From contig NZ_CP087999.1 in NCBI RefSeq assembly GCF_021044625.1, positions 2,063,001-2,127,000 on the forward strand: a stretch of 64,000 nucleotides of DNA. Reading direction: 5' to 3'. A program made the translations under genes and the position numbers. Source of the stretch: Geomonas sp. RF6. Lineage in GTDB: Bacteria; Desulfobacterota; Desulfuromonadia; Geobacterales; Geobacteraceae. Under the pieces are notes generated by a model. It was not told the DNA's origin. It was given only the letters and a program-made list of their open reading frames with translations, and did not search any database. Below are positions 1-64,000 of the stretch, one piece after another (position 1 is the first letter of the stretch; each line of letters begins with the position of its first letter).

Positions 1-2
1 CG

Positions 3-371
3 CGCTTTCATCTCTACACGGTTCCCGGGCAGGTCTTCTACGATGCGTCGCGAAAGCTGATCCTGAAAGGTGTGGACGGGGTGGTGTTCGTGGCGGACTC
101 GCAGGAAGAGCGGATGGATGCCAACATCGAGTCGGTGGAGAACCTGCGCATCAACCTGGAGGAGCAGGGGTACGATCTGGACAAGATCCCCTACGTTGTC
201 CAGTACAACAAGCGCGACCTGCCGAACCTGGTGAGCGTGGAGGAGTTGAGGCGGGAACTGAATCCGACGGGAGTGCCCGATTTCGAGGCGTGCGCCACGA
301 CCGGCGAGGGGGTCTTCGAGACGCTGAAGGCGGTGGCAAAGCTCATACTGCACGATCTGAAAAAAGGGTAG
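3..371 (+). CDS. mglA: MglA-type small Ras-like GTPase, 3' part
   Basis: Only the last 122 residues are present; the 5' end with the P-loop lies outside the window. Visible are a VPGQ switch II (the usual DxxG region), the VFVADSQ strand and the NKRDLP guanine-specificity motif (NKxD class), followed by a short C-terminal helix. This pattern is that of MglA, the polarity GTPase of gliding and twitching bacteria that cycles on the membrane with its GAP, MglB. Its role here in cell polarity or pilus/flagellum placement is known from the family, not shown by this sequence. It is followed by a strong hairpin terminator and faces uvrC. Confidence 0.9.
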   Translation, partial: RFHLYTVPGQVFYDASRKLILKGVDGVVFVADSQEERMDANIESVENLRINLEEQGYDLDKIPYVVQYNKRDLPNLVSVEELRRELNPTGVPDFEACATTGEGVFETLKAVAKLILHDLKKG

Positions 372-382
372 AGAAAGAAAAA

Positions 383-414
383 GCGGCGAGGTGGAAACCT
401 CGCCGCTTTTCGCT
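383..414. terminator. Bidirectional terminator between mglA and uvrC
   Basis: A perfect 10-bp stem (GCGGCGAGGT with ACCTCGCCGC) closes a GGAA loop. It is flanked by an A-rich run on the left and T-rich sequence on the right, so it can serve both convergent genes. Confidence 0.85.
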
Positions 415-437
415 TTTGGGCCACCTTTTTGTGGCTC

Positions 438-480
438 GTCCGACTAGTCCGACTGGTCTGACTGGTCTGACTGGTCTGAC
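438..480 (-). repeat. 9-bp tandem repeat inside the uvrC 3' end
   Basis: About 4.8 copies of a 9-mer read on the minus strand as GTCAGACCA/GTCGGACTA. It encodes the (Ser-Asp-Gln)n tail of UvrC and its stop codon. A sister array of the same 9-mer lies at 61410-61463, just after another gene. Confidence 0.85.
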
Positions 481-2336
481 AGCGGTACCGCTGGATGCAG
501 CCTCTCGTACACCGCCTGCGCGGCGCTCCCCCCCAGCCCCGGAACCGCTTCGAGCTCTGCGAGGGAGGCCTCCTGCACTTTCCTCAGGCTCCCGAAATGC
601 ATCAGCAGGGCCTTCTTCCTCTTCGGCCCGATCCCCGGCACATTTTCCAGCTCCGAGGTCGTGATCTTCTTGCTCCGTATCGCTTTGTGGTAGGTGATGG
701 CAAAGCGGTGCGCCTCGTCGCGAATCCGCGCCAGCAGGAGGAGCGCGGGGGAGTTCTGGCGCATCGACACCGGGTTCTTCCGCCCGGGGAGAAAGACCCT
801 CTCCTCGCTTCTCTTTATCTCCGCCTGCTCCATCTCCCGCTCGACCCGGCTCTTGGCGAGCCCCGCGGCCTGCACCCCTGAGACGTCCAGCTCCCTCAGG
901 ACCGAAGTCAGGACATTGAGCTGCCCGATGCCGCCGTCCACCACGATGAGATCGGGAAAGGCTTCCTTCTCCTCGCCGCCGGAAAAGCGGCGCGACAGCA
1001 CCTCCCGCATCATCCCGAAGTCGTCGGACTGCAGCACCTCGCGGATGCGGTAGCGCCGGTACAGCGATTTCTGCGCCTTGCCGTCCACAAAGACGACGCG
1101 GCTCCCCACCGCCATCTCCCCCTGGATGTTGGAGATGTCGTAGCACTCGATGCGCGACGGGGGGGCGGGGAGGGCGAGCTTGTCGGCAAGCTCCGACAGC
1201 ACTTTCGTCGTCTCCCCCTCCTTCGCCGCGCGCTCCTTTGCCGCGGTCAGGGCATTTTTCTCGGCAAGCTTCACCATATCGAGCTTCGCGCCGCGCTGCG
1301 GCACCGCGATGCGCACCCTCTTTCCGGAAACCTCCGAGAGAAGTTCCTCCAGAGCGTCCGGCTCCGGGATCGGGATCGGGAGGAGTATCTCCGGCGGGAT
1401 CGGGGTTCCCTGGCCGTAGTACTCGTTGAGGAAGGAGGCGAGTCCCTCTTCCGTCTCCATCTCCCAGGCGAAGCAGAAGTTGCGGCTTCCGGTGAGGGCG
1501 CCGCCGCGGATGTGCAGAAGGGCGATCTGCACGTCGTCCCCTTCCCGGCAAAAGGAGAAAACATCGCTGTCCCCGCCGCGCGCGACGACCTTCTGGCGCT
1601 CCACGGTCATCTCGATGTAGCGGACGAGGTCTCGGTAGCGGGCCGCCTCCTCGTACTGCATCTCCTCGGACGCCTTGTTCATCTTCGTGCGGAACATCCG
1701 CGCGATCTCGGTGTTCTTCCCCTCGAGGAAGAGGGCGGCTCCCTCGGCGAGCGCCATATACTCTTCCGCCGTGATCTTGTTGTGGCACGGGGCGGCGCAC
1801 TGCTTCATCTGGTAGAAGAGGCAGGGACGGTTGCGGCGTCGGCACGCCTCCATCGGGTAGTGGCGCAGCGGGAAGATCTTGTACAGCTGCTTCATGACCT
1901 CGCGTGCCGCCACCGCCGAGGAGTATGGGCCAAAGTAGCGGGCGCCATCGGAAGGGACCTTGCGCACGATGGAGAGGCGCGGGAATTCTTCCTTCATGTC
2001 CATGCGCAGCGAGAAATACGTCTTGTCGTCGCGCAGGTTGATGTTGTAGCGCGGGCGGTGCTGCTTGATGAGCGTGTTTTCGAGGATCAGCGCTTCTTTT
2101 TCGGTGTCGGTGACGATGTACTCGAGGGCGCAGACGCGCTGCATGAGGAAGCGGATCTGGTAGCGCGCGTCCTGGGCAGGCTTGAAGTAGCTCTTCACCC
2201 GCTTCTTGAGGTCGCGCGCCTTCCCGACATAGAGGACGGTCCCCTTCTCGTCCTTCATGATGTAGACGCCGGGGGAGTTGGGGAAATTGTTGATGGTATC
2301 GGAGAGGATCACTGATTCACACTGCGTGGGCAACAA
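444..2336 (-). CDS. uvrC: UvrC, excinuclease ABC subunit C
   Basis: UvrC makes the dual incision in nucleotide excision repair after damage recognition by UvrA and UvrB. The 630-residue product shows the GIY-YIG nuclease near the N-terminus (SPGVYIMKDEKGTVLYVGKA), a central UVR motif for UvrB contact (SEEMQYEEAARYRDLV), the RNase H-like C-terminal nuclease (IECYDISNIQG) and a final helix-hairpin-helix pair (VPGIGPKRKKALL and VPGLGG). The extreme C-terminus is an odd SDQSDQSDQSD tail made by a 9-bp tandem repeat. The start is uncertain: a TTG opens the frame at 2336 and a GTG at 2312 fits the family N-terminus better, but neither has a clear ribosome binding site. Confidence 0.96.
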   Translation of the reverse strand: MLPTQCESVILSDTINNFPNSPGVYIMKDEKGTVLYVGKARDLKKRVKSYFKPAQDARYQIRFLMQRVCALEYIVTDTEKEALILENTLIKQHRPRYNINLRDDKTYFSLRMDMKEEFPRLSIVRKVPSDGARYFGPYSSAVAAREVMKQLYKIFPLRHYPMEACRRRNRPCLFYQMKQCAAPCHNKITAEEYMALAEGAALFLEGKNTEIARMFRTKMNKASEEMQYEEAARYRDLVRYIEMTVERQKVVARGGDSDVFSFCREGDDVQIALLHIRGGALTGSRNFCFAWEMETEEGLASFLNEYYGQGTPIPPEILLPIPIPEPDALEELLSEVSGKRVRIAVPQRGAKLDMVKLAEKNALTAAKERAAKEGETTKVLSELADKLALPAPPSRIECYDISNIQGEMAVGSRVVFVDGKAQKSLYRRYRIREVLQSDDFGMMREVLSRRFSGGEEKEAFPDLIVVDGGIGQLNVLTSVLRELDVSGVQAAGLAKSRVEREMEQAEIKRSEERVFLPGRKNPVSMRQNSPALLLLARIRDEAHRFAITYHKAIRSKKITTSELENVPGIGPKRKKALLMHFGSLRKVQEASLAELEAVPGLGGSAAQAVYERLHPAVPLSDQSDQSDQSD

Positions 2337-2402
2337 AGGTGGATTCGTACTGAAAATGCGGCGTGCATGGCGGGAGGGAGGCCCCGCTCACGCACAAGGT
2401 GC

Positions 2403-2747
2403 CTACTTCCTCCCCGGCTTTGCGGAGCCGCCACGGCTGAACCCGCCGGGGCGCTTCCCCGCACCGCGGCTTCCCGGCTTGTACCCGGCGGTCGTGTGCT
2501 TCTGCGGCGTCGCGATGGAGACGGTGATGGTGCGGTCCATGACGATGGCGCCGTCGAGGGAAAGGATGGCATCCTTCGCCTCGGCTTCAGTGGACATCCT
2601 CACGTAGGCGCACCCTTTCGACTGCCCCGTGTGGGGGTCGGTGATAATATGGACCGAGGTAACGGTTCCCGAGACGGAAAAGACCCTCTTCAGGTCCTCT
2701 TCGGTGGCGTCGTACGACAGTTTGCCGACGTATAGCTCCTTGGCCAT
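2403..2747 (-). CDS. RRM-domain RNA-binding protein
   Basis: A 114-residue protein made of one RNA recognition motif and a short basic tail. The RNP2-like strand ELYVGKLSY and the RNP1-like GCAYVRM are visible; the tail is rich in Gly, Arg and Lys (PGSRGAGKRPGGFSRGG). Such single-RRM proteins bind single-stranded RNA and are often cold- or stress-linked in bacteria; the target here is unknown. The ATG at 2747 is chosen because AAAGGAGC lies about 9 nt upstream, so longer N-terminal extensions are not real. It sits upstream of uvrC on the same strand. Confidence 0.88.
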   Translation of the reverse strand: MAKELYVGKLSYDATEEDLKRVFSVSGTVTSVHIITDPHTGQSKGCAYVRMSTEAEAKDAILSLDGAIVMDRTITVSIATPQKHTTAGYKPGSRGAGKRPGGFSRGGSAKPGRK

Positions 2748-2831
2748 TTGTTCTTGCTCCTTTCTGATGACTGCAATGCAATTTACTCTAGCACACCGGA
2801 GGGGCGGCCGTCCCGCGCCTCTCGGTGACAC

Positions 2832-3692
2832 TCACCGTTTGTCGAGGGGGATGACCAGAGTCTGCCCCGGCTTCAGCCGCTCCAGTTCCCTTAGATGGTT
2901 CAGCCGCTTTATCTCCGGAAGGAGCGGGGCTCCGGCACTCTCGCCGATTCCGTGGGACGCCAGAATCTTCCAGATCGTGTCCCCCTCCCGCACCAGGTGC
3001 GAAATACGTCGATCCGCCGGCGCAGCGGCCGGTACCTCCCGCAGCTTCTCCTGGGCGGACCCTGGTTGCGGGGCCGGTGCGGGAGTCGCTGCCTGCGGCG
3101 CCGCCGGAGCTATTCGCTGCGGCGTTACCTGCGCGACGGTGGCTGGAGGGGCGGGATGTTTGACGAGATGGGCGGCGATGGCTCCAGTCCCGATGGCGGC
3201 TATGAGGGCGGCGACATACCACACGCCGCGGCTGCTGCGCCCGCTTCCATCCCCTTCATCATGATGCGCGGAGAAAAGCAGGTCCCTTGCGGCTTCAGCG
3301 GGCGCCGGAGCCGCAGCATCGCCCTTTTCACGTGCCGACTCTATGGCGCCCAATGTTATGCAGGCCGTGATGGCTCGCTCGAGCGCCGCGTCGTCCTGCG
3401 CCGTAACTAGCGTTTCACATCGGATGCGGTCGGCACTGTCGCGGTCGGCAGCCAGCAGCACGACCTTCGTCGTCGGAGGGAGGAGCCTGTTGAGGTACGC
3501 CAGCACCTCGTCCCCGCTCACGCCGGAGATCGTGCCCTGCACGAAGGCGTGGGAAGGGGGCGCGGCGGCTATCTCCTCTTCACCTTGCGCGAGCGTGGGC
3601 ACAATGCGCAGCCGGTTCTCCAGCGCGCTGCTCGCCCGGGTGAAGAGTTCGGATACTCTCTGCTGGTCTGTGATCACCAGGATGTCTGCCAT
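2832..3692 (-). CDS. Membrane protein with degenerate receiver-like N-terminus and C-terminal LysM
   Basis: This 286-residue protein starts with about 115 residues that look like a receiver fold (DILVITDQQ, then a KVVLLAADRDSAD strand) but lack a clear phosphoacceptor Asp. A single transmembrane segment (VWYVAALIAAIGTGAIAAHLV region) and a Pro/Ala-rich linker follow. A LysM domain closes the protein (REGDTIWKILA to LKPGQTLVIPL), which would bind peptidoglycan. I infer N-in topology with LysM outside the membrane. The start at 3692 is chosen for the GGAGG just upstream. Its biological role is not known to me. Confidence 0.75.
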   Translation of the reverse strand: MADILVITDQQRVSELFTRASSALENRLRIVPTLAQGEEEIAAAPPSHAFVQGTISGVSGDEVLAYLNRLLPPTTKVVLLAADRDSADRIRCETLVTAQDDAALERAITACITLGAIESAREKGDAAAPAPAEAARDLLFSAHHDEGDGSGRSSRGVWYVAALIAAIGTGAIAAHLVKHPAPPATVAQVTPQRIAPAAPQAATPAPAPQPGSAQEKLREVPAAAPADRRISHLVREGDTIWKILASHGIGESAGAPLLPEIKRLNHLRELERLKPGQTLVIPLDKR

Positions 3693-3852
3693 AGACCCGG
3701 CCTCCGCTGAATTACAACAGGCCATCTTAGGAGAGGCGAAAGGAATTGGCAACTTGTTTCGAACGGTGCGGCGGGGGAGGGGCGAAAGGATTCGAGGGGA
3801 GAGCAGGAGAGGGATGCTTTTGACTACGCGGATCTACGACATCCCCGCCCCG

Positions 3853-3880
3853 CCCTCCCCTCGAAAGGGGGACTCTTGAA
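3853..3880. repeat. Degenerate G/C palindromic repeat (family 2)
   Basis: CCCTCCCCTCGAAAGGGGGA resembles the copies at 23265-23300 and 31168-31272. It lies just beyond the stop codon of the small cytochrome gene. Confidence 0.45.
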
Positions 3881-3882
3881 GG

Positions 3883-4131
3883 CTAGTTCTTGTGGCAGGA
3901 AGTGCAGAGGGGATCGCTGACCCGGCGGCTCATCTGCGCCTCGCGATTGCGCGGTACCCCTTTTCCCATCAGCTTCTCGCCGATCTTGTGGCAGTCAAAG
4001 CAGTTCTTACCCTTCAATGCCTGGTGCATGCGCACCATCGCGGGATTCTTGCTGTGGCATTCGTTGCACTCAAAGGCTTGCGCCTGCACTGCACCGAGTA
4101 GCAGCGTTATCAGGAGGGTAGATGTCTTCAC
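3883..4131 (-). CDS. Small periplasmic three-haem c-type cytochrome
   Basis: The 82-residue product has a signal peptide (KTSTLLITLLLGAVQAQA) and three CxxCH haem motifs: CNECH, CFDCH and CTSCH. Extra His residues between them (MVRMHQAL) could serve as distal ligands. This resembles the small c7/c3-like cytochromes of metal-reducing bacteria that shuttle electrons in the periplasm. The start is the GTG at 4131, preceded by AAGGAG; a longer open frame upstream has no homology or ribosome binding site. A perfect FNR-type palindrome lies about 80 bp upstream. The electron partner cannot be told from the sequence. Confidence 0.85.
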   Translation of the reverse strand: MKTSTLLITLLLGAVQAQAFECNECHSKNPAMVRMHQALKGKNCFDCHKIGEKLMGKGVPRNREAQMSRRVSDPLCTSCHKN

Positions 4132-4209
4132 GTTGACTCCTTCGTTCTTTGATCTGCAGTGGCGAGCCCATTGCTGAAGGCACAGTAGCGGCAACAGAAG
4201 GGAGTTGCC

Positions 4210-4223
4210 TTGACCTAAGTCAA
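4210..4223. promoter_or_regulatory. FNR/Dnr-like operator TTGAC-N4-GTCAA
   Basis: TTGACCTAAGTCAA is a perfect palindrome of the CRP/FNR-family type. It sits in the divergent region between the cytochrome gene (start at 4131, minus) and parA (start at 4357, plus). Distance and function suggest the cytochrome as the target. Confidence 0.5.
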
Positions 4224-4356
4224 AGACAGCCAAAGCGAGGACGCCCTTCGGGGTGAGAAAAGACTTTCCATAGCGTCGGCGGTGTGTTAATTTTTCTGGT
4301 CTTTCGCTGGCTGCCTTCCCCGTATCGGCGGCGGTACAACAACCTGGAACCTGAAA

Positions 4357-5133
4357 ATGGCAAAGATAATCTGTGTGGCAAATCAAAAAGGAGGGGTGGG
4401 AAAGACCACGACGGCAGTCAATGTCGCCGCCTCTCTCGCCGTGGCCGAACGGCGCGTGCTCCTGGTGGACCTCGATCCGCAGGGGAACGCCGGAAGCGGC
4501 GTAGGGGTCGACAAGGGTGCCCTCGAGGAGAGCGTCTACGACTGCCTCATCAACGACGCGGCCCCTTCCTCCATCGTGCTGCAGACGGAGCTCCCCTATC
4601 TGCACCTTCTCCCCGCCACCTCCGACCTCGCCGGGGCCGAGCTCGAGCTCGCCGGCATGAGCGGGCGCGAGCGCAGGCTGAAGAAGGTGCTGGCGACTCT
4701 CTCCGACTCCTACGACTATATTTTTATAGATTGCCCCCCTTCGCTCTCCCTTCTGACCATCAACGCCATGACTGCGGCGGATTCCGTCCTGATCCCGCTG
4801 CAGTGCGAGTTCTACGCGATGGAGGGGCTTTCACAGATTCTGAAGACCATTTCGCTGATCCAGCAGGGGCTGAACAGTCCGCTCTACATCGAGGGAATCC
4901 TCCTCACCATGTTCGACGCGCGCAACAACCTGTCGCGCCAGGTGAGCGAGGAGATCAGGGCACACTTCAAAAAGGAAACGTTCGCCACGGTGATTCCCCG
5001 CAATGTGCGGCTTTCCGAGGCTCCCTCCCACGGCAAGCCGATCGTGCTCTACGACATCACCTCGCGCGGTGCCATGAGCTACATGGAACTGGCCAAGGAG
5101 ATCATAGTTCGGGAGGCTGCACATGGTGGTTAA
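4357..5133 (+). CDS. parA: ParA/Soj chromosome partitioning ATPase
   Basis: A 258-residue ParA of the short chromosomal type, without an N-terminal HTH. The deviant Walker A KGGVGKTTTAVN is at residues 11-22, the Walker A' DLDPQGNAGSG follows, and Walker B is FIDCPPSLS. ParA forms dynamic gradients on the nucleoid and segregates ParB-parS complexes. It overlaps parB by 11 nt, so the two are translationally coupled. As in known Geobacter genomes, the pair lies directly upstream of the F1 ATP synthase operon. No parS palindrome was found in the window. Confidence 0.96.
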   Translation: MAKIICVANQKGGVGKTTTAVNVAASLAVAERRVLLVDLDPQGNAGSGVGVDKGALEESVYDCLINDAAPSSIVLQTELPYLHLLPATSDLAGAELELAGMSGRERRLKKVLATLSDSYDYIFIDCPPSLSLLTINAMTAADSVLIPLQCEFYAMEGLSQILKTISLIQQGLNSPLYIEGILLTMFDARNNLSRQVSEEIRAHFKKETFATVIPRNVRLSEAPSHGKPIVLYDITSRGAMSYMELAKEIIVREAAHGG

Positions 5134-5965
5134 AAAGATGGGACTCGGGAAAGGAATGGGAGCGCTCCTGCCGGTGGTGGAGGAGCAGGGGAAAAAGTAC
5201 TTCTCCTGCCCGATCGAGGACATAAAGCCGAACAAGGACCAGCCGCGCAAGACCTTCGTGAACGAGAAGCTCGAGGAGCTTGCGGCGTCCATCCGGGAAA
5301 AGGGGATCATCCAGCCCCTGGTCGTGGTGCGAAAGGGTGACCACTACCTCCTGATCGCGGGGGAGAGGCGCTGGCGCGCGGCGCAGAAGGCGGGGCTTCG
5401 CGAGGTGCCGGTGGTGATCCAGGACGTCTCCGAGGAGACGGCCCTGGAAATGGCCCTGATCGAGAACATCCAGCGCGAGGACCTGAACGCGGTGGAGGAG
5501 GCCGAGGCATACCGCCAGCTCCTGGAGCGCTTTTCCCTTTCACAGGAAGAGCTCGCCAAGAGGGTGGGAAAGGAGCGCTCGACGATCGCCAACGCCCTCA
5601 GGCTCCTGAAACTCCCGCACGAGATCAAGCGCGACCTCGCCGAAGACCGCATATCGATGGGGCATGCCCGGGCGCTCCTCACCCTGGAGACCCTGGAGGC
5701 GCAGAAGGAAGCGCGCGACGAGATCGTGAAGAACCACCTCTCCGTGCGTCAGGCGGAAGCGCTGGTGAAGAAGGCGAAGTCGGCGGCCGCCCCCAAAAAG
5801 AGGGTGCCGGCGCGCGACGGGGAGGAGCAGGACCTCATGGAGCGCCTGCAGCGGCATTTCCAGGCGAAGGTGGCGATCCGCCGCAGCGGCCGCGGTGGAA
5901 AGCTGGAGATCAGCTTCGGCGACATGAAGGAGTTGACGAGGATCATCGACCTGCTCAACCTCTAG
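5123..5965 (+). CDS. parB: ParB/Spo0J CTPase and DNA-binding partition protein
   Basis: A 280-residue ParB. It has the LGKGMGALL N-terminal ParA-stimulating segment, the CTP-binding boxes (NKDQPRKTF, then the ENIQRED box in the middle), and the GERRWRAAQ motif. A helix-turn-helix region for parS recognition (SQEELAKRVGKERSTIANALRLL) and a C-terminal dimerisation region follow. It loads on parS as a clamp and works with ParA in origin segregation. The start overlaps the end of parA. Confidence 0.96.
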   Translation: MVVKKMGLGKGMGALLPVVEEQGKKYFSCPIEDIKPNKDQPRKTFVNEKLEELAASIREKGIIQPLVVVRKGDHYLLIAGERRWRAAQKAGLREVPVVIQDVSEETALEMALIENIQREDLNAVEEAEAYRQLLERFSLSQEELAKRVGKERSTIANALRLLKLPHEIKRDLAEDRISMGHARALLTLETLEAQKEARDEIVKNHLSVRQAEALVKKAKSAAAPKKRVPARDGEEQDLMERLQRHFQAKVAIRRSGRGGKLEISFGDMKELTRIIDLLNL

Positions 5966-6296
5966 GGCGCGGGCCCCGCATGCTCAGAGCCATCAAAAGC
6001 TCATAAACGGGAGCCGCTCCTGAGTGTGAGGGAGGCTGATCTTAATCCTTCACCAGCTTCAGACGAGACTTTGTTCCTTTTTTTTAATTTTATGCTTTCG
6101 CCCGGTGCGAAACACTGATAACATGCAGCTGCATTGCCCTCGGCTGTCGACGCCTTGAGGGCAACTGAAGCTCGTCCGGAGTCCGTCGCTCCACCCTTCA
6201 TACTTCTTTCCTTCACTGAAGGATCCCTTCCCGATACGACAGCTCAACGACGACCTCTCGTGTATACCGCGGGTGAATTAAAACCCGATAGACTGC
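5966..6296. other. Intergenic stretch between parB and the atp F1 promoter
   Basis: About 330 bp without a convincing gene. The sequence is less GC-rich than its surroundings, with a T-run near 6076-6088. Open frames across it are short, have no ribosome binding site and resemble nothing I know. Apart from the promoter listed next, I see nothing in it. Confidence 0.6.
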
Positions 6297-6325
6297 TTGA
6301 CAGTACGGGGGTTTTGTGTTAGTTA
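6297..6325 (+). promoter_or_regulatory. Candidate sigma-70 promoter of the atp F1 operon
   Basis: TTGACA at 6297-6302, a 17-bp spacer, then TAGTTA (a weak -10). It lies about 80 bp before atpF'. The first ten bases, TTGACAGTAC, are identical to those of the candidate F0 operon promoter at 29865-29894. Confidence 0.5.
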
Positions 6326-6402
6326 TCCCCTGTTTTGCGCCAAGGCTATATTGTATTCGCATCATTGAATAGCTCAAAAATGAAACGGCAAGAGGTGGTT
6401 TG

Positions 6403-6828
6403 GTGATCAACTTAGACATCACGTTTGTAATCCAGCTGGTCAATTTCCTGGTCCTGATGCTTTTGCTCAATCAGTTCCTGTACAAGCCCGTCAGAAAAGT
6501 GCTTGCCCAGAGAACTGCCGAGATCTCCGGGGCCAAGGAGAAAAGTGCTGCCGTTGACGCCGAGGTGCAGGAAAAGATGGCCGAGTACGAGGCACGCCTG
6601 CGTGCGATCCGCAGCAGCGCCGCCGACGAGCGTGGCGCCCTGAAGAAGGAAGCGGTCGCCCAGGAGACGGCAATCCTCGAGAAGGCGAAGGACGAGGCCA
6701 CCGAGAAGGTCTCCGCCATCAAGGCGCGCGTGGCCAAGGAAGCTGAAGATGCACGCCAGCTCCTGAAGGACAGCGCTCAGACCCTGTCTGCCGAGATCTG
6801 TGAGAAAGTCCTGGGGAGGAGTTTGTAG
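6403..6828 (+). CDS. atpF': ATP synthase F0 subunit b' (AtpF'/AtpX)
   Basis: A 141-residue peripheral-stalk protein: a short N-terminal membrane helix (ITFVIQLVNFLVLMLLLNQFLY) followed by a long charged, Ala-rich coiled coil ending SAEICEKVLGRSL. With subunit b it forms the heterodimeric stator of the ATP synthase, as in photosynthetic and many delta-type bacteria. A GTG at 6403 is preferred over the TTG at 6400 because AGAGG ends about 7 nt before it. It is the first gene of the F1 operon. Subunits a and c are not here but at 28.1-29.2 kb. Confidence 0.93.
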   Translation: MINLDITFVIQLVNFLVLMLLLNQFLYKPVRKVLAQRTAEISGAKEKSAAVDAEVQEKMAEYEARLRAIRSSAADERGALKKEAVAQETAILEKAKDEATEKVSAIKARVAKEAEDARQLLKDSAQTLSAEICEKVLGRSL

Positions 6829-6829
6829 C

Positions 6830-7429
6830 ATGCAAAGAAAGAAGATTACCCGGATAGCGGTAGCAGCCGTTCCCTTCGCCCTTATCGTGGGGCTGTGCGC
6901 CATCGGCTACTGCGCCGAGGAGGGTGCGCACCACGTCGACAAGGCCGCCCAGATGAAGGACTTCATGTGGCGCTGCGTCGACTTTGCGGTCCTCGCCGGC
7001 ATCCTCGTGTACGCCATCAAGAAGGCGGACATGAAGGGGACCCTCGCCGCACGCCGCAGCACCATCGAGCGTCAGCTGAAGGAAGCGGTCGCCGCAAGGG
7101 AGCTCGCCGAGGCGAAGTTCAACGAGTACAGCGACAAGCTGGCCCGCGCCAACAAGGACATCGAGGAGATGTCGGCAAACATGAAGCGTGAGGGTGAGCT
7201 CGAGAAGGAGCGCATCATCGCCGAGGCGCAGACCACCGCCGCCCGCATCCTGGAGCAGGCTGAGGCTGCCGCCAACCAGGAAGTGCAGAAGGCGAGGGCT
7301 GAACTCCGTGCCGAAGCGGCGAAGCTCGCGGTTGAACTCGCAGAGCAGAAGATCAAAGCAAACATTGCAAAGGGCGACCAGGACAAACTGGTGGGCGACT
7401 ATATTTCCAAGGTGGTGACTCTACATTGA
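6830..7429 (+). CDS. atpF: ATP synthase F0 subunit b
   Basis: A 199-residue b subunit. The N-terminus has a hydrophobic, signal-like stretch ([20 protein letters not shown]) and a second membrane segment ([19 protein letters not shown]). A long helical stalk rich in Ala, Glu and Lys follows. It pairs with b' to hold F1 against rotation. The start at 6830 lies 1 nt after the b' stop with AGGAG upstream. Its own stop overlaps the atpH start. Confidence 0.94.
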
Positions 7430-7968
7430 GCGCAAACGCTATTGCCAAACGTTATGCAAAAGCCCTCGTGCAGATAGGCTCTGAAGAGGGGGCAGTGGAG
7501 AAGTACAACACTGAGCTCACCCGCTTCAGCGGACTTCTCGCCGAGAACCGTGAACTGGGAGCGGTGTTTGCCAACCCCGCCTACGGTGTTGAAAAGAAGG
7601 CTGAGATCCTGAAGGAGATGGTCGCGAAGCTCGGACTCTCCACCACGGTATCCAACCTGCTCATGCTCCTTCTTGAGCGCGGCCGCATCTCCGTCGTTCC
7701 GGAGATCGCAACCCGCTACGGCGCCTTCGCCGACGAGCTTTCCGGCGTTATCCGCCCGGTGGTGACCTCCGGTCTCCCGCTGGAGCCGGCCCAGGTCGAG
7801 GAGATCAAGGGCGCTCTGGCGAAAGCAACCGGCAAGAAGGTTGAGCTCAAGCTGGAAGTTGATCCGTCGCTCATCGGCGGCGTGGTAGCCAAGATCGGCG
7901 ATAAGGTATTCGACGGAAGCGTGAAGACACAGTTAGCTAGACTTCAGGATATATTACAGAAGGGGTGA
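7426..7968 (+). CDS. atpH: ATP synthase F1 subunit delta
   Basis: A 180-residue delta (OSCP-like) subunit that links the b/b' stalk to the top of the alpha3beta3 head. It begins [17 protein letters not shown], the typical N-terminal signature, and ends with the family pattern [21 protein letters not shown]. The start is a TTG that overlaps the atpF stop (ATTGA), so translation is probably coupled. Confidence 0.95.
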
Positions 7969-7977
7969 GACGGTTCT

Positions 7978-9486
<1,509 letters not shown>

Positions 9487-9504
9487 TCAAGGACGGAAAG
9501 CGTA

Positions 9505-10371
<867 letters not shown>

Positions 10372-10385
10372 CACTTTAAAAATAG

Positions 10386-11831
<1,446 letters not shown>

Positions 11832-11851
11832 TTAATTACAGGCACAAGTAG

Positions 11852-11890
11852 AGGGGAGGGCGCATGCCTTCCCCTCCCCTTTCGCCTTTT
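11852..11890 (+). terminator. Hairpin in the atpD-atpC gap, possible attenuator
   Basis: A 9-bp stem (AGGGGAGGG at 11852-11860 with CCCTCCCCT at 11872-11880) is followed by the T-rich TTCGCCTTTT. It ends about 10 nt before atpC and could reduce expression of epsilon or stabilise the upstream mRNA. Confidence 0.5.
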
Positions 11891-11899
11891 GAGGTTAAT

Positions 11900-12313
11900 A
11901 TGGCTGAAAAACTGAAGATTGAGCTGATTACGCCGTACCGGAAGGTCCTTTCGGAAGAGGTGGACGAGATCACCGCCAACGGTGCACTCGGCGAGTTCGG
12001 GGTACTCCCGGGCCACGCGCCTTTTTTGACCTCCCTGAAGATCGGCGAGCTTGCCTACAAGCAGGACGGGAAGGTGCATCACCTTGCTGTGAACTGGGGG
12101 TACTTCGAGGTCGAGGACGACAAGGTCACCGTGCTGGTGGAGACCGCCGAGCGTGCCGACGAGATCGACCTGGAGCGCGCAAGGACTGCCATGGGCCGTG
12201 CTGAAGAGGCTCTGAAGACCCTCTCCCCGGAAGACCACAATTTCCGCGTCGCCGAAGCCGCTCTCGAGCGCGCGGTGATCAGGGTTCAGGTCGCAGGGAA
12301 GGCAAAGTCGTAA
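11900..12313 (+). CDS. atpC: ATP synthase F1 subunit epsilon
   Basis: A 137-residue epsilon subunit. The N-terminal beta-sandwich has ITPYRKVLSEEVDEI and the FGVLPGHAPFLTSL signature; the C-terminal part is two helices rich in Ala and Glu. It connects gamma to the c-ring and inhibits ATP hydrolysis. The ATG at 11900 is chosen (GAGG just upstream) over an in-frame ATG at 11864 lying in the hairpin. It is the last gene of the operon, followed by a strong terminator. Confidence 0.95.
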   Translation: MAEKLKIELITPYRKVLSEEVDEITANGALGEFGVLPGHAPFLTSLKIGELAYKQDGKVHHLAVNWGYFEVEDDKVTVLVETAERADEIDLERARTAMGRAEEALKTLSPEDHNFRVAEAALERAVIRVQVAGKAKS

Positions 12314-12337
12314 GAGTGACATACAATTGAGTTTGGT

Positions 12338-12371
12338 AGAGCGGGCCTCGTGTCCGCTCTTTTTTTTTTTG
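12338..12371 (+). terminator. Terminator of the atp F1 operon
   Basis: Stem AGAGCGG (12338-12344) with CCGCTCT (12354-12360), then an unbroken run of about 12 T. Confidence 0.93.
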
Positions 12372-12399
12372 CTGGCCTCGCCGGCTGCAGATTCGGTCC

Positions 12400-12498
12400 A
12401 TGTAGGCCGGGATAAGCCGCAGGCGTTCCCGGCAGTCCACCACCGACGCAGCCCGCGCCGGCGAATGCCGGAAACGCTGCGCTTATTCCGGCCTACAT
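12400..12498. repeat. Inverted pair of REP-like palindromes (family 1)
   Basis: The element opens ATGTAGGCCGGGATAAGCC and closes with its inverted partner GCTTATTCCGGCCTACAT; inside are GCGTTCCCGGCA and TGCCGGAAACGC. A near copy lies at 34940-35040 and a single unit at 27264-27296. It occupies most of the 12372-12584 gap. Confidence 0.85.
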
Positions 12499-12584
12499 GT
12501 ACCACATGTACGATTGTTGAGAACTTCGCCCCGGAAGCCGTCTGTGCTACACTGGGTTCACTCCCGTTTGAGCCCAGAGGTCCC

Positions 12585-13961
12585 ATGCACGTGCAGCACG
12601 AACTGGTAAGCCATCCGATCCCGGCACTGCTGCGAAAGCTGGCCGTTCCCGCCGGCACCGGCTTCTTCTTCAACACCATGTTCAACGTGGTGGACACCTT
12701 CTATGCCGGGCAGGTCTCCACCGAGGCGCTGGCCGCCCTCTCTCTTTCCTTCCCCGTCTTCTTCCTGATCATAGCCAACGGCTCCGGCATCTCTACCGGC
12801 ACCACCGCCCTCATAGGCCATGCACTGGGAGGAGGGAACCGGGAGGAGGCGCGCCTCCTGGCGAGCCAGGGGATATCGTTTGCTCTGGCCAACTCCGTAC
12901 TGGTCACCATAGTAGGACTCCTGAGCGCCCCGCACCTCTTCCGCATCATGGGAGCCGGGGGGACCACCCTCTCCCTCGCCGTCTCCTACATCTCCCCCCT
13001 TTTCGTGGGGAGCGTCTTCTTCATCATCAACTTCGTGCTGAATGCCATCCTGAACGCCACCGGGGACAGCCGCAGTTACCGCAACTTCCTTATCTGCTCC
13101 TTTCTGGTAAACCTGGTCCTCGACCCCTGGTTCCTCTTCGGAAGCGCCGGCATTCCGCCCCTCGGCGTTGCGGGCATCTCCTGGTCGACCGTTGTGGTGC
13201 AGTTTCTGGGGAATTGCTACCTCCTGAGGCGCGTGGCGAAGAGCGGGATGCTGGCGGGCTTTCGATGGTGGCAGCTGATCCCCCAGGGGCGCGCCTACCT
13301 GGCGCTCGCGCAGCAGGGATTCCCCTCGGGGCTCAACGTCCTTACCATTGCCAGCGGCATCTTCGTCATCACCTGGTTCATCGGGCGCTTTGGCGGGAGT
13401 GCGGTCGCCGCCTACGGGATCGGGACGCGCATCGAGCAGCTGGCGCTTCTCCCCGCCCTCGGGATGAACGTTGCGGTCCTTGCGCTGGTGGCCCAGAACA
13501 GCGGCGCCGGAAAGGTGGAGCGGGTGATGCAGACGATCCGCCTGGCTTACGGGGGGGGATCCCTTTTCATGCTCCTGGGCACCGGCCTTATCTATCTCTG
13601 TGCAGCGCCCCTCATGGAGCTCTTTACCAGCGATCCCGCCGTCATTGCTACCGGGGTCTCCTTCCTGAGGATCGAGTGCTTCGTCCTCATCGCCTATTCG
13701 ATCCTCTACTCCAGCGTCTCGGCGCTCCAGGGGCTCAGGAGGCCCCTCTTCCCCCTGGTGATCGGGATGGTACGGCAGGTCGTCCTCCCTGTCCCGGTCT
13801 TCTTCCTCTTTGCAGAGAGCTTCGGCTGGGGGCTGTACGGCGTATGGTGGGGGTTCCTCGTCATCACCTGGATCGCCGCCGTCGTCTCCCTCTGGTTCGT
13901 GGGGCGCACCGTCGACAGCCTGGTGGGGAGGAGGGGGGCGCTGTACGGCATGAAGGAATGA
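12585..13961 (+). CDS. MATE-family efflux transporter
   Basis: A 458-residue integral membrane protein with about 12 predicted helices in two homologous halves, typical of MATE Na+/H+-drug antiporters. Visible family features are the VVDTFYAG stretch in helix 2, ILNATGDSR in the middle, and the internal repeat GMNVAVLALVAQNSGAG in the second half. The ATG at 12585 follows CAGAGG; the open frame upstream runs through a repeat and is not coding. Substrate unknown. Confidence 0.9.
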   Translation: MHVQHELVSHPIPALLRKLAVPAGTGFFFNTMFNVVDTFYAGQVSTEALAALSLSFPVFFLIIANGSGISTGTTALIGHALGGGNREEARLLASQGISFALANSVLVTIVGLLSAPHLFRIMGAGGTTLSLAVSYISPLFVGSVFFIINFVLNAILNATGDSRSYRNFLICSFLVNLVLDPWFLFGSAGIPPLGVAGISWSTVVVQFLGNCYLLRRVAKSGMLAGFRWWQLIPQGRAYLALAQQGFPSGLNVLTIASGIFVITWFIGRFGGSAVAAYGIGTRIEQLALLPALGMNVAVLALVAQNSGAGKVERVMQTIRLAYGGGSLFMLLGTGLIYLCAAPLMELFTSDPAVIATGVSFLRIECFVLIAYSILYSSVSALQGLRRPLFPLVIGMVRQVVLPVPVFFLFAESFGWGLYGVWWGFLVITWIAAVVSLWFVGRTVDSLVGRRGALYGMKE

Positions 13962-14056
13962 TGGACCACCCTCCCGCCCGCTCCTTTCTACGCTAGAATA
14001 TGAACTGCATTCGCGGAGGGGGAGCGGCCTCTGCGATCATCGTTCCGGAGCCTGCC

Positions 14057-15067
14057 ATGGACATCCCTCAGCGCTGCCAGGAGATACGGGCGCAGGTGGA
14101 AGGGGAGCTTTCTGCCACCCATGACGAGGAGGCGCGTACCGAGATTCTCGTTCAGGGGCTCTATCAGCTGAACGACCTGGTACTTGCGGAGATGGGGAAG
14201 CCGGGGAGGTCGGAGCGCTATCTGAAGGGGCAAAGCGCGGCGCTGGACCTCATCGTCTTTCTCGCCCTCCCGCTGGTGCGGGTAAAGAGCGGGACGCGCG
14301 ATCTGGTGAGTCTGCTCGTGGAGGTCGCGGAAGGGTGTTCCGACCCGGTGCTGGAGAAGAAGCTGACCGGCTACGCGAAACAGGTACTGTCGCAGTCGCA
14401 GCGCGAAGAGGGCGCCGCGCAGGGGTCGTCAGGGATAGGGTGGTACATAGCCGGCACGGCAGCCGTTTCAGTCGTGCTGATAAGCTACCTCCTCCTTTCC
14501 CTGCAGCCTCCGAAGCGTACCTCGGTCCTTAGCAGGGACGGGGGGCCCGGGGCGCGGAGCGAGACGACGGTGTCGCAGCCACTGGAGATCACGCCGTATC
14601 GACCGCCGGTTCCCCATGAGAACGGAGCCCCGGGCGCCGAGGCACCGGCGAAGCGCGCCATGAAGGTGGAAATGGGGGAGCACCTTACGAAGATAAAGGT
14701 GGTGGCGAGCCAGGTCTTGGTGCCGGTTATCGTGAAAAACGGAGGGGAGTCGGTAAAGGTTACCCTCCTCCTCGACACCGGGTCGACCCGAACTGCACTC
14801 GGCGAGCAGTTCGCGGCGAAACTCGGAGTGGACCTCACTCGTGCCAGGGGGTCGCTGGTGGAGGTAGCGGACGGCAGGGTGCTGCACTCGAAGCTGGCGA
14901 CCGTCGATGTCGTGGCGGTCGGTAGTCGGGCGCTCCCTTCCTTCGAGCTGGAGTTCTTTCCGTACAACGGGAGCGACCAGGGTTTTGACGGCTTTCTGGG
15001 GATGGATTTCCTCGGCAGGCAGCGCTACCAGATCGACGTGGAGAATGAGGTGATCCGCTGGTTTTGA
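14057..15067 (+). CDS. Membrane-anchored retropepsin-like aspartic protease
   Basis: A 336-residue protein in three parts. The N-terminal 100 residues are helical and soluble. A single transmembrane segment follows (GWYIAGTAAVSVVLISYLLLSL), then a linker and a C-terminal clan AA aspartic protease domain. The protease shows the catalytic LLLDTGSTRT motif and the typical GFLGMDFL segment near the end. Bacterial single-domain proteins of this kind act as homodimers. The start at 14057 has GGAG upstream; an ATG at 14000 is also open. Substrate unknown. Confidence 0.78.
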   Translation: MDIPQRCQEIRAQVEGELSATHDEEARTEILVQGLYQLNDLVLAEMGKPGRSERYLKGQSAALDLIVFLALPLVRVKSGTRDLVSLLVEVAEGCSDPVLEKKLTGYAKQVLSQSQREEGAAQGSSGIGWYIAGTAAVSVVLISYLLLSLQPPKRTSVLSRDGGPGARSETTVSQPLEITPYRPPVPHENGAPGAEAPAKRAMKVEMGEHLTKIKVVASQVLVPVIVKNGGESVKVTLLLDTGSTRTALGEQFAAKLGVDLTRARGSLVEVADGRVLHSKLATVDVVAVGSRALPSFELEFFPYNGSDQGFDGFLGMDFLGRQRYQIDVENEVIRWF

Positions 15068-15111
15068 CAGGCGGTGCAGCAGCTTCAAATTATTGACCAA
15101 GGGTAGGGATT

Positions 15112-15393
15112 ATGACGGAGAAAAAGAGGGAAGGGGAAGAAAGCTCGCTGGCGGAGACGGCCACCGTCATTTTTGACGCGCTGCTTCGTCCGTCGCGCAG
15201 TCTGGCAAGCGCCTCCTGTCCGTACTCGCCGCTGCGGGGGGCAGGAAAGGAAGGGGGAGAGGTGCGGGTCTTCTTTCCGCGCTGTCTGCCGATAGCGGCG
15301 ACCGCACTCCTTTTCCGCGTCAAGAGGGAAGGCTTCTCAGGCTGCCGCGCGGAGTCGCTGCCGGAGGGTGTAGCGCTGTACTGCAGGCGCTAG
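15112..15393 (+). CDS. Small protein of unknown function
   Basis: A 93-residue open frame with ATG after GGGTAGGG. The N-terminus is charged (TEKKREGEESS); the rest is a mixed hydrophobic and Arg-rich sequence with four Cys residues (SCPY, RCLP, GCRA, YCRR). I recognise no domain. It ends 5 bp from the convergent cheB stop. It may be a real small gene or chance coding in high-GC DNA. Confidence 0.4.
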   Translation: MTEKKREGEESSLAETATVIFDALLRPSRSLASASCPYSPLRGAGKEGGEVRVFFPRCLPIAATALLFRVKREGFSGCRAESLPEGVALYCRR

Positions 15394-15398
15394 AGGGG

Positions 15399-16475
15399 CT
15401 AGCTCCCTATCTTTCCTATCTCGAAACCGATCTGCTCCAGAGGGAGCACCACATCCGCCACGCCACCTTCGATGCAGGCTCGCGGCATCCCGTAGATGGT
15501 GGAGGTCTCCTCGTTCTGCACCAGGGTAACCCCCCCTTTCCCCTTCAGATGCTTCATCCCCTTCAAACCGTCATTCCCCATTCCGGTGAGGATGACGCCG
15601 AGCATGGCGCCGTTGCTCGCCTCCGACATCGTGGTGATCAGGTGGTCGACGGAGGGGATGTATATGTATTGCGGGTGTTCCGTTGTCGGCGAGGTGCGCA
15701 CCACCAGGTTGTTTCCCTGGCGCACGATGGCTGTGTGCCGCCCGCCGGGGGCGATGAGGACCTCGCCGCCGCGCACGATGTCGCCGTCCGCCGCTTCCCT
15801 GATGGAGAGGGAGCACCTGGCGTTGAGGCGGTCGGCGTAGGGGCCGGTGAAGGCTTTCGGCATGTGAATGGCCACGACGATGCCGTGCGGGAAGTTCACC
15901 GGGATGCGGGAGATAACCTCCTGGAGCGCGACGGGACCTCCGGTGGAGGCGCCTATCCCCACAAAGCCGATCTTCCTGTGGGCAAAGCGCGACGGGCGCA
16001 CCTCTGCGGGACGCACGATGCGCGGCCTCTCGATCCCAAGAGCTTTTTTCGGCACAGCAGAAACTGAGGCCTCACGCACCTTGGAGAGAAGCTCTCCCTG
16101 GAAGGTGCTCTGCGCGTCCTTCGAGTCGCTGACGTTCTTGGAGACGTAGTCCACAGCCCCCGCCTCCAGCGCCTCGAAGGTGGCCTTCGCCCCTTCGCAT
16201 GTCAGTGTCGAGACCATGAGCACCCGGGTCGGCTGCTTCGCCATGATCTGTTTCAGGGCGCTGATGCCGTCCAGGCGCGGCATCTCCACGTCCATGGTGA
16301 TGAGGTCTGGCTTCAGGGCGAGAGCCTTCTCCACCCCTTCCACCCCGTCGGAGGCGATGCCCACGATCTCGACGTTGGGCGCGCGGGAGAGCACGCCGCG
16401 AATCGCCATCCGCATGAAGGACGAGTCGTCTACGATAAGGACCCGAAGCTTGCTTTCTCGTGGTGTCGGCATCAT
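15399..16475 (-). CDS. cheB: CheB, chemotaxis protein-glutamate methylesterase
   Basis: A 358-residue CheB. The N-terminal receiver has VLIVDDSS and phosphoacceptor Asp62 (TMDVEMPRLDG). After a linker comes the methylesterase/deamidase domain with catalytic Ser in GIGASTGGP, His in VVAIHMP and Asp in TGMGNDGLKG. It removes methyl groups from chemoreceptors and resets adaptation. It is the last gene of a five-gene minus-strand operon and starts 4 nt after the HDOD gene. Confidence 0.96.
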   Translation of the reverse strand: MMPTPRESKLRVLIVDDSSFMRMAIRGVLSRAPNVEIVGIASDGVEGVEKALALKPDLITMDVEMPRLDGISALKQIMAKQPTRVLMVSTLTCEGAKATFEALEAGAVDYVSKNVSDSKDAQSTFQGELLSKVREASVSAVPKKALGIERPRIVRPAEVRPSRFAHRKIGFVGIGASTGGPVALQEVISRIPVNFPHGIVVAIHMPKAFTGPYADRLNARCSLSIREAADGDIVRGGEVLIAPGGRHTAIVRQGNNLVVRTSPTTEHPQYIYIPSVDHLITTMSEASNGAMLGVILTGMGNDGLKGMKHLKGKGGVTLVQNEETSTIYGMPRACIEGGVADVVLPLEQIGFEIGKIGS

Positions 16476-16479
16476 GGTG

Positions 16480-17382
16480 CTATTTCGCTCCTATCCCTTG
16501 GAATATGGACTGGACCAGCTCCTGTATCTCCGGCACGCGGTCCTCGAGCTCATAGCAGAAACGCTCTACATCGAGGTCCGCGAGATGGGGGGCGAACCCT
16601 TTCAGTATGGACCAGGCGGGCTCCTCCGCCAGGTTGAAGGAGACCCAGGAGCTCCCGCCGTAGTCGAGCTGGCAGACCGAGCAGAAGAGGTCGGCGAGAT
16701 TGACGATGGCGCACAGCGTGGGGTCGAGCATCGCCTCCCCAGGGGCGTGGTGCAGCGCGATCGCCTCGCAGTAGTCCTTCGGGAAATTCCACTTTCTCGC
16801 CAGGCAGTACCCGACCTCGTTGTGGGAGGTGCCGAAGAACTCCACTTCCTTCTCGCCGAGCCGGAAGGGGAGCCCCTTCACGGAGTCGAGAAGAAGCCGG
16901 AAGGTGTCCTGCTTGTAGTAGGAGAGGAAGACCTCCCCTATGTCGTGCACGATACCGACAAGGTACGCCTTCTCGGTGTCCGGGTAGCGCACGCGCTGCG
17001 CGATGATCTTCGCCACCACCCCGACGCCGAAGGAATGCTCCCAGAAGGACTTGATGTCGAAGATGCCGTCCCGCCCCTGGAAGATGTCGACAAAGGAGCA
17101 GGTGAAGGCAAGCTCGCGGATGTGACGGAAGCCGAGGTAGATGAGGGCGCGCTTCACCGATTTTATCTCGTGGGCTGGGCGGTAGATGGGGGAGTTGACC
17201 ATCCTGATGACGCGCGCCGCCAGCACCTGGTCGGCGAGGATCATATCGGCCACCTCATCAAGCTCGACTCCCGGCCGGTCCAGGAGTTCGATGACCCTGG
17301 TGGCCACCTGGGGAATGGTAGGGAGGTCCACAAAGCTCTCCACCATTTCCTGAGCCGTCTGTATCATGGCTGTTTTTTCCAT
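16480..17382 (-). CDS. HDOD-domain signalling protein
   Basis: A 300-residue protein that is nearly all HDOD domain: it opens QEMVESFVDLPTIPQVATRVIELL and carries the AADQVLAARVIRMVNSP-like segment, GIVHDIGEV and EAIALHHAPGEA. HDOD is related to HD phosphohydrolases but often lacks activity; family members act in signalling, including chemotaxis and biofilm pathways. It lies between cheR and cheB, which suggests a role in the same pathway. The start at 17382 has GAGG upstream. Confidence 0.88.
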   Translation of the reverse strand: MEKTAMIQTAQEMVESFVDLPTIPQVATRVIELLDRPGVELDEVADMILADQVLAARVIRMVNSPIYRPAHEIKSVKRALIYLGFRHIRELAFTCSFVDIFQGRDGIFDIKSFWEHSFGVGVVAKIIAQRVRYPDTEKAYLVGIVHDIGEVFLSYYKQDTFRLLLDSVKGLPFRLGEKEVEFFGTSHNEVGYCLARKWNFPKDYCEAIALHHAPGEAMLDPTLCAIVNLADLFCSVCQLDYGGSSWVSFNLAEEPAWSILKGFAPHLADLDVERFCYELEDRVPEIQELVQSIFQGIGAK

Positions 17383-17392
17383 ACCATCATCC

Positions 17393-18268
17393 TCACTTGT
17401 TATAGGTAAAGCCACCTGGGAAGTGGACGGTCTTGAACTTGTCGTTGACCCCGTGCAGCGATTCGGACTGCCCCACGAAGAAGTAGCCGTACGGCTGCAG
17501 GTTGTTGTAGAAATGCTGCACGACCTTGCTCTTGCTCGCAGTGTCGAAGTAGATGAGCACGTTGGCGCAGAAGATGAAGTCGAAGCTCTTCATGAAGAGC
17601 ATCTTGTTGTCGTCGTAAAGGTTCAGCTGCGAGAAGTTGGCGAGCCGCTTCACCTCGGGGGCGAGGTGGAACTTCCCCGGGGTCTCCTCCTTGAAGTACT
17701 TCTTCAGGTAGTAGTCGGGGGTGTTGCGGACCGAGTAGCTGTTGTACACCCCCAGTTTCGCCTGGGCGATGACCGTCTCGTTGATGTCGGTCCCCACGAT
17801 CTCTATGATCCAGTCTTTCAGGAGCGTGCTGCGCTTCTCCAGGAGGATCATCGCCATGGTGTACGCCTCTTCCCCGGAGGAGGAGCCGGCGCTCCAGATG
17901 CGCAGCTTCTTGAAGCCGATCTTTCCCTTCTGTGCCACGATCTCCGGCAGGAACTTGTTCTCCAGTGCGGTGAGCTGCGGGGGGTTGCGGAAAAAACAGG
18001 TCTCGTTGGTGGTTACCTCGTCCAGAAGCTTCCTGAGTTCCACACCGCCGGTCGTTCCGCTTTTCAGATACTGATAGTAGTCGCTGTGGCTCCTGCAGCC
18101 GGTCGCCTCCAGGCGCCGTGACAGGCGGCTCTCCAGAAAATATTTTTTCGTGCTGTGGAAATAGATCCCGCAGACGTTATATATGTAGTCCCTGAGTTGC
18201 TCGAAGTCCTTGTCGGAGATCTTCAGGGAGATACCTTTCTGTTCCAGCGCTTTTGTTTCCGGTGTCAT
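17393..18268 (-). CDS. cheR: CheR, chemoreceptor glutamate methyltransferase
   Basis: A 291-residue CheR: an N-terminal helical domain (FEQLRDYIYNVCGIYFHSTKKY) and a SAM-binding domain with RIWSAGSSSGEEAYTMAMIL and the FIFCANVLIYFD motif. It methylates receptor Glu residues using SAM, opposing CheB. The C-terminus shows no pentapeptide-binding TPR extension. Confidence 0.95.
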   Translation of the reverse strand: MTPETKALEQKGISLKISDKDFEQLRDYIYNVCGIYFHSTKKYFLESRLSRRLEATGCRSHSDYYQYLKSGTTGGVELRKLLDEVTTNETCFFRNPPQLTALENKFLPEIVAQKGKIGFKKLRIWSAGSSSGEEAYTMAMILLEKRSTLLKDWIIEIVGTDINETVIAQAKLGVYNSYSVRNTPDYYLKKYFKEETPGKFHLAPEVKRLANFSQLNLYDDNKMLFMKSFDFIFCANVLIYFDTASKSKVVQHFYNNLQPYGYFFVGQSESLHGVNDKFKTVHFPGGFTYNK

Positions 18269-18278
18269 TATCGTCCCC

Positions 18279-20153
18279 TCAGACTGATATGCGTGCGCCG
18301 GTAGACTCGCCGTCCCCTACAAGCCCCATGGGGTCGACGATCAGTGCGACCCTGCCGTCACCCATGATGGTGGAACCGCCGATACCCGGCAGGTTGGCCA
18401 GGAACTTCCCGAGGCTCTTGATGGCAACCTCCTGTTGCCCGAGGAGCCTGGTAACCACCAGTCCGATACGTTTCTCCGCAATCCCAACGATGACCACATA
18501 GCAGGTGCTCTTCTCGGTGCTGCTGAACGCTTTCCTGCTGGAGCCGAAGATCTTCTGCAGCCGCAGGAGTGGCAGGACGGAGTCCCTGAGCTTCAGGACC
18601 TCCTGCCCGCCGATGATGTGGAAGTCGGCCTCCTCGACCCTCAGCGTCTCGATGACGGAGGCGAGCGGTACGGAGTACACCTCCCCTTCCACCTCCACGA
18701 GGAGGGACTGGATGATGGCGAGGGTGAGGGGGAGCTTCAGGATGAATTCGCTTCCCTTCCCCACATCGTTCTTGATCTCGATGATGCCGTTCAGCTTGCG
18801 GATGTTGGTGCGCACCACGTCCATCCCGACGCCGCGCCCGGAGAGGTCCGTCGCCTTCTCCTTGGTGGAGAAGCCGGGGAGGAAGAGGAGATCGAGGATC
18901 TCCCGCTGCCCCATGCCGGCGAGCTCGCTCTCGGTGACCAGCCCCTTTTCCAGCGCCTTCCTGGAGACCTTCTCAGGATCGATGCCGCGGCCGTTGTCCT
19001 TTATGCTGATGACGATCTGGTTCCCCTCGTGGGCAGCTGAGAGAACGACTGTGCCGTTTCGCTCCTTGCCGGCCGCGAGCCGCTCCTCGGGGGTCTCCAG
19101 CCCGTGGTCGAGGGCGTTGCGGATCAGGTGGATGAGCGGATCGCCGATCTCGTCCACGACGGAGCGGTCGAGCTCGGTCTCCTCACCGATGATCTGCAGG
19201 TCGACCTCCTTGCCGAGGTCGCGCGCCAGGTTGCGCACGATGCGCGGGAACTTCTTGAACACCTTCTCCACCGGCAGCATGCGCATCTTGAGGACCTGCA
19301 TCTGCAGCTCCGAGGTGACGAAGTTGAGGCGCTTGGAGAGCTTGCCGAAGTCGTCGCTGAAGCCGGTCTCGTCCAGCCCCGCCTGGTAATCGGCGTAGAG
19401 CTGCACCATGCGGTTTCGTTCCAGGACAAGCTCCCCCACCTGGTTCATGAGGTCGTCCAGCCTTTTGACATCTACCCTGACGGTGGAGTTGTCGGCGAGC
19501 TCCTCCCCTTTCGGGGCTCCAGGGGCCGGTGCGGGCTTTTTGACGGCGGGCGCTTCCGGCGCCGGTGTCTTTCCCTGGGGAGCAGCGGTTGCTGCAGGGG
19601 CGGGTGCGGCTGCTGCAGCCGGTGCCGGAGCGGACGCTTCGGCGGGCGGAGCGGCAGGTGCGGCCTCGGCGGGCGATGCCGGAGCGGCGGCCTCAACTTC
19701 CGGCGCCGGCGGCGCTGGCGGTGTGGCGGGAGCGGCAGCGAGGACCTTCGCTTCTCCAGCCCCTTCCGACAGGAAAGGGAGGAGCTTCGCGATCGTCCCC
19801 TCGATTTCCCGCTCCACCATCTCACCCTGCTTGATGTCGTTCACCAGGGTCTTCACCAGGTCCACCGCCTCGAGGATCACGTCCATGATCTCCGGGTCGA
19901 CGGTAAGCTCCCCCTTGCGCAGGCGGTTCAGCACGTCCTCGGTCTTGTGGGTGACTTTCACCAGCTGGTCGAAGCCGAGGAAGCTCGAGGCGCCCTTCAC
20001 CGTGTGGATCGATCGGAAGATCCGGTTCAGGAGGTCCGCATCGGAGGGGGTCTTCTCCAGTGTCACCAGATCGTCGTCAAGTTTTTCCAAAAGCTCTGTG
20101 GTCTCCGCGAGGAAACCTTCCAACAGCTCTTGATCTTCGCATTCAATAGACAT
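18279..20153 (-). CDS. cheA: CheA, chemotaxis histidine kinase
   Basis: A 624-residue CheA. The Hpt domain carries phosphoacceptor His50 (RSIHTVKGASSFLG). A long Ala/Pro-rich linker replaces a recognisable CheY-binding P2 domain. Then come the dimerisation domain (LDDLMNQVGELVLERNRM), the HATPase with N box HLIRNALDHGLE and G boxes DNGRGID and GRGVGMDVV, and a CheW-like domain. It phosphorylates CheY and CheB in response to receptors. It sits 10 nt before cheR. Confidence 0.96.
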   Translation of the reverse strand: MSIECEDQELLEGFLAETTELLEKLDDDLVTLEKTPSDADLLNRIFRSIHTVKGASSFLGFDQLVKVTHKTEDVLNRLRKGELTVDPEIMDVILEAVDLVKTLVNDIKQGEMVEREIEGTIAKLLPFLSEGAGEAKVLAAAPATPPAPPAPEVEAAAPASPAEAAPAAPPAEASAPAPAAAAAPAPAATAAPQGKTPAPEAPAVKKPAPAPGAPKGEELADNSTVRVDVKRLDDLMNQVGELVLERNRMVQLYADYQAGLDETGFSDDFGKLSKRLNFVTSELQMQVLKMRMLPVEKVFKKFPRIVRNLARDLGKEVDLQIIGEETELDRSVVDEIGDPLIHLIRNALDHGLETPEERLAAGKERNGTVVLSAAHEGNQIVISIKDNGRGIDPEKVSRKALEKGLVTESELAGMGQREILDLLFLPGFSTKEKATDLSGRGVGMDVVRTNIRKLNGIIEIKNDVGKGSEFILKLPLTLAIIQSLLVEVEGEVYSVPLASVIETLRVEEADFHIIGGQEVLKLRDSVLPLLRLQKIFGSSRKAFSSTEKSTCYVVIVGIAEKRIGLVVTRLLGQQEVAIKSLGKFLANLPGIGGSTIMGDGRVALIVDPMGLVGDGESTGARISV

Positions 20154-20176
20154 GTCTTCGCTCCCAGAGGCGTCAG

Positions 20177-20671
20177 CTAGGCGACCGAACCGAACATACG
20201 GCGCTCATCCGCGGAGAACATCTTCTCCAGGTCGAGAAGGACGAGGAGCCTCTCCGCCTGGTTGATGACGCCGGCCATGCACTCCTGCTCGATCCCGGTG
20301 GAGACCACCGGAGGGGGAGGCTGGATTTCCTTTTCGGAGATACGGATCACCTCGGAGACCTCGTCCACGATGAACCCCATGAGCTCCCCCATGACTTCCA
20401 TCACCATGATGCGGGTGCGCTTGTCCCACTCTGCCTCAGGCAGGTCAAACTTGCGGCGCAGCGAGATGATCGGGATGACCTTGCCGCGAAGGTTAATGAC
20501 ACCTTCCACGTAGTGGGGGGTGTTGGGGACCCGGGTGATATTGAGCATGCGGATGATTTCCCTTACCATCAGCACGTTGATGCCGTATTCTTCCTTCTCG
20601 AGGTTGAAGCTGACGAGCTGGATCAGCTCCCCCACCGACTCCTCTCCCTTTACCTTAAGCGCGGTCTGCAT
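20177..20671 (-). CDS. cheW: CheW, receptor-kinase coupling protein
   Basis: A 164-residue CheW of the SH3-like double barrel type. Family features include EYGINVLMVREII, TRVPNTPHYVEGVINLRGKVIPIISLR and MGFIVDEVSEVIRI. It bridges chemoreceptors and CheA. It is the first gene of the operon, with AGGAGGTCGCC before the ATG and a sigma-28-like element about 60 bp upstream. Confidence 0.95.
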   Translation of the reverse strand: MQTALKVKGEESVGELIQLVSFNLEKEEYGINVLMVREIIRMLNITRVPNTPHYVEGVINLRGKVIPIISLRRKFDLPEAEWDKRTRIMVMEVMGELMGFIVDEVSEVIRISEKEIQPPPPVVSTGIEQECMAGVINQAERLLVLLDLEKMFSADERRMFGSVA

Positions 20672-20722
20672 GGCGACCTCCTGAAATGGTAATTCTTCCG
20701 CACGGGTACGTACTAAAGATAC

Positions 20723-20749
20723 CTATCGGCTTTGAGCCGAAATTGTTGA
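20723..20749 (-). promoter_or_regulatory. Candidate sigma-28 (FliA-type) promoter of the cheW operon
   Basis: Read on the minus strand: TCAA, 15 bp, then GCCGATAG, a 7 of 8 match to GCCGATAA. The -35 part is a weak match. It lies 52 bp before cheW. A 6-3-6 palindrome TCGGCT/AGCCGA overlaps the -10 element. Confidence 0.5.
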
Positions 20750-20791
20750 AGCAAAATCTTTCCGCCGGTCCGGGAGGCACAGCGGTAACTA

Positions 20792-20808
20792 TTTGACGAG
20801 GCGTCAAA
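20792..20808. promoter_or_regulatory. Perfect palindrome in the cheW/response-regulator divergent region
   Basis: TTTGACG-AGG-CGTCAAA has 7-bp arms with a 3-bp centre. It could be an operator for either divergent gene. No known regulator matched. Confidence 0.4.
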
Positions 20809-20857
20809 ATGCGCGCAACAAAAATTCAGAAACGGTGTCATGGATCACGTCATTTTA

Positions 20858-20886
20858 TTGACATTGGCGTCCGATCCCGCTATAGT
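20858..20886 (+). promoter_or_regulatory. Sigma-70 promoter of the sigma-54 response regulator gene
   Basis: TTGACA at 20858-20863, 17 bp, TATAGT at 20881-20886: a near-consensus housekeeping promoter about 65 bp before the start codon. Confidence 0.85.
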
Positions 20887-20952
20887 TTGTGGCGCGCTAT
20901 GATCCTGTATCGGTTTGAGCGCAAGCAACTTTAATCCGAAATCGGAGTGATG

Positions 20953-22356
20953 ATGGAAACACCGAGAATACTGATCGCGGACGACGACAAGAAGACCCGG
21001 GACTTTGTGGCTGCCTTCCTGAGCTACAAGGGGTACCAGGTTTTCCAGGCGTTCGACGGGCAGGATGCCCTGCAAAAGATCGAGCTAAACGACGTGCAGA
21101 TGGTCATCACCGACATCATGATGCCCCGGGTCAACGGCCTGGAGTTCATCAAGCAGCTCAAGTCTGTGCGCCCGGAAATCGTCACCATCGCATACAGTGC
21201 TTTCGCAAACTTCGAGATGACCGCCAATCTTTTGAAGGCGGGCGCCTTCTTCTACCTAGAGAAGCCCTTCAACCTGGAAGACCTGGAAACGCACGTGAAG
21301 CGCGGCCTGGAGCACCAGGCGCTGCAGAGCAAGAGCTTCCGCTCGAAGCCGTGCATAAAGAACCGGGCGCTTCTGAACAACATCATCGGCGAAAGCGAGA
21401 AGATGCTCTCTCTTTTCGAGATGGTGGAGAAGGTCGCCACCGCCGACTCGACCGTCCTCATCCAGGGTGAGTCGGGGACCGGTAAGGAGCTGGTGGCGCG
21501 CGCCATCCACGACCTCAGCAACCGCTCCTCCAAGAATTTCGTGGCGGTGAACTGTGCCGCGATCCCGGATGACCTCCTGGAGAGCGAACTCTTCGGCCAC
21601 GTGAAGGGCTCCTTCACCGGCGCCGTGGCGACCCGCATCGGCCGCTTCGAAATGGCGGACAAGGGGACCCTCTTCCTCGACGAGATCGGGGACATGAAGG
21701 CGAACCTGCAGGTGAAGCTTTTGAGGGTGCTGCAAAACCGGGAGCTGGAGCCGGTCGGCGCCACGAGGCCGAAAAAGGTGGACGTCCGCATCATCGCCGC
21801 GACGAACCAGAATCTGGAGAGCATGGTCGCCTCAAAGGCTTTCCGCGAGGACCTCTACTACCGCCTCTCGGTCATTCCGATCCACCTGCCGCCGCTCAGG
21901 GAGCGGGAGGCCGACATCGCGCTCCTTCTGAACAGCTTTCTGGAGAAGTTCAACCGCAGCAAGCAGCGCAAGGTCACCGGCTTCGACAAGCAGGTCATGG
22001 ACCTCCTCATGGGTTACGAGTGGCCGGGTAACGTGCGTGAGCTCGAAAACCTGGTGGAGCGCCTGGTGATCATCAAGGGGAGCGGCATCATCACGGCGCA
22101 CGACCTCCCGGAGAAGTATCGTGGTGGCAGGAGTGTTGCAAGGACGGAGCAGGTGGTCCTCCCCGAAGCCGGCTTCTGTCTCAACAGCGCCGTCGAGGAG
22201 TTCGAGAACCGCCTGATCCTGCAGGCCCTGCAAAAGAGCGGCGGGAACAAGAAAGAGGCGGCTGAGCTCCTGAATCTGAAGCGCACCACCCTCATCGAGA
22301 AGCTCAAAAAGAAAAAGCTGGTCTACGGTGATCCCCCCTCCTCGCCGTCGGCCTGA
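20953..22356 (+). CDS. Sigma-54-dependent response regulator, NtrC type
   Basis: A 467-residue activator: receiver with DDD pocket and Asp54 (ITDIMMPRVNG), AAA+ domain with Walker A GESGTGKE, the sigma-54 contact loop as GSFTGA, Walker B TLFLDEIGD and arginine-finger region REREADI, and a C-terminal Fis-type HTH (NKKEAAELLNLKRTTLIEKL). It would activate sigma-54 promoters after phosphorylation. Next to the chemotaxis operon and in a genome with sigma-54 elements at flagellar genes, it is a good candidate for the flagellar regulator (FgrM/FlrC type), by context only. The third of three stacked start codons fits the GGAG best. Confidence 0.9.
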   Translation: METPRILIADDDKKTRDFVAAFLSYKGYQVFQAFDGQDALQKIELNDVQMVITDIMMPRVNGLEFIKQLKSVRPEIVTIAYSAFANFEMTANLLKAGAFFYLEKPFNLEDLETHVKRGLEHQALQSKSFRSKPCIKNRALLNNIIGESEKMLSLFEMVEKVATADSTVLIQGESGTGKELVARAIHDLSNRSSKNFVAVNCAAIPDDLLESELFGHVKGSFTGAVATRIGRFEMADKGTLFLDEIGDMKANLQVKLLRVLQNRELEPVGATRPKKVDVRIIAATNQNLESMVASKAFREDLYYRLSVIPIHLPPLREREADIALLLNSFLEKFNRSKQRKVTGFDKQVMDLLMGYEWPGNVRELENLVERLVIIKGSGIITAHDLPEKYRGGRSVARTEQVVLPEAGFCLNSAVEEFENRLILQALQKSGGNKKEAAELLNLKRTTLIEKLKKKKLVYGDPPSSPSA

Positions 22357-22373
22357 AAGAGGTCCCCGGCATC

Positions 22374-23132
22374 ATGTCAATAAACCCCATCGAGCCACGG
22401 CAGACTTTTGACGTAACGCAGCCCAAGGGGCACACGACCCCTTCCGCTGCGCAGTTCGAGGAAGCGCTGGAGTCTGCGGGGCGCGGCAGCGATGGGAAGG
22501 CGAATCCGGAGCTCGCGGCGGAGATCCTGCGGGTGAAGATGCTGGGCAGTGCGCTAGCCCTCGGCAACGACGGCGGGACGAACAAGGCCGCCGCCCCGAG
22601 TGCCACCATGAGGGCGCTGGACAACTTTCTGGCCAATCTGGCAAAGGGCGAGACCGGCGGGTCCGTCGCCAGCGCCGTCGGGGAGTCGGGAGAAGCGCCG
22701 GCCGAGGGGATTGTAGAGGGGATAGACCCCGGAGCCGGCCGAGGGGCGGCCACCGGCGCCGACGACGTCATAGAGAAGGCCTCGCGCCATTACGGCGTCG
22801 ACCGCGCACTGATCCGGGCGGTCATCAAGGCCGAGAGCGGTTTCAACCCGCGAGCCGTGTCGTCGGCCGGGGCGCAGGGGCTTATGCAGCTCATGCCCTC
22901 CACCGCGAAGATGCTCGGGGTGCGCGACTCGTTTGACCCCGAGCAGAATGTCATGGCGGGGACGAGATTTTTGAAGGACCTCCTGCAGCGCTACGGAGGC
23001 GACGTCGACTCCGCGCTCGCCGCCTACAACTGGGGGCCCGGGAACCTGGAAAGAAGCACCGGCACTCTCCCCAGGGAAACGAGAGATTACCTCAGGAAGG
23101 TGAAAGGGTACTACGCCGAGTACACCGCCTGA
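22374..23132 (+). CDS. Lytic transglycosylase (SLT domain)
   Basis: A 252-residue protein with an unstructured N-terminal half and a C-terminal SLT/goose-lysozyme fold. The domain shows the catalytic Glu in IKAESGFNPRAVS, then GAQGLMQLMPSTA and SALAAYNWGPGN. It cleaves peptidoglycan to form anhydromuropeptides. I see no classic signal peptide, which is compatible with export by the flagellar secretion apparatus or with a muralytic role in rod assembly. It follows the response regulator by 17 nt, so the two are probably co-transcribed. Confidence 0.88.
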   Translation: MSINPIEPRQTFDVTQPKGHTTPSAAQFEEALESAGRGSDGKANPELAAEILRVKMLGSALALGNDGGTNKAAAPSATMRALDNFLANLAKGETGGSVASAVGESGEAPAEGIVEGIDPGAGRGAATGADDVIEKASRHYGVDRALIRAVIKAESGFNPRAVSSAGAQGLMQLMPSTAKMLGVRDSFDPEQNVMAGTRFLKDLLQRYGGDVDSALAAYNWGPGNLERSTGTLPRETRDYLRKVKGYYAEYTA

Positions 23133-23151
23133 CGGCATCTACAGAAGAATG

Positions 23152-23188
23152 AAAAAGGCGCCCGGTCTGCTGACCAGGGCGCCTTTTT
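23152..23188 (+). terminator. Terminator after the lytic transglycosylase
   Basis: Stem GGCGCCC (23157-23163) with GGGCGCC (23177-23183), flanked by AAAAA and TTTTT, so it may act in both directions. Confidence 0.9.
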
Positions 23189-23264
23189 GTTCTTGGTTCG
23201 GGGTATCAGTGATTCCGCCGGACCCCGGGGATATGTTTTCACGACCGCTGCACGACCCCTCACG

Positions 23265-23300
23265 TTCCCCCCTTTGCGAAGGGGGGACAGGGGGGATTTG
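23265..23300. repeat. G/C palindromic repeat (family 2)
   Basis: TTCCCCCCTTTGCGAAGGGG followed by GGACAGGGGGGATTTG. It is a relative of the inverted pair at 31168-31272 and lies just beyond the ferritin-like gene. Confidence 0.7.
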
Positions 23301-23305
23301 AAGTT

Positions 23306-23803
23306 TCACTCCCGCACGTAGGTATCCTGATCGGAGCGGTCCACCATCCGCATCACCCGCATATACTCGTCCTCGATGATGTCGTAATGCCCCTGGCTGT
23401 CCCTGACCACCGCCTCGAAGATGCGCCGCACGAGGGGGTCGACCACATCCCTTGCCAGCATGCTGTACAGCTCCACGCACGCCTTTTCCTTTTGCAGGGC
23501 GATCTCCAGCGCTTTCTGTTCCTGGATGTCCGGGGTGAACGCCTTTTGCAGCGCCACATGCGTCGGGGAGCGCCGCGGCGTCGGCACCTTCAGGAAGTTC
23601 GCCACCCCCTGCGCCTCACCCCCCTGGTACTCGTTCAGAAAGGCGTGCAGGTGCTCCATCTCCTCTGTCGCCAGGAGATCGAATACCCGCCGCGACCTCT
23701 CATCCTTCGTCACCATTCGGGCCTTCCTGTAGAACTCCATGCTGTCCTTTTCCGCTTCGATGGCGAGCTTGAGAGCCTCTTGCACCGTGTATTCTCTTCC
23801 CAT
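23306..23803 (-). CDS. Rubrerythrin/ferritin-like di-iron protein
   Basis: A 165-residue four-helix protein with the ferritin-like metal motifs: E in LAIEAEKDSMEFYRKA, ExxH in TEEMEHLHAF, E in ALQKEKACVELY and the last helix with DSQGHYDIIEDEY. There is no C-terminal rubredoxin domain. Such proteins reduce peroxide or handle iron in anaerobes. The start is fixed by AGGAGGTGGACGCC before the ATG at 23803; the open frame continuing upstream is another gene's shadow. Confidence 0.88.
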   Translation of the reverse strand: MGREYTVQEALKLAIEAEKDSMEFYRKARMVTKDERSRRVFDLLATEEMEHLHAFLNEYQGGEAQGVANFLKVPTPRRSPTHVALQKAFTPDIQEQKALEIALQKEKACVELYSMLARDVVDPLVRRIFEAVVRDSQGHYDIIEDEYMRVMRMVDRSDQDTYVRE

Positions 23804-23937
23804 GGCGTCCACCTCCTGAAAGGGTGCGCTGACGCAGGAAAGTATATCCGTCCGGGTGTGGGCGTCAATGGTGGAGAGATGGGGAGTGAGGGGGCTAACT
23901 GTGCGGAAAATGGAGTGTAGACATCTGAACGGAGGCG

Positions 23938-24711
23938 CTAGAGGGGGAGGCGGAAGAGGCTTTTTGCGTTCTGCGTCGTTGCGTGCGCCACTTCCTCTTC
24001 TGTCACCCCTTTGACCGAAGCAAGATGCCGGGCGGTAAGGCGCAGGTTTTCCGGGAGGTTCGTCTCGCCGCGGTGCGGCTCGGGGGGGAGATCGGGGGCG
24101 TCTGTCTCGATGAGGAGGTGCTGCAGCGGGATTTCGGCGGCCACCGCAACCGGCTTTACGGCATTCCGGTAGGTAATGGTGCCGCAGACGGAGATGGCGA
24201 GGCCGATTTTGACGCACTGGAGGGCGGTTTCGACACTGCCGGAAAAGGCGTGCATGACACCGCGGTATTGCGCCACCCCCTCCCCGCGCAGCAGCTCGAG
24301 AAGGTCTCCGAAGGCCTTGCGGCAGTGGATCAGCACCGGAAGGTCGTGTCGCCGCGCGAGGCGCAGCTGCGTCAGGAAGGCGTGCTGCTGCACCTCCCTG
24401 GCCGGCATCCCTTCGCTGTAGTCGAGCCCTATTTCCCCTATCGCGGTTGCGGAGGGGGCGAGAGTTTCCAGTTCCCAGAGAGCTTTCTGGTCGAGCAGGT
24501 GGGCGTTCATGGGGTGCACCCCAAAGGCGGGGAAGAGGCGGGGGGCAGCGTCGCAGTCGCGGGAGAGGGAGAGGATTGCCTTCCACCCGGCCGGCGCGAT
24601 CCCGGGTATGACGCAGGCGATGACTCCCGCTGAGCTCGCCCTCTGGAGATGGAGCGGCAGCGATTCCTTCAGCAACGGGTCATCGAGATGGCAGTGGGTG
24701 TCTATGAGCAT
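23938..24711 (-). CDS. TatD-family metal-dependent hydrolase/DNase
   Basis: A 257-residue TIM-barrel hydrolase. Metal ligands are visible in DTHCHLDD, the central EIGLDY, VLIHCRKAF, MHAFSGS and ETDAP. TatD proteins are 3'-5' exonucleases linked to repair of oxidative DNA damage. It lies immediately downstream of the PilZ gene with a 1-nt gap, so they share a transcript. Confidence 0.93.
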   Translation of the reverse strand: MLIDTHCHLDDPLLKESLPLHLQRASSAGVIACVIPGIAPAGWKAILSLSRDCDAAPRLFPAFGVHPMNAHLLDQKALWELETLAPSATAIGEIGLDYSEGMPAREVQQHAFLTQLRLARRHDLPVLIHCRKAFGDLLELLRGEGVAQYRGVMHAFSGSVETALQCVKIGLAISVCGTITYRNAVKPVAVAAEIPLQHLLIETDAPDLPPEPHRGETNLPENLRLTARHLASVKGVTEEEVAHATTQNAKSLFRLPL

Positions 24712-24712
24712 G

Positions 24713-25429
24713 TCATGCCGAGCGCTTCAGTTCTGGGTGGTCCTTGAGCTCCCTGATGATCGCAACCTGGCGCTGCATGATGAATCTCGCGATCGACTCC
24801 TCCTCCACCCGTCCGGCGCTGATCTGGAAGACGGCGCGCCACCCCTTGGGCACCTGGCGGAGCTTCAGGAGGGAAGCCTGCACAGTTACGGTGCCGGTGG
24901 GTAGCTCCACGGTGAGATCGCCCTTGACGCTTCCGGCGAAGGGGCGGGACGTCCCGTCGATCACCACGGAGACGCCGCTCAGCGACATGTCCTCGAGGGT
25001 CCCCGAAGCCTGCTCGTCCGGGGAGGAGAAGTCGGCCCGGATGTGGTCGTCGAGCCGCACCCGCACCGACATGCGCCGCTCGGCCCGCAGGATCCCGAAG
25101 GCGAAGCGGTTCATCCGCACCAGGGAGTGCTTCACGCTCACGTCGACGACGGAGGCGATGACGTCCTGCGGGAAGTGGCTGCTCTTCAGCACCGTGAGCT
25201 TCGCGAGGGATATCGCCACGGCCTGGTGCTGGTGCACCTCGAGCTCCACAGCGCCGGGAGCGACCGAGACGACGGTCGCCGCGTAGCTCAGGGGAACCTC
25301 GTGGAAGTAGTTCACCAGTCTCAGGTCGTTCTTCAATTTTCCTTCTTGTATCGCGCTGAGGATCGAGAGAATGCGGGCGCTGTCTTCTGTCTCGCCGGCA
25401 ATCTGGAACCGCTGGTAGTCTTCGTCCAT
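24713..25429 (-). CDS. PilZ-domain c-di-GMP-binding protein
   Basis: A 238-residue protein. The N-terminal half is YcgR/flagellar-brake like (HEVPLSYAATVVSVAPGAVELEV region), with a long beta-rich segment. The C-terminal PilZ domain has the ligand motifs RAERRMSVRV (RxxxR) and DMSLSGVSV (D/NxSxxG). It would sense c-di-GMP and could act on flagellar or pilus motility. The partner is not evident from the context. Confidence 0.88.
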   Translation of the reverse strand: MDEDYQRFQIAGETEDSARILSILSAIQEGKLKNDLRLVNYFHEVPLSYAATVVSVAPGAVELEVHQHQAVAISLAKLTVLKSSHFPQDVIASVVDVSVKHSLVRMNRFAFGILRAERRMSVRVRLDDHIRADFSSPDEQASGTLEDMSLSGVSVVIDGTSRPFAGSVKGDLTVELPTGTVTVQASLLKLRQVPKGWRAVFQISAGRVEEESIARFIMQRQVAIIRELKDHPELKRSA

Positions 25430-25559
25430 ATGGTCTATCCTGGGAAAAAAATCATTGCCCTTTTGAGGCAGGCATGCGATTATTGGGCAGTTTTAGCGGC
25501 GAAGATACCCTCTTCGCCTTTCTTTTGTCCAGCGTTTTTTAAGCAAGGAGTCGTCAGTA

Positions 25560-27137
25560 GTGAGCTACCGCGAGGAGATCGAAAAGAGGCGTACCTTCGC
25601 CATCATCAGCCACCCGGACGCGGGTAAAACGACTATTACCGAAAAACTCCTCCTCTTCGGAGGGGCGATACAGCAGGCGGGGGAGGTTCGCGCGAGGAAG
25701 TCGGCGCGTCACGCGACCAGTGACTGGATGGAGATGGAGAAGCAGCGTGGCATCTCCGTCACCTCCTCCGTCATGAAATTCACCTACCGGGACTACGAGG
25801 TGAACCTGCTCGACACTCCGGGCCACAACGACTTTTCCGAAGATACCTACCGCACCCTTACCGCCGTCGACTCCGTCCTCATGGTCATCGACTCCGTGAA
25901 AGGGGTGGAGAGCCAGACGAAGAAGCTCCTCGAGGTGTGCCGCCTGCGTCATACCCCGATCATGACCTTCATCAACAAGCTCGATCGTGAAGGGCGCGAG
26001 CCGCTGGAGCTTCTGGACGACATAGAGAGCAATCTCGGGATCCAGTGCGCGCCGATGACCTGGCCGGTGGGGATGGGTAAACGTTTCCGCGGGACCTACC
26101 ATCTCTACAGCGGCGAACTGACCGTCTATGACCCGGAGGCTCACCATGGCGTCGGTGAGGTCATTTCGCTGAGCGGTCTGAACGACCCGCGGCTCGACGA
26201 GCTTCTCGGGAGCCAGGTCGACGAGCTGCGCGCCGACGTGGAACTCCTGGAAGCGGCCGCGCACCCGTTTGAGGCTGAGGCGTATCTCGCCGGGCTGCAG
26301 ACCCCCGTCTTCTTCGGCAGCGCCATCAACACCTTCGGGGTCCAGCAGCTCCTGGACAGCTTCGTGGAGAACGCCCCCGCGCCTCTGCCGCGTGAGTCCG
26401 CTTCCCGCACCGTTTCTCCGTACGAGGAGCCGTTCACGGGCTTCACTTTCAAGATACAGGCCAACATGGACCCGGCGCATCGCGACCGCATTGCCTTTTT
26501 CCGGATCTGCTCCGGCAAATTCACCCGCGGCATGAAGGTGAAGCACCTCCGGCTCGGGCGCGAGGTGCAGATCGCCAACGCCACGATCTTCATGGCGCAG
26601 GACCGCACCAACGTGGACGAGGCGTATGCCGGCGACATCATCGGCATCCACAATCACGGGACGATCAAGATCGGCGACACCTTCACGCAGGGGGAGGACC
26701 TGAGGTACACGGGAATCCCCAACTTCGCTCCGGAGCACTTCAGGAAGGTGCGCATCCTGAATCCGCTGAAGTCAAAGGCGCTGGAAAAGGGGCTGGTGCA
26801 GCTCGCGGAAGAAGGGACGACGCAGGTTTTCCGCCCCCTGATGGGCGCCGACTGGATCGTCGGAGCGGTGGGTGTGCTGCAGTTCGACGTGGTCATGCAC
26901 CGCCTGGAGCATGAGTACGGCGTGAAGGCCGTGTACGAACCGGTCTCCTACGTCACGGCGCGCTGGGTGAGCGGCGACAGGAAAAAGCTCGATGAATTCC
27001 AGAAGAGGGAGGCGATGAGCCTCTATACCGACGGGGAAGGGAAGCTCGCCTACTTGGCCGGGAGCCAGTGGCGCCTGGATAACACCATGGAGAACTGGAA
27101 GGATCTCACCTTCCAGGCAACGAGCGAGCACAGCTAG
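25560..27137 (+). CDS. prfC: Peptide chain release factor 3 (RF3)
   Basis: A 525-residue translational GTPase. G1 is [10 protein letters not shown]2 lies in [11 protein letters not shown]3 is [14 protein letters not shown] and G4 is NKLDREG. RF3 removes RF1 and RF2 from the ribosome after termination. Length and domain order are normal. The start is a GTG with AAGGAG 9 nt upstream. A bidirectional terminator follows. Confidence 0.96.
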
Positions 27138-27165
27138 AACCTGATCTCCTGATCTCCATAAACAG

Positions 27166-27199
27166 AAAAAGGCCCCGGTGTCATTCCCGGGGCCTTTTT
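27166..27199. terminator. Bidirectional terminator after prfC
   Basis: AAAAAGGCCCCGG pairs with CCGGGGCCTTTTT around a short loop. The convergent PHP gene ends about 110 bp further on. Confidence 0.92.
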
Positions 27200-27263
27200 C
27201 TGTTTGCGCACTGCAGCTGCTGTCAAAAACCCGCCGCAGGCATCTCACTGTGACGGCGTGTAC

Positions 27264-27296
27264 ATGTAGGCCGGAATAAGCGAAGCGTTTCCGGCA
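27264..27296. repeat. Single REP-like unit (family 1)
   Basis: ATGTAGGCCGGAATAAGCGA followed by AGCGTTTCCGGCA; the same core as the inverted pairs at 12400-12498 and 34940-35040. Confidence 0.8.
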
Positions 27297-27307
27297 CAAG
27301 CTGATGT

Positions 27308-28021
27308 CTACCCCTCCAGCCCCAGGAAAACCAGAAGCCTCTCCAGCGAGGCATTCATCACCTGGCTCTCCTGGACCCCTTCTTCCACCGCCATCTGCAC
27401 GGCATCGTCAAAAATGCCGACCCCCTGGGCGATGTGGGCATCGCTGCCGATGAGGAGCGGCGCCCCGTGTCTTGCGCAGAGCCTGGCGATCTCCCGGCAG
27501 TTCATGCAGCTCCCCTTCCTGCTCGGCCCCAGAGACGAGTTGTTGAGCTCCAGGGCCGTCCCCGTTGCCACCGCGCCGCGCACGATAGCCTCGTAATCGA
27601 GTGGGTAGAGGAGGTTTCCCGGGTGGGAGATGCAGCGCACCCGCGGGTTCTCCATCGCAGCGAGGACCGCCTCCGTGTTGCGCGCCATCCCCCCCTCCTC
27701 ATATCCGCATCTCTCATGCAGTCCGACCATAACGAAATCGAGTGACTCCAGGATCTCGTCCTCCAGATCCAGCCCCCCCTGCACGTCCTGGATATTCGCC
27801 TCCACTCCCCGAAGGATCCTGACGCCGGCTATGGAGCGGGGGATAAAGCGCATGGCCATGAAGTGGTAGCGGTGGGGGCCCCCCGGCATGGCCGGGCCGT
27901 GGTCGGTGACGGCTAGAGCCTGCAGCCCTTTTTCTGCTGCGGCCTGGGCGAGCTCGTTGACGGTGGAGTAGCCGTGCCCGGAGGCGACGGTGTGGGTGTG
28001 CAGGTCGGCGATGATCTTCAT
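27308..28021 (-). CDS. PHP-domain phosphoesterase (YcdX-like)
   Basis: A 237-residue PHP-fold hydrolase. Metal-binding motifs are DLHTHTVASGHGY at the N-terminus, TDHGPAM, GVEANI, SHPGN and the final GSDAHIAQG. The family is trinuclear-metal phosphatases such as YcdX, with uncertain substrates. The ATG at 28021 is chosen because homology starts there (MKIIADLHTHT); the upstream extension is low-complexity. Confidence 0.88.
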   Translation of the reverse strand: MKIIADLHTHTVASGHGYSTVNELAQAAAEKGLQALAVTDHGPAMPGGPHRYHFMAMRFIPRSIAGVRILRGVEANIQDVQGGLDLEDEILESLDFVMVGLHERCGYEEGGMARNTEAVLAAMENPRVRCISHPGNLLYPLDYEAIVRGAVATGTALELNNSSLGPSRKGSCMNCREIARLCARHGAPLLIGSDAHIAQGVGIFDDAVQMAVEEGVQESQVMNASLERLLVFLGLEG

Positions 28022-28084
28022 GGGCGGAATGGTTCCATACGGCCTGGCAAAAGTCAAGGCAGGGAAAAGGCTCGAGAAAGAGGA

Positions 28085-28120
28085 ATAAAAAAAGGGATGA
28101 GTCGCGAGACCCATCCCTTT
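28085..28120 (-). terminator. Terminator of the atp F0 operon
   Basis: On the minus strand AAAGGGATG pairs with CATCCCTTT and is followed by a run of T. It lies 25 bp after atpE. Confidence 0.9.
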
Positions 28121-28144
28121 ATACCAGCAAGCTGGAGGCGTTAC

Positions 28145-28420
28145 TTACTTCGCTACAGCGCCCAGGTTCTGCAGAACGGTTGCAGTGTAGGGGTTAGCGA
28201 AGAGGATGATGAGGCAGATAACCAGCGCGTAGATCGCGAGGGACTCGATCATCGCGAGACCGATCATCATGGTGGTGAGGATCTTGCCGGAAGCGCCCGG
28301 GTTGCGGGAAACGCCTTCAACAGCGCTCTTTACTGCGAGGCCCTGGCCGATTGCAGTGCCGAGGGTACCGATTGCCATGCCGAAGCCTGCTGCGATGATG
28401 CACCAAGTGAAAAAGTTCAT
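28145..28420 (-). CDS. atpE: ATP synthase F0 subunit c
   Basis: A 91-residue two-helix proteolipid. Helix 1 holds the Gly-rich packing motif (AAGFGMAIGTLGTAIGQG) and helix 2 the ion-binding Glu59 in MIESLAIY; the polar loop is SRNPGASGK. It forms the rotor ring. Residues Gln26, Ser60 and Tyr64 match positions used in sodium-binding rings, but position 61 is Leu, so proton specificity is more likely. It is the last gene of the F0 operon. Confidence 0.96.
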   Translation of the reverse strand: MNFFTWCIIAAGFGMAIGTLGTAIGQGLAVKSAVEGVSRNPGASGKILTTMMIGLAMIESLAIYALVICLIILFANPYTATVLQNLGAVAK

Positions 28421-28516
28421 CTTTACTTCTCCTTCTGTGGGTTTGATTTTTCCTAAACAGTATAGGAATTGAAATTTTATCGGAGGGACCGTGCGGCCCC
28501 TCCGCAGTCGTCAAAT

Positions 28517-29206
28517 TTAGTGCGCGTGCTCCAGGGAGCCCTGGATGTAGATCATGGCGAGCAGCATGAAGACGAAGGACTGGATGAAGGAAACCAGAAC
28601 CCCCATGAGCTGCATCGGTACCGGTACCAGGAACGGAGCCAGACCGAAGAAGATGATCAGAACCATCTCGTGGCCGTTCATGTTACCGAAGAGACGGAGG
28701 GTGAGGGAGATGACGCGGCTCAGGTGGCCGATCACCTCGATGAAGATCATCATCGGGGCAAGCCAGATGATCGGCCCCATGAAGTGCTTCACGTATTTCA
28801 CGCCGTGCTCTTTGACGCCGACGATGTGGGTGGTGATGAACACGACCACGGCCAGGGCCGCAGTGGTGTTGATGTTGGCGGTCGGCGGATAGAAGCCCGG
28901 GATCAGGCCGATCAGGTTGGAGACCAGGATGAAGAGGGCCAGCGAGGCGATGAGCATGAAGTACGGCTTGCCGTGCTCTCCCATCGTCTCGTTGAGCATG
29001 TTTTCAATCCCGCCGACCACGACTTCCATGAAGTTCTGCATCCCGGAGGGGACAGACTTGAGTGCGGAGGTGGTGATCACCGACACCGCCACCAGGGCAA
29101 TCATGATGAGCCAGGTATAGGCGATGGCATCAGCCCCCGCCTCAGATACGTGCAGCGGCTCCAGGATCTCGCGGGCGGGCTGGAGAAATAAATACGGGTG
29201 AACCAT
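28517..29206 (-). CDS. atpB: ATP synthase F0 subunit a
   Basis: A 229-residue membrane protein with five to six helices. The essential Arg is in [16 protein letters not shown], and the [17 protein letters not shown] stretch is typical. It provides the two half-channels against the c-ring. It lies between atpI and atpE, 5 nt after atpI. Confidence 0.95.
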
Positions 29207-29211
29207 TGCGG

Positions 29212-29589
29212 CTAGCCTCCTTTACGGGTGCAGATATATAGGGAAAACGTGATCAGTGTCAAAACCAGGATCGAGAGCCCCAGCAGGAGGCCGATGACAT
29301 CGGCCCTGAGGGGTACGACCAGTACGTACAGCAGAAGTCCCACGATGGCGAGCCGCAGCAGGTACCTCATCACCGCGAAGCGGGCAGCAGGCCCTTCGGC
29401 CATCCCGAGTACCGCCGCCAGCCCCGCGCGGAGCCAGCAGAAGTTTGCTGTTGCGAGCACCCCTCCCGCGAGGACCGAAAGTGCGAACCTTCCGGATGCC
29501 ACAAACGCTGAAAGTGCGCTCACTGCTGCTGTAACTATGAGCGTCCCGGCTACCAGAACCGGGAAAATGTTATCCTCGTTTATCTTCAT
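29212..29589 (-). CDS. atpI: ATP synthase subunit I (AtpI-like)
   Basis: A 125-residue protein with four hydrophobic segments (for example [20 protein letters not shown] and [20 protein letters not shown]). By position and topology it matches AtpI, which assists c-ring assembly. The start is uncertain: an ATG at 29589 has a weak GGA upstream, while a GTG at 29601 has none. Either overlaps the end of atpZ, which suggests coupled translation. Confidence 0.8.
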
Positions 29590-29815
29590 CCGTTCCGTCA
29601 CTGCGCATTTCTTTTCCGGCTATTATGTAGATGTTGCGGAAGCCGGCCGCAATGCCGAAAAACAGAAAGATGAAGAAAAACCACGGCTTTGTTCCAAGCC
29701 ACGCGTCCAGTTTCAGCCCTGCCCAGACCCCGATGGCTATCGCCACCGCGAACGAGATCCCCATGGTGGAGACCATCCCAAGAGTCTTCAGCAGGCTCTT
29801 CTTTTCCTCATCCAT
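29570..29815 (-). CDS. atpZ: AtpZ-like small membrane protein (F0F1 assembly)
   Basis: An 81-residue protein with two helices (GMVSTMGISFAVAIAIGVWAG and PWFFFIFLFFGIAAGFRNIY) and charged ends. It belongs to the AtpZ/ATPase gene 1 family found at the head of atp operons, proposed to transport Mg2+/Ca2+ or help assembly. The ATG at 29815 is preferred for GGGAG 5 nt upstream; another ATG at 29827 is open. It is the first gene of the F0 operon. Confidence 0.82.
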   Translation of the reverse strand: MDEEKKSLLKTLGMVSTMGISFAVAIAIGVWAGLKLDAWLGTKPWFFFIFLFFGIAAGFRNIYIIAGKEMRSDGTDEDKRG

Positions 29816-29864
29816 GTCTGCTCCCATGCCACCCTTTGTTAAAGGGGCGGAAGAAAACCTAGGC

Positions 29865-29894
29865 TAAATAGCACAGTAACAGCTGTACTGTCAA
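29865..29894 (-). promoter_or_regulatory. Candidate sigma-70 promoter of the atp F0 operon
   Basis: On the minus strand TTGACA (29894-29889), an 18-bp spacer and TATTTA (29870-29865). A palindrome ACAGTA...TACTGT (29873-29891) covers the spacer and part of the -35 element. The first ten bases equal those of the F1 operon promoter. Confidence 0.6.
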
Positions 29895-30089
29895 TCGTTT
29901 TTGATTATGAGGCAAGGCGGCGCCCCGCGTCAAGCAAGGCTCCGCCCCTGTTGTCATACCCCTGTCCGGCGCTCCGTGAGAGAGCCGAAGTTGGAATTCC
30001 ATTAAAATATTTTATGGTGCCACATTTCTCCTTTGATAAACTTGCGGTTGGCAAGATTCCCAATCCAGAGGCGCTCGAGGAGGTGCTTC

Positions 30090-31136
30090 ATGGCTGTGAG
30101 ACTTGGCGAGATGATGTTGCATGCGGGGATGCTCACCCCGTCCCAATTGGAGGAGGTGTTGCGCTCGCAGGCGGCGTTCGGCGGGAGGCTCGGCACCAAT
30201 CTCGTGGAGATGGGGCTCATCGAGGAGCGGGACCTTGTCCGCCTGCTGCACGAGAAACTCGGTGTCACCTGCGTGGACGGGAGCGCGCTGAACAGCGTGT
30301 CGCAGGAAGTCGTCGCGCTGGTGCCGCGTGAGCTGGTGATCAAGCACCGCGTGCTGCCGGTCGCGCTGAACAACAAGAGGTTGACCCTGGCGATGGTTGA
30401 TCCGAGCGACTTCGTGGCGATAGAGGAAATCGGCTTCGTCACCGGTCTGGTGATCGTCCCCTGCGTCGCCACCGAACTCAGTCTCTCCATGGCGCTGGAG
30501 CGTTACTACGGCATCAAGAGGGAAGTGCGCTACATTCCCGTTGCCGGCGGGCTGCGGTCCCGGTACATCGCCCAGACCGAAGGGGAAGGTGCCGAGGGGA
30601 AGGGCGCTGCGACCTGCGGCTCCGTCGCCCCCGGAGGGAAGGAATGGCGGGTCTCCTTCCATGCCCTGTGCGAGCGGCTCGCCGAGGTGAAGGAGCGGCG
30701 CGACGTGGTGACGGCGCTTCTTGACTACCTCACGGGGGAGTACCGCCGGGCGGCCTTCCTGATCCTTCGCAGCGGGAGCGTTGCCGGGGTGCGCGCCATT
30801 TCGCAGGGGTGCGAGATCGATGGCTTCAGCGGGTACGTCGCGGACCTCTCCAGGCTCCCCTTCCTCCAGAAGGCGGTCCAGGAGAAGCACTTCTACCTGG
30901 GGGAACTCCCGCAGGAATGCATCGACACGCGCCTCCTCGAGAAGCTCGGCGGGGAGGTGCCGCAGACGGTCCTTTTCCTCCCACTCCTCATCGACGGGGA
31001 GGTGGTCGCCTTCATCTATGCGGAAGACCGTGGTAGCAAGCTGAGCGGCGGGATGAAGGAATTGCAGCAGGTCGCGGAAAAAGGGGCGCTCGCTTTCAAG
31101 GTGCAGGCATTGCGGAAGAAAATCATGGGATCGTGA
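30090..31136 (+). CDS. MshEN/GspE N-terminal domain protein without ATPase domain
   Basis: A 348-residue soluble protein. The N-terminal 150 residues match the type II secretion/pilus ATPase N-domain (RLGEMMLHAGMLTPSQLEEVL, GGRLGTNLVEMGLI, LALVDPSD-like segment), a fold that in MshE binds c-di-GMP. The C-terminal part (about 190-340) is GAF-like (LPLLIDGEVVAFIYAEDRG). No Walker motifs are present, so it is not an assembly ATPase. The start at 30090 has GGAGGTGC upstream. Function is inferred to be signalling; the partner is unknown. Confidence 0.78.
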   Translation: MAVRLGEMMLHAGMLTPSQLEEVLRSQAAFGGRLGTNLVEMGLIEERDLVRLLHEKLGVTCVDGSALNSVSQEVVALVPRELVIKHRVLPVALNNKRLTLAMVDPSDFVAIEEIGFVTGLVIVPCVATELSLSMALERYYGIKREVRYIPVAGGLRSRYIAQTEGEGAEGKGAATCGSVAPGGKEWRVSFHALCERLAEVKERRDVVTALLDYLTGEYRRAAFLILRSGSVAGVRAISQGCEIDGFSGYVADLSRLPFLQKAVQEKHFYLGELPQECIDTRLLEKLGGEVPQTVLFLPLLIDGEVVAFIYAEDRGSKLSGGMKELQQVAEKGALAFKVQALRKKIMGS

Positions 31137-31167
31137 ACAGAAGAGCCGGGTGCAGGACGTCCTCTCC

Positions 31168-31272
31168 TCCCCCCTTGCGGGGGAGGGACAGGGTGGGGGG
31201 GAAGGTGCCACCATTCCAGCAGATGGCAGCTTCACCCACCCCCTGTCCCCCTCCCGTCAAGGGAGGGGGACC
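31168..31272. repeat. Inverted pair of G/C palindromic repeats (family 2)
   Basis: The left copy reads CCCCCCTTGCGGGGGAGGGA then CAGGGTGGGGGG. The right copy is its inverted relative (CACCCCCTGTCCCCCTCCCG then TCAAGGGAGGGGG). It is BIME-like and lies between the MshEN gene and hemL. Confidence 0.8.
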
Positions 31273-31294
31273 CCAGGCAGCGGTTGGAAGAACC

Positions 31295-31333
31295 AAAAAA
31301 AGGCGGCGCCCCGGAGAGGGACGCCGCCTTTTT
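31295..31333. terminator. Bidirectional terminator before the hemL 3' end
   Basis: AAAAGGCGGCG pairs with CGCCGCCTTTTT; A-run on the left, T-run on the right. It can serve hemL (minus) and the plus-strand gene. Confidence 0.9.
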
Positions 31334-31352
31334 ACCTTCATCGTTCAATCAG

Positions 31353-32636
<1,284 letters not shown>

Positions 32637-32711
32637 GGTCGAGACTCCTCACCTGGCTTGGGAAATTGAGTGCTTAATCTGCGGTCTGGTAGCACAGCTT
32701 GCGCAGATCTG

Positions 32712-33251
32712 TCAAGAAATAAGGTCGGCGGGAAGGGGCTTCGGAGGCTCAGTCGATGGGGCAGGAGGCGAGTGCTCCTCGAGAAAGTGGATCGGCTTGA
32801 GAGCGGCGAAGTCACGTACCAGTCTCTCCAGCTTTCCGCCGGGGGCGGCGTACCCTACGACGGTCTCCTCCGCAACTTCGATCATCAGGCGGTTTCGCTG
32901 GTAGCACGACTCCTCCGAGGCGTGGGTGACGCTCTCTGCGTAGCGGGTCAGGAGGAGCAGGCGCCCCTCCGCGAGCGGCACGTCGAAGTCCTCCTGGAGC
33001 GCCCTGCCGAACCCCCTGGCAAGGACCACGACGAGGGGCTGGGTCCCTTTCAGCAGCTGCTGCAGCACCTCCTTTTCAATCGACGAATGGAATCCTGAGA
33101 GGACGCAGGTGCCGCGCTCCCTCTCCCGCGCCGCCCACGCGACTGCTCTCTCCCTGACAGCCGCAGGACAGTGGCGCGAGCAGAGGAAGGCCACCTTGTG
33201 CAGGGAGAGCAATTTCAGATTCCCGACGCTGTGCATGAGGCTAAGATCCAT
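32712..33251 (-). CDS. SLOG/DprA-related Rossmann-fold protein of unknown function
   Basis: A 179-residue protein. Its core resembles the DprA/SLOG nucleotide-binding fold: KVAFLCSRHCPAAV, then a TCVLSGFHSSIEKEVL segment with the Ser-Gly-rich loop, and PLVVVLARGFGRAL. It lacks the DprA C-terminal domain and ends in a Pro-rich tail. SLOG folds bind nucleotides or DNA and appear in phage defence and stress signalling. The start at 33251 is preceded by GGGGGGTG. Function is unknown to me; the family call is from pattern memory. Confidence 0.6.
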   Translation of the reverse strand: MDLSLMHSVGNLKLLSLHKVAFLCSRHCPAAVRERAVAWAARERERGTCVLSGFHSSIEKEVLQQLLKGTQPLVVVLARGFGRALQEDFDVPLAEGRLLLLTRYAESVTHASEESCYQRNRLMIEVAEETVVGYAAPGGKLERLVRDFAALKPIHFLEEHSPPAPSTEPPKPLPADLIS

Positions 33252-33399
33252 TGTGCACCCCCCCATTGAGCTTCAGAGCGTAACGTTACCACATGGGATA
33301 GGTGTCACAATGGCATCTAGCTGTTGCGAGTGCGGAGTTGGCAAGCGCAGGCGCCGGCGGGTGTGAGGCAGAAACAATGACAGGAATTTAAATGTTTAC

Positions 33400-33526
33400 G
33401 TCGGGAAAATGCTTTACCGCCATCTCTGCAACGTGTAATCTTGGCCCCCGTCTAAGCCCCTGAGCAGAGCGCTGATGCACGGGGGCAGCTACAAAACCGG
33501 AGACGGCAAGGAGGCTGGAGAAGCAG
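33400..33526 (+). promoter_or_regulatory. Possible structured 5' leader of the C_GCAxxG_C_C gene
   Basis: GCCCCCGT pairs with ACGGGGGC around a roughly 28-nt loop containing AGCGCT. The hairpin ends about 40 nt before the start codon. No known riboswitch class matched. The rest of the 33252-33526 gap shows nothing I recognise. Confidence 0.3.
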
Positions 33527-33955
33527 ATGTTCAGCAGGCTGGCGGCAGGTGAGATTAATGACGTAGTGGCCCGGGTCGGCGCACGGGCAGATGCCTTATT
33601 TCGTTCCGGTAAGATGAACTGTGCAGAGGCGGTCCTCGCCGCGGTGAGGGAGCGTTTCTCCCCCGAGACTCCGGATCATGTGGTGCGGCTTGCCAGCGGA
33701 TTCGGCGGGGGTTCCGCCTCCGGTTGCCTTTGCGGAGCGGTTTCCGGCGGTACCATTGCTTTCGGTCTTGTTTTGTCCGGCGACAGAAAGGCTGTGGCAA
33801 AGCTGACCACCGATCTTCATACCTGGTTCAAAGCGGAATATCGCACCACCTGCTGCAGGAGCATTACCGCCAACGGCAAGAGCGGTTGCCAGGCCCTTAC
33901 CGCCAATGTGGCAGCGAAGGTGGCGGAGCTCCTTATGGGGCACGCCCCGCTGTAG
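33527..33955 (+). CDS. C_GCAxxG_C_C family redox protein
   Basis: A 142-residue protein with the family's Cys/Gly pattern: an early Cys in KMNCAEAVLAAV, FGGGSASGCLCGAVSGG, and CC in YRTTCCRSIT with another Cys in SGCQAL. The family (also called redox-active protein) is frequent in anaerobes and sometimes contains selenocysteine; here all are Cys. A role in thiol redox or iron-sulfur handling is likely but unproven. Start at ATG 33527. Confidence 0.82.
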   Translation: MFSRLAAGEINDVVARVGARADALFRSGKMNCAEAVLAAVRERFSPETPDHVVRLASGFGGGSASGCLCGAVSGGTIAFGLVLSGDRKAVAKLTTDLHTWFKAEYRTTCCRSITANGKSGCQALTANVAAKVAELLMGHAPL

Positions 33956-34057
33956 TCAATTGCCCATATTCTGCGTCGCCGGTCTCGACAGGGGCGGCGA
34001 AAGATGATACCTCCCTAAAGCTGGAAGAGTCACCTTTTTCGGCAGATCGGAGGGAGC

Positions 34058-34891
34058 ATGAAATGCCGCATCACCGTCATATGTGAGAACAGCGCAGGGC
34101 GCCTCTCCGGGACGCTCGGCGAAAACGGCTTCTGTGCCCTCCTGGAGTGCGGCGGCGAAATGCTCCTCTTCGACAGCGGAGGAGGCCTCACGCTGTTGCA
34201 CAACGCCCAGCGCATGCATCTCGATCTGCGGCGCGTCGAGCGCGTCGTCCTTTCCCACGGCCATTACGACCATACCGGCGGCCTCTATCCCCTCCTGCAA
34301 AGCTGCGGCCGCAAGGAGCTCATCGCCCACCCCGCCCTTTTCACCCCCCGCTATACCATCCACGAAGGTGAGTGCCGCTCCGTGGGGATTCCCTACAGTC
34401 GCGACTTTCTCGCCGGCCTTGGCGCCACCTTTTCCCTCGAGCGCGATTTTCGCGAGCTCCTCCCCGGGCTCTACTGCACCGGTGAAGTTCCGCGCCGCAC
34501 CCCCTTCGAGGAGGGGGATCCCTCCCTCTGCTGCGATGCCGCCGGCGTCGAGCGCGACACCGTGCCGGACGACCAGTCCCTCGTCCTGGTGACGCGCAAA
34601 GGGCTTCTCCTCCTCCTCGGCTGCTGCCATGCGGGGGTCGTGAACACCATCGAACTCGCCCGCGAGCGCACCGGTGTGGCCGAGGTGTACGGGATCATCG
34701 GCGGCTGCCACCTCGCGTTCTCCTCCGCACAGCAGCTTGAGGGGACGGTGAAGGCGCTGCGCGCTTACGGAGTGCGGAAAGTCTGCGGCGGCCACTGCAC
34801 CGGATTCAGCGCAGCCGCGCGTCTGGAGCGCGACCTCCCCGGCGCATTCCGCCCCGCCCAGGTCGGCTACACCATCGAGTGCGAGCTGTAG
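34058..34891 (+). CDS. MBL-fold metallo-hydrolase (COG1237-like)
   Basis: A 277-residue metallo-beta-lactamase fold protein. Metal ligands: SHGHYDHTGG (HxHxDH), a CCHAGVVN segment with His, and the late GGCHL and GGHCTG. The sequence order matches the group that includes the archaeal dihydropterin-ribofuranosylaminobenzene phosphate synthase relatives (COG1237). In bacteria the substrate is unclear. CGGAGGGAGC precedes the ATG. Confidence 0.85.
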   Translation: MKCRITVICENSAGRLSGTLGENGFCALLECGGEMLLFDSGGGLTLLHNAQRMHLDLRRVERVVLSHGHYDHTGGLYPLLQSCGRKELIAHPALFTPRYTIHEGECRSVGIPYSRDFLAGLGATFSLERDFRELLPGLYCTGEVPRRTPFEEGDPSLCCDAAGVERDTVPDDQSLVLVTRKGLLLLLGCCHAGVVNTIELARERTGVAEVYGIIGGCHLAFSSAQQLEGTVKALRAYGVRKVCGGHCTGFSAAARLERDLPGAFRPAQVGYTIECEL

Positions 34892-34939
34892 CAGCTTCAC
34901 CCTGTGATGGGGTTTGAGCCTCGCGCGTCAATGTGGTCA

Positions 34940-35040
34940 ATGTAGGCCGGGATAAGCCGCCAGGCGTTCCCGGCACTCCACCACCGACGCAGCCGCGCGG
35001 CAGCGAATGCCGGAAACGCTACCGCTTATCCGGCCTACAT
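34940..35040. repeat. Inverted pair of REP-like palindromes (family 1)
   Basis: ATGTAGGCCGGGATAAGCCG at the left and GCTTATCCGGCCTACAT at the right, with a middle almost identical to 12400-12498. It accounts for much of the 34892-35265 gap. The rest (35041-35265) holds no gene. Confidence 0.85.
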
Positions 35041-35265
35041 TGTCAGCACGCCTAGCCGTAAGCTGGAGCTCTTACCCTTCCCCCAGCGGCACCCCCTCCC
35101 CTTCTCCGGATCCCCCCACACCCAATGAAGGAGCAGCACCCTCCTCCTCATGGGACCTTACTTAATTTCTGGTAAACTTCATCTGGCATAACGCTTTAAG
35201 GCTCAAGCTCCCGATGCCGCATCCGATAAGCGACAGCGAACATCAGGTAACGAGGAGGGTCTTGT

Positions 35266-36300
35266 ATGAGCGCGCAAGGAGATGCTGTGGCCGCGATGCT
35301 CCTGGAAAAGGTCGACAGTGGAGTCGTGTACACGGACCAGACGGGGACGATCGTGCTCCTGAACCGCAGGGCGGAGGAGATACTCCAGGTACCCCGGGGG
35401 GAGGTCGTCGGCAGGAGGGTGGACATGCTCCCGCTGCGCACCCACATCTACCGGATGCTGAGCGAGAACTGCAGGGACATCCCTGTGGAGATGAGTGTCG
35501 ACGGCGCCATCGTGGCTGTGCACTCCACCCCGCTGGGGGACAACGGGTCGGCGGGGGAGATGTACGAGCTTCGGGACATCACCGCCGTGCGCCAGGAGAT
35601 GCGGCAGCGCGAGGAGTTCGTAGCGATGATGACCCACGACCTCAAGTCCCCCCTCACCGTCATCACCGGCTACATCCAGACCCTCACGGCGCAAAAGGAG
35701 GAGAGGATCGATCCGACCCTGCACCTGTGCGTGCAGGAGATGGAAAAGAGCGCCGGGAAGATGCTCGCCATGATCGACGACGTCCTCGACGCCTACCGGC
35801 TCGAGGCGGGTCTTTTGCAAATCGACAAGAGTCCCTGCGACCTCGGCGGGATTCTCGAGGCGTGCTGCAGCGACGGTGCGCGCGACGCCCAGGTGCACGG
35901 CTCCTCCTTTGAAAAGGTCATCACCCACGACCTCCCCGTGCTCAGGCTGGACGGGAAGCAGATCGGCCGCGTCTTTGCGAACCTCATCGGAAACGCGGTC
36001 AAATTCACCCCCCGGCGCGGATCGATCTCCGTGCACAGCGCGGTGGAGGAGAAGGATCTGGTAGTGGAGGTGAAGGATACCGGCATCGGTATCGCCCAGG
36101 ACGAGCTCCCTCTCATCTTCAACAAGTACTACCGTTCCTCGTCGGCCCAGGGATTCAAGGGGACCGGGCTGGGGCTCACCATCAGCAAGGCGATAGTGGA
36201 GGCGCACGGGGGTAGCATCAGCGTGGAGAGCCAGAGCGGCGGGGGGAGCCGTTTTTCGGTGCGCATCCCGCTGGAGGGGAACGAAGCGAACGGTAATTGA
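35266..36300 (+). CDS. Soluble PAS-type sensor histidine kinase
   Basis: A 344-residue kinase with no transmembrane segment. Residues 10-105 form a PAS-like domain (GVVYTDQTGTIVLLNRRAEE). The H box MMTHDLKSPLTV places phosphoacceptor His124, followed by the ATPase domain with N box FANLIGNAVKF, G1 VKDTGIGI, F box and G2 GTGLGLTI. It ends 1 nt before a sigma-28-like promoter, so it is not in the cheY operon. The cognate regulator is unknown. Confidence 0.9.
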   Translation: MSAQGDAVAAMLLEKVDSGVVYTDQTGTIVLLNRRAEEILQVPRGEVVGRRVDMLPLRTHIYRMLSENCRDIPVEMSVDGAIVAVHSTPLGDNGSAGEMYELRDITAVRQEMRQREEFVAMMTHDLKSPLTVITGYIQTLTAQKEERIDPTLHLCVQEMEKSAGKMLAMIDDVLDAYRLEAGLLQIDKSPCDLGGILEACCSDGARDAQVHGSSFEKVITHDLPVLRLDGKQIGRVFANLIGNAVKFTPRRGSISVHSAVEEKDLVVEVKDTGIGIAQDELPLIFNKYYRSSSAQGFKGTGLGLTISKAIVEAHGGSISVESQSGGGSRFSVRIPLEGNEANGN

Positions 36301-36301
36301 C

Positions 36302-36328
36302 TAAAGTTTCCGGCACAGCCGCCGATTA
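36302..36328 (+). promoter_or_regulatory. Sigma-28 (FliA-type) promoter of the cheY operon
   Basis: TAAAGTTT, an 11-bp spacer, then GCCGATTA. This matches the enteric consensus TAAAGTTT-N11-GCCGATAA at 15 of 16 positions with exact spacing. It lies about 120 bp before cheY. Confidence 0.85.
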
Positions 36329-36449
36329 GCTTCCAAGAAGCCGCACCTGACGGCGCGCCGGGAGCGAGGGCGCCGCGGCGGCTGCCGGCACCAAAACAAG
36401 CAGCCGCCCGGGACCCCGGGGGCAATCGACAGCTATGAAGGAGGAGAGC

Positions 36450-36812
36450 ATGGGCAACGTATTGATTGTGGACGATTCCTCCACAATGAGGAAGATCATC
36501 TCCCGCAGCCTGCGCCAGGCAGGTCTCGCGGTGGACGAGATCTACGAGGCAGGGGACGGCATCGAGGGGCTGAACGCCATGGAGGGGAAGACCATCGACC
36601 TTATCCTCTCCGACATCAACATGCCGAACATGGACGGTCTGGAATTCATCAAGAGCGTCCGGGCGAAGGGGAGCAAGGTTCCCATCGTGATGATTACCAC
36701 GGAGGGTGGCGAGGACATCCTGAAGGAGGCGCTCACCAACGGCGCCAGCGATTCCATCAAGAAGCCCTTCACCCCCGACCAGCTCCATGAGAAGCTCGGA
36801 GGACTGTTATGA
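36450..36812 (+). CDS. cheY: CheY-type single-domain response regulator
   Basis: A 120-residue receiver: VLIVDDSSTMRK, phosphoacceptor Asp55 (ILSDINMPNMDG), conserved Thr in MITTEGGE and Lys in SIKKPF. It would carry the signal from CheA to the flagellar switch FliM. GGAGGAGAGC precedes the ATG. Its stop overlaps the cheX start (ATGA), and an FliA-type promoter drives it. Confidence 0.93.
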   Translation: MGNVLIVDDSSTMRKIISRSLRQAGLAVDEIYEAGDGIEGLNAMEGKTIDLILSDINMPNMDGLEFIKSVRAKGSKVPIVMITTEGGEDILKEALTNGASDSIKKPFTPDQLHEKLGGLL

Positions 36813-37315
36813 CCCTCAACAAGACGATTTGCGAAGCCGTCAGCATCGAGGAGGAGGATCTCGCCGGTTACGTCATCAACGCCACGAAAGAGGTGTTCAA
36901 CACCATGGTGATGATGGAACTGCAGGATTCCTACCCCCTGAAGGAGCCTGTCACCTCCTTTCACTGCAGCGTGACCGGGATGGTGGGACTGGCGGGGACC
37001 TATACCGGGATCCTCTCCATCCACTGCCCGAAGCCGTTCGCACTGCGCATCACCTCCAACATGCTCGGGATGGATGTCGACGATGTGGGCGAGGACGTGA
37101 ACGACGCCCTCGGCGAGATCGCCAACATGCTCGGCGGCTACGTGAAGCAGATCCTCTCCAAGGGGGGGCTGGACATCAACCTCTCCATCCCGACCGTCAT
37201 CGCCGGGGAGGACTACACCATCAACTCCATGTCCGAGAGCGAGTGCGTCATCATCCCCTTCATAAACGAGGGTGAGCGCTTCCTGGTCGGGCTGAAACTG
37301 CAGAAGGAAGGGTAG
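36809..37315 (+). CDS. cheX: CheX-type CheY phosphatase
   Basis: A 168-residue protein of the CheX/CheC fold. The catalytic E-x-x-N pattern is in LGEIANMLGGYVK. CheX dephosphorylates CheY-P and is a dimer. The overlap with cheY (ATGA) is consistent with the pair acting together. Confidence 0.85.
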   Translation: MTLNKTICEAVSIEEEDLAGYVINATKEVFNTMVMMELQDSYPLKEPVTSFHCSVTGMVGLAGTYTGILSIHCPKPFALRITSNMLGMDVDDVGEDVNDALGEIANMLGGYVKQILSKGGLDINLSIPTVIAGEDYTINSMSESECVIIPFINEGERFLVGLKLQKEG

Positions 37316-37325
37316 CGGGTTCTCC

Positions 37326-38354
37326 ATGGCGTATCAAAAGTTACAGGAGATGCTCGATGCCGCCATGACGCAGGCGAGCGAGGAGAGCAGCATGCTGCTC
37401 GGACAGCCGATGTCTGTCCAGCCCTCGGACGTCCTCAACACGGACCGCAAGAGCTACCTCGGGGGGATGGACGATGCGCTGTATGTGGTGGGGGTAGAGT
37501 CCCGCGAGGCCTACCCCGGTCACTTCTACCTCATCTTCGCCCTCGCCGATTCCATCGTCATGAGCTCGATCCTGCTCGGGATCCCGCCGGCGCGCATCCA
37601 GGAGAAGCGCCGGCTCTGCATCCAGGAGCCGGACGACACCGACGCCTTCGGCGAGATCGCCAACCAGATCATCGGCTCCTTCAACTCCATCTTCCAGCCG
37701 AAGCTCCCCCAGAAGGTGCACCTGAAACTCCTCCCCCCGCAGAAGTACGTGCCGGAGGTGGACGAGCTCACCGACGAGCTCCCCTTTCCGGAGGGAGGGT
37801 ACCTCATGTTCCGCGCCCCCCTGGAGATCGCCGGGCAGGAGATGAACCGGGTGGACATCATGGTCCCCCACGCGCTCGCGGAACTCTTCGACCCCCAGCC
37901 GGTGGAGGAGGCAGCGCCCCAGGAGGAGGTAGCGGCCGAAGAGGCCCAGGAGGGAGCGCCGGAAGAGGGGGGGGAGCCGCAGCCTGCGAAGACGGTCCTC
38001 GTCCTCGCAGCAGACGAAGGGGAGCGCAGGACGATCATGGGGCACCTCGGGGCGTGCGGCCTGGAGCTCATCGATGCCCCCCTCATGGCGGACGTCTCCG
38101 CCCTCTGCGCAGCCTCGGATGTGAGGGCGGCGGTGATCTCGCTGCGGCAGACAGCGGACCCGGATCTGGCGATCTGCGACAAGGTGGTGCCGCTGGTCGG
38201 CAAAGGAGGGGGTTCCGTTCTTCTTTGCGCGCCGCAGTGGACTCGCACCTCCCTTATGAAGGCGATGAAGGCGGGAGCCCGCGGCATCCTCATGCACCCC
38301 TTCACCGCTGAGGAGCTCCAGTCGAAGCTCGGAAAAGTCCTTTCGCCGTTCTGA
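37326..38354 (+). CDS. CheC-like phosphatase domain fused to a pseudo-receiver
   Basis: A 342-residue protein in three parts. Residues 1-190 are CheC/FliY-like with E-x-x-N in FGEIANQIIGSFN. A Glu/Ala-rich linker follows (EEAAPQEEVAAEEAQEGAPE). The last 115 residues have a receiver fold (KTVLVLAADEGERRTI to MHPFTAEELQSKL), but the phosphoacceptor position reads VISLRQ and the conserved Lys is His. It is the third gene of the cheY operon. The fused domain is probably a protein-binding module rather than a phosphoacceptor. Confidence 0.75.
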   Translation: MAYQKLQEMLDAAMTQASEESSMLLGQPMSVQPSDVLNTDRKSYLGGMDDALYVVGVESREAYPGHFYLIFALADSIVMSSILLGIPPARIQEKRRLCIQEPDDTDAFGEIANQIIGSFNSIFQPKLPQKVHLKLLPPQKYVPEVDELTDELPFPEGGYLMFRAPLEIAGQEMNRVDIMVPHALAELFDPQPVEEAAPQEEVAAEEAQEGAPEEGGEPQPAKTVLVLAADEGERRTIMGHLGACGLELIDAPLMADVSALCAASDVRAAVISLRQTADPDLAICDKVVPLVGKGGGSVLLCAPQWTRTSLMKAMKAGARGILMHPFTAEELQSKLGKVLSPF

Positions 38355-38533
38355 GGCCTCTCCCCATCTCCCCCGGACCGTGACACGCCCCGACAGCGCC
38401 TGCGGAGCGGTTTCCGAACCCTTTGTCAAAAAAATATCGTCATCGAGGTTTTTTTGACTGCCGTTTCCGGAGAGGGGGGCTTCTCCCCCCCCTTTTCCCT
38501 TTGCTGCCGCGCAAATCCCCATTCCTCCAGCGT

Positions 38534-38549
38534 CGGCACGCCTTTTGCC
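38534..38549 (+). promoter_or_regulatory. Sigma-54-like -24/-12 element before the TPR gene
   Basis: CGGCACGCCTTTTGCC, with GG and GC correctly spaced; only the first base departs from the usual T. The predicted start site falls at the ATG itself (38561), so the transcript would be leaderless or the element is accidental. Confidence 0.5.
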
Positions 38550-38560
38550 TTACCCACCTC

Positions 38561-40687
38561 ATGCTTACCGATAGGCAACTACCTCTTCCCGGCCGCTACC
38601 TGTGGCTTCTCCTTATCCTGCTCCTGGGAGCGTACCCGCGCCCTGCGCAGGCAGAGGGAGAAAACCGTCTGCTGCGCGTGAAGGTCGTGCCGCGCTCCGG
38701 ATACACCAGGGTCACCCTCTACTTTCTGGAGCCCCCCTCCTATCAGGTGAGCCGCCTCCCTGCCGCGGGACGGCTGAAGTTCTCCGGGACCGACTCCCCC
38801 GCGTTCAAGAAGCTGCGGGGGGTCTCCGGTCCGTACTTCTCCGGGCTGCACTTCTCGCAGCACGGTCCGGACCTGCAGGTGGAGATTCCGCTGAAGGGGG
38901 GGGGCGCGGTGCGCCCTCTCTACTACGGAGCCCTCTCCCTTTCCCTCGACATCGGCCCGCAGAGCTCCACGGCGCCCCCGCCGGAGATACTTCCCGGGCG
39001 GGAGCCGATCCTCTCCGGCACCGAGCGCTTCGTGCGCGACTTTACTCCCCCCTCCCGTTCCGCGCTCCCCTTTGCGCCGACCGACCGGAAGATACTGCAG
39101 AAGCTCCTGAGTCCTGCGGAGGTGGAGCAGTTCGAGGGTGGCGAGGGGCTGCTGTACCGCGAGAAGGGGGCGGAGGCGCTCGAGGTGCTGACGCCGTTTC
39201 TGGCGAAGACAGGGCAGGTGAAGGGGCTCGCGGCGTACCGCATCGGGGAGGCGTACTCCCTCATGGAGCGCTACGACGCCGCGCTGAAGTCGTACCGGGA
39301 AGGGGAGCTCCTCTGCCCCGAGTTCCTGGCGCAGGTCCCCTCCCTTACGGAGGAGTACGCGGAGGCGCTCGCCCGCAGCGGCGAGTACCTCGCCGGGCGC
39401 CACCTCATGGGGCGGCTGATCGCCGCCTACTCCGGCGACGCCTACCAGCCGGCACTGATCAATCACCTGGCCCAGATGACCGCCCGCCACGGGGACGGGG
39501 AGATCGCCCTGCACCTGTACAAGCTCGTCGCGGAGCGCTTCCCCGGAAGCGTCGCGGCTTCGAGCGCGCGCATGAAGCTCGCGGACCGGGAAATGTTCAC
39601 CATCCCGCGCGACGGCTTGAAGCCCCTTCTGCAGAAGTACCGCACTATCGCCAGCGAGGCGGCATCGCTGCCGCTGCGCGACGAGGCGCTCTTCAAGGTC
39701 GCCCTCTTGCAGGCGCTCTACGGCCCGTATCAGGACGCGCTGGAGCACGCCGCAACCTACGAGAAGATGTACCCCCGCGGGATCTTCGTCACCATCGTCC
39801 GCAACATGCGGGAGGAACTGGTGTACATCGCCTACCACGAGCTCACCAACGGCCTGGCGCAGGACGGGGGGCGCGAGGGGCGCGAAGGGATTGTGAAGCT
39901 CGTGACGGAGAACCGCGACTACCTCTCCCGCGCCTTCCAGGACCCGCAGTTCGCCCCGAAGGTCTCCCGGGCCTTCCACGACAGCGGCCAGCTTTCCCGC
40001 GAGCTCGACCTCTTCGCCGTTCTCGCCGAGCGCACCTTCGCCGCCCAGGCCGCCCCCCTTCTCATGCAGCACCTGGTGGAGGACGGCATGGCGCTGGGGA
40101 GGCAAAGCGTGGCGGAGGGGAACGCGAGGGCCTTCGTGGCCCGCTACCCGGCGCACCCGGCGACGGGGAGGATGAAGGAGCTCCTCGGGCGCCTCGCCTT
40201 TGACCGCGGCAACCTGAAGGAGACCTCCGGCTGGCTGCGCTTCCTCTCCGCGAAAGGCTCCCCCCCCCCGGTCCATGCAGAGAGCGACTACTATCTCGGG
40301 AAAGCGCTTCTCTCCGCCAGCGACTACCGGGGCGCCGAGCGCGCCCTCGCCCGCTTCGCCGCCGCGGCCCCCGCCTCGCCGCTCGCCTCCGACGCCCTTT
40401 TCGGGCGGGTGCAGGCCCTTTCCGCCGCCGGCGACTGCCGCGGCGCGCTGGAGGTGTGCCGGCAGGGGGTAAAAGGGGCGACCGGGGAGAACGCGGACCA
40501 CCTCCTCTACCGTATGGGGGAGCTCCACCTGCAGCTGAAGCAGATGCGGGAGGCGGCAGCCTCCTGGGAAAAGGTCGTGAAGGAAGGGAAGGAAGGGGTA
40601 TGGCGCACCATGGCGCAGGAGTCGCTGAACGACCTGCAGTGGCGCCTGAGGATGGCGCGGGAGCTCTCCTCCCCGTCAAAAAGATGA
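38561..40687 (+). CDS. Secreted TPR protein at the head of the flagellar cluster
   Basis: A 708-residue protein. A signal peptide (GRYLWLLLILLLGAYPRPAQA) is followed by a beta-rich AMIN-like region (about residues 30-130: VKVVPRSGYTRVTLYFLE), a linker, and many TPR-like helical repeats to the end (for example AAYRIGEAYSLMERYDAALK, YYLGKALLSASDYRGAERAL). It probably resides in the periplasm, where the AMIN-like part could touch peptidoglycan. It precedes flgB by 167 bp. A role in flagellar placement or assembly is inferred from position only. Confidence 0.75.
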   Translation: MLTDRQLPLPGRYLWLLLILLLGAYPRPAQAEGENRLLRVKVVPRSGYTRVTLYFLEPPSYQVSRLPAAGRLKFSGTDSPAFKKLRGVSGPYFSGLHFSQHGPDLQVEIPLKGGGAVRPLYYGALSLSLDIGPQSSTAPPPEILPGREPILSGTERFVRDFTPPSRSALPFAPTDRKILQKLLSPAEVEQFEGGEGLLYREKGAEALEVLTPFLAKTGQVKGLAAYRIGEAYSLMERYDAALKSYREGELLCPEFLAQVPSLTEEYAEALARSGEYLAGRHLMGRLIAAYSGDAYQPALINHLAQMTARHGDGEIALHLYKLVAERFPGSVAASSARMKLADREMFTIPRDGLKPLLQKYRTIASEAASLPLRDEALFKVALLQALYGPYQDALEHAATYEKMYPRGIFVTIVRNMREELVYIAYHELTNGLAQDGGREGREGIVKLVTENRDYLSRAFQDPQFAPKVSRAFHDSGQLSRELDLFAVLAERTFAAQAAPLLMQHLVEDGMALGRQSVAEGNARAFVARYPAHPATGRMKELLGRLAFDRGNLKETSGWLRFLSAKGSPPPVHAESDYYLGKALLSASDYRGAERALARFAAAAPASPLASDALFGRVQALSAAGDCRGALEVCRQGVKGATGENADHLLYRMGELHLQLKQMREAAASWEKVVKEGKEGVWRTMAQESLNDLQWRLRMARELSSPSKR

Positions 40688-40808
40688 CCTCCCCCTGACG
40701 GGGAAATTTTTCTCCCCTCTCCCCCCTGTCGCACTCCCCTTTCACGGGCGGAAGATCGGGAAGGGGGGTGGCGCGGGAGAGAGCCGCGGCCGGTGTCAAA
40801 AAAATTGC

Positions 40809-40824
40809 TGGTACGCCTTTTGCT
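40809..40824 (+). promoter_or_regulatory. Sigma-54 promoter of the flgB operon
   Basis: TGGTACGCCTTTTGCT is a near-perfect match to TGGCACGN4TTGCW with exact 12-bp GG to GC spacing. It lies about 30 bp before flgB. Confidence 0.88.
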
Positions 40825-40854
40825 GTAGGAACCTGTGCGTCGAGGAGGATGGAC

Positions 40855-41268
40855 ATGCCCATAAATGGAATATTCGGTACGACGGTAGATCTCCTGGGGA
40901 AGACCCTGGACCTGCGCGTGAAGCAGCAGGAAATGATCTCGGCGAACCTCGCAAATGGTGAGACCCCCGGCTACGTCCCCACCACCCTCTCCTTCGAGGG
41001 GCAGCTGAAAAACGCACTGCAGAAGGGGGCGGACGTCGTGGTGACGAACCCGCGCCACATCCCCCTGAAAAAGGGTGCGCACCGCCTCGCCGAGGTGAGC
41101 GGGATCGTGCTGGAGACGCCGTCGAAGTCCCCGGGGCCTGACGGGAACGCGGTGGAGATGGAGACGGAGATGTCGCACCTGGCGGAGAACCAGATCATGT
41201 ACAACGCCTCCATACAGCTCCTGAACAAGAAATTCGAGACGTTGAAGCTCGCGATAAAGGGGAACTAA
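40855..41268 (+). CDS. flgB: FlgB, flagellar proximal rod protein
   Basis: A 137-residue rod protein. The N-terminal helix with QQEMISANLANGETPGYVP (the NxANxxTPGY signature) and C-terminal helix AENQIMYNASIQLLNKKFETL are both present. It forms the proximal rod with FlgC, FlgF and FliE and is exported by the flagellar apparatus. The ATG at 40855 is preferred because GAGGAGG ends 6 nt upstream. Confidence 0.94.
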   Translation: MPINGIFGTTVDLLGKTLDLRVKQQEMISANLANGETPGYVPTTLSFEGQLKNALQKGADVVVTNPRHIPLKKGAHRLAEVSGIVLETPSKSPGPDGNAVEMETEMSHLAENQIMYNASIQLLNKKFETLKLAIKGN

Positions 41269-41271
41269 ACG

Positions 41272-41703
41272 ATGGATCTCTTCAGCTCCATGGACATCAG
41301 CGCCTCCGCCCTCTCGGCGGAGCGGACCAGGATGAACCTGATCTCCAGCAACCTGGCGAACGTGAACTCCACGAGAACTGCGGAGGGGGGGCCGTACAAG
41401 AGAAAGGACGCGGTCTTCACCGCGACCCCGCTCCCCGGCTCCTTCGGCGCCGCGCTGAACAAGGCGCAGGCCGCCCGCTCCGTGGAGGTCTCCCAGATCG
41501 TGGAGGACCAGAACCCCCCGCGCATGCAGTACGAGCCGACCCACCCGGACGCCGACGCCAGCGGCTACGTCGCCTACCCGAACGTGAACGTGGTGGAGGA
41601 GATGGCGGACATGATCTCCGCCACCCGCTCCTACGAGGCGAACGTCACTGCGGCGCAGGCGGCGAAGAATATGGCGCTGAAGACGCTGGAGCTCGGACGC
41701 TAG
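41272..41703 (+). CDS. flgC: FlgC, flagellar proximal rod protein
   Basis: A 143-residue rod protein: SSMDISASALSAERTRMNLI, then the NLANVNSTRT signature and the C-terminal YPNVNVVEEMADMISATRSY motif. It starts 3 nt after flgB. Confidence 0.95.
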   Translation: MDLFSSMDISASALSAERTRMNLISSNLANVNSTRTAEGGPYKRKDAVFTATPLPGSFGAALNKAQAARSVEVSQIVEDQNPPRMQYEPTHPDADASGYVAYPNVNVVEEMADMISATRSYEANVTAAQAAKNMALKTLELGR

Positions 41704-41737
41704 TCCGCCGCCCCGCGCACAGAAAAAGGAGTAGCAC

Positions 41738-42037
41738 ATGGTCATCAAGGCGATCGAGAGCGGCATGGGGGTGGAGAAGGCGTTTCCGGAACAGACCGGG
41801 AAGGCGGCCTCCCCTGCGGTGGACTTCAGCAAATTCATGGAAGAGATGGTCGGCAAGGTGAATACGCTGCAAAAGGGCGCCGACGCCTCCATCCAGAGCA
41901 TGGCCACCGGCGGGCCGACCGGGCTGCACGAGGTCATGCTGGCGGTGGAGAAGGCGAACATCTCCTTCCAGCTCCTTACCCAGGTACGGAACAAGGCGGT
42001 GGAGGCGTACCAGGAAGTGATGAGGATGCAGGTCTAG
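41738..42037 (+). CDS. fliE: FliE, MS ring-rod junction protein
   Basis: A 99-residue small helical protein. The C-terminal half LHEVMLAVEKANISFQLLTQ and VRNKAVEAYQEVMRMQV is the family signature. It links FliF to the rod and is among the first exported proteins. AAAGGAG precedes the ATG. Confidence 0.94.
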   Translation: MVIKAIESGMGVEKAFPEQTGKAASPAVDFSKFMEEMVGKVNTLQKGADASIQSMATGGPTGLHEVMLAVEKANISFQLLTQVRNKAVEAYQEVMRMQV

Positions 42038-42132
42038 CCTGCGCGGGAGAGGTAGGGCGGCGCTAGTGCCGCGGGACGGTGGTGCACCCCGGGAGAACCC
42101 GGAGGAAGACGTCAGTTTCAGGTGGGGATGGT

Positions 42133-43695
42133 ATGCCGCAGGGCCTTAAAAAACTTCTTGAGCCTTTTCTGGCTCTGAGCGCAGGGAAGCGGCTCGTGGT
42201 GGGCGGGGTGGCGCTTGCCTCGCTTCTCGCCTTTGGCGCGCTCATCACGGTGGCGAACAAGGTCGACTACCGTCCGCTCTTTTCCAACCTCAACGCGGAG
42301 GACGCCGGGGAGATCACCAAGAAGCTCAAGGAGCAGAAGGTCCCGTACCAGATCGCCAGCGACGGGAAGGCGATCCTCGTCCCCTCCGACAAGGTGTACG
42401 ACCTGAGGCTCTCCCTGGCGAGCGACGGCCTCCCCCAGGGGGGTGGGGTCGGCTTCGAGATCTTCGACCGGAAGAACTTCGGCATGACCGAATTCGTCCA
42501 GAAGCTCAATTACCAGCGGGCGCTGCAGGGGGAACTCTCCCGCACCATCTCCCAGATCGCCGGGGTGGAGTCCGCCCGGGTGCATCTGGCGATCCCGGAA
42601 AAGAGTCTCTTCAAGGACGGCGAAAAGCCGGCGACCGCCTCCGTAGTCCTGAAGATGCGCGGCAGCCGCTCGCTGCGCGACAGCGAGGTCCAGGGGATCG
42701 TGCATCTGGTCGCCTCCTCCGTGGAAGGGATGGACCCGGAGAACGTGACGGTGCTCGACAGCCGGGGGATCGCCCTTAGCAAGAACAGCGGTTCCGACCC
42801 GGCGAGCAAACTCTCCGGTAGCAGGCAGGAGACGCAGCGTTCCTTCGAGAAGAGCGAGGAGGAGAAACTGCAGTCCCTCCTGGACAAGGTCGTGGGGAGC
42901 GGGCGCTCCGTCGCGCGCGTCTCGGCGAACTTCGACTACAAGCAGGTGGAGAAGTACGAGGAGCGCTACGACCCGGAGTCCGCAGCGGTCCGCAGCGAGC
43001 AGCGCACCGAGGAGAAGGCGGGGGGGACTTCCACCGCCACCGGCATCCCCGGGGTGCAGTCGAACCTGAACCGCACCGGGGCCACCCCGGGGACGGTCGG
43101 GGGGGGATCGAAGAGCGACGAGACGCTCAACTACGAAGTCAGCCGCTCCACCGCCCGCATCATCGAGCCGGTCGGGACGCTGGCGAAGGTTTCCGTGGCG
43201 GTGCTGGTGGACGGCAGGTACGAGCTCCCGGTGGGAGGAAAGCCTGACGCGAAGGCGAAGTACCAGCCGCGCTCCCCCGAGGAGATGCAGAAGATCGAGG
43301 CGCTGGTAAAAAGCGCAGTCGGCTTCAACACGGAGCGGGGGGACCAGGTCACCGTGGCGAACATCCCTTTCCAGGAGACCGGGGAGAGCGCGCTGGAGGC
43401 GGAGAAGTGGTACAACTCCCCGATGGCCCAGAGCCTCATCAAGAACGGGCTCATCGGTTTCGGCTTCCTGGCGCTCCTCTTCATGGTTATCCGTCCCCTC
43501 ATGAAGATGCTGAAGCCGAAGGAGAGCGAGGTGCTGGAGCCGCTTATGGTGGAGCAGGACGCCGCGCGCCTCGACCTCCAGAGGAGCGAGACGGCCCAGA
43601 GGAAGGCGAGCCAGCTGGAGCTCATGGAGAAGGCGAAGCAGGATCCCTACCAGGTAGCCCAGATCCTGCAGAACTGGCTGATACAGAAGGATTAG
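42133..43695 (+). CDS. fliF: FliF, MS-ring protein
   Basis: A 520-residue protein with two transmembrane segments (LVVGGVALASLLAFGALIT near the N-terminus and LIGFGFLALLFMVIRPL near the C-terminus) and the ring-building motifs between (YRPLFSNLNAEDAGEI, GFEIFDRKNFGMTEFVQKLN, PEKSLFKDGEKPATASV). The C-terminal tail binds FliG. The start at 42133 has AGGTGGGG upstream. Confidence 0.95.
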   Translation: MPQGLKKLLEPFLALSAGKRLVVGGVALASLLAFGALITVANKVDYRPLFSNLNAEDAGEITKKLKEQKVPYQIASDGKAILVPSDKVYDLRLSLASDGLPQGGGVGFEIFDRKNFGMTEFVQKLNYQRALQGELSRTISQIAGVESARVHLAIPEKSLFKDGEKPATASVVLKMRGSRSLRDSEVQGIVHLVASSVEGMDPENVTVLDSRGIALSKNSGSDPASKLSGSRQETQRSFEKSEEEKLQSLLDKVVGSGRSVARVSANFDYKQVEKYEERYDPESAAVRSEQRTEEKAGGTSTATGIPGVQSNLNRTGATPGTVGGGSKSDETLNYEVSRSTARIIEPVGTLAKVSVAVLVDGRYELPVGGKPDAKAKYQPRSPEEMQKIEALVKSAVGFNTERGDQVTVANIPFQETGESALEAEKWYNSPMAQSLIKNGLIGFGFLALLFMVIRPLMKMLKPKESEVLEPLMVEQDAARLDLQRSETAQRKASQLELMEKAKQDPYQVAQILQNWLIQKD

Positions 43696-43758
43696 TGAAG
43701 GGAGGGGCCGCCAGGCCGGGCCCGTGCATTGAGATGAGTTGCCAGTGAGGGGCGTCCA

Positions 43759-43820
43759 TGAAGGCTGAAGAGTGAACCGGGGCAGGGGTTTTCCCTTCAG
43801 CCGTCAATCTTCAGCCTTCA
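43759..43820. repeat. Inverted repeat in the fliF-fliG gap
   Basis: TGAAGGCTGAAGA (43759-43771) and TCTTCAGCCTTCA (43808-43820) form a perfect 13-bp stem over a 36-nt loop holding a related CTTCAGCC. It lies within an otherwise tight operon with a 156-bp gap. Confidence 0.85.
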
Positions 43821-43851
43821 GTTTTATCAATCCGATTCATAGAGGTACCGC

Positions 43852-44844
43852 ATGACCGGAGCAGAAAAAGCAGCGATACTCCTCCTCTACCTGGGGCCCG
43901 ATGTCACCGCGAAAGTCTTCGAGCACATGGAAGACGGCGACATCAAGAAGATCAGCCAGAGCATGGCGCGCCTGGGGCACGTGCAGAAGGAGGAGATCGC
44001 CACCGTCGTGAACGAGTTCACCGACATCACCAACCCCGACACCGGCTTCTTCTCCCAGGGTGAGGAGTTCGTGAAGAAGATCCTCGAGAAGGCGCTCGGC
44101 CCTGCCCGCGCCGAGCATCTCCTGCAGGAGCTTCGAAACTCCGGGATGGGGGAGATGTCCGACCTCCTGGCGAGCCTCGACGCGAAGACGATCGCCAACT
44201 TCTTCTCCCAGGAGCACCCCCAGACGATCGCGGTGGTGCTGGCGAAGCTGAAGCCGAAGCAGACGAGCGAGATCATCTCGCTGCTGCCGCAGGAACTGCA
44301 GGCGGAGGTGGTGATCCGCATCGCCGAGGTCGACCAGGTCTCCCCGGAAATCCTCGCCGAGATCGACGAGGTGATCAGGAAGGAACTCATGGCGCTCGGC
44401 GGCGTGCAGCGCTACAAGGTCGGGGGCGTGGAGAAGGTGGTGGACATGTTCGCCCACCTGGACCGCACCAGGGAGAAGAAGATCCTCGACAAGCTCGACA
44501 CCATGAACCCGCCGCTGGCGGAGGTGATCCGCAAGCATCTCTTCACCTTCGAGGACATCTTCAAGCTCGACGACCGGGCGATCCAGTCGATCATGCGGGA
44601 GATTTCCAACGACACCCTCACTCTGGCGATGAAGACCTCGCCGGACGAGGTGAAGGACAAGATCTTCCGCAACATCTCCGCGCGCGCCGCCGAGATGATA
44701 AAGGAGGACCTGGAGGTCATGGGGCCGGTGCGCCTCTCCGACGTGGAGAAGGCGCAGTCGGAGATCATAAAGATCGTGAGGAAGATGGAGGAGGAAGGGA
44801 AGGTGGTCCTCGCGGGTCGCGGTGCGGACGATGTTCTCGTCTAA
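43852..44844 (+). CDS. fliG: FliG, flagellar motor switch protein
   Basis: A 330-residue switch protein: N-terminal FliF-binding part (LTGAEKAAILLLYLGPDV region), the middle EHPQTIAVVLAKLKP with the FliM-binding EHPQ motif, and the C-terminal torque helix with charged residues (IFKLDDRAIQSIMREI, FRNISARAAEMIKEDLE). Its stop region overlaps fliH. Confidence 0.96.
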   Translation: MTGAEKAAILLLYLGPDVTAKVFEHMEDGDIKKISQSMARLGHVQKEEIATVVNEFTDITNPDTGFFSQGEEFVKKILEKALGPARAEHLLQELRNSGMGEMSDLLASLDAKTIANFFSQEHPQTIAVVLAKLKPKQTSEIISLLPQELQAEVVIRIAEVDQVSPEILAEIDEVIRKELMALGGVQRYKVGGVEKVVDMFAHLDRTREKKILDKLDTMNPPLAEVIRKHLFTFEDIFKLDDRAIQSIMREISNDTLTLAMKTSPDEVKDKIFRNISARAAEMIKEDLEVMGPVRLSDVEKAQSEIIKIVRKMEEEGKVVLAGRGADDVLV

Positions 44845-45544
44845 GATCATACGCGGCGGCGTTCACGAGCCGCGCCCCCTCCCGCTCGGTCCGCTGGGGG
44901 AGGCGATCCTCCCGCAGGGGGCGGAGTTTCTCCCCGCCACCTTCGCCTCCTCGACCGCCTCTGCCGTGGAGGTCGCGGCAGGGGAGCCGCACGTCCCGGA
45001 AGTCCCGATGATCCCGGAGGCGGAGGCGCAGGAAAGGATCGAGGCGGCCTACGAGGAAGGGGTGCGGGAAGGGCGACGCGGAGCGGAGAATGAATTCTCC
45101 ACCGTCACCGAGGGGCTGGCAAAGGCCCTCATCGCCATAGGGAAACTGCGTCAGGAGCTCTTGCACGACGCCGAGGAGGATCTTCTGAAGCTGGCCGTGG
45201 CGATTGCCCGCAGCATCGTGGTGAAGGAGATCTCCCTTCATCCTGAGATCCTCGGCGGGATGGTGCAGGGGGCGGTGGAGGTCGTCTCCGGGTGCGACGA
45301 GGTCGTGGTGAGGCTGCACCCCGAAGACCATTCCGTGGTGGCGCACACCCCCGAGTTTGCCCAGCTCTCCACCGAAAAGCGGCGCATTACGCTCAAGGGG
45401 GACCCCGCCGTCGAAAGGGGAGGGTGCCTCGTGGAGACGGTCCGAGGGAACGTGGACGCCCGGCTGGAGAGCCAGCTGGAGGAGATGTACCGCAGGCTGG
45501 CGGAGGAAAGGAGCTCCCGGAAAGATGAACCGCAACCGCATTGA
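44831..45544 (+). CDS. fliH: FliH, export ATPase regulator
   Basis: A 237-residue FliH. After a Pro-rich N-terminus comes a coiled coil with small-residue repeats (EEGVREGRRGAENEF) and the C-terminal domain (LLKLAVAIARSIVVKEISLHP to VVRLHPEDHSVV). It anchors and inhibits FliI. The ATG at 44831 overlaps fliG by 14 nt, and its end overlaps fliI by 20 nt. Confidence 0.9.
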   Translation: MFSSKIIRGGVHEPRPLPLGPLGEAILPQGAEFLPATFASSTASAVEVAAGEPHVPEVPMIPEAEAQERIEAAYEEGVREGRRGAENEFSTVTEGLAKALIAIGKLRQELLHDAEEDLLKLAVAIARSIVVKEISLHPEILGGMVQGAVEVVSGCDEVVVRLHPEDHSVVAHTPEFAQLSTEKRRITLKGDPAVERGGCLVETVRGNVDARLESQLEEMYRRLAEERSSRKDEPQPH

Positions 45545-46853
45545 TCTCGCCCGGTACCTCGGGACGGTGGAGCAGGCGAAGCCGGTGCGCTTCCACGGGA
45601 AGGTGACCCAGGTGGTGGGGCTGGTCATCGAGGGGTACTGCCCGGAGACCTCCGTCGGCAGCCTCTGCGAGGTGTACTCCGAGGGGAGCCCCCCCATTCC
45701 GGCGGAGGTCGTCGGCTTTCGCGACAACAAGACGCTCCTCATGCCGCTCGGCGAGCTGAGGGGGGTGGGGCTCGGGAGCTTCATCTCGGTGCGCCGTGAG
45801 AAGCCCTCACTGGGGGTCGGGCCAGCGATGCTCGGGCGGATCCTCGACGGGCTGGGAAACCCCATCGACAACAAGGGGCCGATCGCCGTGTCGGACGAGT
45901 ACCCTATCTACGCCCTCCCGGTGAACCCGATGCTGCGCCGCCCCATCAGGAAGCCGCTCAACCTCGGTATCCGCGCCATCAACGGGCTCCTCACCTGCGG
46001 CGAAGGGCAGCGTGTCGGCATCATGGCGGGGTCGGGGGTCGGAAAGTCCACCACGCTCGGCATGATCGCCCGCTACACGGAGGCCGACGTCAACGTCATC
46101 GCCCTCATCGGAGAGCGCGGCAGGGAGCTTCGGGAGTTCATCGAGAAGGACCTGCAGGCGGACGGGCTGAAGAAGTCGGTGGTGGTGGTCGCCACCTCGG
46201 ACCAGCCTCCGCTGGTGCGCATGCGGGGCGCCTACATCGCCACCACCATTGCGGAGTACTTCCAGGCGCAGGGAAAGAAGGTCCTCCTCATGATGGACTC
46301 CGCCACCCGTTTCGCCATGGCGATGCGGGAGGTAGGGCTCGCCATCGGTGAGCCTCCCACCACCAAGGGGTACACCCCGTCGGTTTTCGCCGCCCTCCCC
46401 CGCCTTCTGGAGCGCACCGGGAACTTCGAGGAAGGGAGCATCACGGGGCTGTACACGGTCCTCGTGGAGGGTGACGACTTCAACGAGCCGATCTCCGACG
46501 CGATGCGCTCCATTCTGGACGGCCACATCATCCTGACCCGCGAGCTCGCCGCGAAGAACATCTACCCGCCCATCGACCTCCTGAACAGCGCCAGCCGTGT
46601 CATGTCCGACGTCACCACCCCGTCGCACCGGAAGGCCGCCGGCTTCTTCAAGGAGATCCTCGCGGCGTACCGCCAGGCCGAGGACATGATCAACATCGGC
46701 GCCTACAAGGCGGGGAGCAACGCGAAGATCGATTACGCCATCGCGAAGATGGACCAGATGATCAGCTTCATGAGGCAGAGGGTGGACGACGGCGAGAGTA
46801 TGGAGACCTCCATCGCGGCGCTGGAGCGGATCTTCGAGGACCGCCCCTTCTAG
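45525..46853 (+). CDS. fliI: FliI, flagellar export ATPase
   Basis: A 442-residue F1-beta-like ATPase. Walker A is GSGVGKSTT, Walker B KVLLMMDSATRFAMA, and the family signature VFAALPRLLERTG. It energises and orders export. The start at 45525 is within the end of fliH; the open frame further upstream is not coding. Confidence 0.96.
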   Translation: MNRNRIDLARYLGTVEQAKPVRFHGKVTQVVGLVIEGYCPETSVGSLCEVYSEGSPPIPAEVVGFRDNKTLLMPLGELRGVGLGSFISVRREKPSLGVGPAMLGRILDGLGNPIDNKGPIAVSDEYPIYALPVNPMLRRPIRKPLNLGIRAINGLLTCGEGQRVGIMAGSGVGKSTTLGMIARYTEADVNVIALIGERGRELREFIEKDLQADGLKKSVVVVATSDQPPLVRMRGAYIATTIAEYFQAQGKKVLLMMDSATRFAMAMREVGLAIGEPPTTKGYTPSVFAALPRLLERTGNFEEGSITGLYTVLVEGDDFNEPISDAMRSILDGHIILTRELAAKNIYPPIDLLNSASRVMSDVTTPSHRKAAGFFKEILAAYRQAEDMINIGAYKAGSNAKIDYAIAKMDQMISFMRQRVDDGESMETSIAALERIFEDRPF

Positions 46854-46943
46854 GACGCTGCCGTCGCCGCATGGCCCGGCACCTCCCCCCGGGGGGAGAC
46901 TTCAGCCGAAGAAAATTGAAGCACTTTTCGAGGAGGAGAGCCG

Positions 46944-47387
46944 ATGGCAGCACCGGAGTTCAGGCTGGAGCAGGTACTCAAGTTCCGCAAAGAAGTGGAG
47001 AGAAACCAGCAACTGGAACTGGCCGCGGCACGAGAGGAGCACGACGAGGCGTGCGCCCTTCTTACCCGTGAGGAGACGGCGCTGCAGGAGCTTGCGCAGC
47101 AGTTCATGGAGAGGCAGCAGCGGGGGATCGACGCCCACGAGCTCCTCCTCTACAGCGATTTCAGCGCGCGCAAGAGGATCGAGATCCAGAACCTGCGGGC
47201 GCTCGTCTTCGACCTTGAGCAGAAGGTGCAGGACAAGCTGGAGGCGCTCATGGCGGCGGCAAAGGACAAGAAGGCGCTGGAGATCTTCAAGGAAAAGCAG
47301 ATGAGGATACTGAAGCAGCAGCGCCAGCACAAGGAGCGCGATTTCATGGACGAGATATCGATTCAGAAAGGGGGACAGTCACGATGA
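46944..47387 (+). CDS. fliJ: FliJ, flagellar export chaperone stalk
   Basis: A 147-residue, almost wholly coiled-coil protein (FRLEQVLKFRKEVERNQQ start), like FliJ, which sits in the FliI ring as gamma does in F1 and activates the FlhA gate. AGGAGGAGAGCC precedes the ATG. Its stop overlaps the next gene (ATGA). Confidence 0.88.
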   Translation: MAAPEFRLEQVLKFRKEVERNQQLELAAAREEHDEACALLTREETALQELAQQFMERQQRGIDAHELLLYSDFSARKRIEIQNLRALVFDLEQKVQDKLEALMAAAKDKKALEIFKEKQMRILKQQRQHKERDFMDEISIQKGGQSR

Positions 47388-47863
47388 AGGGAAAAGTCTT
47401 GCTGGCGGTGCTCTTTCTCACCCTCGGCTGCTCCTCGCTTCTCGAAGCTCGTGGCGCCGCCGGCTCCGGCAGGCCCGCGCCGGACGAGGGCGCTGCGGCG
47501 CTGGAGCTGAAGCGGCAGCAACTGGCGGAGAGGGAAGCGGCCGTGAAGGCGAAGGAGGATGCTCTCAGGAAGCTCTCCGCGCAGGTCGAAGCCCGGATCC
47601 GGGAGCTCGACGCGGCGAAGAAGGGTCTGGAAGGGTCGCTGGCCGGGAAGAAGAAGCTGGACGAGGAGCGCTACAAGAAGATGCTGAAGATCTACAAGGC
47701 GCTGAAGCCGGAGCAGGCTGCCGACCTCATGAACAAGCTCGACGAGCCGACCGTCATCGGGATGCTGAACCAGATGGACCAGAAGACGGCGGTAAAGCTG
47801 ATCCCTCTCCTGACCCAGCCGAGGGTGCTGAAATGGAGCCGGGAGAACCTCGCGGTCCCTTAG
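47384..47863 (+). CDS. MotE/MgtE-N-like flagellar chaperone
   Basis: A 159-residue protein: N-terminal signal (GKVLLAVLFLTLGCSS with a possible lipobox LTLGC), coiled coil, and a C-terminal MgtE_N-like domain (RYKKMLKIYKALKPEQAADL, LDEPTVIGMLNQMDQK). This is the arrangement of MotE, a chaperone for the stator MotC in other bacteria. Whether it is a lipoprotein is unclear. It is coupled to fliJ. Confidence 0.78.
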   Translation: MKGKVLLAVLFLTLGCSSLLEARGAAGSGRPAPDEGAAALELKRQQLAEREAAVKAKEDALRKLSAQVEARIRELDAAKKGLEGSLAGKKKLDEERYKKMLKIYKALKPEQAADLMNKLDEPTVIGMLNQMDQKTAVKLIPLLTQPRVLKWSRENLAVP

Positions 47864-47908
47864 TGGAAGTCAAAAGGTTGGCACGGCTGTCAGTGAGCTG
47901 GCTATCGG

Positions 47909-47939
47909 GGCGCCCCCTCAAAAGGGCGCCTTCTTACTT
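47909..47939 (+). terminator. Hairpin after the MotE-like gene
   Basis: GGCGCCC (47909-47915) pairs with GGGCGCC (47924-47930), followed by TTCTTACTTT. It would end the flgB transcript before the fliK promoter. Confidence 0.75.
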
Positions 47940-48034
47940 TCCGGAAGGGAGTAGCGCGGCTTTCCCCACTGATTTCTCTCGAAAGAAGAGAATCCGGATG
48001 AAAAGAAGGGGGAGTGAAGGGTGTGGCGATAGGT

Positions 48035-48050
48035 TGGCCGGTTCATTGCA
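48035..48050 (+). promoter_or_regulatory. Sigma-54 promoter of fliK
   Basis: TGGCCGGTTCATTGCA has TGGC and TTGCA at the exact -24/-12 spacing. The predicted start leaves a leader of about 50 nt. Confidence 0.75.
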
Positions 48051-48109
48051 TAAACAGGTCGTCAGGCAGGGAGACCCCTCGCCGGCACAGATAAAAGGGG
48101 GTAGGAGCG

Positions 48110-51100
48110 GTGAAGACGGTCCAGGTGGGACAAATGCAAAACTCGCTGTCGGCGCTAATTTCCGACGCGCAGGGCGCGGCGGCACAGCGCGACGCCGTTA
48201 CTCCCGTCAATGGCCAAAAGAGGGGAGGCTTCGCCAGTCTCATGGCTGAGAGGGCGCCGGATCCCGCCCAGGATCCGGGCGGGGAGGGGGCGAAGGAGAC
48301 CCCGGCGGCGCCTGCGGCTTCCTCCCCTGCCGCACCGGCTCCCGCGGCGGCCGCCCGTCCCGACGAGGGGGCCCGCTACGTCCGTCTTTTCTCTGCCCCT
48401 CTCCCCGCAGCAAAAGCTGAAGCACGCCCCGATGAGCCCGCTCCTTCCGCGACTGCCGACGGCGCCTCCGTGCCGCACCAGCCCGTGCCGGAGGAGGCTA
48501 CCCCCCCTGCAGCGGCCGCCCCGGAACTGCACCTGGTGAAGAGCGCCGCCGTCCCTGCGGGAGAGGCCAAAGGTCTTACGAGAGCCGCCTCCGTAGCAGG
48601 GCGCAAAGGAAATGTCCCGGCGCAACCCCGTGGTGTTGCTGTCCCGTTTTCCCCCGAAGCCGCCGACCCGTTCTCACCCCCCCCCTTTCCGGAAGGAGGT
48701 TTCTCCGCGCTGAAAGGAAGCGCGCCGGAGATCGCGGCAGCGGAGCGCGGTGTCATCGTGCAGGAAGAGCCCGAGCCGGCTCCCGCCGGGGAAGCGCTCT
48801 TGCAGCAGGTAACTCCAAACGGTTTCTCCTTTGTGGTCCCCGCAATTCCCCTGGCGACGGAGAGGGGGGCGGCAGCGGCCGCACCGGTTCAGGCCGCGGA
48901 GGCTCCCCCGGCGCACGCTGAAACGGTTGCAGCCGCACCGGCGGCACCTGCGCCCCCCGCTCCCCCGGTGATGGCGGCGCCGCAGCGCGGTGAGACAGCT
49001 TCCCCCGTTCAGCCCCCCGTGCATGAGGTCCCCGCAGCTGTGGCTGCACCGGCACCTACGGCACCCGACATTTCTCCGGCCCCCGCGACCGTTGCCTCTG
49101 CAGTGAAGGCACAGGTCGCTGCCGCTCCCCCTCACCGCAATGCAGCCCGCCCCGCTGAAGCTGCGGCGGCACAGCTTCGCGCCCCCCGGGCGGAGGAGAA
49201 TGGAACAGTTACGAGCCGCGCTTCGGCCGCCGGGAACGCAATCCCTGCTGCAGCAGTTGCAGAAGGGAGAACGAAGGCAAAGGGTGCGGAACTTTCCCTT
49301 GCGGCGGCAGCTCCGTCGACTGTGGCATCGGCGCCCGAGGCCGCTGCGACTTCGGCGGCGCCGGCGCAGGTCGAGCGCGTCGAGCTTGGTGCCCCCCGTG
49401 CAGCGAAGAGCGCACCCGCAGCAAAACCAGCAGCGGCGGCAAGGACCGCAGCGACACTCGATCCGCAGGGACCGCCAGCGGTGCAGACGACTCCTCCCGC
49501 CGCTGCCGCGGTGACGGCAGGTGAATCGGTCGCTGTCTCCCCGGAAGCTCCGGCGGTACCGACTCCGGCGGCGACCTCGAAAGCCGCCCCAGTTGTGGAA
49601 CCTTCTGCGTTTTCAAAGGGAGAGCCGCGAATGGCAGCGGTCGCCGCAGCAGCGCCGCATACGCTGCGCGCAGCGCCGAAGCAGGTGGAAACGGTCAGCG
49701 CGTCCCCGGCAGCACCTGATGGTGAGGCGGCAGCGGTGACTCACCCCGCCCCTCCCGAAGCGGCACCCGCAAGTCAAATTGCCGACGCTGCGTCAACGCA
49801 GGCGCCCCTTCCAGCTGCTCCGGTTCTTTCCGCTCCCGCTGCGGTGTCAGAGACGGGGCTGGCCTCGGCCACAGCAGTACAGGCTCCCGCGAAGGCAGAA
49901 CCCGTTCTTCCTCCCGCAGCTCCCAGCTTCCGCAAGGCCGCTGAAGTGGCTCCTGCAGCTGCTTCCTTCCTGCGAAGCTTCGCCACCGCCGAACCGGCGA
50001 CGGCAGCTGCGGCACAGGATCCGGCGCCTCTTTCCGTCGTCGCTGCCGCCACAGAGGCTCCTTCTCAAGTGCTCTCTGCTGCCGCAGCACCCGCTGTCGC
50101 TGCAGCTGAAATCGTGGTGGCAGCGGCCGAGCCCGCGTCTGCAGCGCCTCTGGCGGCGCAGGGGGTATTCAGGCATCAGGTAGGATTCGCGGCAGGTGGG
50201 ATGGTGTACAGTGCATCGGCACGTCCCTTGCTAAATCCGCAAGCGCCGGCACAGTCGGAGCCCCTCCCGGGCGCTCCCTCGCAGCCGGCTTCCGAGGGCG
50301 CCAAGGGGATGCCCGCGATGGCTGCTCCCGAAACGCCGGAAAGGATACCGGGGCGTGCCCTTCACGCGGCGATCCCCGGAAAGGGTTCCGAGAGTTTGAG
50401 TGGCACGGTGCTGGAAGCTGCCGCTCCCGCCGCGGGTGAGACGCTCGTCGCCTCGGCCCAGGCGCCCGAGGCGGGCACCCGGACAGTGGAGGAAGAGGGT
50501 GCCGCACCGGCGGCCGCTTCCCCGGTTACAGTGGAGAACCCGGCCCCTCTCTCCAGGGAGGCGGCTGGTGCAGTACCGAACCTGGTGATGGCGCGTCCCG
50601 TCCCGGCACCTCAGGGTGCGGAGTCTGCGCCGGAGGGTGCGGCGGTTCCCGCCGATCCCTCAACCTCCGCGGTGAAGGCGGCTCCTTCGGAGCGCTCCGC
50701 CACGCTGCGGAGAAACCGGGGACTCGAGGCGGCACAGAACCCTGCCGCGACAGCGACAGAAGAGGCCGCAGCCAGTGGCGCAGAAGGCGCGACGAAACCT
50801 GCAGCAAAGGGCTCCGAATCGGCGGCACCTACCAAAGGGGATGGGCCGGCGGCACCGATCGCAGAAGCGAAATCGGGAGGGGGAAGCAAAAAAGGGGGAC
50901 ACGAGCATGGCTCGCACCCCGAGCAGCACGCGGCGCTGCAAAGCGCCACACCCGCTGCGACACCCCACGCCACCGAGGCGGCGTTCCCGGAACAGAAGAG
51001 CGCGCATCAGCACAGCGCGCTGCACGAGAGCATCCTGTCGCAGGTAAAGGACGGGACGGTGACCCAGGATGCCAGGGGGCACCGCGAAATCAGCATCAGG

Positions 51101-51439
51101 CTCCATCCGGAAGAACTGGGAGAGCTGAAGATCCAGGTCCGCATGGAGGACAACCGGGTGCGCGTGGAAGTAGTCACAGAGAACCACACGGTGAAGGAGC
51201 TTCTCCTCAGCAACCTGGACAGTCTGAAGACAGCCCTCTCCTCGAAGGCTTTCAACATGGAGGGGTTCAACGTCTCGACCGGCGGCGCCTTCAGCCAGCT
51301 CCCGGAGGACAAGAGGGAACCGAGACAGCAGTCGCAAGGAAGGACATCCCGCAGCGCAAGGTACGGAGAGGAGTCCGACATCGCACGGGTCAACTACCTG
51401 ACCGGAGGCGACAACACTCTGCTGGACGTAAGAGCCTAG
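48110..51439 (+). CDS. fliK: FliK, hook-length control protein, very long
   Basis: A 1109-residue protein, against roughly 400-600 in most species. Residues 1-950 are extremely Ala/Pro-rich low-complexity sequence without domains. The last 120 hold the Flg_hook domain (REISIRLHPEELGELKIQVR, then LLLSNLDSLKTALSSKAFN), which contacts FlhB and switches substrate specificity. The start is GTG with TAGGAGC upstream. The biased composition gives long spurious frames on both strands. Confidence 0.92.
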   Translation: MKTVQVGQMQNSLSALISDAQGAAAQRDAVTPVNGQKRGGFASLMAERAPDPAQDPGGEGAKETPAAPAASSPAAPAPAAAARPDEGARYVRLFSAPLPAAKAEARPDEPAPSATADGASVPHQPVPEEATPPAAAAPELHLVKSAAVPAGEAKGLTRAASVAGRKGNVPAQPRGVAVPFSPEAADPFSPPPFPEGGFSALKGSAPEIAAAERGVIVQEEPEPAPAGEALLQQVTPNGFSFVVPAIPLATERGAAAAAPVQAAEAPPAHAETVAAAPAAPAPPAPPVMAAPQRGETASPVQPPVHEVPAAVAAPAPTAPDISPAPATVASAVKAQVAAAPPHRNAARPAEAAAAQLRAPRAEENGTVTSRASAAGNAIPAAAVAEGRTKAKGAELSLAAAAPSTVASAPEAAATSAAPAQVERVELGAPRAAKSAPAAKPAAAARTAATLDPQGPPAVQTTPPAAAAVTAGESVAVSPEAPAVPTPAATSKAAPVVEPSAFSKGEPRMAAVAAAAPHTLRAAPKQVETVSASPAAPDGEAAAVTHPAPPEAAPASQIADAASTQAPLPAAPVLSAPAAVSETGLASATAVQAPAKAEPVLPPAAPSFRKAAEVAPAAASFLRSFATAEPATAAAAQDPAPLSVVAAATEAPSQVLSAAAAPAVAAAEIVVAAAEPASAAPLAAQGVFRHQVGFAAGGMVYSASARPLLNPQAPAQSEPLPGAPSQPASEGAKGMPAMAAPETPERIPGRALHAAIPGKGSESLSGTVLEAAAPAAGETLVASAQAPEAGTRTVEEEGAAPAAASPVTVENPAPLSREAAGAVPNLVMARPVPAPQGAESAPEGAAVPADPSTSAVKAAPSERSATLRRNRGLEAAQNPAATATEEAAASGAEGATKPAAKGSESAAPTKGDGPAAPIAEAKSGGGSKKGGHEHGSHPEQHAALQSATPAATPHATEAAFPEQKSAHQHSALHESILSQVKDGTVTQDARGHREISIRLHPEELGELKIQVRMEDNRVRVEVVTENHTVKELLLSNLDSLKTALSSKAFNMEGFNVSTGGAFSQLPEDKREPRQQSQGRTSRSARYGEESDIARVNYLTGGDNTLLDVRA

Positions 51440-51455
51440 CAAAGGAGGTACAAGA

Positions 51456-52118
51456 ATGATTACAGCGGTCAACACCACCACGGACACAACGGCAGCAGCG
51501 AACGAAATGAGGAAGACGGCAGGGCTCAACAAGAACGACTTCCTCCAGCTCTTCGTGACGCAGCTCAAGAATCAGGACCCGATGAACCCGCAGGACAGCT
51601 CCCAGTTCATCGGCCAGCTGGCGCAACTCACCCAGGTGGAACAGGCCTACAACACAAACACGAACCTCCAGAACCTGCTGGCGCAGGGGACGAACAATAT
51701 CGCCATGAACGCGGTCTCCTTCGTGGGAGGAACCGTGCAGGCGGCGGGCTCCGAGGTGAGCCTGAGCGCCGGCACGCCGAGCAGCATCAACTTCAACCTC
51801 GGCGGGGCGGCAAGCAGCATCACCGTCACGGTGAAGGACGCCAGCGGCAACACGGTGAAGACGATCACCGCCGGCGCCGCAGGAGCGGGGGACAACGCGG
51901 TCTCCTGGGACGGCACCGACAACAGCGGGGCGGCGCTCCCCTCCGGAGCATACTCCTTCTCCGTCAGCGCCCTCGATGCCAGCGGCACGAAGGTCGCGGC
52001 AACACCGTTTATCAAGGGGACGGTCGACGGTGTCGATCTTTCCGGTTCCACCCCGACCCTGAGCGTCGGAAATATACAGGTACCGATCTACAGCGTCACC
52101 TCGGTGAAGCGGAGCTGA
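51456..52118 (+). CDS. flgD: FlgD, hook cap/assembly protein
   Basis: A 220-residue FlgD. The N-terminal LNKNDFLQLFVTQLKNQDPM and QFIGQLAQLTQVEQ motifs are the family signature; the rest is beta-rich FlgD-Ig/Tudor-like (VKTITAGAAGAGDNAVSWDG). It caps the growing hook. It starts after AAAGGAGGTACAAGA. Confidence 0.95.
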   Translation: MITAVNTTTDTTAAANEMRKTAGLNKNDFLQLFVTQLKNQDPMNPQDSSQFIGQLAQLTQVEQAYNTNTNLQNLLAQGTNNIAMNAVSFVGGTVQAAGSEVSLSAGTPSSINFNLGGAASSITVTVKDASGNTVKTITAGAAGAGDNAVSWDGTDNSGAALPSGAYSFSVSALDASGTKVAATPFIKGTVDGVDLSGSTPTLSVGNIQVPIYSVTSVKRS

Positions 52119-52119
52119 C

Positions 52120-52506
52120 ATGATCGATAACAGCGTACTCTTCCCGCAACCGATACAGGCTCCGAGGAGGGGGACCGGATCCACCCCGGCAGCGAAGCAG
52201 GTCGGCGGCGACTCCGCCTTCGCGAGGGTACTGGACCAGAAGCTTCCGGGCGAGCCGGTGCGCTTCTCGCAGCACGCCCTGGAGAGACTGAAGGCGCGCG
52301 GCATAACCCTTTCCGAGACGGACCTGAAACAGCTCTCCGGAGCGGTGGACAGCGTCGCCCAAAAGGGTGGAAAGGAATCCCTCGTAATGACAGGGGATGC
52401 GGCCCTCGTGGTCAGCATAAAGAACAGGACGGTAGTGACTGCGATGGATCGGCAGTCGATGAACGGCCATGTCTTTACCAACATAGATTCGGCAGTCGTC
52501 TTTTAA
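52120..52506 (+). CDS. Flagellar operon protein (TIGR02530-like)
   Basis: A 128-residue protein with the core RFSQHALERLKARGITLSET and ALVVSIKNRTVVTAMDR typical of the conserved flagellar operon protein found between flgD and flgE. Its exact function is unknown. The ATG follows the flgD stop by 1 nt. Confidence 0.85.
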   Translation: MIDNSVLFPQPIQAPRRGTGSTPAAKQVGGDSAFARVLDQKLPGEPVRFSQHALERLKARGITLSETDLKQLSGAVDSVAQKGGKESLVMTGDAALVVSIKNRTVVTAMDRQSMNGHVFTNIDSAVVF

Positions 52507-52532
52507 AAACAGGAACTTTCAAACGTCAACAT

Positions 52533-52583
52533 GGGCTGGCCCTCCTGGAGGAAGCCCGCGGACACCGACCGACAGAGGTGTCC
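52533..52583 (+). promoter_or_regulatory. Conserved 51-nt structured leader, copy 1
   Basis: It begins GGGCTGGCCCTCCTGGAGGA and ends in the hairpin GGACACC/GGTGTCC with loop GACCGACAGA. It matches the copy at 53745-53795 at 47 of 51 positions, and both end exactly 28 nt before the start codon. Confidence 0.85.
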
Positions 52584-52611
52584 ACAACCAAGCTTTGGAG
52601 GCTATAAAGAA

Positions 52612-53487
52612 ATGAGTATTACTTCTGCAATGTACACTGGCGTGAGTGGTCTTTTGAGCAACGCGCAGGCACTGACCGTCATCGGCAACAACATCTCCAA
52701 CGTCAACACCACCGGCTTCAAGAGCGGCAGGACGATTTTCGCCGACATGCTCTCCAACATGTACATGCTCGACTCCCAGATAGGTACCGGTTCGCAGCTG
52801 CAGGCAGTAAACGATATCTTCAGCCAGGGCTCCGCCCAGGTTACCGGCAACGTCACCGACCTCTCCATCGCCGGGAGCAGCTTTTTCGCCCTGAAGGAGC
52901 CGAACACCGCAGCTCCGGTGCCGACGCAGGACCAGGCGCTCCTGACGCGCGCAGGCGCCTTCTCCGTGGACAACAACTACACCCTGGTGAACCCCGCGGG
53001 GTTCCAGGTGCTCGACACCACCGGCAACCCGATCAAGTTCCTTAACACCGGCGTCGCCCCCACCACGGACTTCGCGAAGATCGTGAAGGTGGACCCGAAC
53101 GGCACCATCACCTACCTCGCCACCGACGGCGTCACCCAGAACTTCTACAACGCCAGCGGCGCGGTGGGGATCCCGACCTCCGGCGTCCCGGCCGCGCGCC
53201 TCGCCGTGGTGACCGCTTCCAACCCGGCGGTGCTGAGGAAGGTCGGCGGCTCCCTCTACAAGTCGGTCCCTTCCGCCGGCGTGCCGACGGGAGCTTTCAC
53301 CCTCGCGGCGAACGCTCCGAACGCCACCAGCGAGCGCGTCATCTCCAACTCGCTGGAGGCGAGTAACGTGGACATGGCGAACGAGTTCGTGAACATGATC
53401 CTCACCCAGCGCGCCTACTCGGCAAGCTCGAAGACGATCACCACCACTGACCAGATGACCCAGGAAGTGCTCGGTCTGATCAGGTAA
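52612..53487 (+). CDS. flgE: Flagellar hook/basal-body protein FlgE type, copy 1
   Basis: A 291-residue rod/hook family protein. The N-terminal MYTGVSGLLSNAQ and GNNISNVNTTGFK signatures and the C-terminal SNVDMANEFVNMILTQRAYS motif are clear. It is shorter than usual hook proteins (over 400 residues) and closer to FlgF/FlgG length. The gene starts at ATG 52612 after TTTGGAGGC. A paralogue follows at 53824. Confidence 0.88.
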   Translation: MSITSAMYTGVSGLLSNAQALTVIGNNISNVNTTGFKSGRTIFADMLSNMYMLDSQIGTGSQLQAVNDIFSQGSAQVTGNVTDLSIAGSSFFALKEPNTAAPVPTQDQALLTRAGAFSVDNNYTLVNPAGFQVLDTTGNPIKFLNTGVAPTTDFAKIVKVDPNGTITYLATDGVTQNFYNASGAVGIPTSGVPAARLAVVTASNPAVLRKVGGSLYKSVPSAGVPTGAFTLAANAPNATSERVISNSLEASNVDMANEFVNMILTQRAYSASSKTITTTDQMTQEVLGLIR

Positions 53488-53495
53488 CACCCTGA

Positions 53496-53526
53496 GAGGG
53501 AGGGGGCGGCAAGCGTCCCCTCCCTC
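53496..53526 (+). terminator. G/C hairpin after flgE copy 1
   Basis: GAGGGAGGGG pairs with CCCCTCCCTC. There is no T-run, so it is more likely an mRNA-stabilising or pausing hairpin than a full terminator. The rest of the gap to 53744 contains no gene. Confidence 0.5.
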
Positions 53527-53744
53527 TTCCGTTAAACGCCCCTCCTGAATACCTGCAATGCCGGGGACTGGGGCAGCACCCACGCTGCCACGTTCCTGCT
53601 GTCGAAATGTTGACTCTTTCTGTTGCCGGTCTCTTCTCTGCATTACCCGCAAGTTGCGCCGCCCGGTACTTTCCCGCAGCGCGCGCCGTTACAAGTAGCA
53701 AGGTTACAGCAGCTCCCGATACTCGTGTGAAGGATAAGGATTAC

Positions 53745-53795
53745 GGGCTGGCCCTCCTGGAGGAAGCCCGGGGACTCCGACCGAAAGAGGCGTCC
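53745..53795 (+). promoter_or_regulatory. Conserved 51-nt structured leader, copy 2
   Basis: It begins GGGCTGGCCCTCCTGGAGGA and continues to GGACTCC/GGCGTCC (one mismatch pair) with loop GACCGAAAGA. It ends 28 nt before the second flgE-type gene. An in-frame stop follows, so the conservation is at RNA or DNA level. Confidence 0.85.
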
Positions 53796-53823
53796 CGCAA
53801 CCTGGTCTGCATAGGAGGTAGCG

Positions 53824-55029
53824 ATGAGCGTAACTTCTGCGATGTACACCGGTGTAAGCGGACTCTTAAGCAACAGCCAGGCGATGAGCGTTATCGGCAA
53901 CAACATCGCCAACGTCAACACGACCGGCTTCAAAACCGCCAGGACCCTTTTTGCCGATCTCCTGTCGGACAGCATGGGGAACTTCCAGGTCGGCACCGGT
54001 TCGAGGGTGCAGACATCGGACGAGGTCTTCACCCAGGGCTCGATGCTCACCAGCGGCAATGTGACGGACCTGTGCATCTCCGGAGAATCGTTCTTCGCCC
54101 TGAAGGCGGCGGGGAGCCCATCGCCGGTGACGACGCAGGACGCGGCCTACCTCACCCGCGCCGGCACATTTCATGTGGACGGAAATCTGACGCTGGTAAA
54201 CCCTGATGGCTACCAGGTGCTCGACACCCAGGGGAACCCGATCGTCTTCACCGACACCTTCGGCGCGACCCTGGACACATTCGGCAGCGACCTCGGCACG
54301 ACGACCGTCACGGACATCACCGCAGACCTCGCGAAGGTGAAAGCCCTTGCCGACACGGACGCCACGAAGGTCGATGCTGCAGATGCCGCGTGCACGGCGT
54401 TGACCTCCGCGGCGGCGGCGTATGCCAGCTCGCCGAACGCCGCCACCTCCTCCACGCTGGCCGCTGCCATATCCGCCGCCTACAACGCGATCGTCGCGGC
54501 GAACGCTTCCTCGGCGACCCCGGCGGCCCTCACCACCGCCGCCGGTACCGTCGCCACCCTGAGCGCCGACGCCGCCGCCGCGGCGAACGCATGGAGGACC
54601 TCCTTTGGCAGCGTCTCCAGCATCAGCCAGGACGGTCTCATCACCTACCTCGGCAGGGACGGCGTCACGGAGAACTTCTACAACGTGAGCGGAGGCGCGG
54701 GGATAGCCGCGACCGCCGACAACGCCGGGAAGGTGCAGCGGATCGCGCTGGTGACGGCGGTGGACCCGACGGAGCTGCAGAAGGCGGGGGGCACCCTGTA
54801 CAAGGCGGTTCCCGGCGCCGGTGTGCCGCACGAGGGTTTCAGCCTCGCCGCCAACACCCCGAACGGGACGAGCGAGAAGCTCATCTCCAACGCGCTGGAG
54901 GGGAGCAACACGGACATGGCGTCTGAGTTCGTGAGCATGATCACCACGCAGCGCGCCTATTCCGCAAGTTCTCGAATCATCACCACTACGGACCAGATGA
55001 CCCAGGAAGTGCTTGGGCTGATCAGGTAG
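53824..55029 (+). CDS. flgE: Flagellar hook/basal-body protein FlgE type, copy 2 with insertion
   Basis: A 401-residue paralogue of the preceding gene with the same ends (MYTGVSGLLSNSQ, GNNIANVNTTGFK; SNTDMASEFVSMITTQRAYS). Residues about 151-258 are an extra Ala/Thr/Ser-rich, probably helical segment (for example AADAACTALTSAAAAYASSP) absent from copy 1. AGGAGGTAGCG precedes the ATG. It may be the true hook protein while copy 1 acts as a rod protein, or the reverse. Confidence 0.88.
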   Translation: MSVTSAMYTGVSGLLSNSQAMSVIGNNIANVNTTGFKTARTLFADLLSDSMGNFQVGTGSRVQTSDEVFTQGSMLTSGNVTDLCISGESFFALKAAGSPSPVTTQDAAYLTRAGTFHVDGNLTLVNPDGYQVLDTQGNPIVFTDTFGATLDTFGSDLGTTTVTDITADLAKVKALADTDATKVDAADAACTALTSAAAAYASSPNAATSSTLAAAISAAYNAIVAANASSATPAALTTAAGTVATLSADAAAAANAWRTSFGSVSSISQDGLITYLGRDGVTENFYNVSGGAGIAATADNAGKVQRIALVTAVDPTELQKAGGTLYKAVPGAGVPHEGFSLAANTPNGTSEKLISNALEGSNTDMASEFVSMITTQRAYSASSRIITTTDQMTQEVLGLIR

Positions 55030-55042
55030 CACCTGAGCTGAA

Positions 55043-55067
55043 GGGGAGGGGGCGCATCCCCCCTCCC
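55043..55067 (+). terminator. G/C hairpin after flgE copy 2
   Basis: GGGAGGGGG pairs with CCCCCCTCCC over CGCAT, lacking a T-run. It mirrors the hairpin after copy 1. The rest of 55068-55356 holds no gene I can support. Confidence 0.5.
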
Positions 55068-55356
55068 TACCCCCTCCCACCTCGCCGGAGACCCGCAGCA
55101 GCGGCGCAAGCCGCGGCCGCCGAGGATCCTGCGACGGCCACGGGCTCTGCCGCACTCCATCTATCACTGCTCTCAAAGAAAGTTTTTCGGCGACAGCAAC
55201 CCCGACACGCACAGGTCAAGACTTTGACTTTTCCCGGCACCCGCCAACGATAAGTCTAAGTTAATTTTTTGACGCGGCCGGGGAAGGTGCCAGAGTAGTG
55301 GGGTTTTGGCCCCCTGCATATAAAAATGACAGCGCCGAGGCATTTTGTGCCCCTTC

Positions 55357-55372
55357 TGGCACCGCGGTTGCA
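55357..55372 (+). promoter_or_regulatory. Sigma-54 promoter of the fliL operon
   Basis: TGGCACCGCGGTTGCA matches TGGCACGN4TTGCW at all but one fixed position, with correct spacing, about 60 bp before fliL. Confidence 0.88.
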
Positions 55373-55428
55373 AAGGGTAAGGAGCACTCCCCCTGGCAGG
55401 GGAATACGGTTTCAAAGGAGATTCAAGT

Positions 55429-55983
55429 ATGGCCGAACAGGCGAAAGAGCAGGCGCCCCCCCCGAAGGACAAAAAGAAGCTTTTCATCATCATCGGTGCT
55501 GCGGTGGCCGTTCTCCTCGTCATAGGCGTAGCCGCCGGGTTCTTCATGGGTGGCGGTAAGGAGAAGAAGGGGCACGGCGCGGAAGCGAAGGTGGAGGCGA
55601 GCGAAGGGGGCGAGGCGAAGGCCGAGTCGAAAGGGGAAGGCGGAGGTCATGGCGGCGGTGGTGGCGAAGGAAAGGGTGCCGCGACGAACGTATATCCGCT
55701 GGAGCCGTTCATCGTCAACATCTACGACGGCCAGGAGATCCGCTACCTGAAGCTGAAGGTGGAATTCGAGCTGGCCACCCCCGAGGTGAAGGGTGAGCTG
55801 GACGCGAAGCAGGCTCCGCTGCGGGATGCCATCCTCGTCCTTCTCACCACGAAGACGATGCAGGAGATCCAGGACCTGCAGGGTAAAAACCAGCTGCGCG
55901 AACAGATCCTCGCCGCGGTAGGGAAGATCGCCACCCCGGGGAAGGTCACGAAGGTGTACTTTACCGACTTCGTGGTGCAGTAG
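55429..55983 (+). CDS. fliL: FliL, flagellar basal-body-associated protein
   Basis: A 184-residue single-pass membrane protein: cytoplasmic basic N-terminus, transmembrane helix (FIIIGAAVAVLLVIGVAAGFF region), a Gly/Glu/Lys-rich linker and the C-terminal FliL domain (YPLEPFIVNIYDGQEIRYLK, then GKVTKVYFTDFVVQ). It supports the stator around the MS ring. First gene of the export-gate operon. Confidence 0.92.
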   Translation: MAEQAKEQAPPPKDKKKLFIIIGAAVAVLLVIGVAAGFFMGGGKEKKGHGAEAKVEASEGGEAKAESKGEGGGHGGGGGEGKGAATNVYPLEPFIVNIYDGQEIRYLKLKVEFELATPEVKGELDAKQAPLRDAILVLLTTKTMQEIQDLQGKNQLREQILAAVGKIATPGKVTKVYFTDFVVQ

Positions 55984-55995
55984 TAGGGTGACCTG

Positions 55996-56973
55996 ATGGA
56001 ATCGATCCTCAGCAAGGAAGAAATTGACGAGCTGGTAGCGGCCGTCCTCGAAGGGAGGGTGGAGCCGGACAAAGAACTGTCCAGCGCCGCCAGCGAGCCG
56101 CAGAGCTTCGATCTCCTGAACATCGAGGCGCACCGGGTCATTCCGAACCTCGACATCGTCTACGACGGGTTCATCCGATACAACAGGATCACCATGTCGA
56201 ACCGGCTCGGGCGGATGGTGGAGATCAAGAAGGAGGAGGCGCGGGCGTACAAGTTCGGCGACTTCCTCCAGATCCTCCCCTCGCCGGTCTGTCTCGGCAT
56301 ATACAAGCTGGAACCGCTGAAGGGCGCGGCGCTGGTGGTTTTTGACTCCACCCTCGTCTTTACCATCGTGGAGAGCATCCTCGGTGGCAGCGGCTCCTCC
56401 ACCCCCCCCGCCAGCAGGCTCTTCACGCCGATCGAGATGCGGCTGGCGGAGAAGATCGTGAAGGATCTCCTGGTGGATATGGAAAAGGCGTGGGCTCCGC
56501 TGTGCCCGGTGAAAACCAGTCTCCTGCGCATGGAGATGAACCCGCGCCTGGTGAATATCGTCCCCCCCGAGTATCAGCTCGTCACCACCTCCCTGAAGAT
56601 CCAGATCGAGGAGACGGTGGGGAGCATGATCCTCGCAGTCCCCTTCATGACGGTCGAGCCGATCAGGGACAAGCTGAAGCGGGGGATGCAGACGGATATG
56701 ATGGCGGTGGATCCCCTCTGGTCCTATCGCCTTTCCGAGGAGCTCCAGGACGTACCGCTGGAGCTCTCGGTGGAGATGGGGGGGGCGACGATCTCCCTCT
56801 CGGATCTTTTCACGCTCTCCCCCGGTGATACCATCATGCTCGATGGCGGGGGACGGGAGGAATTGGTGGTGAAGGTGGGGGAGACCAGGAAGTTTATGGG
56901 GGTTGCGGGGACGAGCAGCGGCAACAAGGCCGTGCAGATCAGCCGCGTGCTCCGCGGAGGGGGTGAGGCTTGA
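55996..56973 (+). CDS. fliM: FliM, flagellar motor switch protein
   Basis: A 325-residue switch protein: it starts ILSKEEIDELVAAVLEG (CheY-P binding helix) and has the CheC-like middle domain and C-terminal SpoA domain (VPLELSVEMGGATISLSDLF). It receives CheY-P and reverses rotation. The stop overlaps the fliN start. Confidence 0.95.
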   Translation: MESILSKEEIDELVAAVLEGRVEPDKELSSAASEPQSFDLLNIEAHRVIPNLDIVYDGFIRYNRITMSNRLGRMVEIKKEEARAYKFGDFLQILPSPVCLGIYKLEPLKGAALVVFDSTLVFTIVESILGGSGSSTPPASRLFTPIEMRLAEKIVKDLLVDMEKAWAPLCPVKTSLLRMEMNPRLVNIVPPEYQLVTTSLKIQIEETVGSMILAVPFMTVEPIRDKLKRGMQTDMMAVDPLWSYRLSEELQDVPLELSVEMGGATISLSDLFTLSPGDTIMLDGGGREELVVKVGETRKFMGVAGTSSGNKAVQISRVLRGGGEA

Positions 56974-57275
56974 GTGACAAGCTGGAATTAGAGGAGCTGA
57001 CCAGCGCTCCGCAGATGAAGAACCTTGATTTCATCATGGACATCCCGCTGCAGCTCACGGTGGAACTCGGGCGCACGCGGTTGCTGGTGCGCGACGTGCT
57101 GCAGCTGAACCAGGGTTCCGTGGTGGAGCTCACGAAGCTCGCCGGCGAGCCTCTCGATGTCTTTGTGAACTCAAAGCTGGTGGCGCGCGGCGAGGCGGTG
57201 GTGGTGAACGACAAGTTCGGCATCCGTCTCCTGGACATCATCAGCCCGAACGAACGCGTGGACAAGGTGCTATGA
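56970..57275 (+). CDS. fliN: FliN, flagellar motor switch protein
   Basis: A 101-residue SpoA-domain protein (MDIPLQLTVELGRTRLLVRD, NDKFGIRLLDIISPNERV). The start is a TTG overlapping the fliM TGA (TTGA), with GGAGG upstream, indicating coupled translation. Confidence 0.94.
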   Translation: MSDKLELEELTSAPQMKNLDFIMDIPLQLTVELGRTRLLVRDVLQLNQGSVVELTKLAGEPLDVFVNSKLVARGEAVVVNDKFGIRLLDIISPNERVDKVL

Positions 57276-57730
57276 GAAAACTCCCGATCGTAACGGCAGT
57301 GCTTGCGCTCCCCGCCACGGCGGTCGCCGCCGGAGGTCCCTTCGATCTCCTCGGCTCCGTGGTGCAGACCGTGGCCTCTCTTGCCCTGGTGATCGGCATC
57401 ATACTGATAATCTACCATTTTGCCGGACGGCTCATGAAGCTCTCGCACGGTGGGAGCGCGGCTAACCGGTACATACGGGTGCTGGAAACGCGGCACCTTT
57501 CCCCGAAGAAGTCCCTCATGCTGGTGGAGGTGGGGGGGGAGTACCTCCTCCTCAGCAACAGCGGCGACGGGGTGAACTTCCTCTCCAAACTGGAGCTCCT
57601 GGAGGAGATCGAGGTCGTGGAAGAAAAAAGCGCCTCCTCCCTCATCCCCGGCCGTCTGAAGGAACGGGTGGCCGGGATGCTGCAGGAACTCCCCCTGTCG
57701 CTCGTCAAGAAAAACGGTGGTCTTGCGTGA
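57272..57730 (+). CDS. fliO: FliO, flagellar export gate assembly protein
   Basis: A 152-residue protein with an N-terminal signal/anchor and a membrane helix (VASLALVIGIILIIYHFAGRL) and a beta-rich cytoplasmic part (IRVLETRHLSPKKSLMLVEV). FliO helps FliP assembly. It overlaps fliN (ATGA) and fliP (GTGA). Confidence 0.88.
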   Translation: MRKLPIVTAVLALPATAVAAGGPFDLLGSVVQTVASLALVIGIILIIYHFAGRLMKLSHGGSAANRYIRVLETRHLSPKKSLMLVEVGGEYLLLSNSGDGVNFLSKLELLEEIEVVEEKSASSLIPGRLKERVAGMLQELPLSLVKKNGGLA

Positions 57731-58479
57731 AAATAGGAAAGATTCTTCTGCTTGTGACCCTGGCCTGCCTTGCGCTTGCCGGCGTCGCCCATGCGGAGCC
57801 GTTGTCCATTCCGACGGTGAGCGTGGGGATGGGGAAGGTCTCCAAGCCCGGAGATGTATCGACGGTGCTGCAGATCTTCTTCCTGATGACGGTGATCTCG
57901 CTGGCGCCGGGGCTTCTGATGATGACGACCTCCTTCACGAGGATAGTGGTCGTCCTCTCCTTCCTGCGCAGCGCGATGGGAACGCAGCAGGCTCCCTCGA
58001 ACCAGATCGTCATCGGGCTCTCCCTCTTTTTGACCTTCTTCATCATGACGCCGGTGTGGCAGCAGGTTAACACGCAGGCGCTGCAGCCGTACAAGGCACA
58101 GACGATAACGCAGGAGGAGGCATTCAAGAGGGGGGTGGAGCCGGTGCGGCGCTTCATGCTCTCGCAGGTACGGGAGAAGGATCTCGCCCTCTTTCTCTCC
58201 CTCTCGAAGCTCCCCCGGCCGCGCAACGCGAACGACGTCCCGACGATGACGCTGATCCCGGCGTACGTGGTGAGCGAGCTGAAGACCGCGTTCCAGATCG
58301 GCTTCCTGATCTACATCCCCTTTCTCGTGCTGGACATGGTGGTGGCGAGCGTGCTCATGTCGATGGGTATGATGATGCTCCCTCCGGCGATGATCTCGCT
58401 ACCCTTCAAGCTACTCCTCTTTGTGCTGGTGGACGGGTGGGGACTCGTCATCGGCTCCCTCGTCAAGAGCTTCAGCTAG
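57727..58479 (+). CDS. fliP: FliP, flagellar export gate protein
   Basis: A 250-residue gate subunit with signal peptide (ILLLVTLACLALAGVAHA) and the signatures FTRIVVVLSFLRSAMGTQQ and PFLVLDMVVASVLMSMGM. It forms the FliPQR export channel. The start is GTG overlapping fliO. Confidence 0.96.
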   Translation: MKIGKILLLVTLACLALAGVAHAEPLSIPTVSVGMGKVSKPGDVSTVLQIFFLMTVISLAPGLLMMTTSFTRIVVVLSFLRSAMGTQQAPSNQIVIGLSLFLTFFIMTPVWQQVNTQALQPYKAQTITQEEAFKRGVEPVRRFMLSQVREKDLALFLSLSKLPRPRNANDVPTMTLIPAYVVSELKTAFQIGFLIYIPFLVLDMVVASVLMSMGMMMLPPAMISLPFKLLLFVLVDGWGLVIGSLVKSFS

Positions 58480-58488
58480 CAGCACGCC

Positions 58489-58538
58489 GCGGGAACGGCA
58501 GTCCGGCCAGTCGGACATGCGACTGCCCTCCGTCCCGC
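58489..58538 (+). repeat. Long hairpin between fliP and fliQ
   Basis: GCGGGA/TCCCGC encloses GGCAGTC/GACTGCC. The loop holds TCCGGCCAGTCGGA, related to the 9-bp GTCGGACCA repeat. No T-run follows, so it is not a clear terminator. Confidence 0.7.
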
Positions 58539-58562
58539 ACAACTCTACTGAAGGAGTTTTCC

Positions 58563-58832
58563 ATGACACCTGAACTCGTATCACAGATCGGCAGGCGCAG
58601 TTTCGAGGCGGTTCTTCTCCTCTCCGCGCCCCTTCTCATATGCGCCCTCGTTGTAGGGCTCCTGATCTCCATCTTCCAGGCTGTCACCTCCATCAACGAG
58701 GCGACGCTCGCCTTTGCGCCGAAGATCGTGGCGGTGATGGTGGCTCTGGTCATATTCTTTCCGTGGATGATGACCTACATGAGCGACTTCACCCGGGAAA
58801 TTTACGGCATGATCGCCAACATGAGGCATTAG
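58563..58832 (+). CDS. fliQ: FliQ, flagellar export gate protein
   Basis: An 89-residue two-helix protein (LLLSAPLLICALVVGLLISI; LAFAPKIVAVMVALVIFFPW), part of the FliPQR channel. AAGGAG precedes the ATG, and fliR starts at the next base after its stop. Confidence 0.95.
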   Translation: MTPELVSQIGRRSFEAVLLLSAPLLICALVVGLLISIFQAVTSINEATLAFAPKIVAVMVALVIFFPWMMTYMSDFTREIYGMIANMRH

Positions 58833-59621
58833 GTGTTCGGCAACCTGCCGCTCACCTCGCTGGAGGCCCTCCCGGTGTTCGCCCTGGTGCTGGCGCGGGT
58901 TGCGGGGCTCTTCTCGGCGATACCGATCTTCGGGGCGCGCATCGTCCCGGCGCGGGTGAAGGCGGGGCTGGTCTTTGTCCTCTCCCTGCTCCTCTACCCG
59001 GTGATCCATCCGCAGATCCCCCCCGACTCGACCGACACCATCTCTCTCGTGCTCCTTGTCCTTGGCGAAGTGCTGATCGGGCTCACGCTCGGGTTGATGT
59101 CGCAGGCGATCTTTGCGGCGGTGGAGTTCTGCGGGCAGCTGGTGGGGACCCAGATGGGGCTCTCCATGGCCTCCCTCTTCGATCCGACCACGCAGAACAA
59201 CGTCCCGACCATGGCGATGTTCCAGGGCGCGCTCGCCACTCTCCTCTTTGTCTCGCTGAATGCCCACCACATCTTCCTGCGCGGCATCGTGGAGAGCTAC
59301 CAGCGCATTCCGATCGGCGGGTGGCATATGAGCGGCGGGCTCCTGCAGTTCGTGATCGAGGCCAGTACCGGCATCTTCATCATCGCGGTGAAGCTCTCCG
59401 CCCCCGTCTCGGTCGCCCTCCTCGCCACGAGCGTCGTGCTGGGGATCGTGGCGCGCGCTTTTCCGCAGATGAACGTCTTCATGGTGAGCATGCCCCTCAA
59501 TATCGGGATGGGTCTCGCCCTCCTGGGGATCTCCCTCCCTGTGTTCCTGCGGGTGCTGGCAAACAGCTTCGGCGCCATGTCCGGCGAGATGACCACCATC
59601 TTCAAACTGCTCGGGAGCTGA
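58833..59621 (+). CDS. fliR: FliR, flagellar export gate protein
   Basis: A 262-residue membrane protein with about six helices (VFALVLARVAGLFSAIPIFG; AVEFCGQLVGTQMGLSMASL). GTG start immediately after the fliQ stop. It completes the FliPQR gate with FlhB. Confidence 0.94.
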   Translation: MFGNLPLTSLEALPVFALVLARVAGLFSAIPIFGARIVPARVKAGLVFVLSLLLYPVIHPQIPPDSTDTISLVLLVLGEVLIGLTLGLMSQAIFAAVEFCGQLVGTQMGLSMASLFDPTTQNNVPTMAMFQGALATLLFVSLNAHHIFLRGIVESYQRIPIGGWHMSGGLLQFVIEASTGIFIIAVKLSAPVSVALLATSVVLGIVARAFPQMNVFMVSMPLNIGMGLALLGISLPVFLRVLANSFGAMSGEMTTIFKLLGS

Positions 59622-59678
59622 TGAGCTCCTCCCGGTCCACCGCTGCATCCTCCACCACGGGGACCCCTTTAGGAAGCC

Positions 59679-60740
59679 ATGTCCGAGGACAAACACTCCA
59701 AAACAGAAAAACCTTCCCAAAAGAAGATAGAGGAGGCGCGAAATAAGAACGGCGCCCCGCGCAGCCGCGAGCTCTCCTCCGCCTTGTCCCTCATCGCCGC
59801 CATGATCGCCCTCTCCGGGAGTGCCGGGATGATCCTCTCGCGGCTGAAGAGCGAGTCGCGGGACATTTTCGGGGAGCTTGCCACCATAGAGGTCACTCCT
59901 TCCGGGGTCCACGCCCTGATGATCAAGGAGTTCCTGAACCTGGGGATCATGCTGGCCCCCTTCCTGATCATCATGTTCGTGGCGGCGCTCGCTGTCGACG
60001 TGGGGCAGGCGGGGATCAGCTTCAGCACGGAGAAGTTCAAGTTCGACCTGGGGAAGCTGAACCCGATGCAGGGTCTCTCCCGCCTTTTCAACAAGGACTC
60101 CCTCTTCGAGGTGGCGAAGTCGTTCGCAAAGATGGGGATCGTGGGGTACATGGCGTACCACATCATCGCCGACGAGATGGACGGGATCATCTACCTCGTG
60201 GACCAGGACCTCTCCGGTGTCATGTCCTTCATCGGGCACCTTTCCTTCAAGCTGGTGCTGCACACCTGCGGCGTTCTCCTGGTGCTGGCCGCGATCGACC
60301 TCGCCTTCGTAAAGTGGCGCTTCCTCGAGAACCTGAAGATGACGAAGCAGGAGGTGAAGGACGAGCACAAGAACACGGAAGGGGATCCGAGCGTCAAGGG
60401 GAAGATTCGCCAGAAGCAGATGCAGCTGGCGCGTCGGCGCCTGAAGCAGATCATCCCGACCGCCGACGTCGTCGTCACCAACCCGACCCACTTTGCGGTG
60501 GCGCTGAAGTACGAGCGCGGGCAGATGGGTGCGCCGAAGGTCCTGGTGAAGGGCGTTGACGAGATGGCCCAGCAGATAAAGGCGATCGCGCGGGAGGCGA
60601 AGGTCGTCCTGGTGGAGAACCGGTTTCTGGCGCGCGAGCTCTATGCGCAGGTGGAGGAAGGGGCCGAGATCCCGGAATCTCTTTACGCAGCGGTCGCCGA
60701 GGTCCTCGCGTACGTGTACGGCCTGAAGGGGAAGCGCTAG
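59679..60740 (+). CDS. flhB: FlhB, export specificity switch protein
   Basis: A 353-residue protein with four membrane helices and the cytoplasmic autocleavage site NPTH at residues 268-271 (VVVTNPTHFAVAL). Cleavage there, prompted by FliK, switches export from hook to filament proteins. The flhA gene usually next in such clusters is absent from this window. Confidence 0.96.
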   Translation: MSEDKHSKTEKPSQKKIEEARNKNGAPRSRELSSALSLIAAMIALSGSAGMILSRLKSESRDIFGELATIEVTPSGVHALMIKEFLNLGIMLAPFLIIMFVAALAVDVGQAGISFSTEKFKFDLGKLNPMQGLSRLFNKDSLFEVAKSFAKMGIVGYMAYHIIADEMDGIIYLVDQDLSGVMSFIGHLSFKLVLHTCGVLLVLAAIDLAFVKWRFLENLKMTKQEVKDEHKNTEGDPSVKGKIRQKQMQLARRRLKQIIPTADVVVTNPTHFAVALKYERGQMGAPKVLVKGVDEMAQQIKAIAREAKVVLVENRFLARELYAQVEEGAEIPESLYAAVAEVLAYVYGLKGKR

Positions 60741-60764
60741 CCGAAGTTCTTTCCGGAGGGGAAG

Positions 60765-61409
60765 ATGAGCGGCTCCGACTTGATACTGCCGCCGCATGGC
60801 GGTTACCGCAAGCTACGCAGCTTCGTCGTGGCTCTCGCCGCTTATGACGGGACGGTGATCTTCTGCGACCGTTTTGTAGACCTGCGGTCGCGGACGCACG
60901 ACCAGATGGTCCAGGCGGCGCGCAGCGGACCGCAGAACATAGCGGAAGGTTCGGTGGCCTCTGCGACCTCCAAAAAGACGGAGCTGAAGCTGACCGGGGT
61001 GGCGAGGGCGAGTCTTGGGGAATTGATACGCGACTACGAGGACTACCTGACGCAGCACGGGCTGCAGGTCTGGGAGAAGGATTCGGAGAGGGTGCGCCTG
61101 ATGCGGGCGCGGCTGGCGGGGAAGCTCAAGCCCGATGTGGCGCAGCCACAGCCTCCGGTTGTAAAGGGGCGGGAATGCTATGACGAGCCATTGAGGGCGG
61201 CTCTGGCGGCGATACGGAAAGGATCCTCCGAGGTGTGCGCAAATATCCTGCTGTGCCTGGCACACCAGGCGAGCTACCTCCTGCGTCGGCAGCTGGAGCG
61301 GCTGGAGCGCGACTTTCTGGAGCAGGGCGGCATCACAGAAAGGTTGTACCGCTGCAGGAAAGAGCACCGTGATAACACGAAAAAGCGCGACCCGGAGAGG
61401 CCGGAGTAG
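60765..61409 (+). CDS. Four-helix-bundle protein (S23/IVP-like with suffix domain)
   Basis: A 214-residue protein. Residues 15-115 resemble the four-helix-bundle family of 23S rRNA intervening-sequence proteins and DGR accessory proteins (QMVQAARSGPQNIAEGS, then LGELIRDYEDYL). The C-terminal third (about 140-200) fits the suffix domain that accompanies some members (SEVCANILLCLAHQASYLLRRQLERLER region). No reverse transcriptase is nearby. The family's function is unknown. The stop codon is directly followed by a 9-bp tandem repeat. Confidence 0.75.
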   Translation: MSGSDLILPPHGGYRKLRSFVVALAAYDGTVIFCDRFVDLRSRTHDQMVQAARSGPQNIAEGSVASATSKKTELKLTGVARASLGELIRDYEDYLTQHGLQVWEKDSERVRLMRARLAGKLKPDVAQPQPPVVKGRECYDEPLRAALAAIRKGSSEVCANILLCLAHQASYLLRRQLERLERDFLEQGGITERLYRCRKEHRDNTKKRDPERPE

Positions 61410-61463
61410 GTCGGACCAGTCGGACCAGTCGGACAGGTCGGACAGGTCGGACAGGTCGGACAG
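61410..61463 (+). repeat. 9-bp tandem repeat directly after the four-helix-bundle gene
   Basis: Six copies: two of GTCGGACCA and four of GTCGGACAG. The array starts at the base after the stop codon. It matches the repeat within the uvrC 3' end (438-480). Confidence 0.9.
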
Positions 61464-61506
61464 GCCACGTTGCCCGGTCTGCCTCGTCGCGTCCGAAGTT
61501 CATATT

Positions 61507-61522
61507 TGTGACGCACGTCACA
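61507..61522. promoter_or_regulatory. CRP/HcpR-type operator TGTGA-N6-TCACA
   Basis: TGTGACGCACGTCACA is a perfect CRP-family palindrome, about 290 bp before the secreted beta-helix gene. The gap 61464-61799 holds no other clear feature beyond a short imperfect inverted repeat near 61710. Confidence 0.6.
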
Positions 61523-61799
61523 TCTTATTCGGGCACCGTTTGGTACCTTCTCTTTATCGCAAGGGCAACGACGCCCTTCATTGAAAAACCCGCCGATAGC
61601 TATCTTCCATATCAGCCCGCTGCATAGCGCAATGCTGCGAGCGACCCAACCCCGGATTTTCAAACTGCCGGGAAAACCCCCAAATTAGTAAAACCCAGCG
61701 AACGATGCAGGTGACACGGCGTGCGAGCCGCGTGACGCTTTTTGCGGCGCGCGATATTTCCGCACCCCAATCTGAAGCAACCTCAAAGGGAGACAATTG

Positions 61800-63443
61800 A
61801 TGACCAAATGCAACACCAACGGACGTGGCTGGCGACGTATATCTTTTATGGCTTTTGCCCTGATGACTGGTCTTTCTTCTGTGGCCAGTGCTACTTACAA
61901 TATCCCGGCTACCAGGAAGGTGACCTGGCAAGGTAACGTCGGCGTCCGCGGGGATGTCCCCGCCGCGACCACCATCTACACCGTTTTGAGCCCGAACGGC
62001 AGCAATGATACTGCAGCTCTCCAGACCGCCATCAACAACTGCCCCCAGGGCCAGGTAATAAAACTGAACCCCGGTACCTATAAAATATCCAGCACCCTTA
62101 CGGTTCGCAAAGGCGTCGTCCTGCGCGGCTCCGGCATGGGTAGCACGATCATCAGGGGGCTTTCCGGCTTTGCCGGCAGTCAGCTTATCCTTGTCGAGCC
62201 GACTTCGTGGTCCTACTCCCTCACCAGCCCGGCTTCCGTCGCTCTTTCCGGCGGCCTTGCCAAAGGTTCGACTACTATAAATACCTCGGCGATCCACGGC
62301 TTGGCAGCGGGTGACATCATCCTTATCGACCAGGTCAACAACGGCGCCGATAACCCGCCGGTCAGCAACCAGGGGGACGGCGGGGCGTGCACCTGGTGCG
62401 GCAGGGCCTCCGGCGGCAGATCACTCGGGCAGTATGCGCGGGTAACCTCCGTGCCGTCCTCTACCTCCGCGACGTTGGAGATGCCGACCTACTGGCCGTA
62501 CGATTCCACCCTCGCCCCACAGGTGGTGAAGGTCGCGGGGCAGGTCACCGGCTTCGGCATCGAGCACCTGACCTTGGACAACAGCCTGAGCGCAGCCAGG
62601 GAAGCGGCGATGCAGTGGGACAACGTGAACAGCAGCTGGGCGGTCGGCGTCGAGATGGTCAGCGCCTACAAGGAGCTTTTCAGGGTGTGGAACGGCTACC
62701 GCAACACGATCCGCAGCTGCAAGTTCCATGAGGGGAGCCCGACGACGGCGACCTCCGGGGCATCCTTCGGCGGGAACCGCGGCTACGGCATCTGGTTCAG
62801 CGGCGGCTCTGCCAACACCTTTGAAAATAACGAGTTCTACCACCTGGCACTCGCCATCACCTTCAACGGTGCGAGCTCCGGCAACGTCTTCGCCTACAAC
62901 TACCTCCACGACCTGTATCACAACAGCACCTCGACCGCCGGGGCAGGGATCTCCTTCCACGGGTCCCACGCGATGATGAACCTGATCGAAGGGAACTACT
63001 CGAAGGTGTCGATGGTTGCGGACAACTACTGGGGCTCCTCCAGCAACAACACCTTCTTCAGGAACCGCGTCATCAACGAGACTGGGTTCAGCTGCAAGCA
63101 GTACGCGGTCAACATCCACGGCCGCCAGCAGTACTACAACATGATCGGCAATGTTCTCGGTACCCCCGGATTCGAAACCGCCTACGAGACGCCGCAGTCG
63201 AGCTGCGCGAAAGCGATCTACAGCTTCGCCGACGGCAGTGGACTGGCCACATCGCTGCGCCACGCCAACTGGGACAGCGTCAACAACCAGACGATGTGGA
63301 ACGGCTCCGATGACCGCGTCCTCCCCGCGAGCCTCTACCTCGCAGGGAAGCCGGCATGGTGGCGGGCGGCCAATTGGCCGGTGATCGGGCCCGATCGCTC
63401 CCCGATGGCACCGTCTGCTCCGACCTGGGGTATGCCTTGGTAA
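61800..63443 (+). CDS. Secreted right-handed beta-helix protein
   Basis: A 547-residue protein with a signal peptide (ISFMAFALMTGLSSVASA). The sequence then reads as a pectate-lyase-like parallel beta-helix: NDTAALQTAINNCPQGQVIK start, GVVLRGSGMGSTII, and repeated NxF/NT turns such as SGGSANTFENNEFYHL, GNVFAYNYLHDLYH and NNTFFRNRVINE. Such folds bind or cleave polysaccharides; I see no assured catalytic set. The ATG at 61800 has GGGAG upstream. A strong terminator follows. Confidence 0.8.
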   Translation: MTKCNTNGRGWRRISFMAFALMTGLSSVASATYNIPATRKVTWQGNVGVRGDVPAATTIYTVLSPNGSNDTAALQTAINNCPQGQVIKLNPGTYKISSTLTVRKGVVLRGSGMGSTIIRGLSGFAGSQLILVEPTSWSYSLTSPASVALSGGLAKGSTTINTSAIHGLAAGDIILIDQVNNGADNPPVSNQGDGGACTWCGRASGGRSLGQYARVTSVPSSTSATLEMPTYWPYDSTLAPQVVKVAGQVTGFGIEHLTLDNSLSAAREAAMQWDNVNSSWAVGVEMVSAYKELFRVWNGYRNTIRSCKFHEGSPTTATSGASFGGNRGYGIWFSGGSANTFENNEFYHLALAITFNGASSGNVFAYNYLHDLYHNSTSTAGAGISFHGSHAMMNLIEGNYSKVSMVADNYWGSSSNNTFFRNRVINETGFSCKQYAVNIHGRQQYYNMIGNVLGTPGFETAYETPQSSCAKAIYSFADGSGLATSLRHANWDSVNNQTMWNGSDDRVLPASLYLAGKPAWWRAANWPVIGPDRSPMAPSAPTWGMPW

Positions 63444-63477
63444 GGTAAGGAACAGGTAGACAGAAAGTAAGAAGTGG

Positions 63478-63533
63478 AAAAAGCCAGGCACCGCCGGTCA
63501 AAGTGAGACCGGCGGTGACCTGGCTTTTTTTTC
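63478..63533 (+). terminator. Terminator after the beta-helix gene
   Basis: AAAAAGCCAGG and CACCGCCGGTC pair with GACCGGCGGTG and CCTGGCTTTTTTTT: a near-perfect stem over 20 bp long. Confidence 0.95.
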
Positions 63534-63619
63534 GTCAGGAGAGTCAGGCCCTGCATTGTTGACTTGCCGGTCGCGGGTTGATAGGAATGGGTGAGAAAGT
63601 CTGCGGAGGAGTTCGTCAC

Positions 63620-63967
63620 ATGGCATCTCAGATATCTTCAGCGAGCGGAAAGTATGCTGCCATCTACCGGGTGGTCTCGCTCATCCCACCTGGCCGCGTC
63701 GCCACCTACGGGCAGGTCGCGGGGCTGGCCGGAATGCCGGGGCGGGCGCGGCTCGTGGGATACGCCCTCCGCTCCCTGCCGAATCAGTCGGGGGTGCCGT
63801 GGCACCGCGTCGTCAATGCGGCAGGACGTATCAGCCTCCGCGCCGACGGCGGGGCAGAGGACGAGTTCCAAAGAGTACGCCTGGAAGCGGAAGGGATAGC
63901 GTTTGAGCGAGACGGCCGCATCCCCCTCGAGGTATTTCTGTGGCACCCGGACCCGGGCTCCCTGTGA
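63620..63967 (+). CDS. Alkyltransferase-like protein (ATL) for DNA repair
   Basis: A 115-residue protein of the MGMT DNA-binding domain: IPPGRVATYGQVAGLAG (HTH), then the active-site strand reads VPWHRVVNAAGRIS where true methyltransferases have PCHRV. The Cys to Trp change defines ATL proteins, which bind O6-alkylguanine and pass the lesion to nucleotide excision repair. The start at 63620 follows GGAGGA. An apparent terminator arm starts at the window end. Confidence 0.92.
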   Translation: MASQISSASGKYAAIYRVVSLIPPGRVATYGQVAGLAGMPGRARLVGYALRSLPNQSGVPWHRVVNAAGRISLRADGGAEDEFQRVRLEAEGIAFERDGRIPLEVFLWHPDPGSL

Positions 63968-64000
63968 ATGACAACGGAAAGAAGGAAAAGAAAAAGCCAG

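What the first reader, a model, noticed from the sequence alone, without database searches (positions are those of the whole stretch)
52533..53795. Two near-identical 51-nt structured leaders before the tandem flgE-type genes
Blocks 52533-52583 and 53745-53795 are identical at 47 of 51 positions and each ends 28 nt before its start codon. Each can form a GGGCT/AGCCC stem with CCTCC/GGAGG inside, then a hairpin with a conserved loop GACCGAMAGA. In copy 2 the frame is stopped before the gene, so selection is on RNA or DNA, not protein. The CCTCC could pair with the GGAGG ribosome binding site, and the GGA motifs suit a CsrA-type regulator. I do not recognise the class.
Basis: partly seen in the sequence, partly recalled or inferred. 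Interest (0 to 1): 0.72.

Follow-up and report, generated by a model that had tools for sequence, protein, structure and literature searches.

The report
Conserved RNA structure before hook gene
Just before the gene for the flagellar hook sits a small folded RNA that has kept its shape in bacteria from several phyla, and it may be the docking site of a little-studied protein encoded right next to it.

Summary
The two 51-nt blocks (47/51 identical) are copies of a two-hairpin RNA found in 174 of 277 genomes of the class, in a second class, and in Brevibacillus, Sporosarcina, Clostridia and Latescibacterota records. Covariation is strong: 14 of 18 pairs change on both sides; score 0.491 against 0.203 shuffled, 0/500. 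No Rfam family matches. Of 140 accepted sites in fetched loci of the order, 110 lie before flgE, 29 beside Ser/Thr-rich genes (28 behind their stop codon; some are XopAW-type Ca-binding proteins) and 1 before a flagellin. In a 395-genome phylum sample the same 17 genomes carry the element and TIGR02530, the gene before flgE; 42 flagellated genomes have neither. TIGR02530 is predicted to have a RelE/ParE-like fold (Z about 6). Best reading: binding site of an RNA-binding protein, probably TIGR02530, on hook mRNA and some other mRNAs. Binding and effect are untested. Five genomes without an adjacent TIGR02530 that keep hairpin 1 speak against it.

The parts
52532..52584 (+). RNA element, copy 1 (leader of flgE1)
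   Evidence: cmsearch 75.1 bits, E 2.4e-13; it is one of the sequences the model was built from
52533..52557 (+). copy 1 hairpin 1: outer stem GGGCU/AGCCC, invariant GG at 52538-52539, inner stem CCUC 52541-52544 / GAGG 52548-52551, unpaired A 52552
   Evidence: fold; covariation of the outer stem
52560..52583 (+). copy 1 hairpin 2: GGACACC / GGUGUCC with loop GACCGACAGA 52567-52576
   Evidence: fold; covariation
52597..52601 (+). Shine-Dalgarno-like GGAGG of flgE1
   Evidence: sequence
53744..53796 (+). RNA element, copy 2 (leader of flgE2)
   Evidence: cmsearch 74.9 bits, E 2.7e-13; it is one of the sequences the model was built from
53744..53770 (+). copy 2 hairpin 1, same layout as copy 1
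   Evidence: fold
53771..53796 (+). copy 2 hairpin 2: GGGACUCC / GGCGUCCC with loop GACCGAAAGA 53779-53788; one U.C mismatch
   Evidence: fold; sequence
53813..53818 (+). Shine-Dalgarno-like AGGAGG of flgE2
   Evidence: sequence
52120..52506 (+). TIGR02530 flagellar biosynthesis protein (PF12611 at its C-terminus), candidate RNA-binding partner; predicted RelE/ParE-like fold
   Evidence: NCBIfam 114.3 bits, cut-off 83.2; PF12611 52.1 bits, cut-off 21.1; AF2 model and structure match
52612..53487 (+). flgE1, hook-type protein of 291 aa
   Evidence: TIGR03506 183.5 bits
53824..55029 (+). flgE2, hook-type protein of 401 aa
   Evidence: TIGR03506 199.7 bits

Best explanation
The element is a conserved RNA of about 53 nt with two hairpins. 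Hairpin 1 has an outer stem free to vary, an internal loop GG[A/C/U] facing A, and a nearly fixed CCUC/GAGG inner stem. Hairpin 2 has a freely varying stem and the nearly fixed apical sequence CCGACCGANNGA. I read it as the binding site of an RNA-binding protein, most likely TIGR02530, whose gene lies just upstream at almost all flgE sites examined. In the hook operon, binding would set how much hook protein is made from the flgE part of the message. In some relatives the same element stands behind Ser/Thr-rich, in part XopAW-type Ca-binding, genes, presumably other flagellar type III export substrates, where it could mark, stabilise or titrate. Shown here: the RNA structure by covariation, its gene setting, its distribution and its co-occurrence with TIGR02530. 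Predicted: the RelE/ParE-like fold of TIGR02530. Inferred: binding, the regulatory effect, and export of the Ser/Thr-rich proteins.
For: Covariation 14/18 pairs, 257 cells, score 0.491 against 0.203, 0/500, repeated with Bacillota and Latescibacterota rows (12/18, 0.487 against 0.202). Single-stranded positions are nearly fixed across phyla, as expected of a recognition site. In fetched loci of the order, 106 of 110 flgE-type sites have TIGR02530 within 700 nt upstream. Identical 17 of 395 genomes for element and TIGR02530; 42 of 45 flagellated genomes among 80 have neither. All 9 accepted hits outside the phylum (L192, L199, L210, L213, L220, L238, L245, L252, L288; names) have a TIGR02530-type gene upstream (PF12611 in 37 of 37 of the aligned proteins). 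TIGR02530 model: residues 51-128 at pLDDT about 86-93 by blocks; ranks 1-6 of the structure comparison are RelE/ParE-type toxins, Z 5.8-6.0, 68-72 residues, rmsd 2.6-3.5; 31 of 37 homologues touch DUF4258 (best E 0.0018). In 13 of the 15 genomes with a XopAW gene over NCBI's cut-off, the element lies just downstream of it.
Against: No binding data. Element and TIGR02530 share one operon, so co-occurrence may be joint inheritance; the 17 genomes are not independent. In 5 family-f10 genomes (L311-L315) no TIGR02530 was found in the fetched region of about 8 kb, and hairpin 1 persists with a changed hairpin 2; five other f10 loci keep TIGR02530 and also have a changed hairpin 2. Foldseek itself gave no hit at E <= 0.001, best 0.38; Z near 6 can mean a common arrangement only, and pantothenate kinases score 5.7 in the same list. 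The copies behind Ser/Thr-rich genes do not fit simple control of translation start.
Confidence: 0.45

Rival explanations
1. Riboswitch: the element is an aptamer for a small molecule or ion (for example c-di-GMP or Ca2+) that controls flgE and some secreted-protein genes.
For: Compact two-hairpin fold with nearly fixed unpaired bases just upstream of the ribosome binding site. Some partner genes encode EF-hand Ca-binding proteins. Putative c-di-GMP (GEMM) elements are reported before flgB and fliE in Shewanella (PMC2659441, passages read).
Against: In the fetched loci of the order the gene association is confined to flgE, one flagellin and Ser/Thr-rich genes, and 28 of 140 sites stand behind a gene. 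A second-messenger aptamer would be expected in front of more gene types. No Rfam family, riboswitches included, matches at the element.
Confidence: 0.2
2. Intercistronic processing and stability element: an RNase cuts at or beside the hairpins and the structure protects the flgE transcript (5') or the end of the Ser/Thr-rich transcripts (3'), raising their dosage or releasing a small RNA. TIGR02530 itself could be the nuclease.
For: The element lies between genes or at 3' ends. RelE-type folds include mRNA interferases (general knowledge; for the fold). In Campylobacter an sRNA is processed by RNase III from the flgE mRNA (PMC11187230, passages read).
Against: Near-fixed apical sequences across phyla ask for more than a hairpin. 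No cleavage data.
Confidence: 0.2
3. CsrA (with FliW) target as in flagellin leaders.
For: GGA in hairpin 1 and in the ribosome binding site. CsrA-FliW controls flagellin mRNA in Campylobacter (PMC4894983, passages read).
Against: The GG of the conserved GGA is paired in the stem, not in a loop; the 5' GG is followed by A, C or U. 42 of 45 flagellated genomes lack the element. Presence of CsrA and FliW was not tested.
Confidence: 0.07
4. Simple recent duplication of flgE with its leader; no selection on the RNA.
For: Two copies 47/51 identical in the window.
Against: Most relatives have the element, usually once per genome, and it occurs in other phyla, with compensatory changes. Tandem hook genes occur here and in L113-L115, each with its own copy.
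Confidence: 0.01

Closest known systems
CsrA-FliW control of flagellin mRNA (flaA in Campylobacter)
   Same: Post-transcriptional element in the leader of a mRNA for an abundant flagellar axial protein; mRNA able to titrate the regulator; mRNA localisation at the poles (PMC4894983, passages read)
   Different: Different gene (hook), different RNA (two covarying hairpins with fixed apical sequence), no loop-exposed GGA; candidate reader TIGR02530 instead of CsrA; also found behind genes
CJnc230 (FlmE) sRNA processed from flgE mRNA in Campylobacter
   Same: A regulatory RNA tied to the hook gene transcript (PMC11187230, passages read)
   Different: Derived from the region downstream of flgE, not a leader; sequence not compared here
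GEMM c-di-GMP elements before flgB and fliE in Shewanella
   Same: Structured leader before flagellar genes (PMC2659441, passages read)
   Different: No GEMM or other Rfam match at the element; different genes
Structured protein-binding mRNA leaders such as those of ribosomal proteins (recalled)
   Same: Compact covarying RNA upstream of the ribosome binding site, candidate protein encoded in the same operon
   Different: Not linked to ribosomal genes; no Rfam leader family matches
RelE/ParE/HigB toxin superfamily and DUF4258 (for the candidate protein)
   Same: Predicted beta-alpha-alpha-beta-beta-beta order, Z about 6; weak DUF4258 profile hits in 31 of 37 homologues
   Different: No antitoxin partner examined; the gene sits in a flagellar operon; catalytic residues were not examined

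Membership tests
Structured cis-regulatory leader RNA | Compensatory base changes supporting the fold | tested here: met
   14/18 pairs, 0/500 shuffles reach the score, slid controls at most 0.107; alignment fitted to the model, but RNAalifold on it finds nearly the same helices, with 11 of 14 pairs compensatory
Structured cis-regulatory leader RNA | Consistent place upstream of a homologous gene | tested here: met
   110 of 140 accepted sites in fetched loci of the order precede flgE; median 30 nt from the regex end of the element to the flgE start, range 17-50, n = 105; 32 of 32 inspected loci from the rest of the class and the second class also precede a hook-type frame
Structured cis-regulatory leader RNA | Changes expression of the downstream gene | not testable with these tools
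   Needs an experiment
Any Rfam 15 family | Match at or above the gathering score | tested here: not met
   0 matches in the window; permissive scans of 52400-53900 and of eight loci show nothing at the element
Riboswitch | Direct binding of a small ligand | not testable with these tools
   -
CsrA target | Conserved GGA exposed in a hairpin loop of the element | tested here: not met
   The conserved GGA has its GG in the inner stem
RelE/ParE-like proteins (TIGR02530) | Fold | tested here: inconclusive
   VIA-align Z up to 6.0, about 70 residues, mostly RelE/ParE/HigB at the top; Foldseek best E 0.38
XopAW family (NF041410) for the partner gene behind which the element stands | Score over the curated cut-off | tested here: met
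   146.7 bits against 120 for the gene before the element in L121; over cut-off in 15 of 141 order genomes; other partner genes (L069) do not match or score lower
XopAW family (NF041410) for the partner gene behind which the element stands | Type III secretion | not tested
   -

The most novel reading that the evidence does not exclude
The element is a portable RNA tag that marks mRNAs of flagellar type III export substrates (hook protein, one flagellin, XopAW-type Ca-binding proteins), working from either the 5' or the 3' UTR, and is read by a repurposed RelE-fold protein (TIGR02530) that couples translation or location of these mRNAs to the state of the export gate.
Probability: 0.25. Interest if true: 0.93.

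Novelty: new variant of a known kind. Interest (0 to 1): 0.78.

Why it matters
How synthesis of hook protein is matched to flagellar assembly outside the enteric models is, to my knowledge, open. This RNA was found in 174 of 277 genomes (one per species) of one class and in three phyla, has no Rfam entry, and points to a specific untested partner protein, so the question can be tested with one binding assay and one deletion in a laboratory strain. It also links a flagellar-operon protein of unknown function with a toxin-like predicted fold to RNA, and ties XopAW-type genes of environmental bacteria to the flagellar system.

Tried and rejected
Anti-Shine-Dalgarno switch: base-pair probabilities of 104 leaders give CCUC-SD pairing 0.11 on average (0.69-0.92 in the six highest), so it is not general. 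sigma-54 or sigma-28 promoter: considered from memory of the consensus only; the indels and compensatory changes fit RNA, not a promoter; no promoter scan was run. GG(7,8):CC(48,49) loop contact: both sides are nearly invariant, so covariation cannot test it. Weak own-genome DNA hits (L005-L009): not motif hits; R2 finds only the two window sites in that genome at E <= 0.01. A regex hit at window 32506 is chance; the model searches of the window did not report it. Two weak hits at E 0.13 and 0.32 were dropped before A5. Profile search of TIGR02530 against PDB sequences gave only chance-level hits to designed proteins.

Literature (PMC library only): the listings show no title or abstract start that reports a structured RNA at flgE; most of the listed papers were not opened. 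Searches found no paper ('TIGR02530' occurs in none held). Passages or term searches only were seen of PMC11109978 (main text of the 50-genome ncRNA paper, which analysed a Geobacter genome: no 'flgE', 'flg' or 'hook'; supplement not seen), PMC4894983, PMC4033198, PMC2659441 and PMC11187230. Weinberg et al. 2017 is not held, so its candidate RNAs could not be compared except through Rfam. Novelty is therefore limited to Rfam 15 and these searches.

In the regions fetched for G043, G053, G060, G066, G102, G178, G238 and G267 neither TIGR02530 nor a recognised flgE start was seen, so they test nothing. One order site (G133) was not fetched for the census.

Full report
OBSERVATION. The blocks at 52533-52583 and 53745-53795 are 47/51 identical and both end 28 nt before an ATG. 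They precede two tandem hook-type genes of 291 and 401 aa, which score highest with TIGR03506. The gene before the first copy is TIGR02530. Folding energy alone would not have made the case.

RELATIVES. A DNA search in the family gave matches in 37 of 48 genomes at E <= 0.1, some of them weak and probably chance. All 31 loci and that carried a strong hit (L003, L004, L010-L038; the script resolved both L003 and L004 to window copy 1) had the block 76-102 nt before the start of a hook-type gene. A covariance model from 25 sequences (R1) matched 108 of 141 genomes of the order and 174 of 277 of the class at E <= 0.01, and 17 of 395 in a phylum sample at E <= 0.001, three of them (G302, G472, G589) outside the class.

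STRUCTURE. On 80 sequences (A5, 79 distinct) 14 of 18 pairs change on both sides (shuffled mean 10.7, 2 of 500 reach it). 257 cells are changed on both sides (shuffled mean 71), there are 45 further pair types (31.2), and the score is 0.491 (0.203); none of 500 shuffles reaches these three. Slid controls score at most 0.107. The alignment was fitted to the model, which leans towards the structure, and relatedness inflates shuffle tests. RNAalifold, which predicts its own structure on this alignment, finds nearly the same helices, with 11 of 14 pairs compensatory. On the 25 seed rows alone the score is 0.135 against 0.075, 0/500, but the pair and type counts are within the shuffles. On 64 hits chosen from flgE-type loci and the flagellin locus, other phyla included (A7, 62 distinct), the score is 0.487 against 0.202 (0/500), while the count of pairs changed on both sides (12) was reached by 31 of 500 shuffles and the count of pair types by 36. 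The pair next to the internal loop (columns 6-30) occurs as U-A, C-G and A-U. Nearly fixed in A7 are GG (7,8), CC (10,11), U12, AGG (25-27) and the apical CCGACCGANNGA.

OTHER PHYLA. Model R2 accepts 36 hits in the 80 loci listed and 16 in the other 40, one of which (L280, 24.3 bits) I treat as chance. Accepted hits outside the phylum: Brevibacillus (L192, L213, L220), Sporosarcina (L210, L245, L252), a Clostridia MAG (L238), an Oscillospiraceae MAG (L288) and a Latescibacterota MAG (L199). All nine have a TIGR02530-type gene upstream. A hook-type gene follows within 90 nt in eight of them by the script; for L238 the locus ends too soon for the script, but the printed sequence shows the start of a hook-like frame.

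GENE SETTING. In the rest of the class and in the second class, 32 of 32 inspected loci (L089-L112, L154-L161) have a hook-type frame after the element. In the order, a regex census over the fetched loci found 141 sites. After reading the odd ones: 106 before flgE with TIGR02530 within 700 nt upstream (101 by rule, 5 by eye: L063, L329, L360, L366 and L367, the last cut by the contig end); 4 before flgE without it (window copy 2, first copies in L113-L115); 28 behind a Ser/Thr-rich frame; 1 (L080) before such a gene; 1 before a flagellin (L119); 1 chance match in the window. The regex misses weak copies (for example L081, L082, L083, L149). In 30 of 33 non-flgE, non-flagellin loci (the exceptions are L080, L083 and L149) the element lies 13-59 nt behind the stop codon of a long frame taken as the Ser/Thr-rich gene, and in several of them an intrinsic-terminator-like hairpin follows (the script's terminator calls include doubtful ones). 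The element before the first hook gene of L113-L115 and before window copy 2 has no TIGR02530 directly upstream, so the element belongs with flgE and is not just the tail of TIGR02530.

THE SER/THR-RICH GENES. The one before the element in L121 is XopAW family by NCBIfam, 146.7 bits against a cut-off of 120, with EF-hands. The repeat protein in L069 has no such match. In the order, XopAW is over the cut-off in 15 of 141 genomes. In 13 of these the element lies directly downstream on the same strand (coordinates; G028 only with R2). The exceptions are G125 and G138. Further sub-cut-off XopAW hits occur with and without the element. That these proteins use the flagellar export gate is inference; presence of an injectisome was not tested.

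LINK TO FLAGELLA AND TO TIGR02530. In the class, element and FliM: both 168, element only 6, FliM only 29, neither 74 of 277 (Fisher p about 1e-35, phylogeny not corrected). R2 later added G028 (a XopAW-type copy) and G247, while it lost G148, G171 and G177, which R1 had at E 0.004-0.01. In the phylum sample the set with TIGR02530 is exactly the set with the element: 17 of 395. I take the two samples to be the same genomes, as the call texts suggest. Among 80 genomes, 78 of that sample from other classes plus G472 and G589, 45 have FliM and 42 of these have neither element nor TIGR02530. So in this phylum the element goes with TIGR02530 rather than with flagella. Joint inheritance of one operon type is the sober alternative.

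TIGR02530. AlphaFold2 on 37 sequences gives mean pLDDT 75.6, with blocks from residue 51 on at 86-93 and order beta-alpha-alpha-beta-beta-beta. Aligned to Foldseek's 1000 best chains, the top rows are RelE/ParE/HigB-type toxins (Z 6.0 for PrpT and RelE1, 68-70 residues, rmsd 2.6-3.0), mixed with pantothenate kinase rows at Z 5.7. Foldseek alone has nothing at E <= 0.001. 31 of 37 homologues touch DUF4258 at E <= 1, best 0.0018. I take a RelE/ParE-like fold as likely but unproven. In G. metallireducens it is probably Gmet_3104, listed as a flagellar operon protein of unknown function DUF3766 next to flgD (PMC4033198, passage read); that this is TIGR02530 is inferred from name and place.

AGAINST MY READING. 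Family f10: ten loci (L154, L155, L311-L317, L319) carry a weaker form with hairpin 1 kept and the apical sequence of hairpin 2 changed (R2 24.9-43.6 bits). In L311-L315 no TIGR02530 was found in about 8 kb, and the frame before the leader ends like what I take to be flgD; in the other five TIGR02530 is present. Either the partner sits elsewhere there, or hairpin 1 has another reader. The copies behind Ser/Thr-rich genes do not fit control of translation start, which is why I favour a protein-docking site over a pure translation switch.

VERDICT. A real, widely conserved structured RNA without an Rfam family, with a specific and testable candidate partner. Probabilities as I see them: structured and selected RNA 0.98; protein-binding site rather than small-molecule aptamer 0.65; TIGR02530 the binder 0.45.

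Noticed in passing
L119:3001-3054 (G125): A copy of the element directly before a flagellin-like gene (MAIGDISLTSG...) instead of flgE.
   Followed up: partly
L073, L075, L088, L121, L124, L145, L147 downstream of the element: In genus g23 a stretch like CAGCCTGCTTCTCATGGGAGC follows roughly 30-100 nt after the copy behind the Ser/Thr-rich gene; its CAGCCTG is complementary to CAGGCTG of hairpin 1, so an alternative pairing is possible.
   Followed up: no
L081:3001-3120: The terminator-like hairpin after the element contains AGGCTGGCCCTC, nearly the 5' half of hairpin 1.
   Followed up: no
L311-L317, L319, L154, L155: Family f10 variant: hairpin 1 kept, hairpin 2 loop changed; TIGR02530 not found near flgE in five genomes.
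   Followed up: partly
L031 and L035, between element and ribosome binding site: An extra GC-rich hairpin (GGCGGCAG...) lies between hairpin 2 and the ribosome binding site.
   Followed up: no
window 52612-55029: Two tandem short hook-type genes, each with its own copy of the element; similar tandem arrangements in L113-L115, where the first gene is about 263 aa.
   Followed up: partly
L156, L157, L159, L160: In these loci of families f20 and f22 the loop-closing G46.A55 is replaced by A.C while A47 and G54 stay, which suggests a non-standard pair at that step.
   Followed up: no
   Followed up: no
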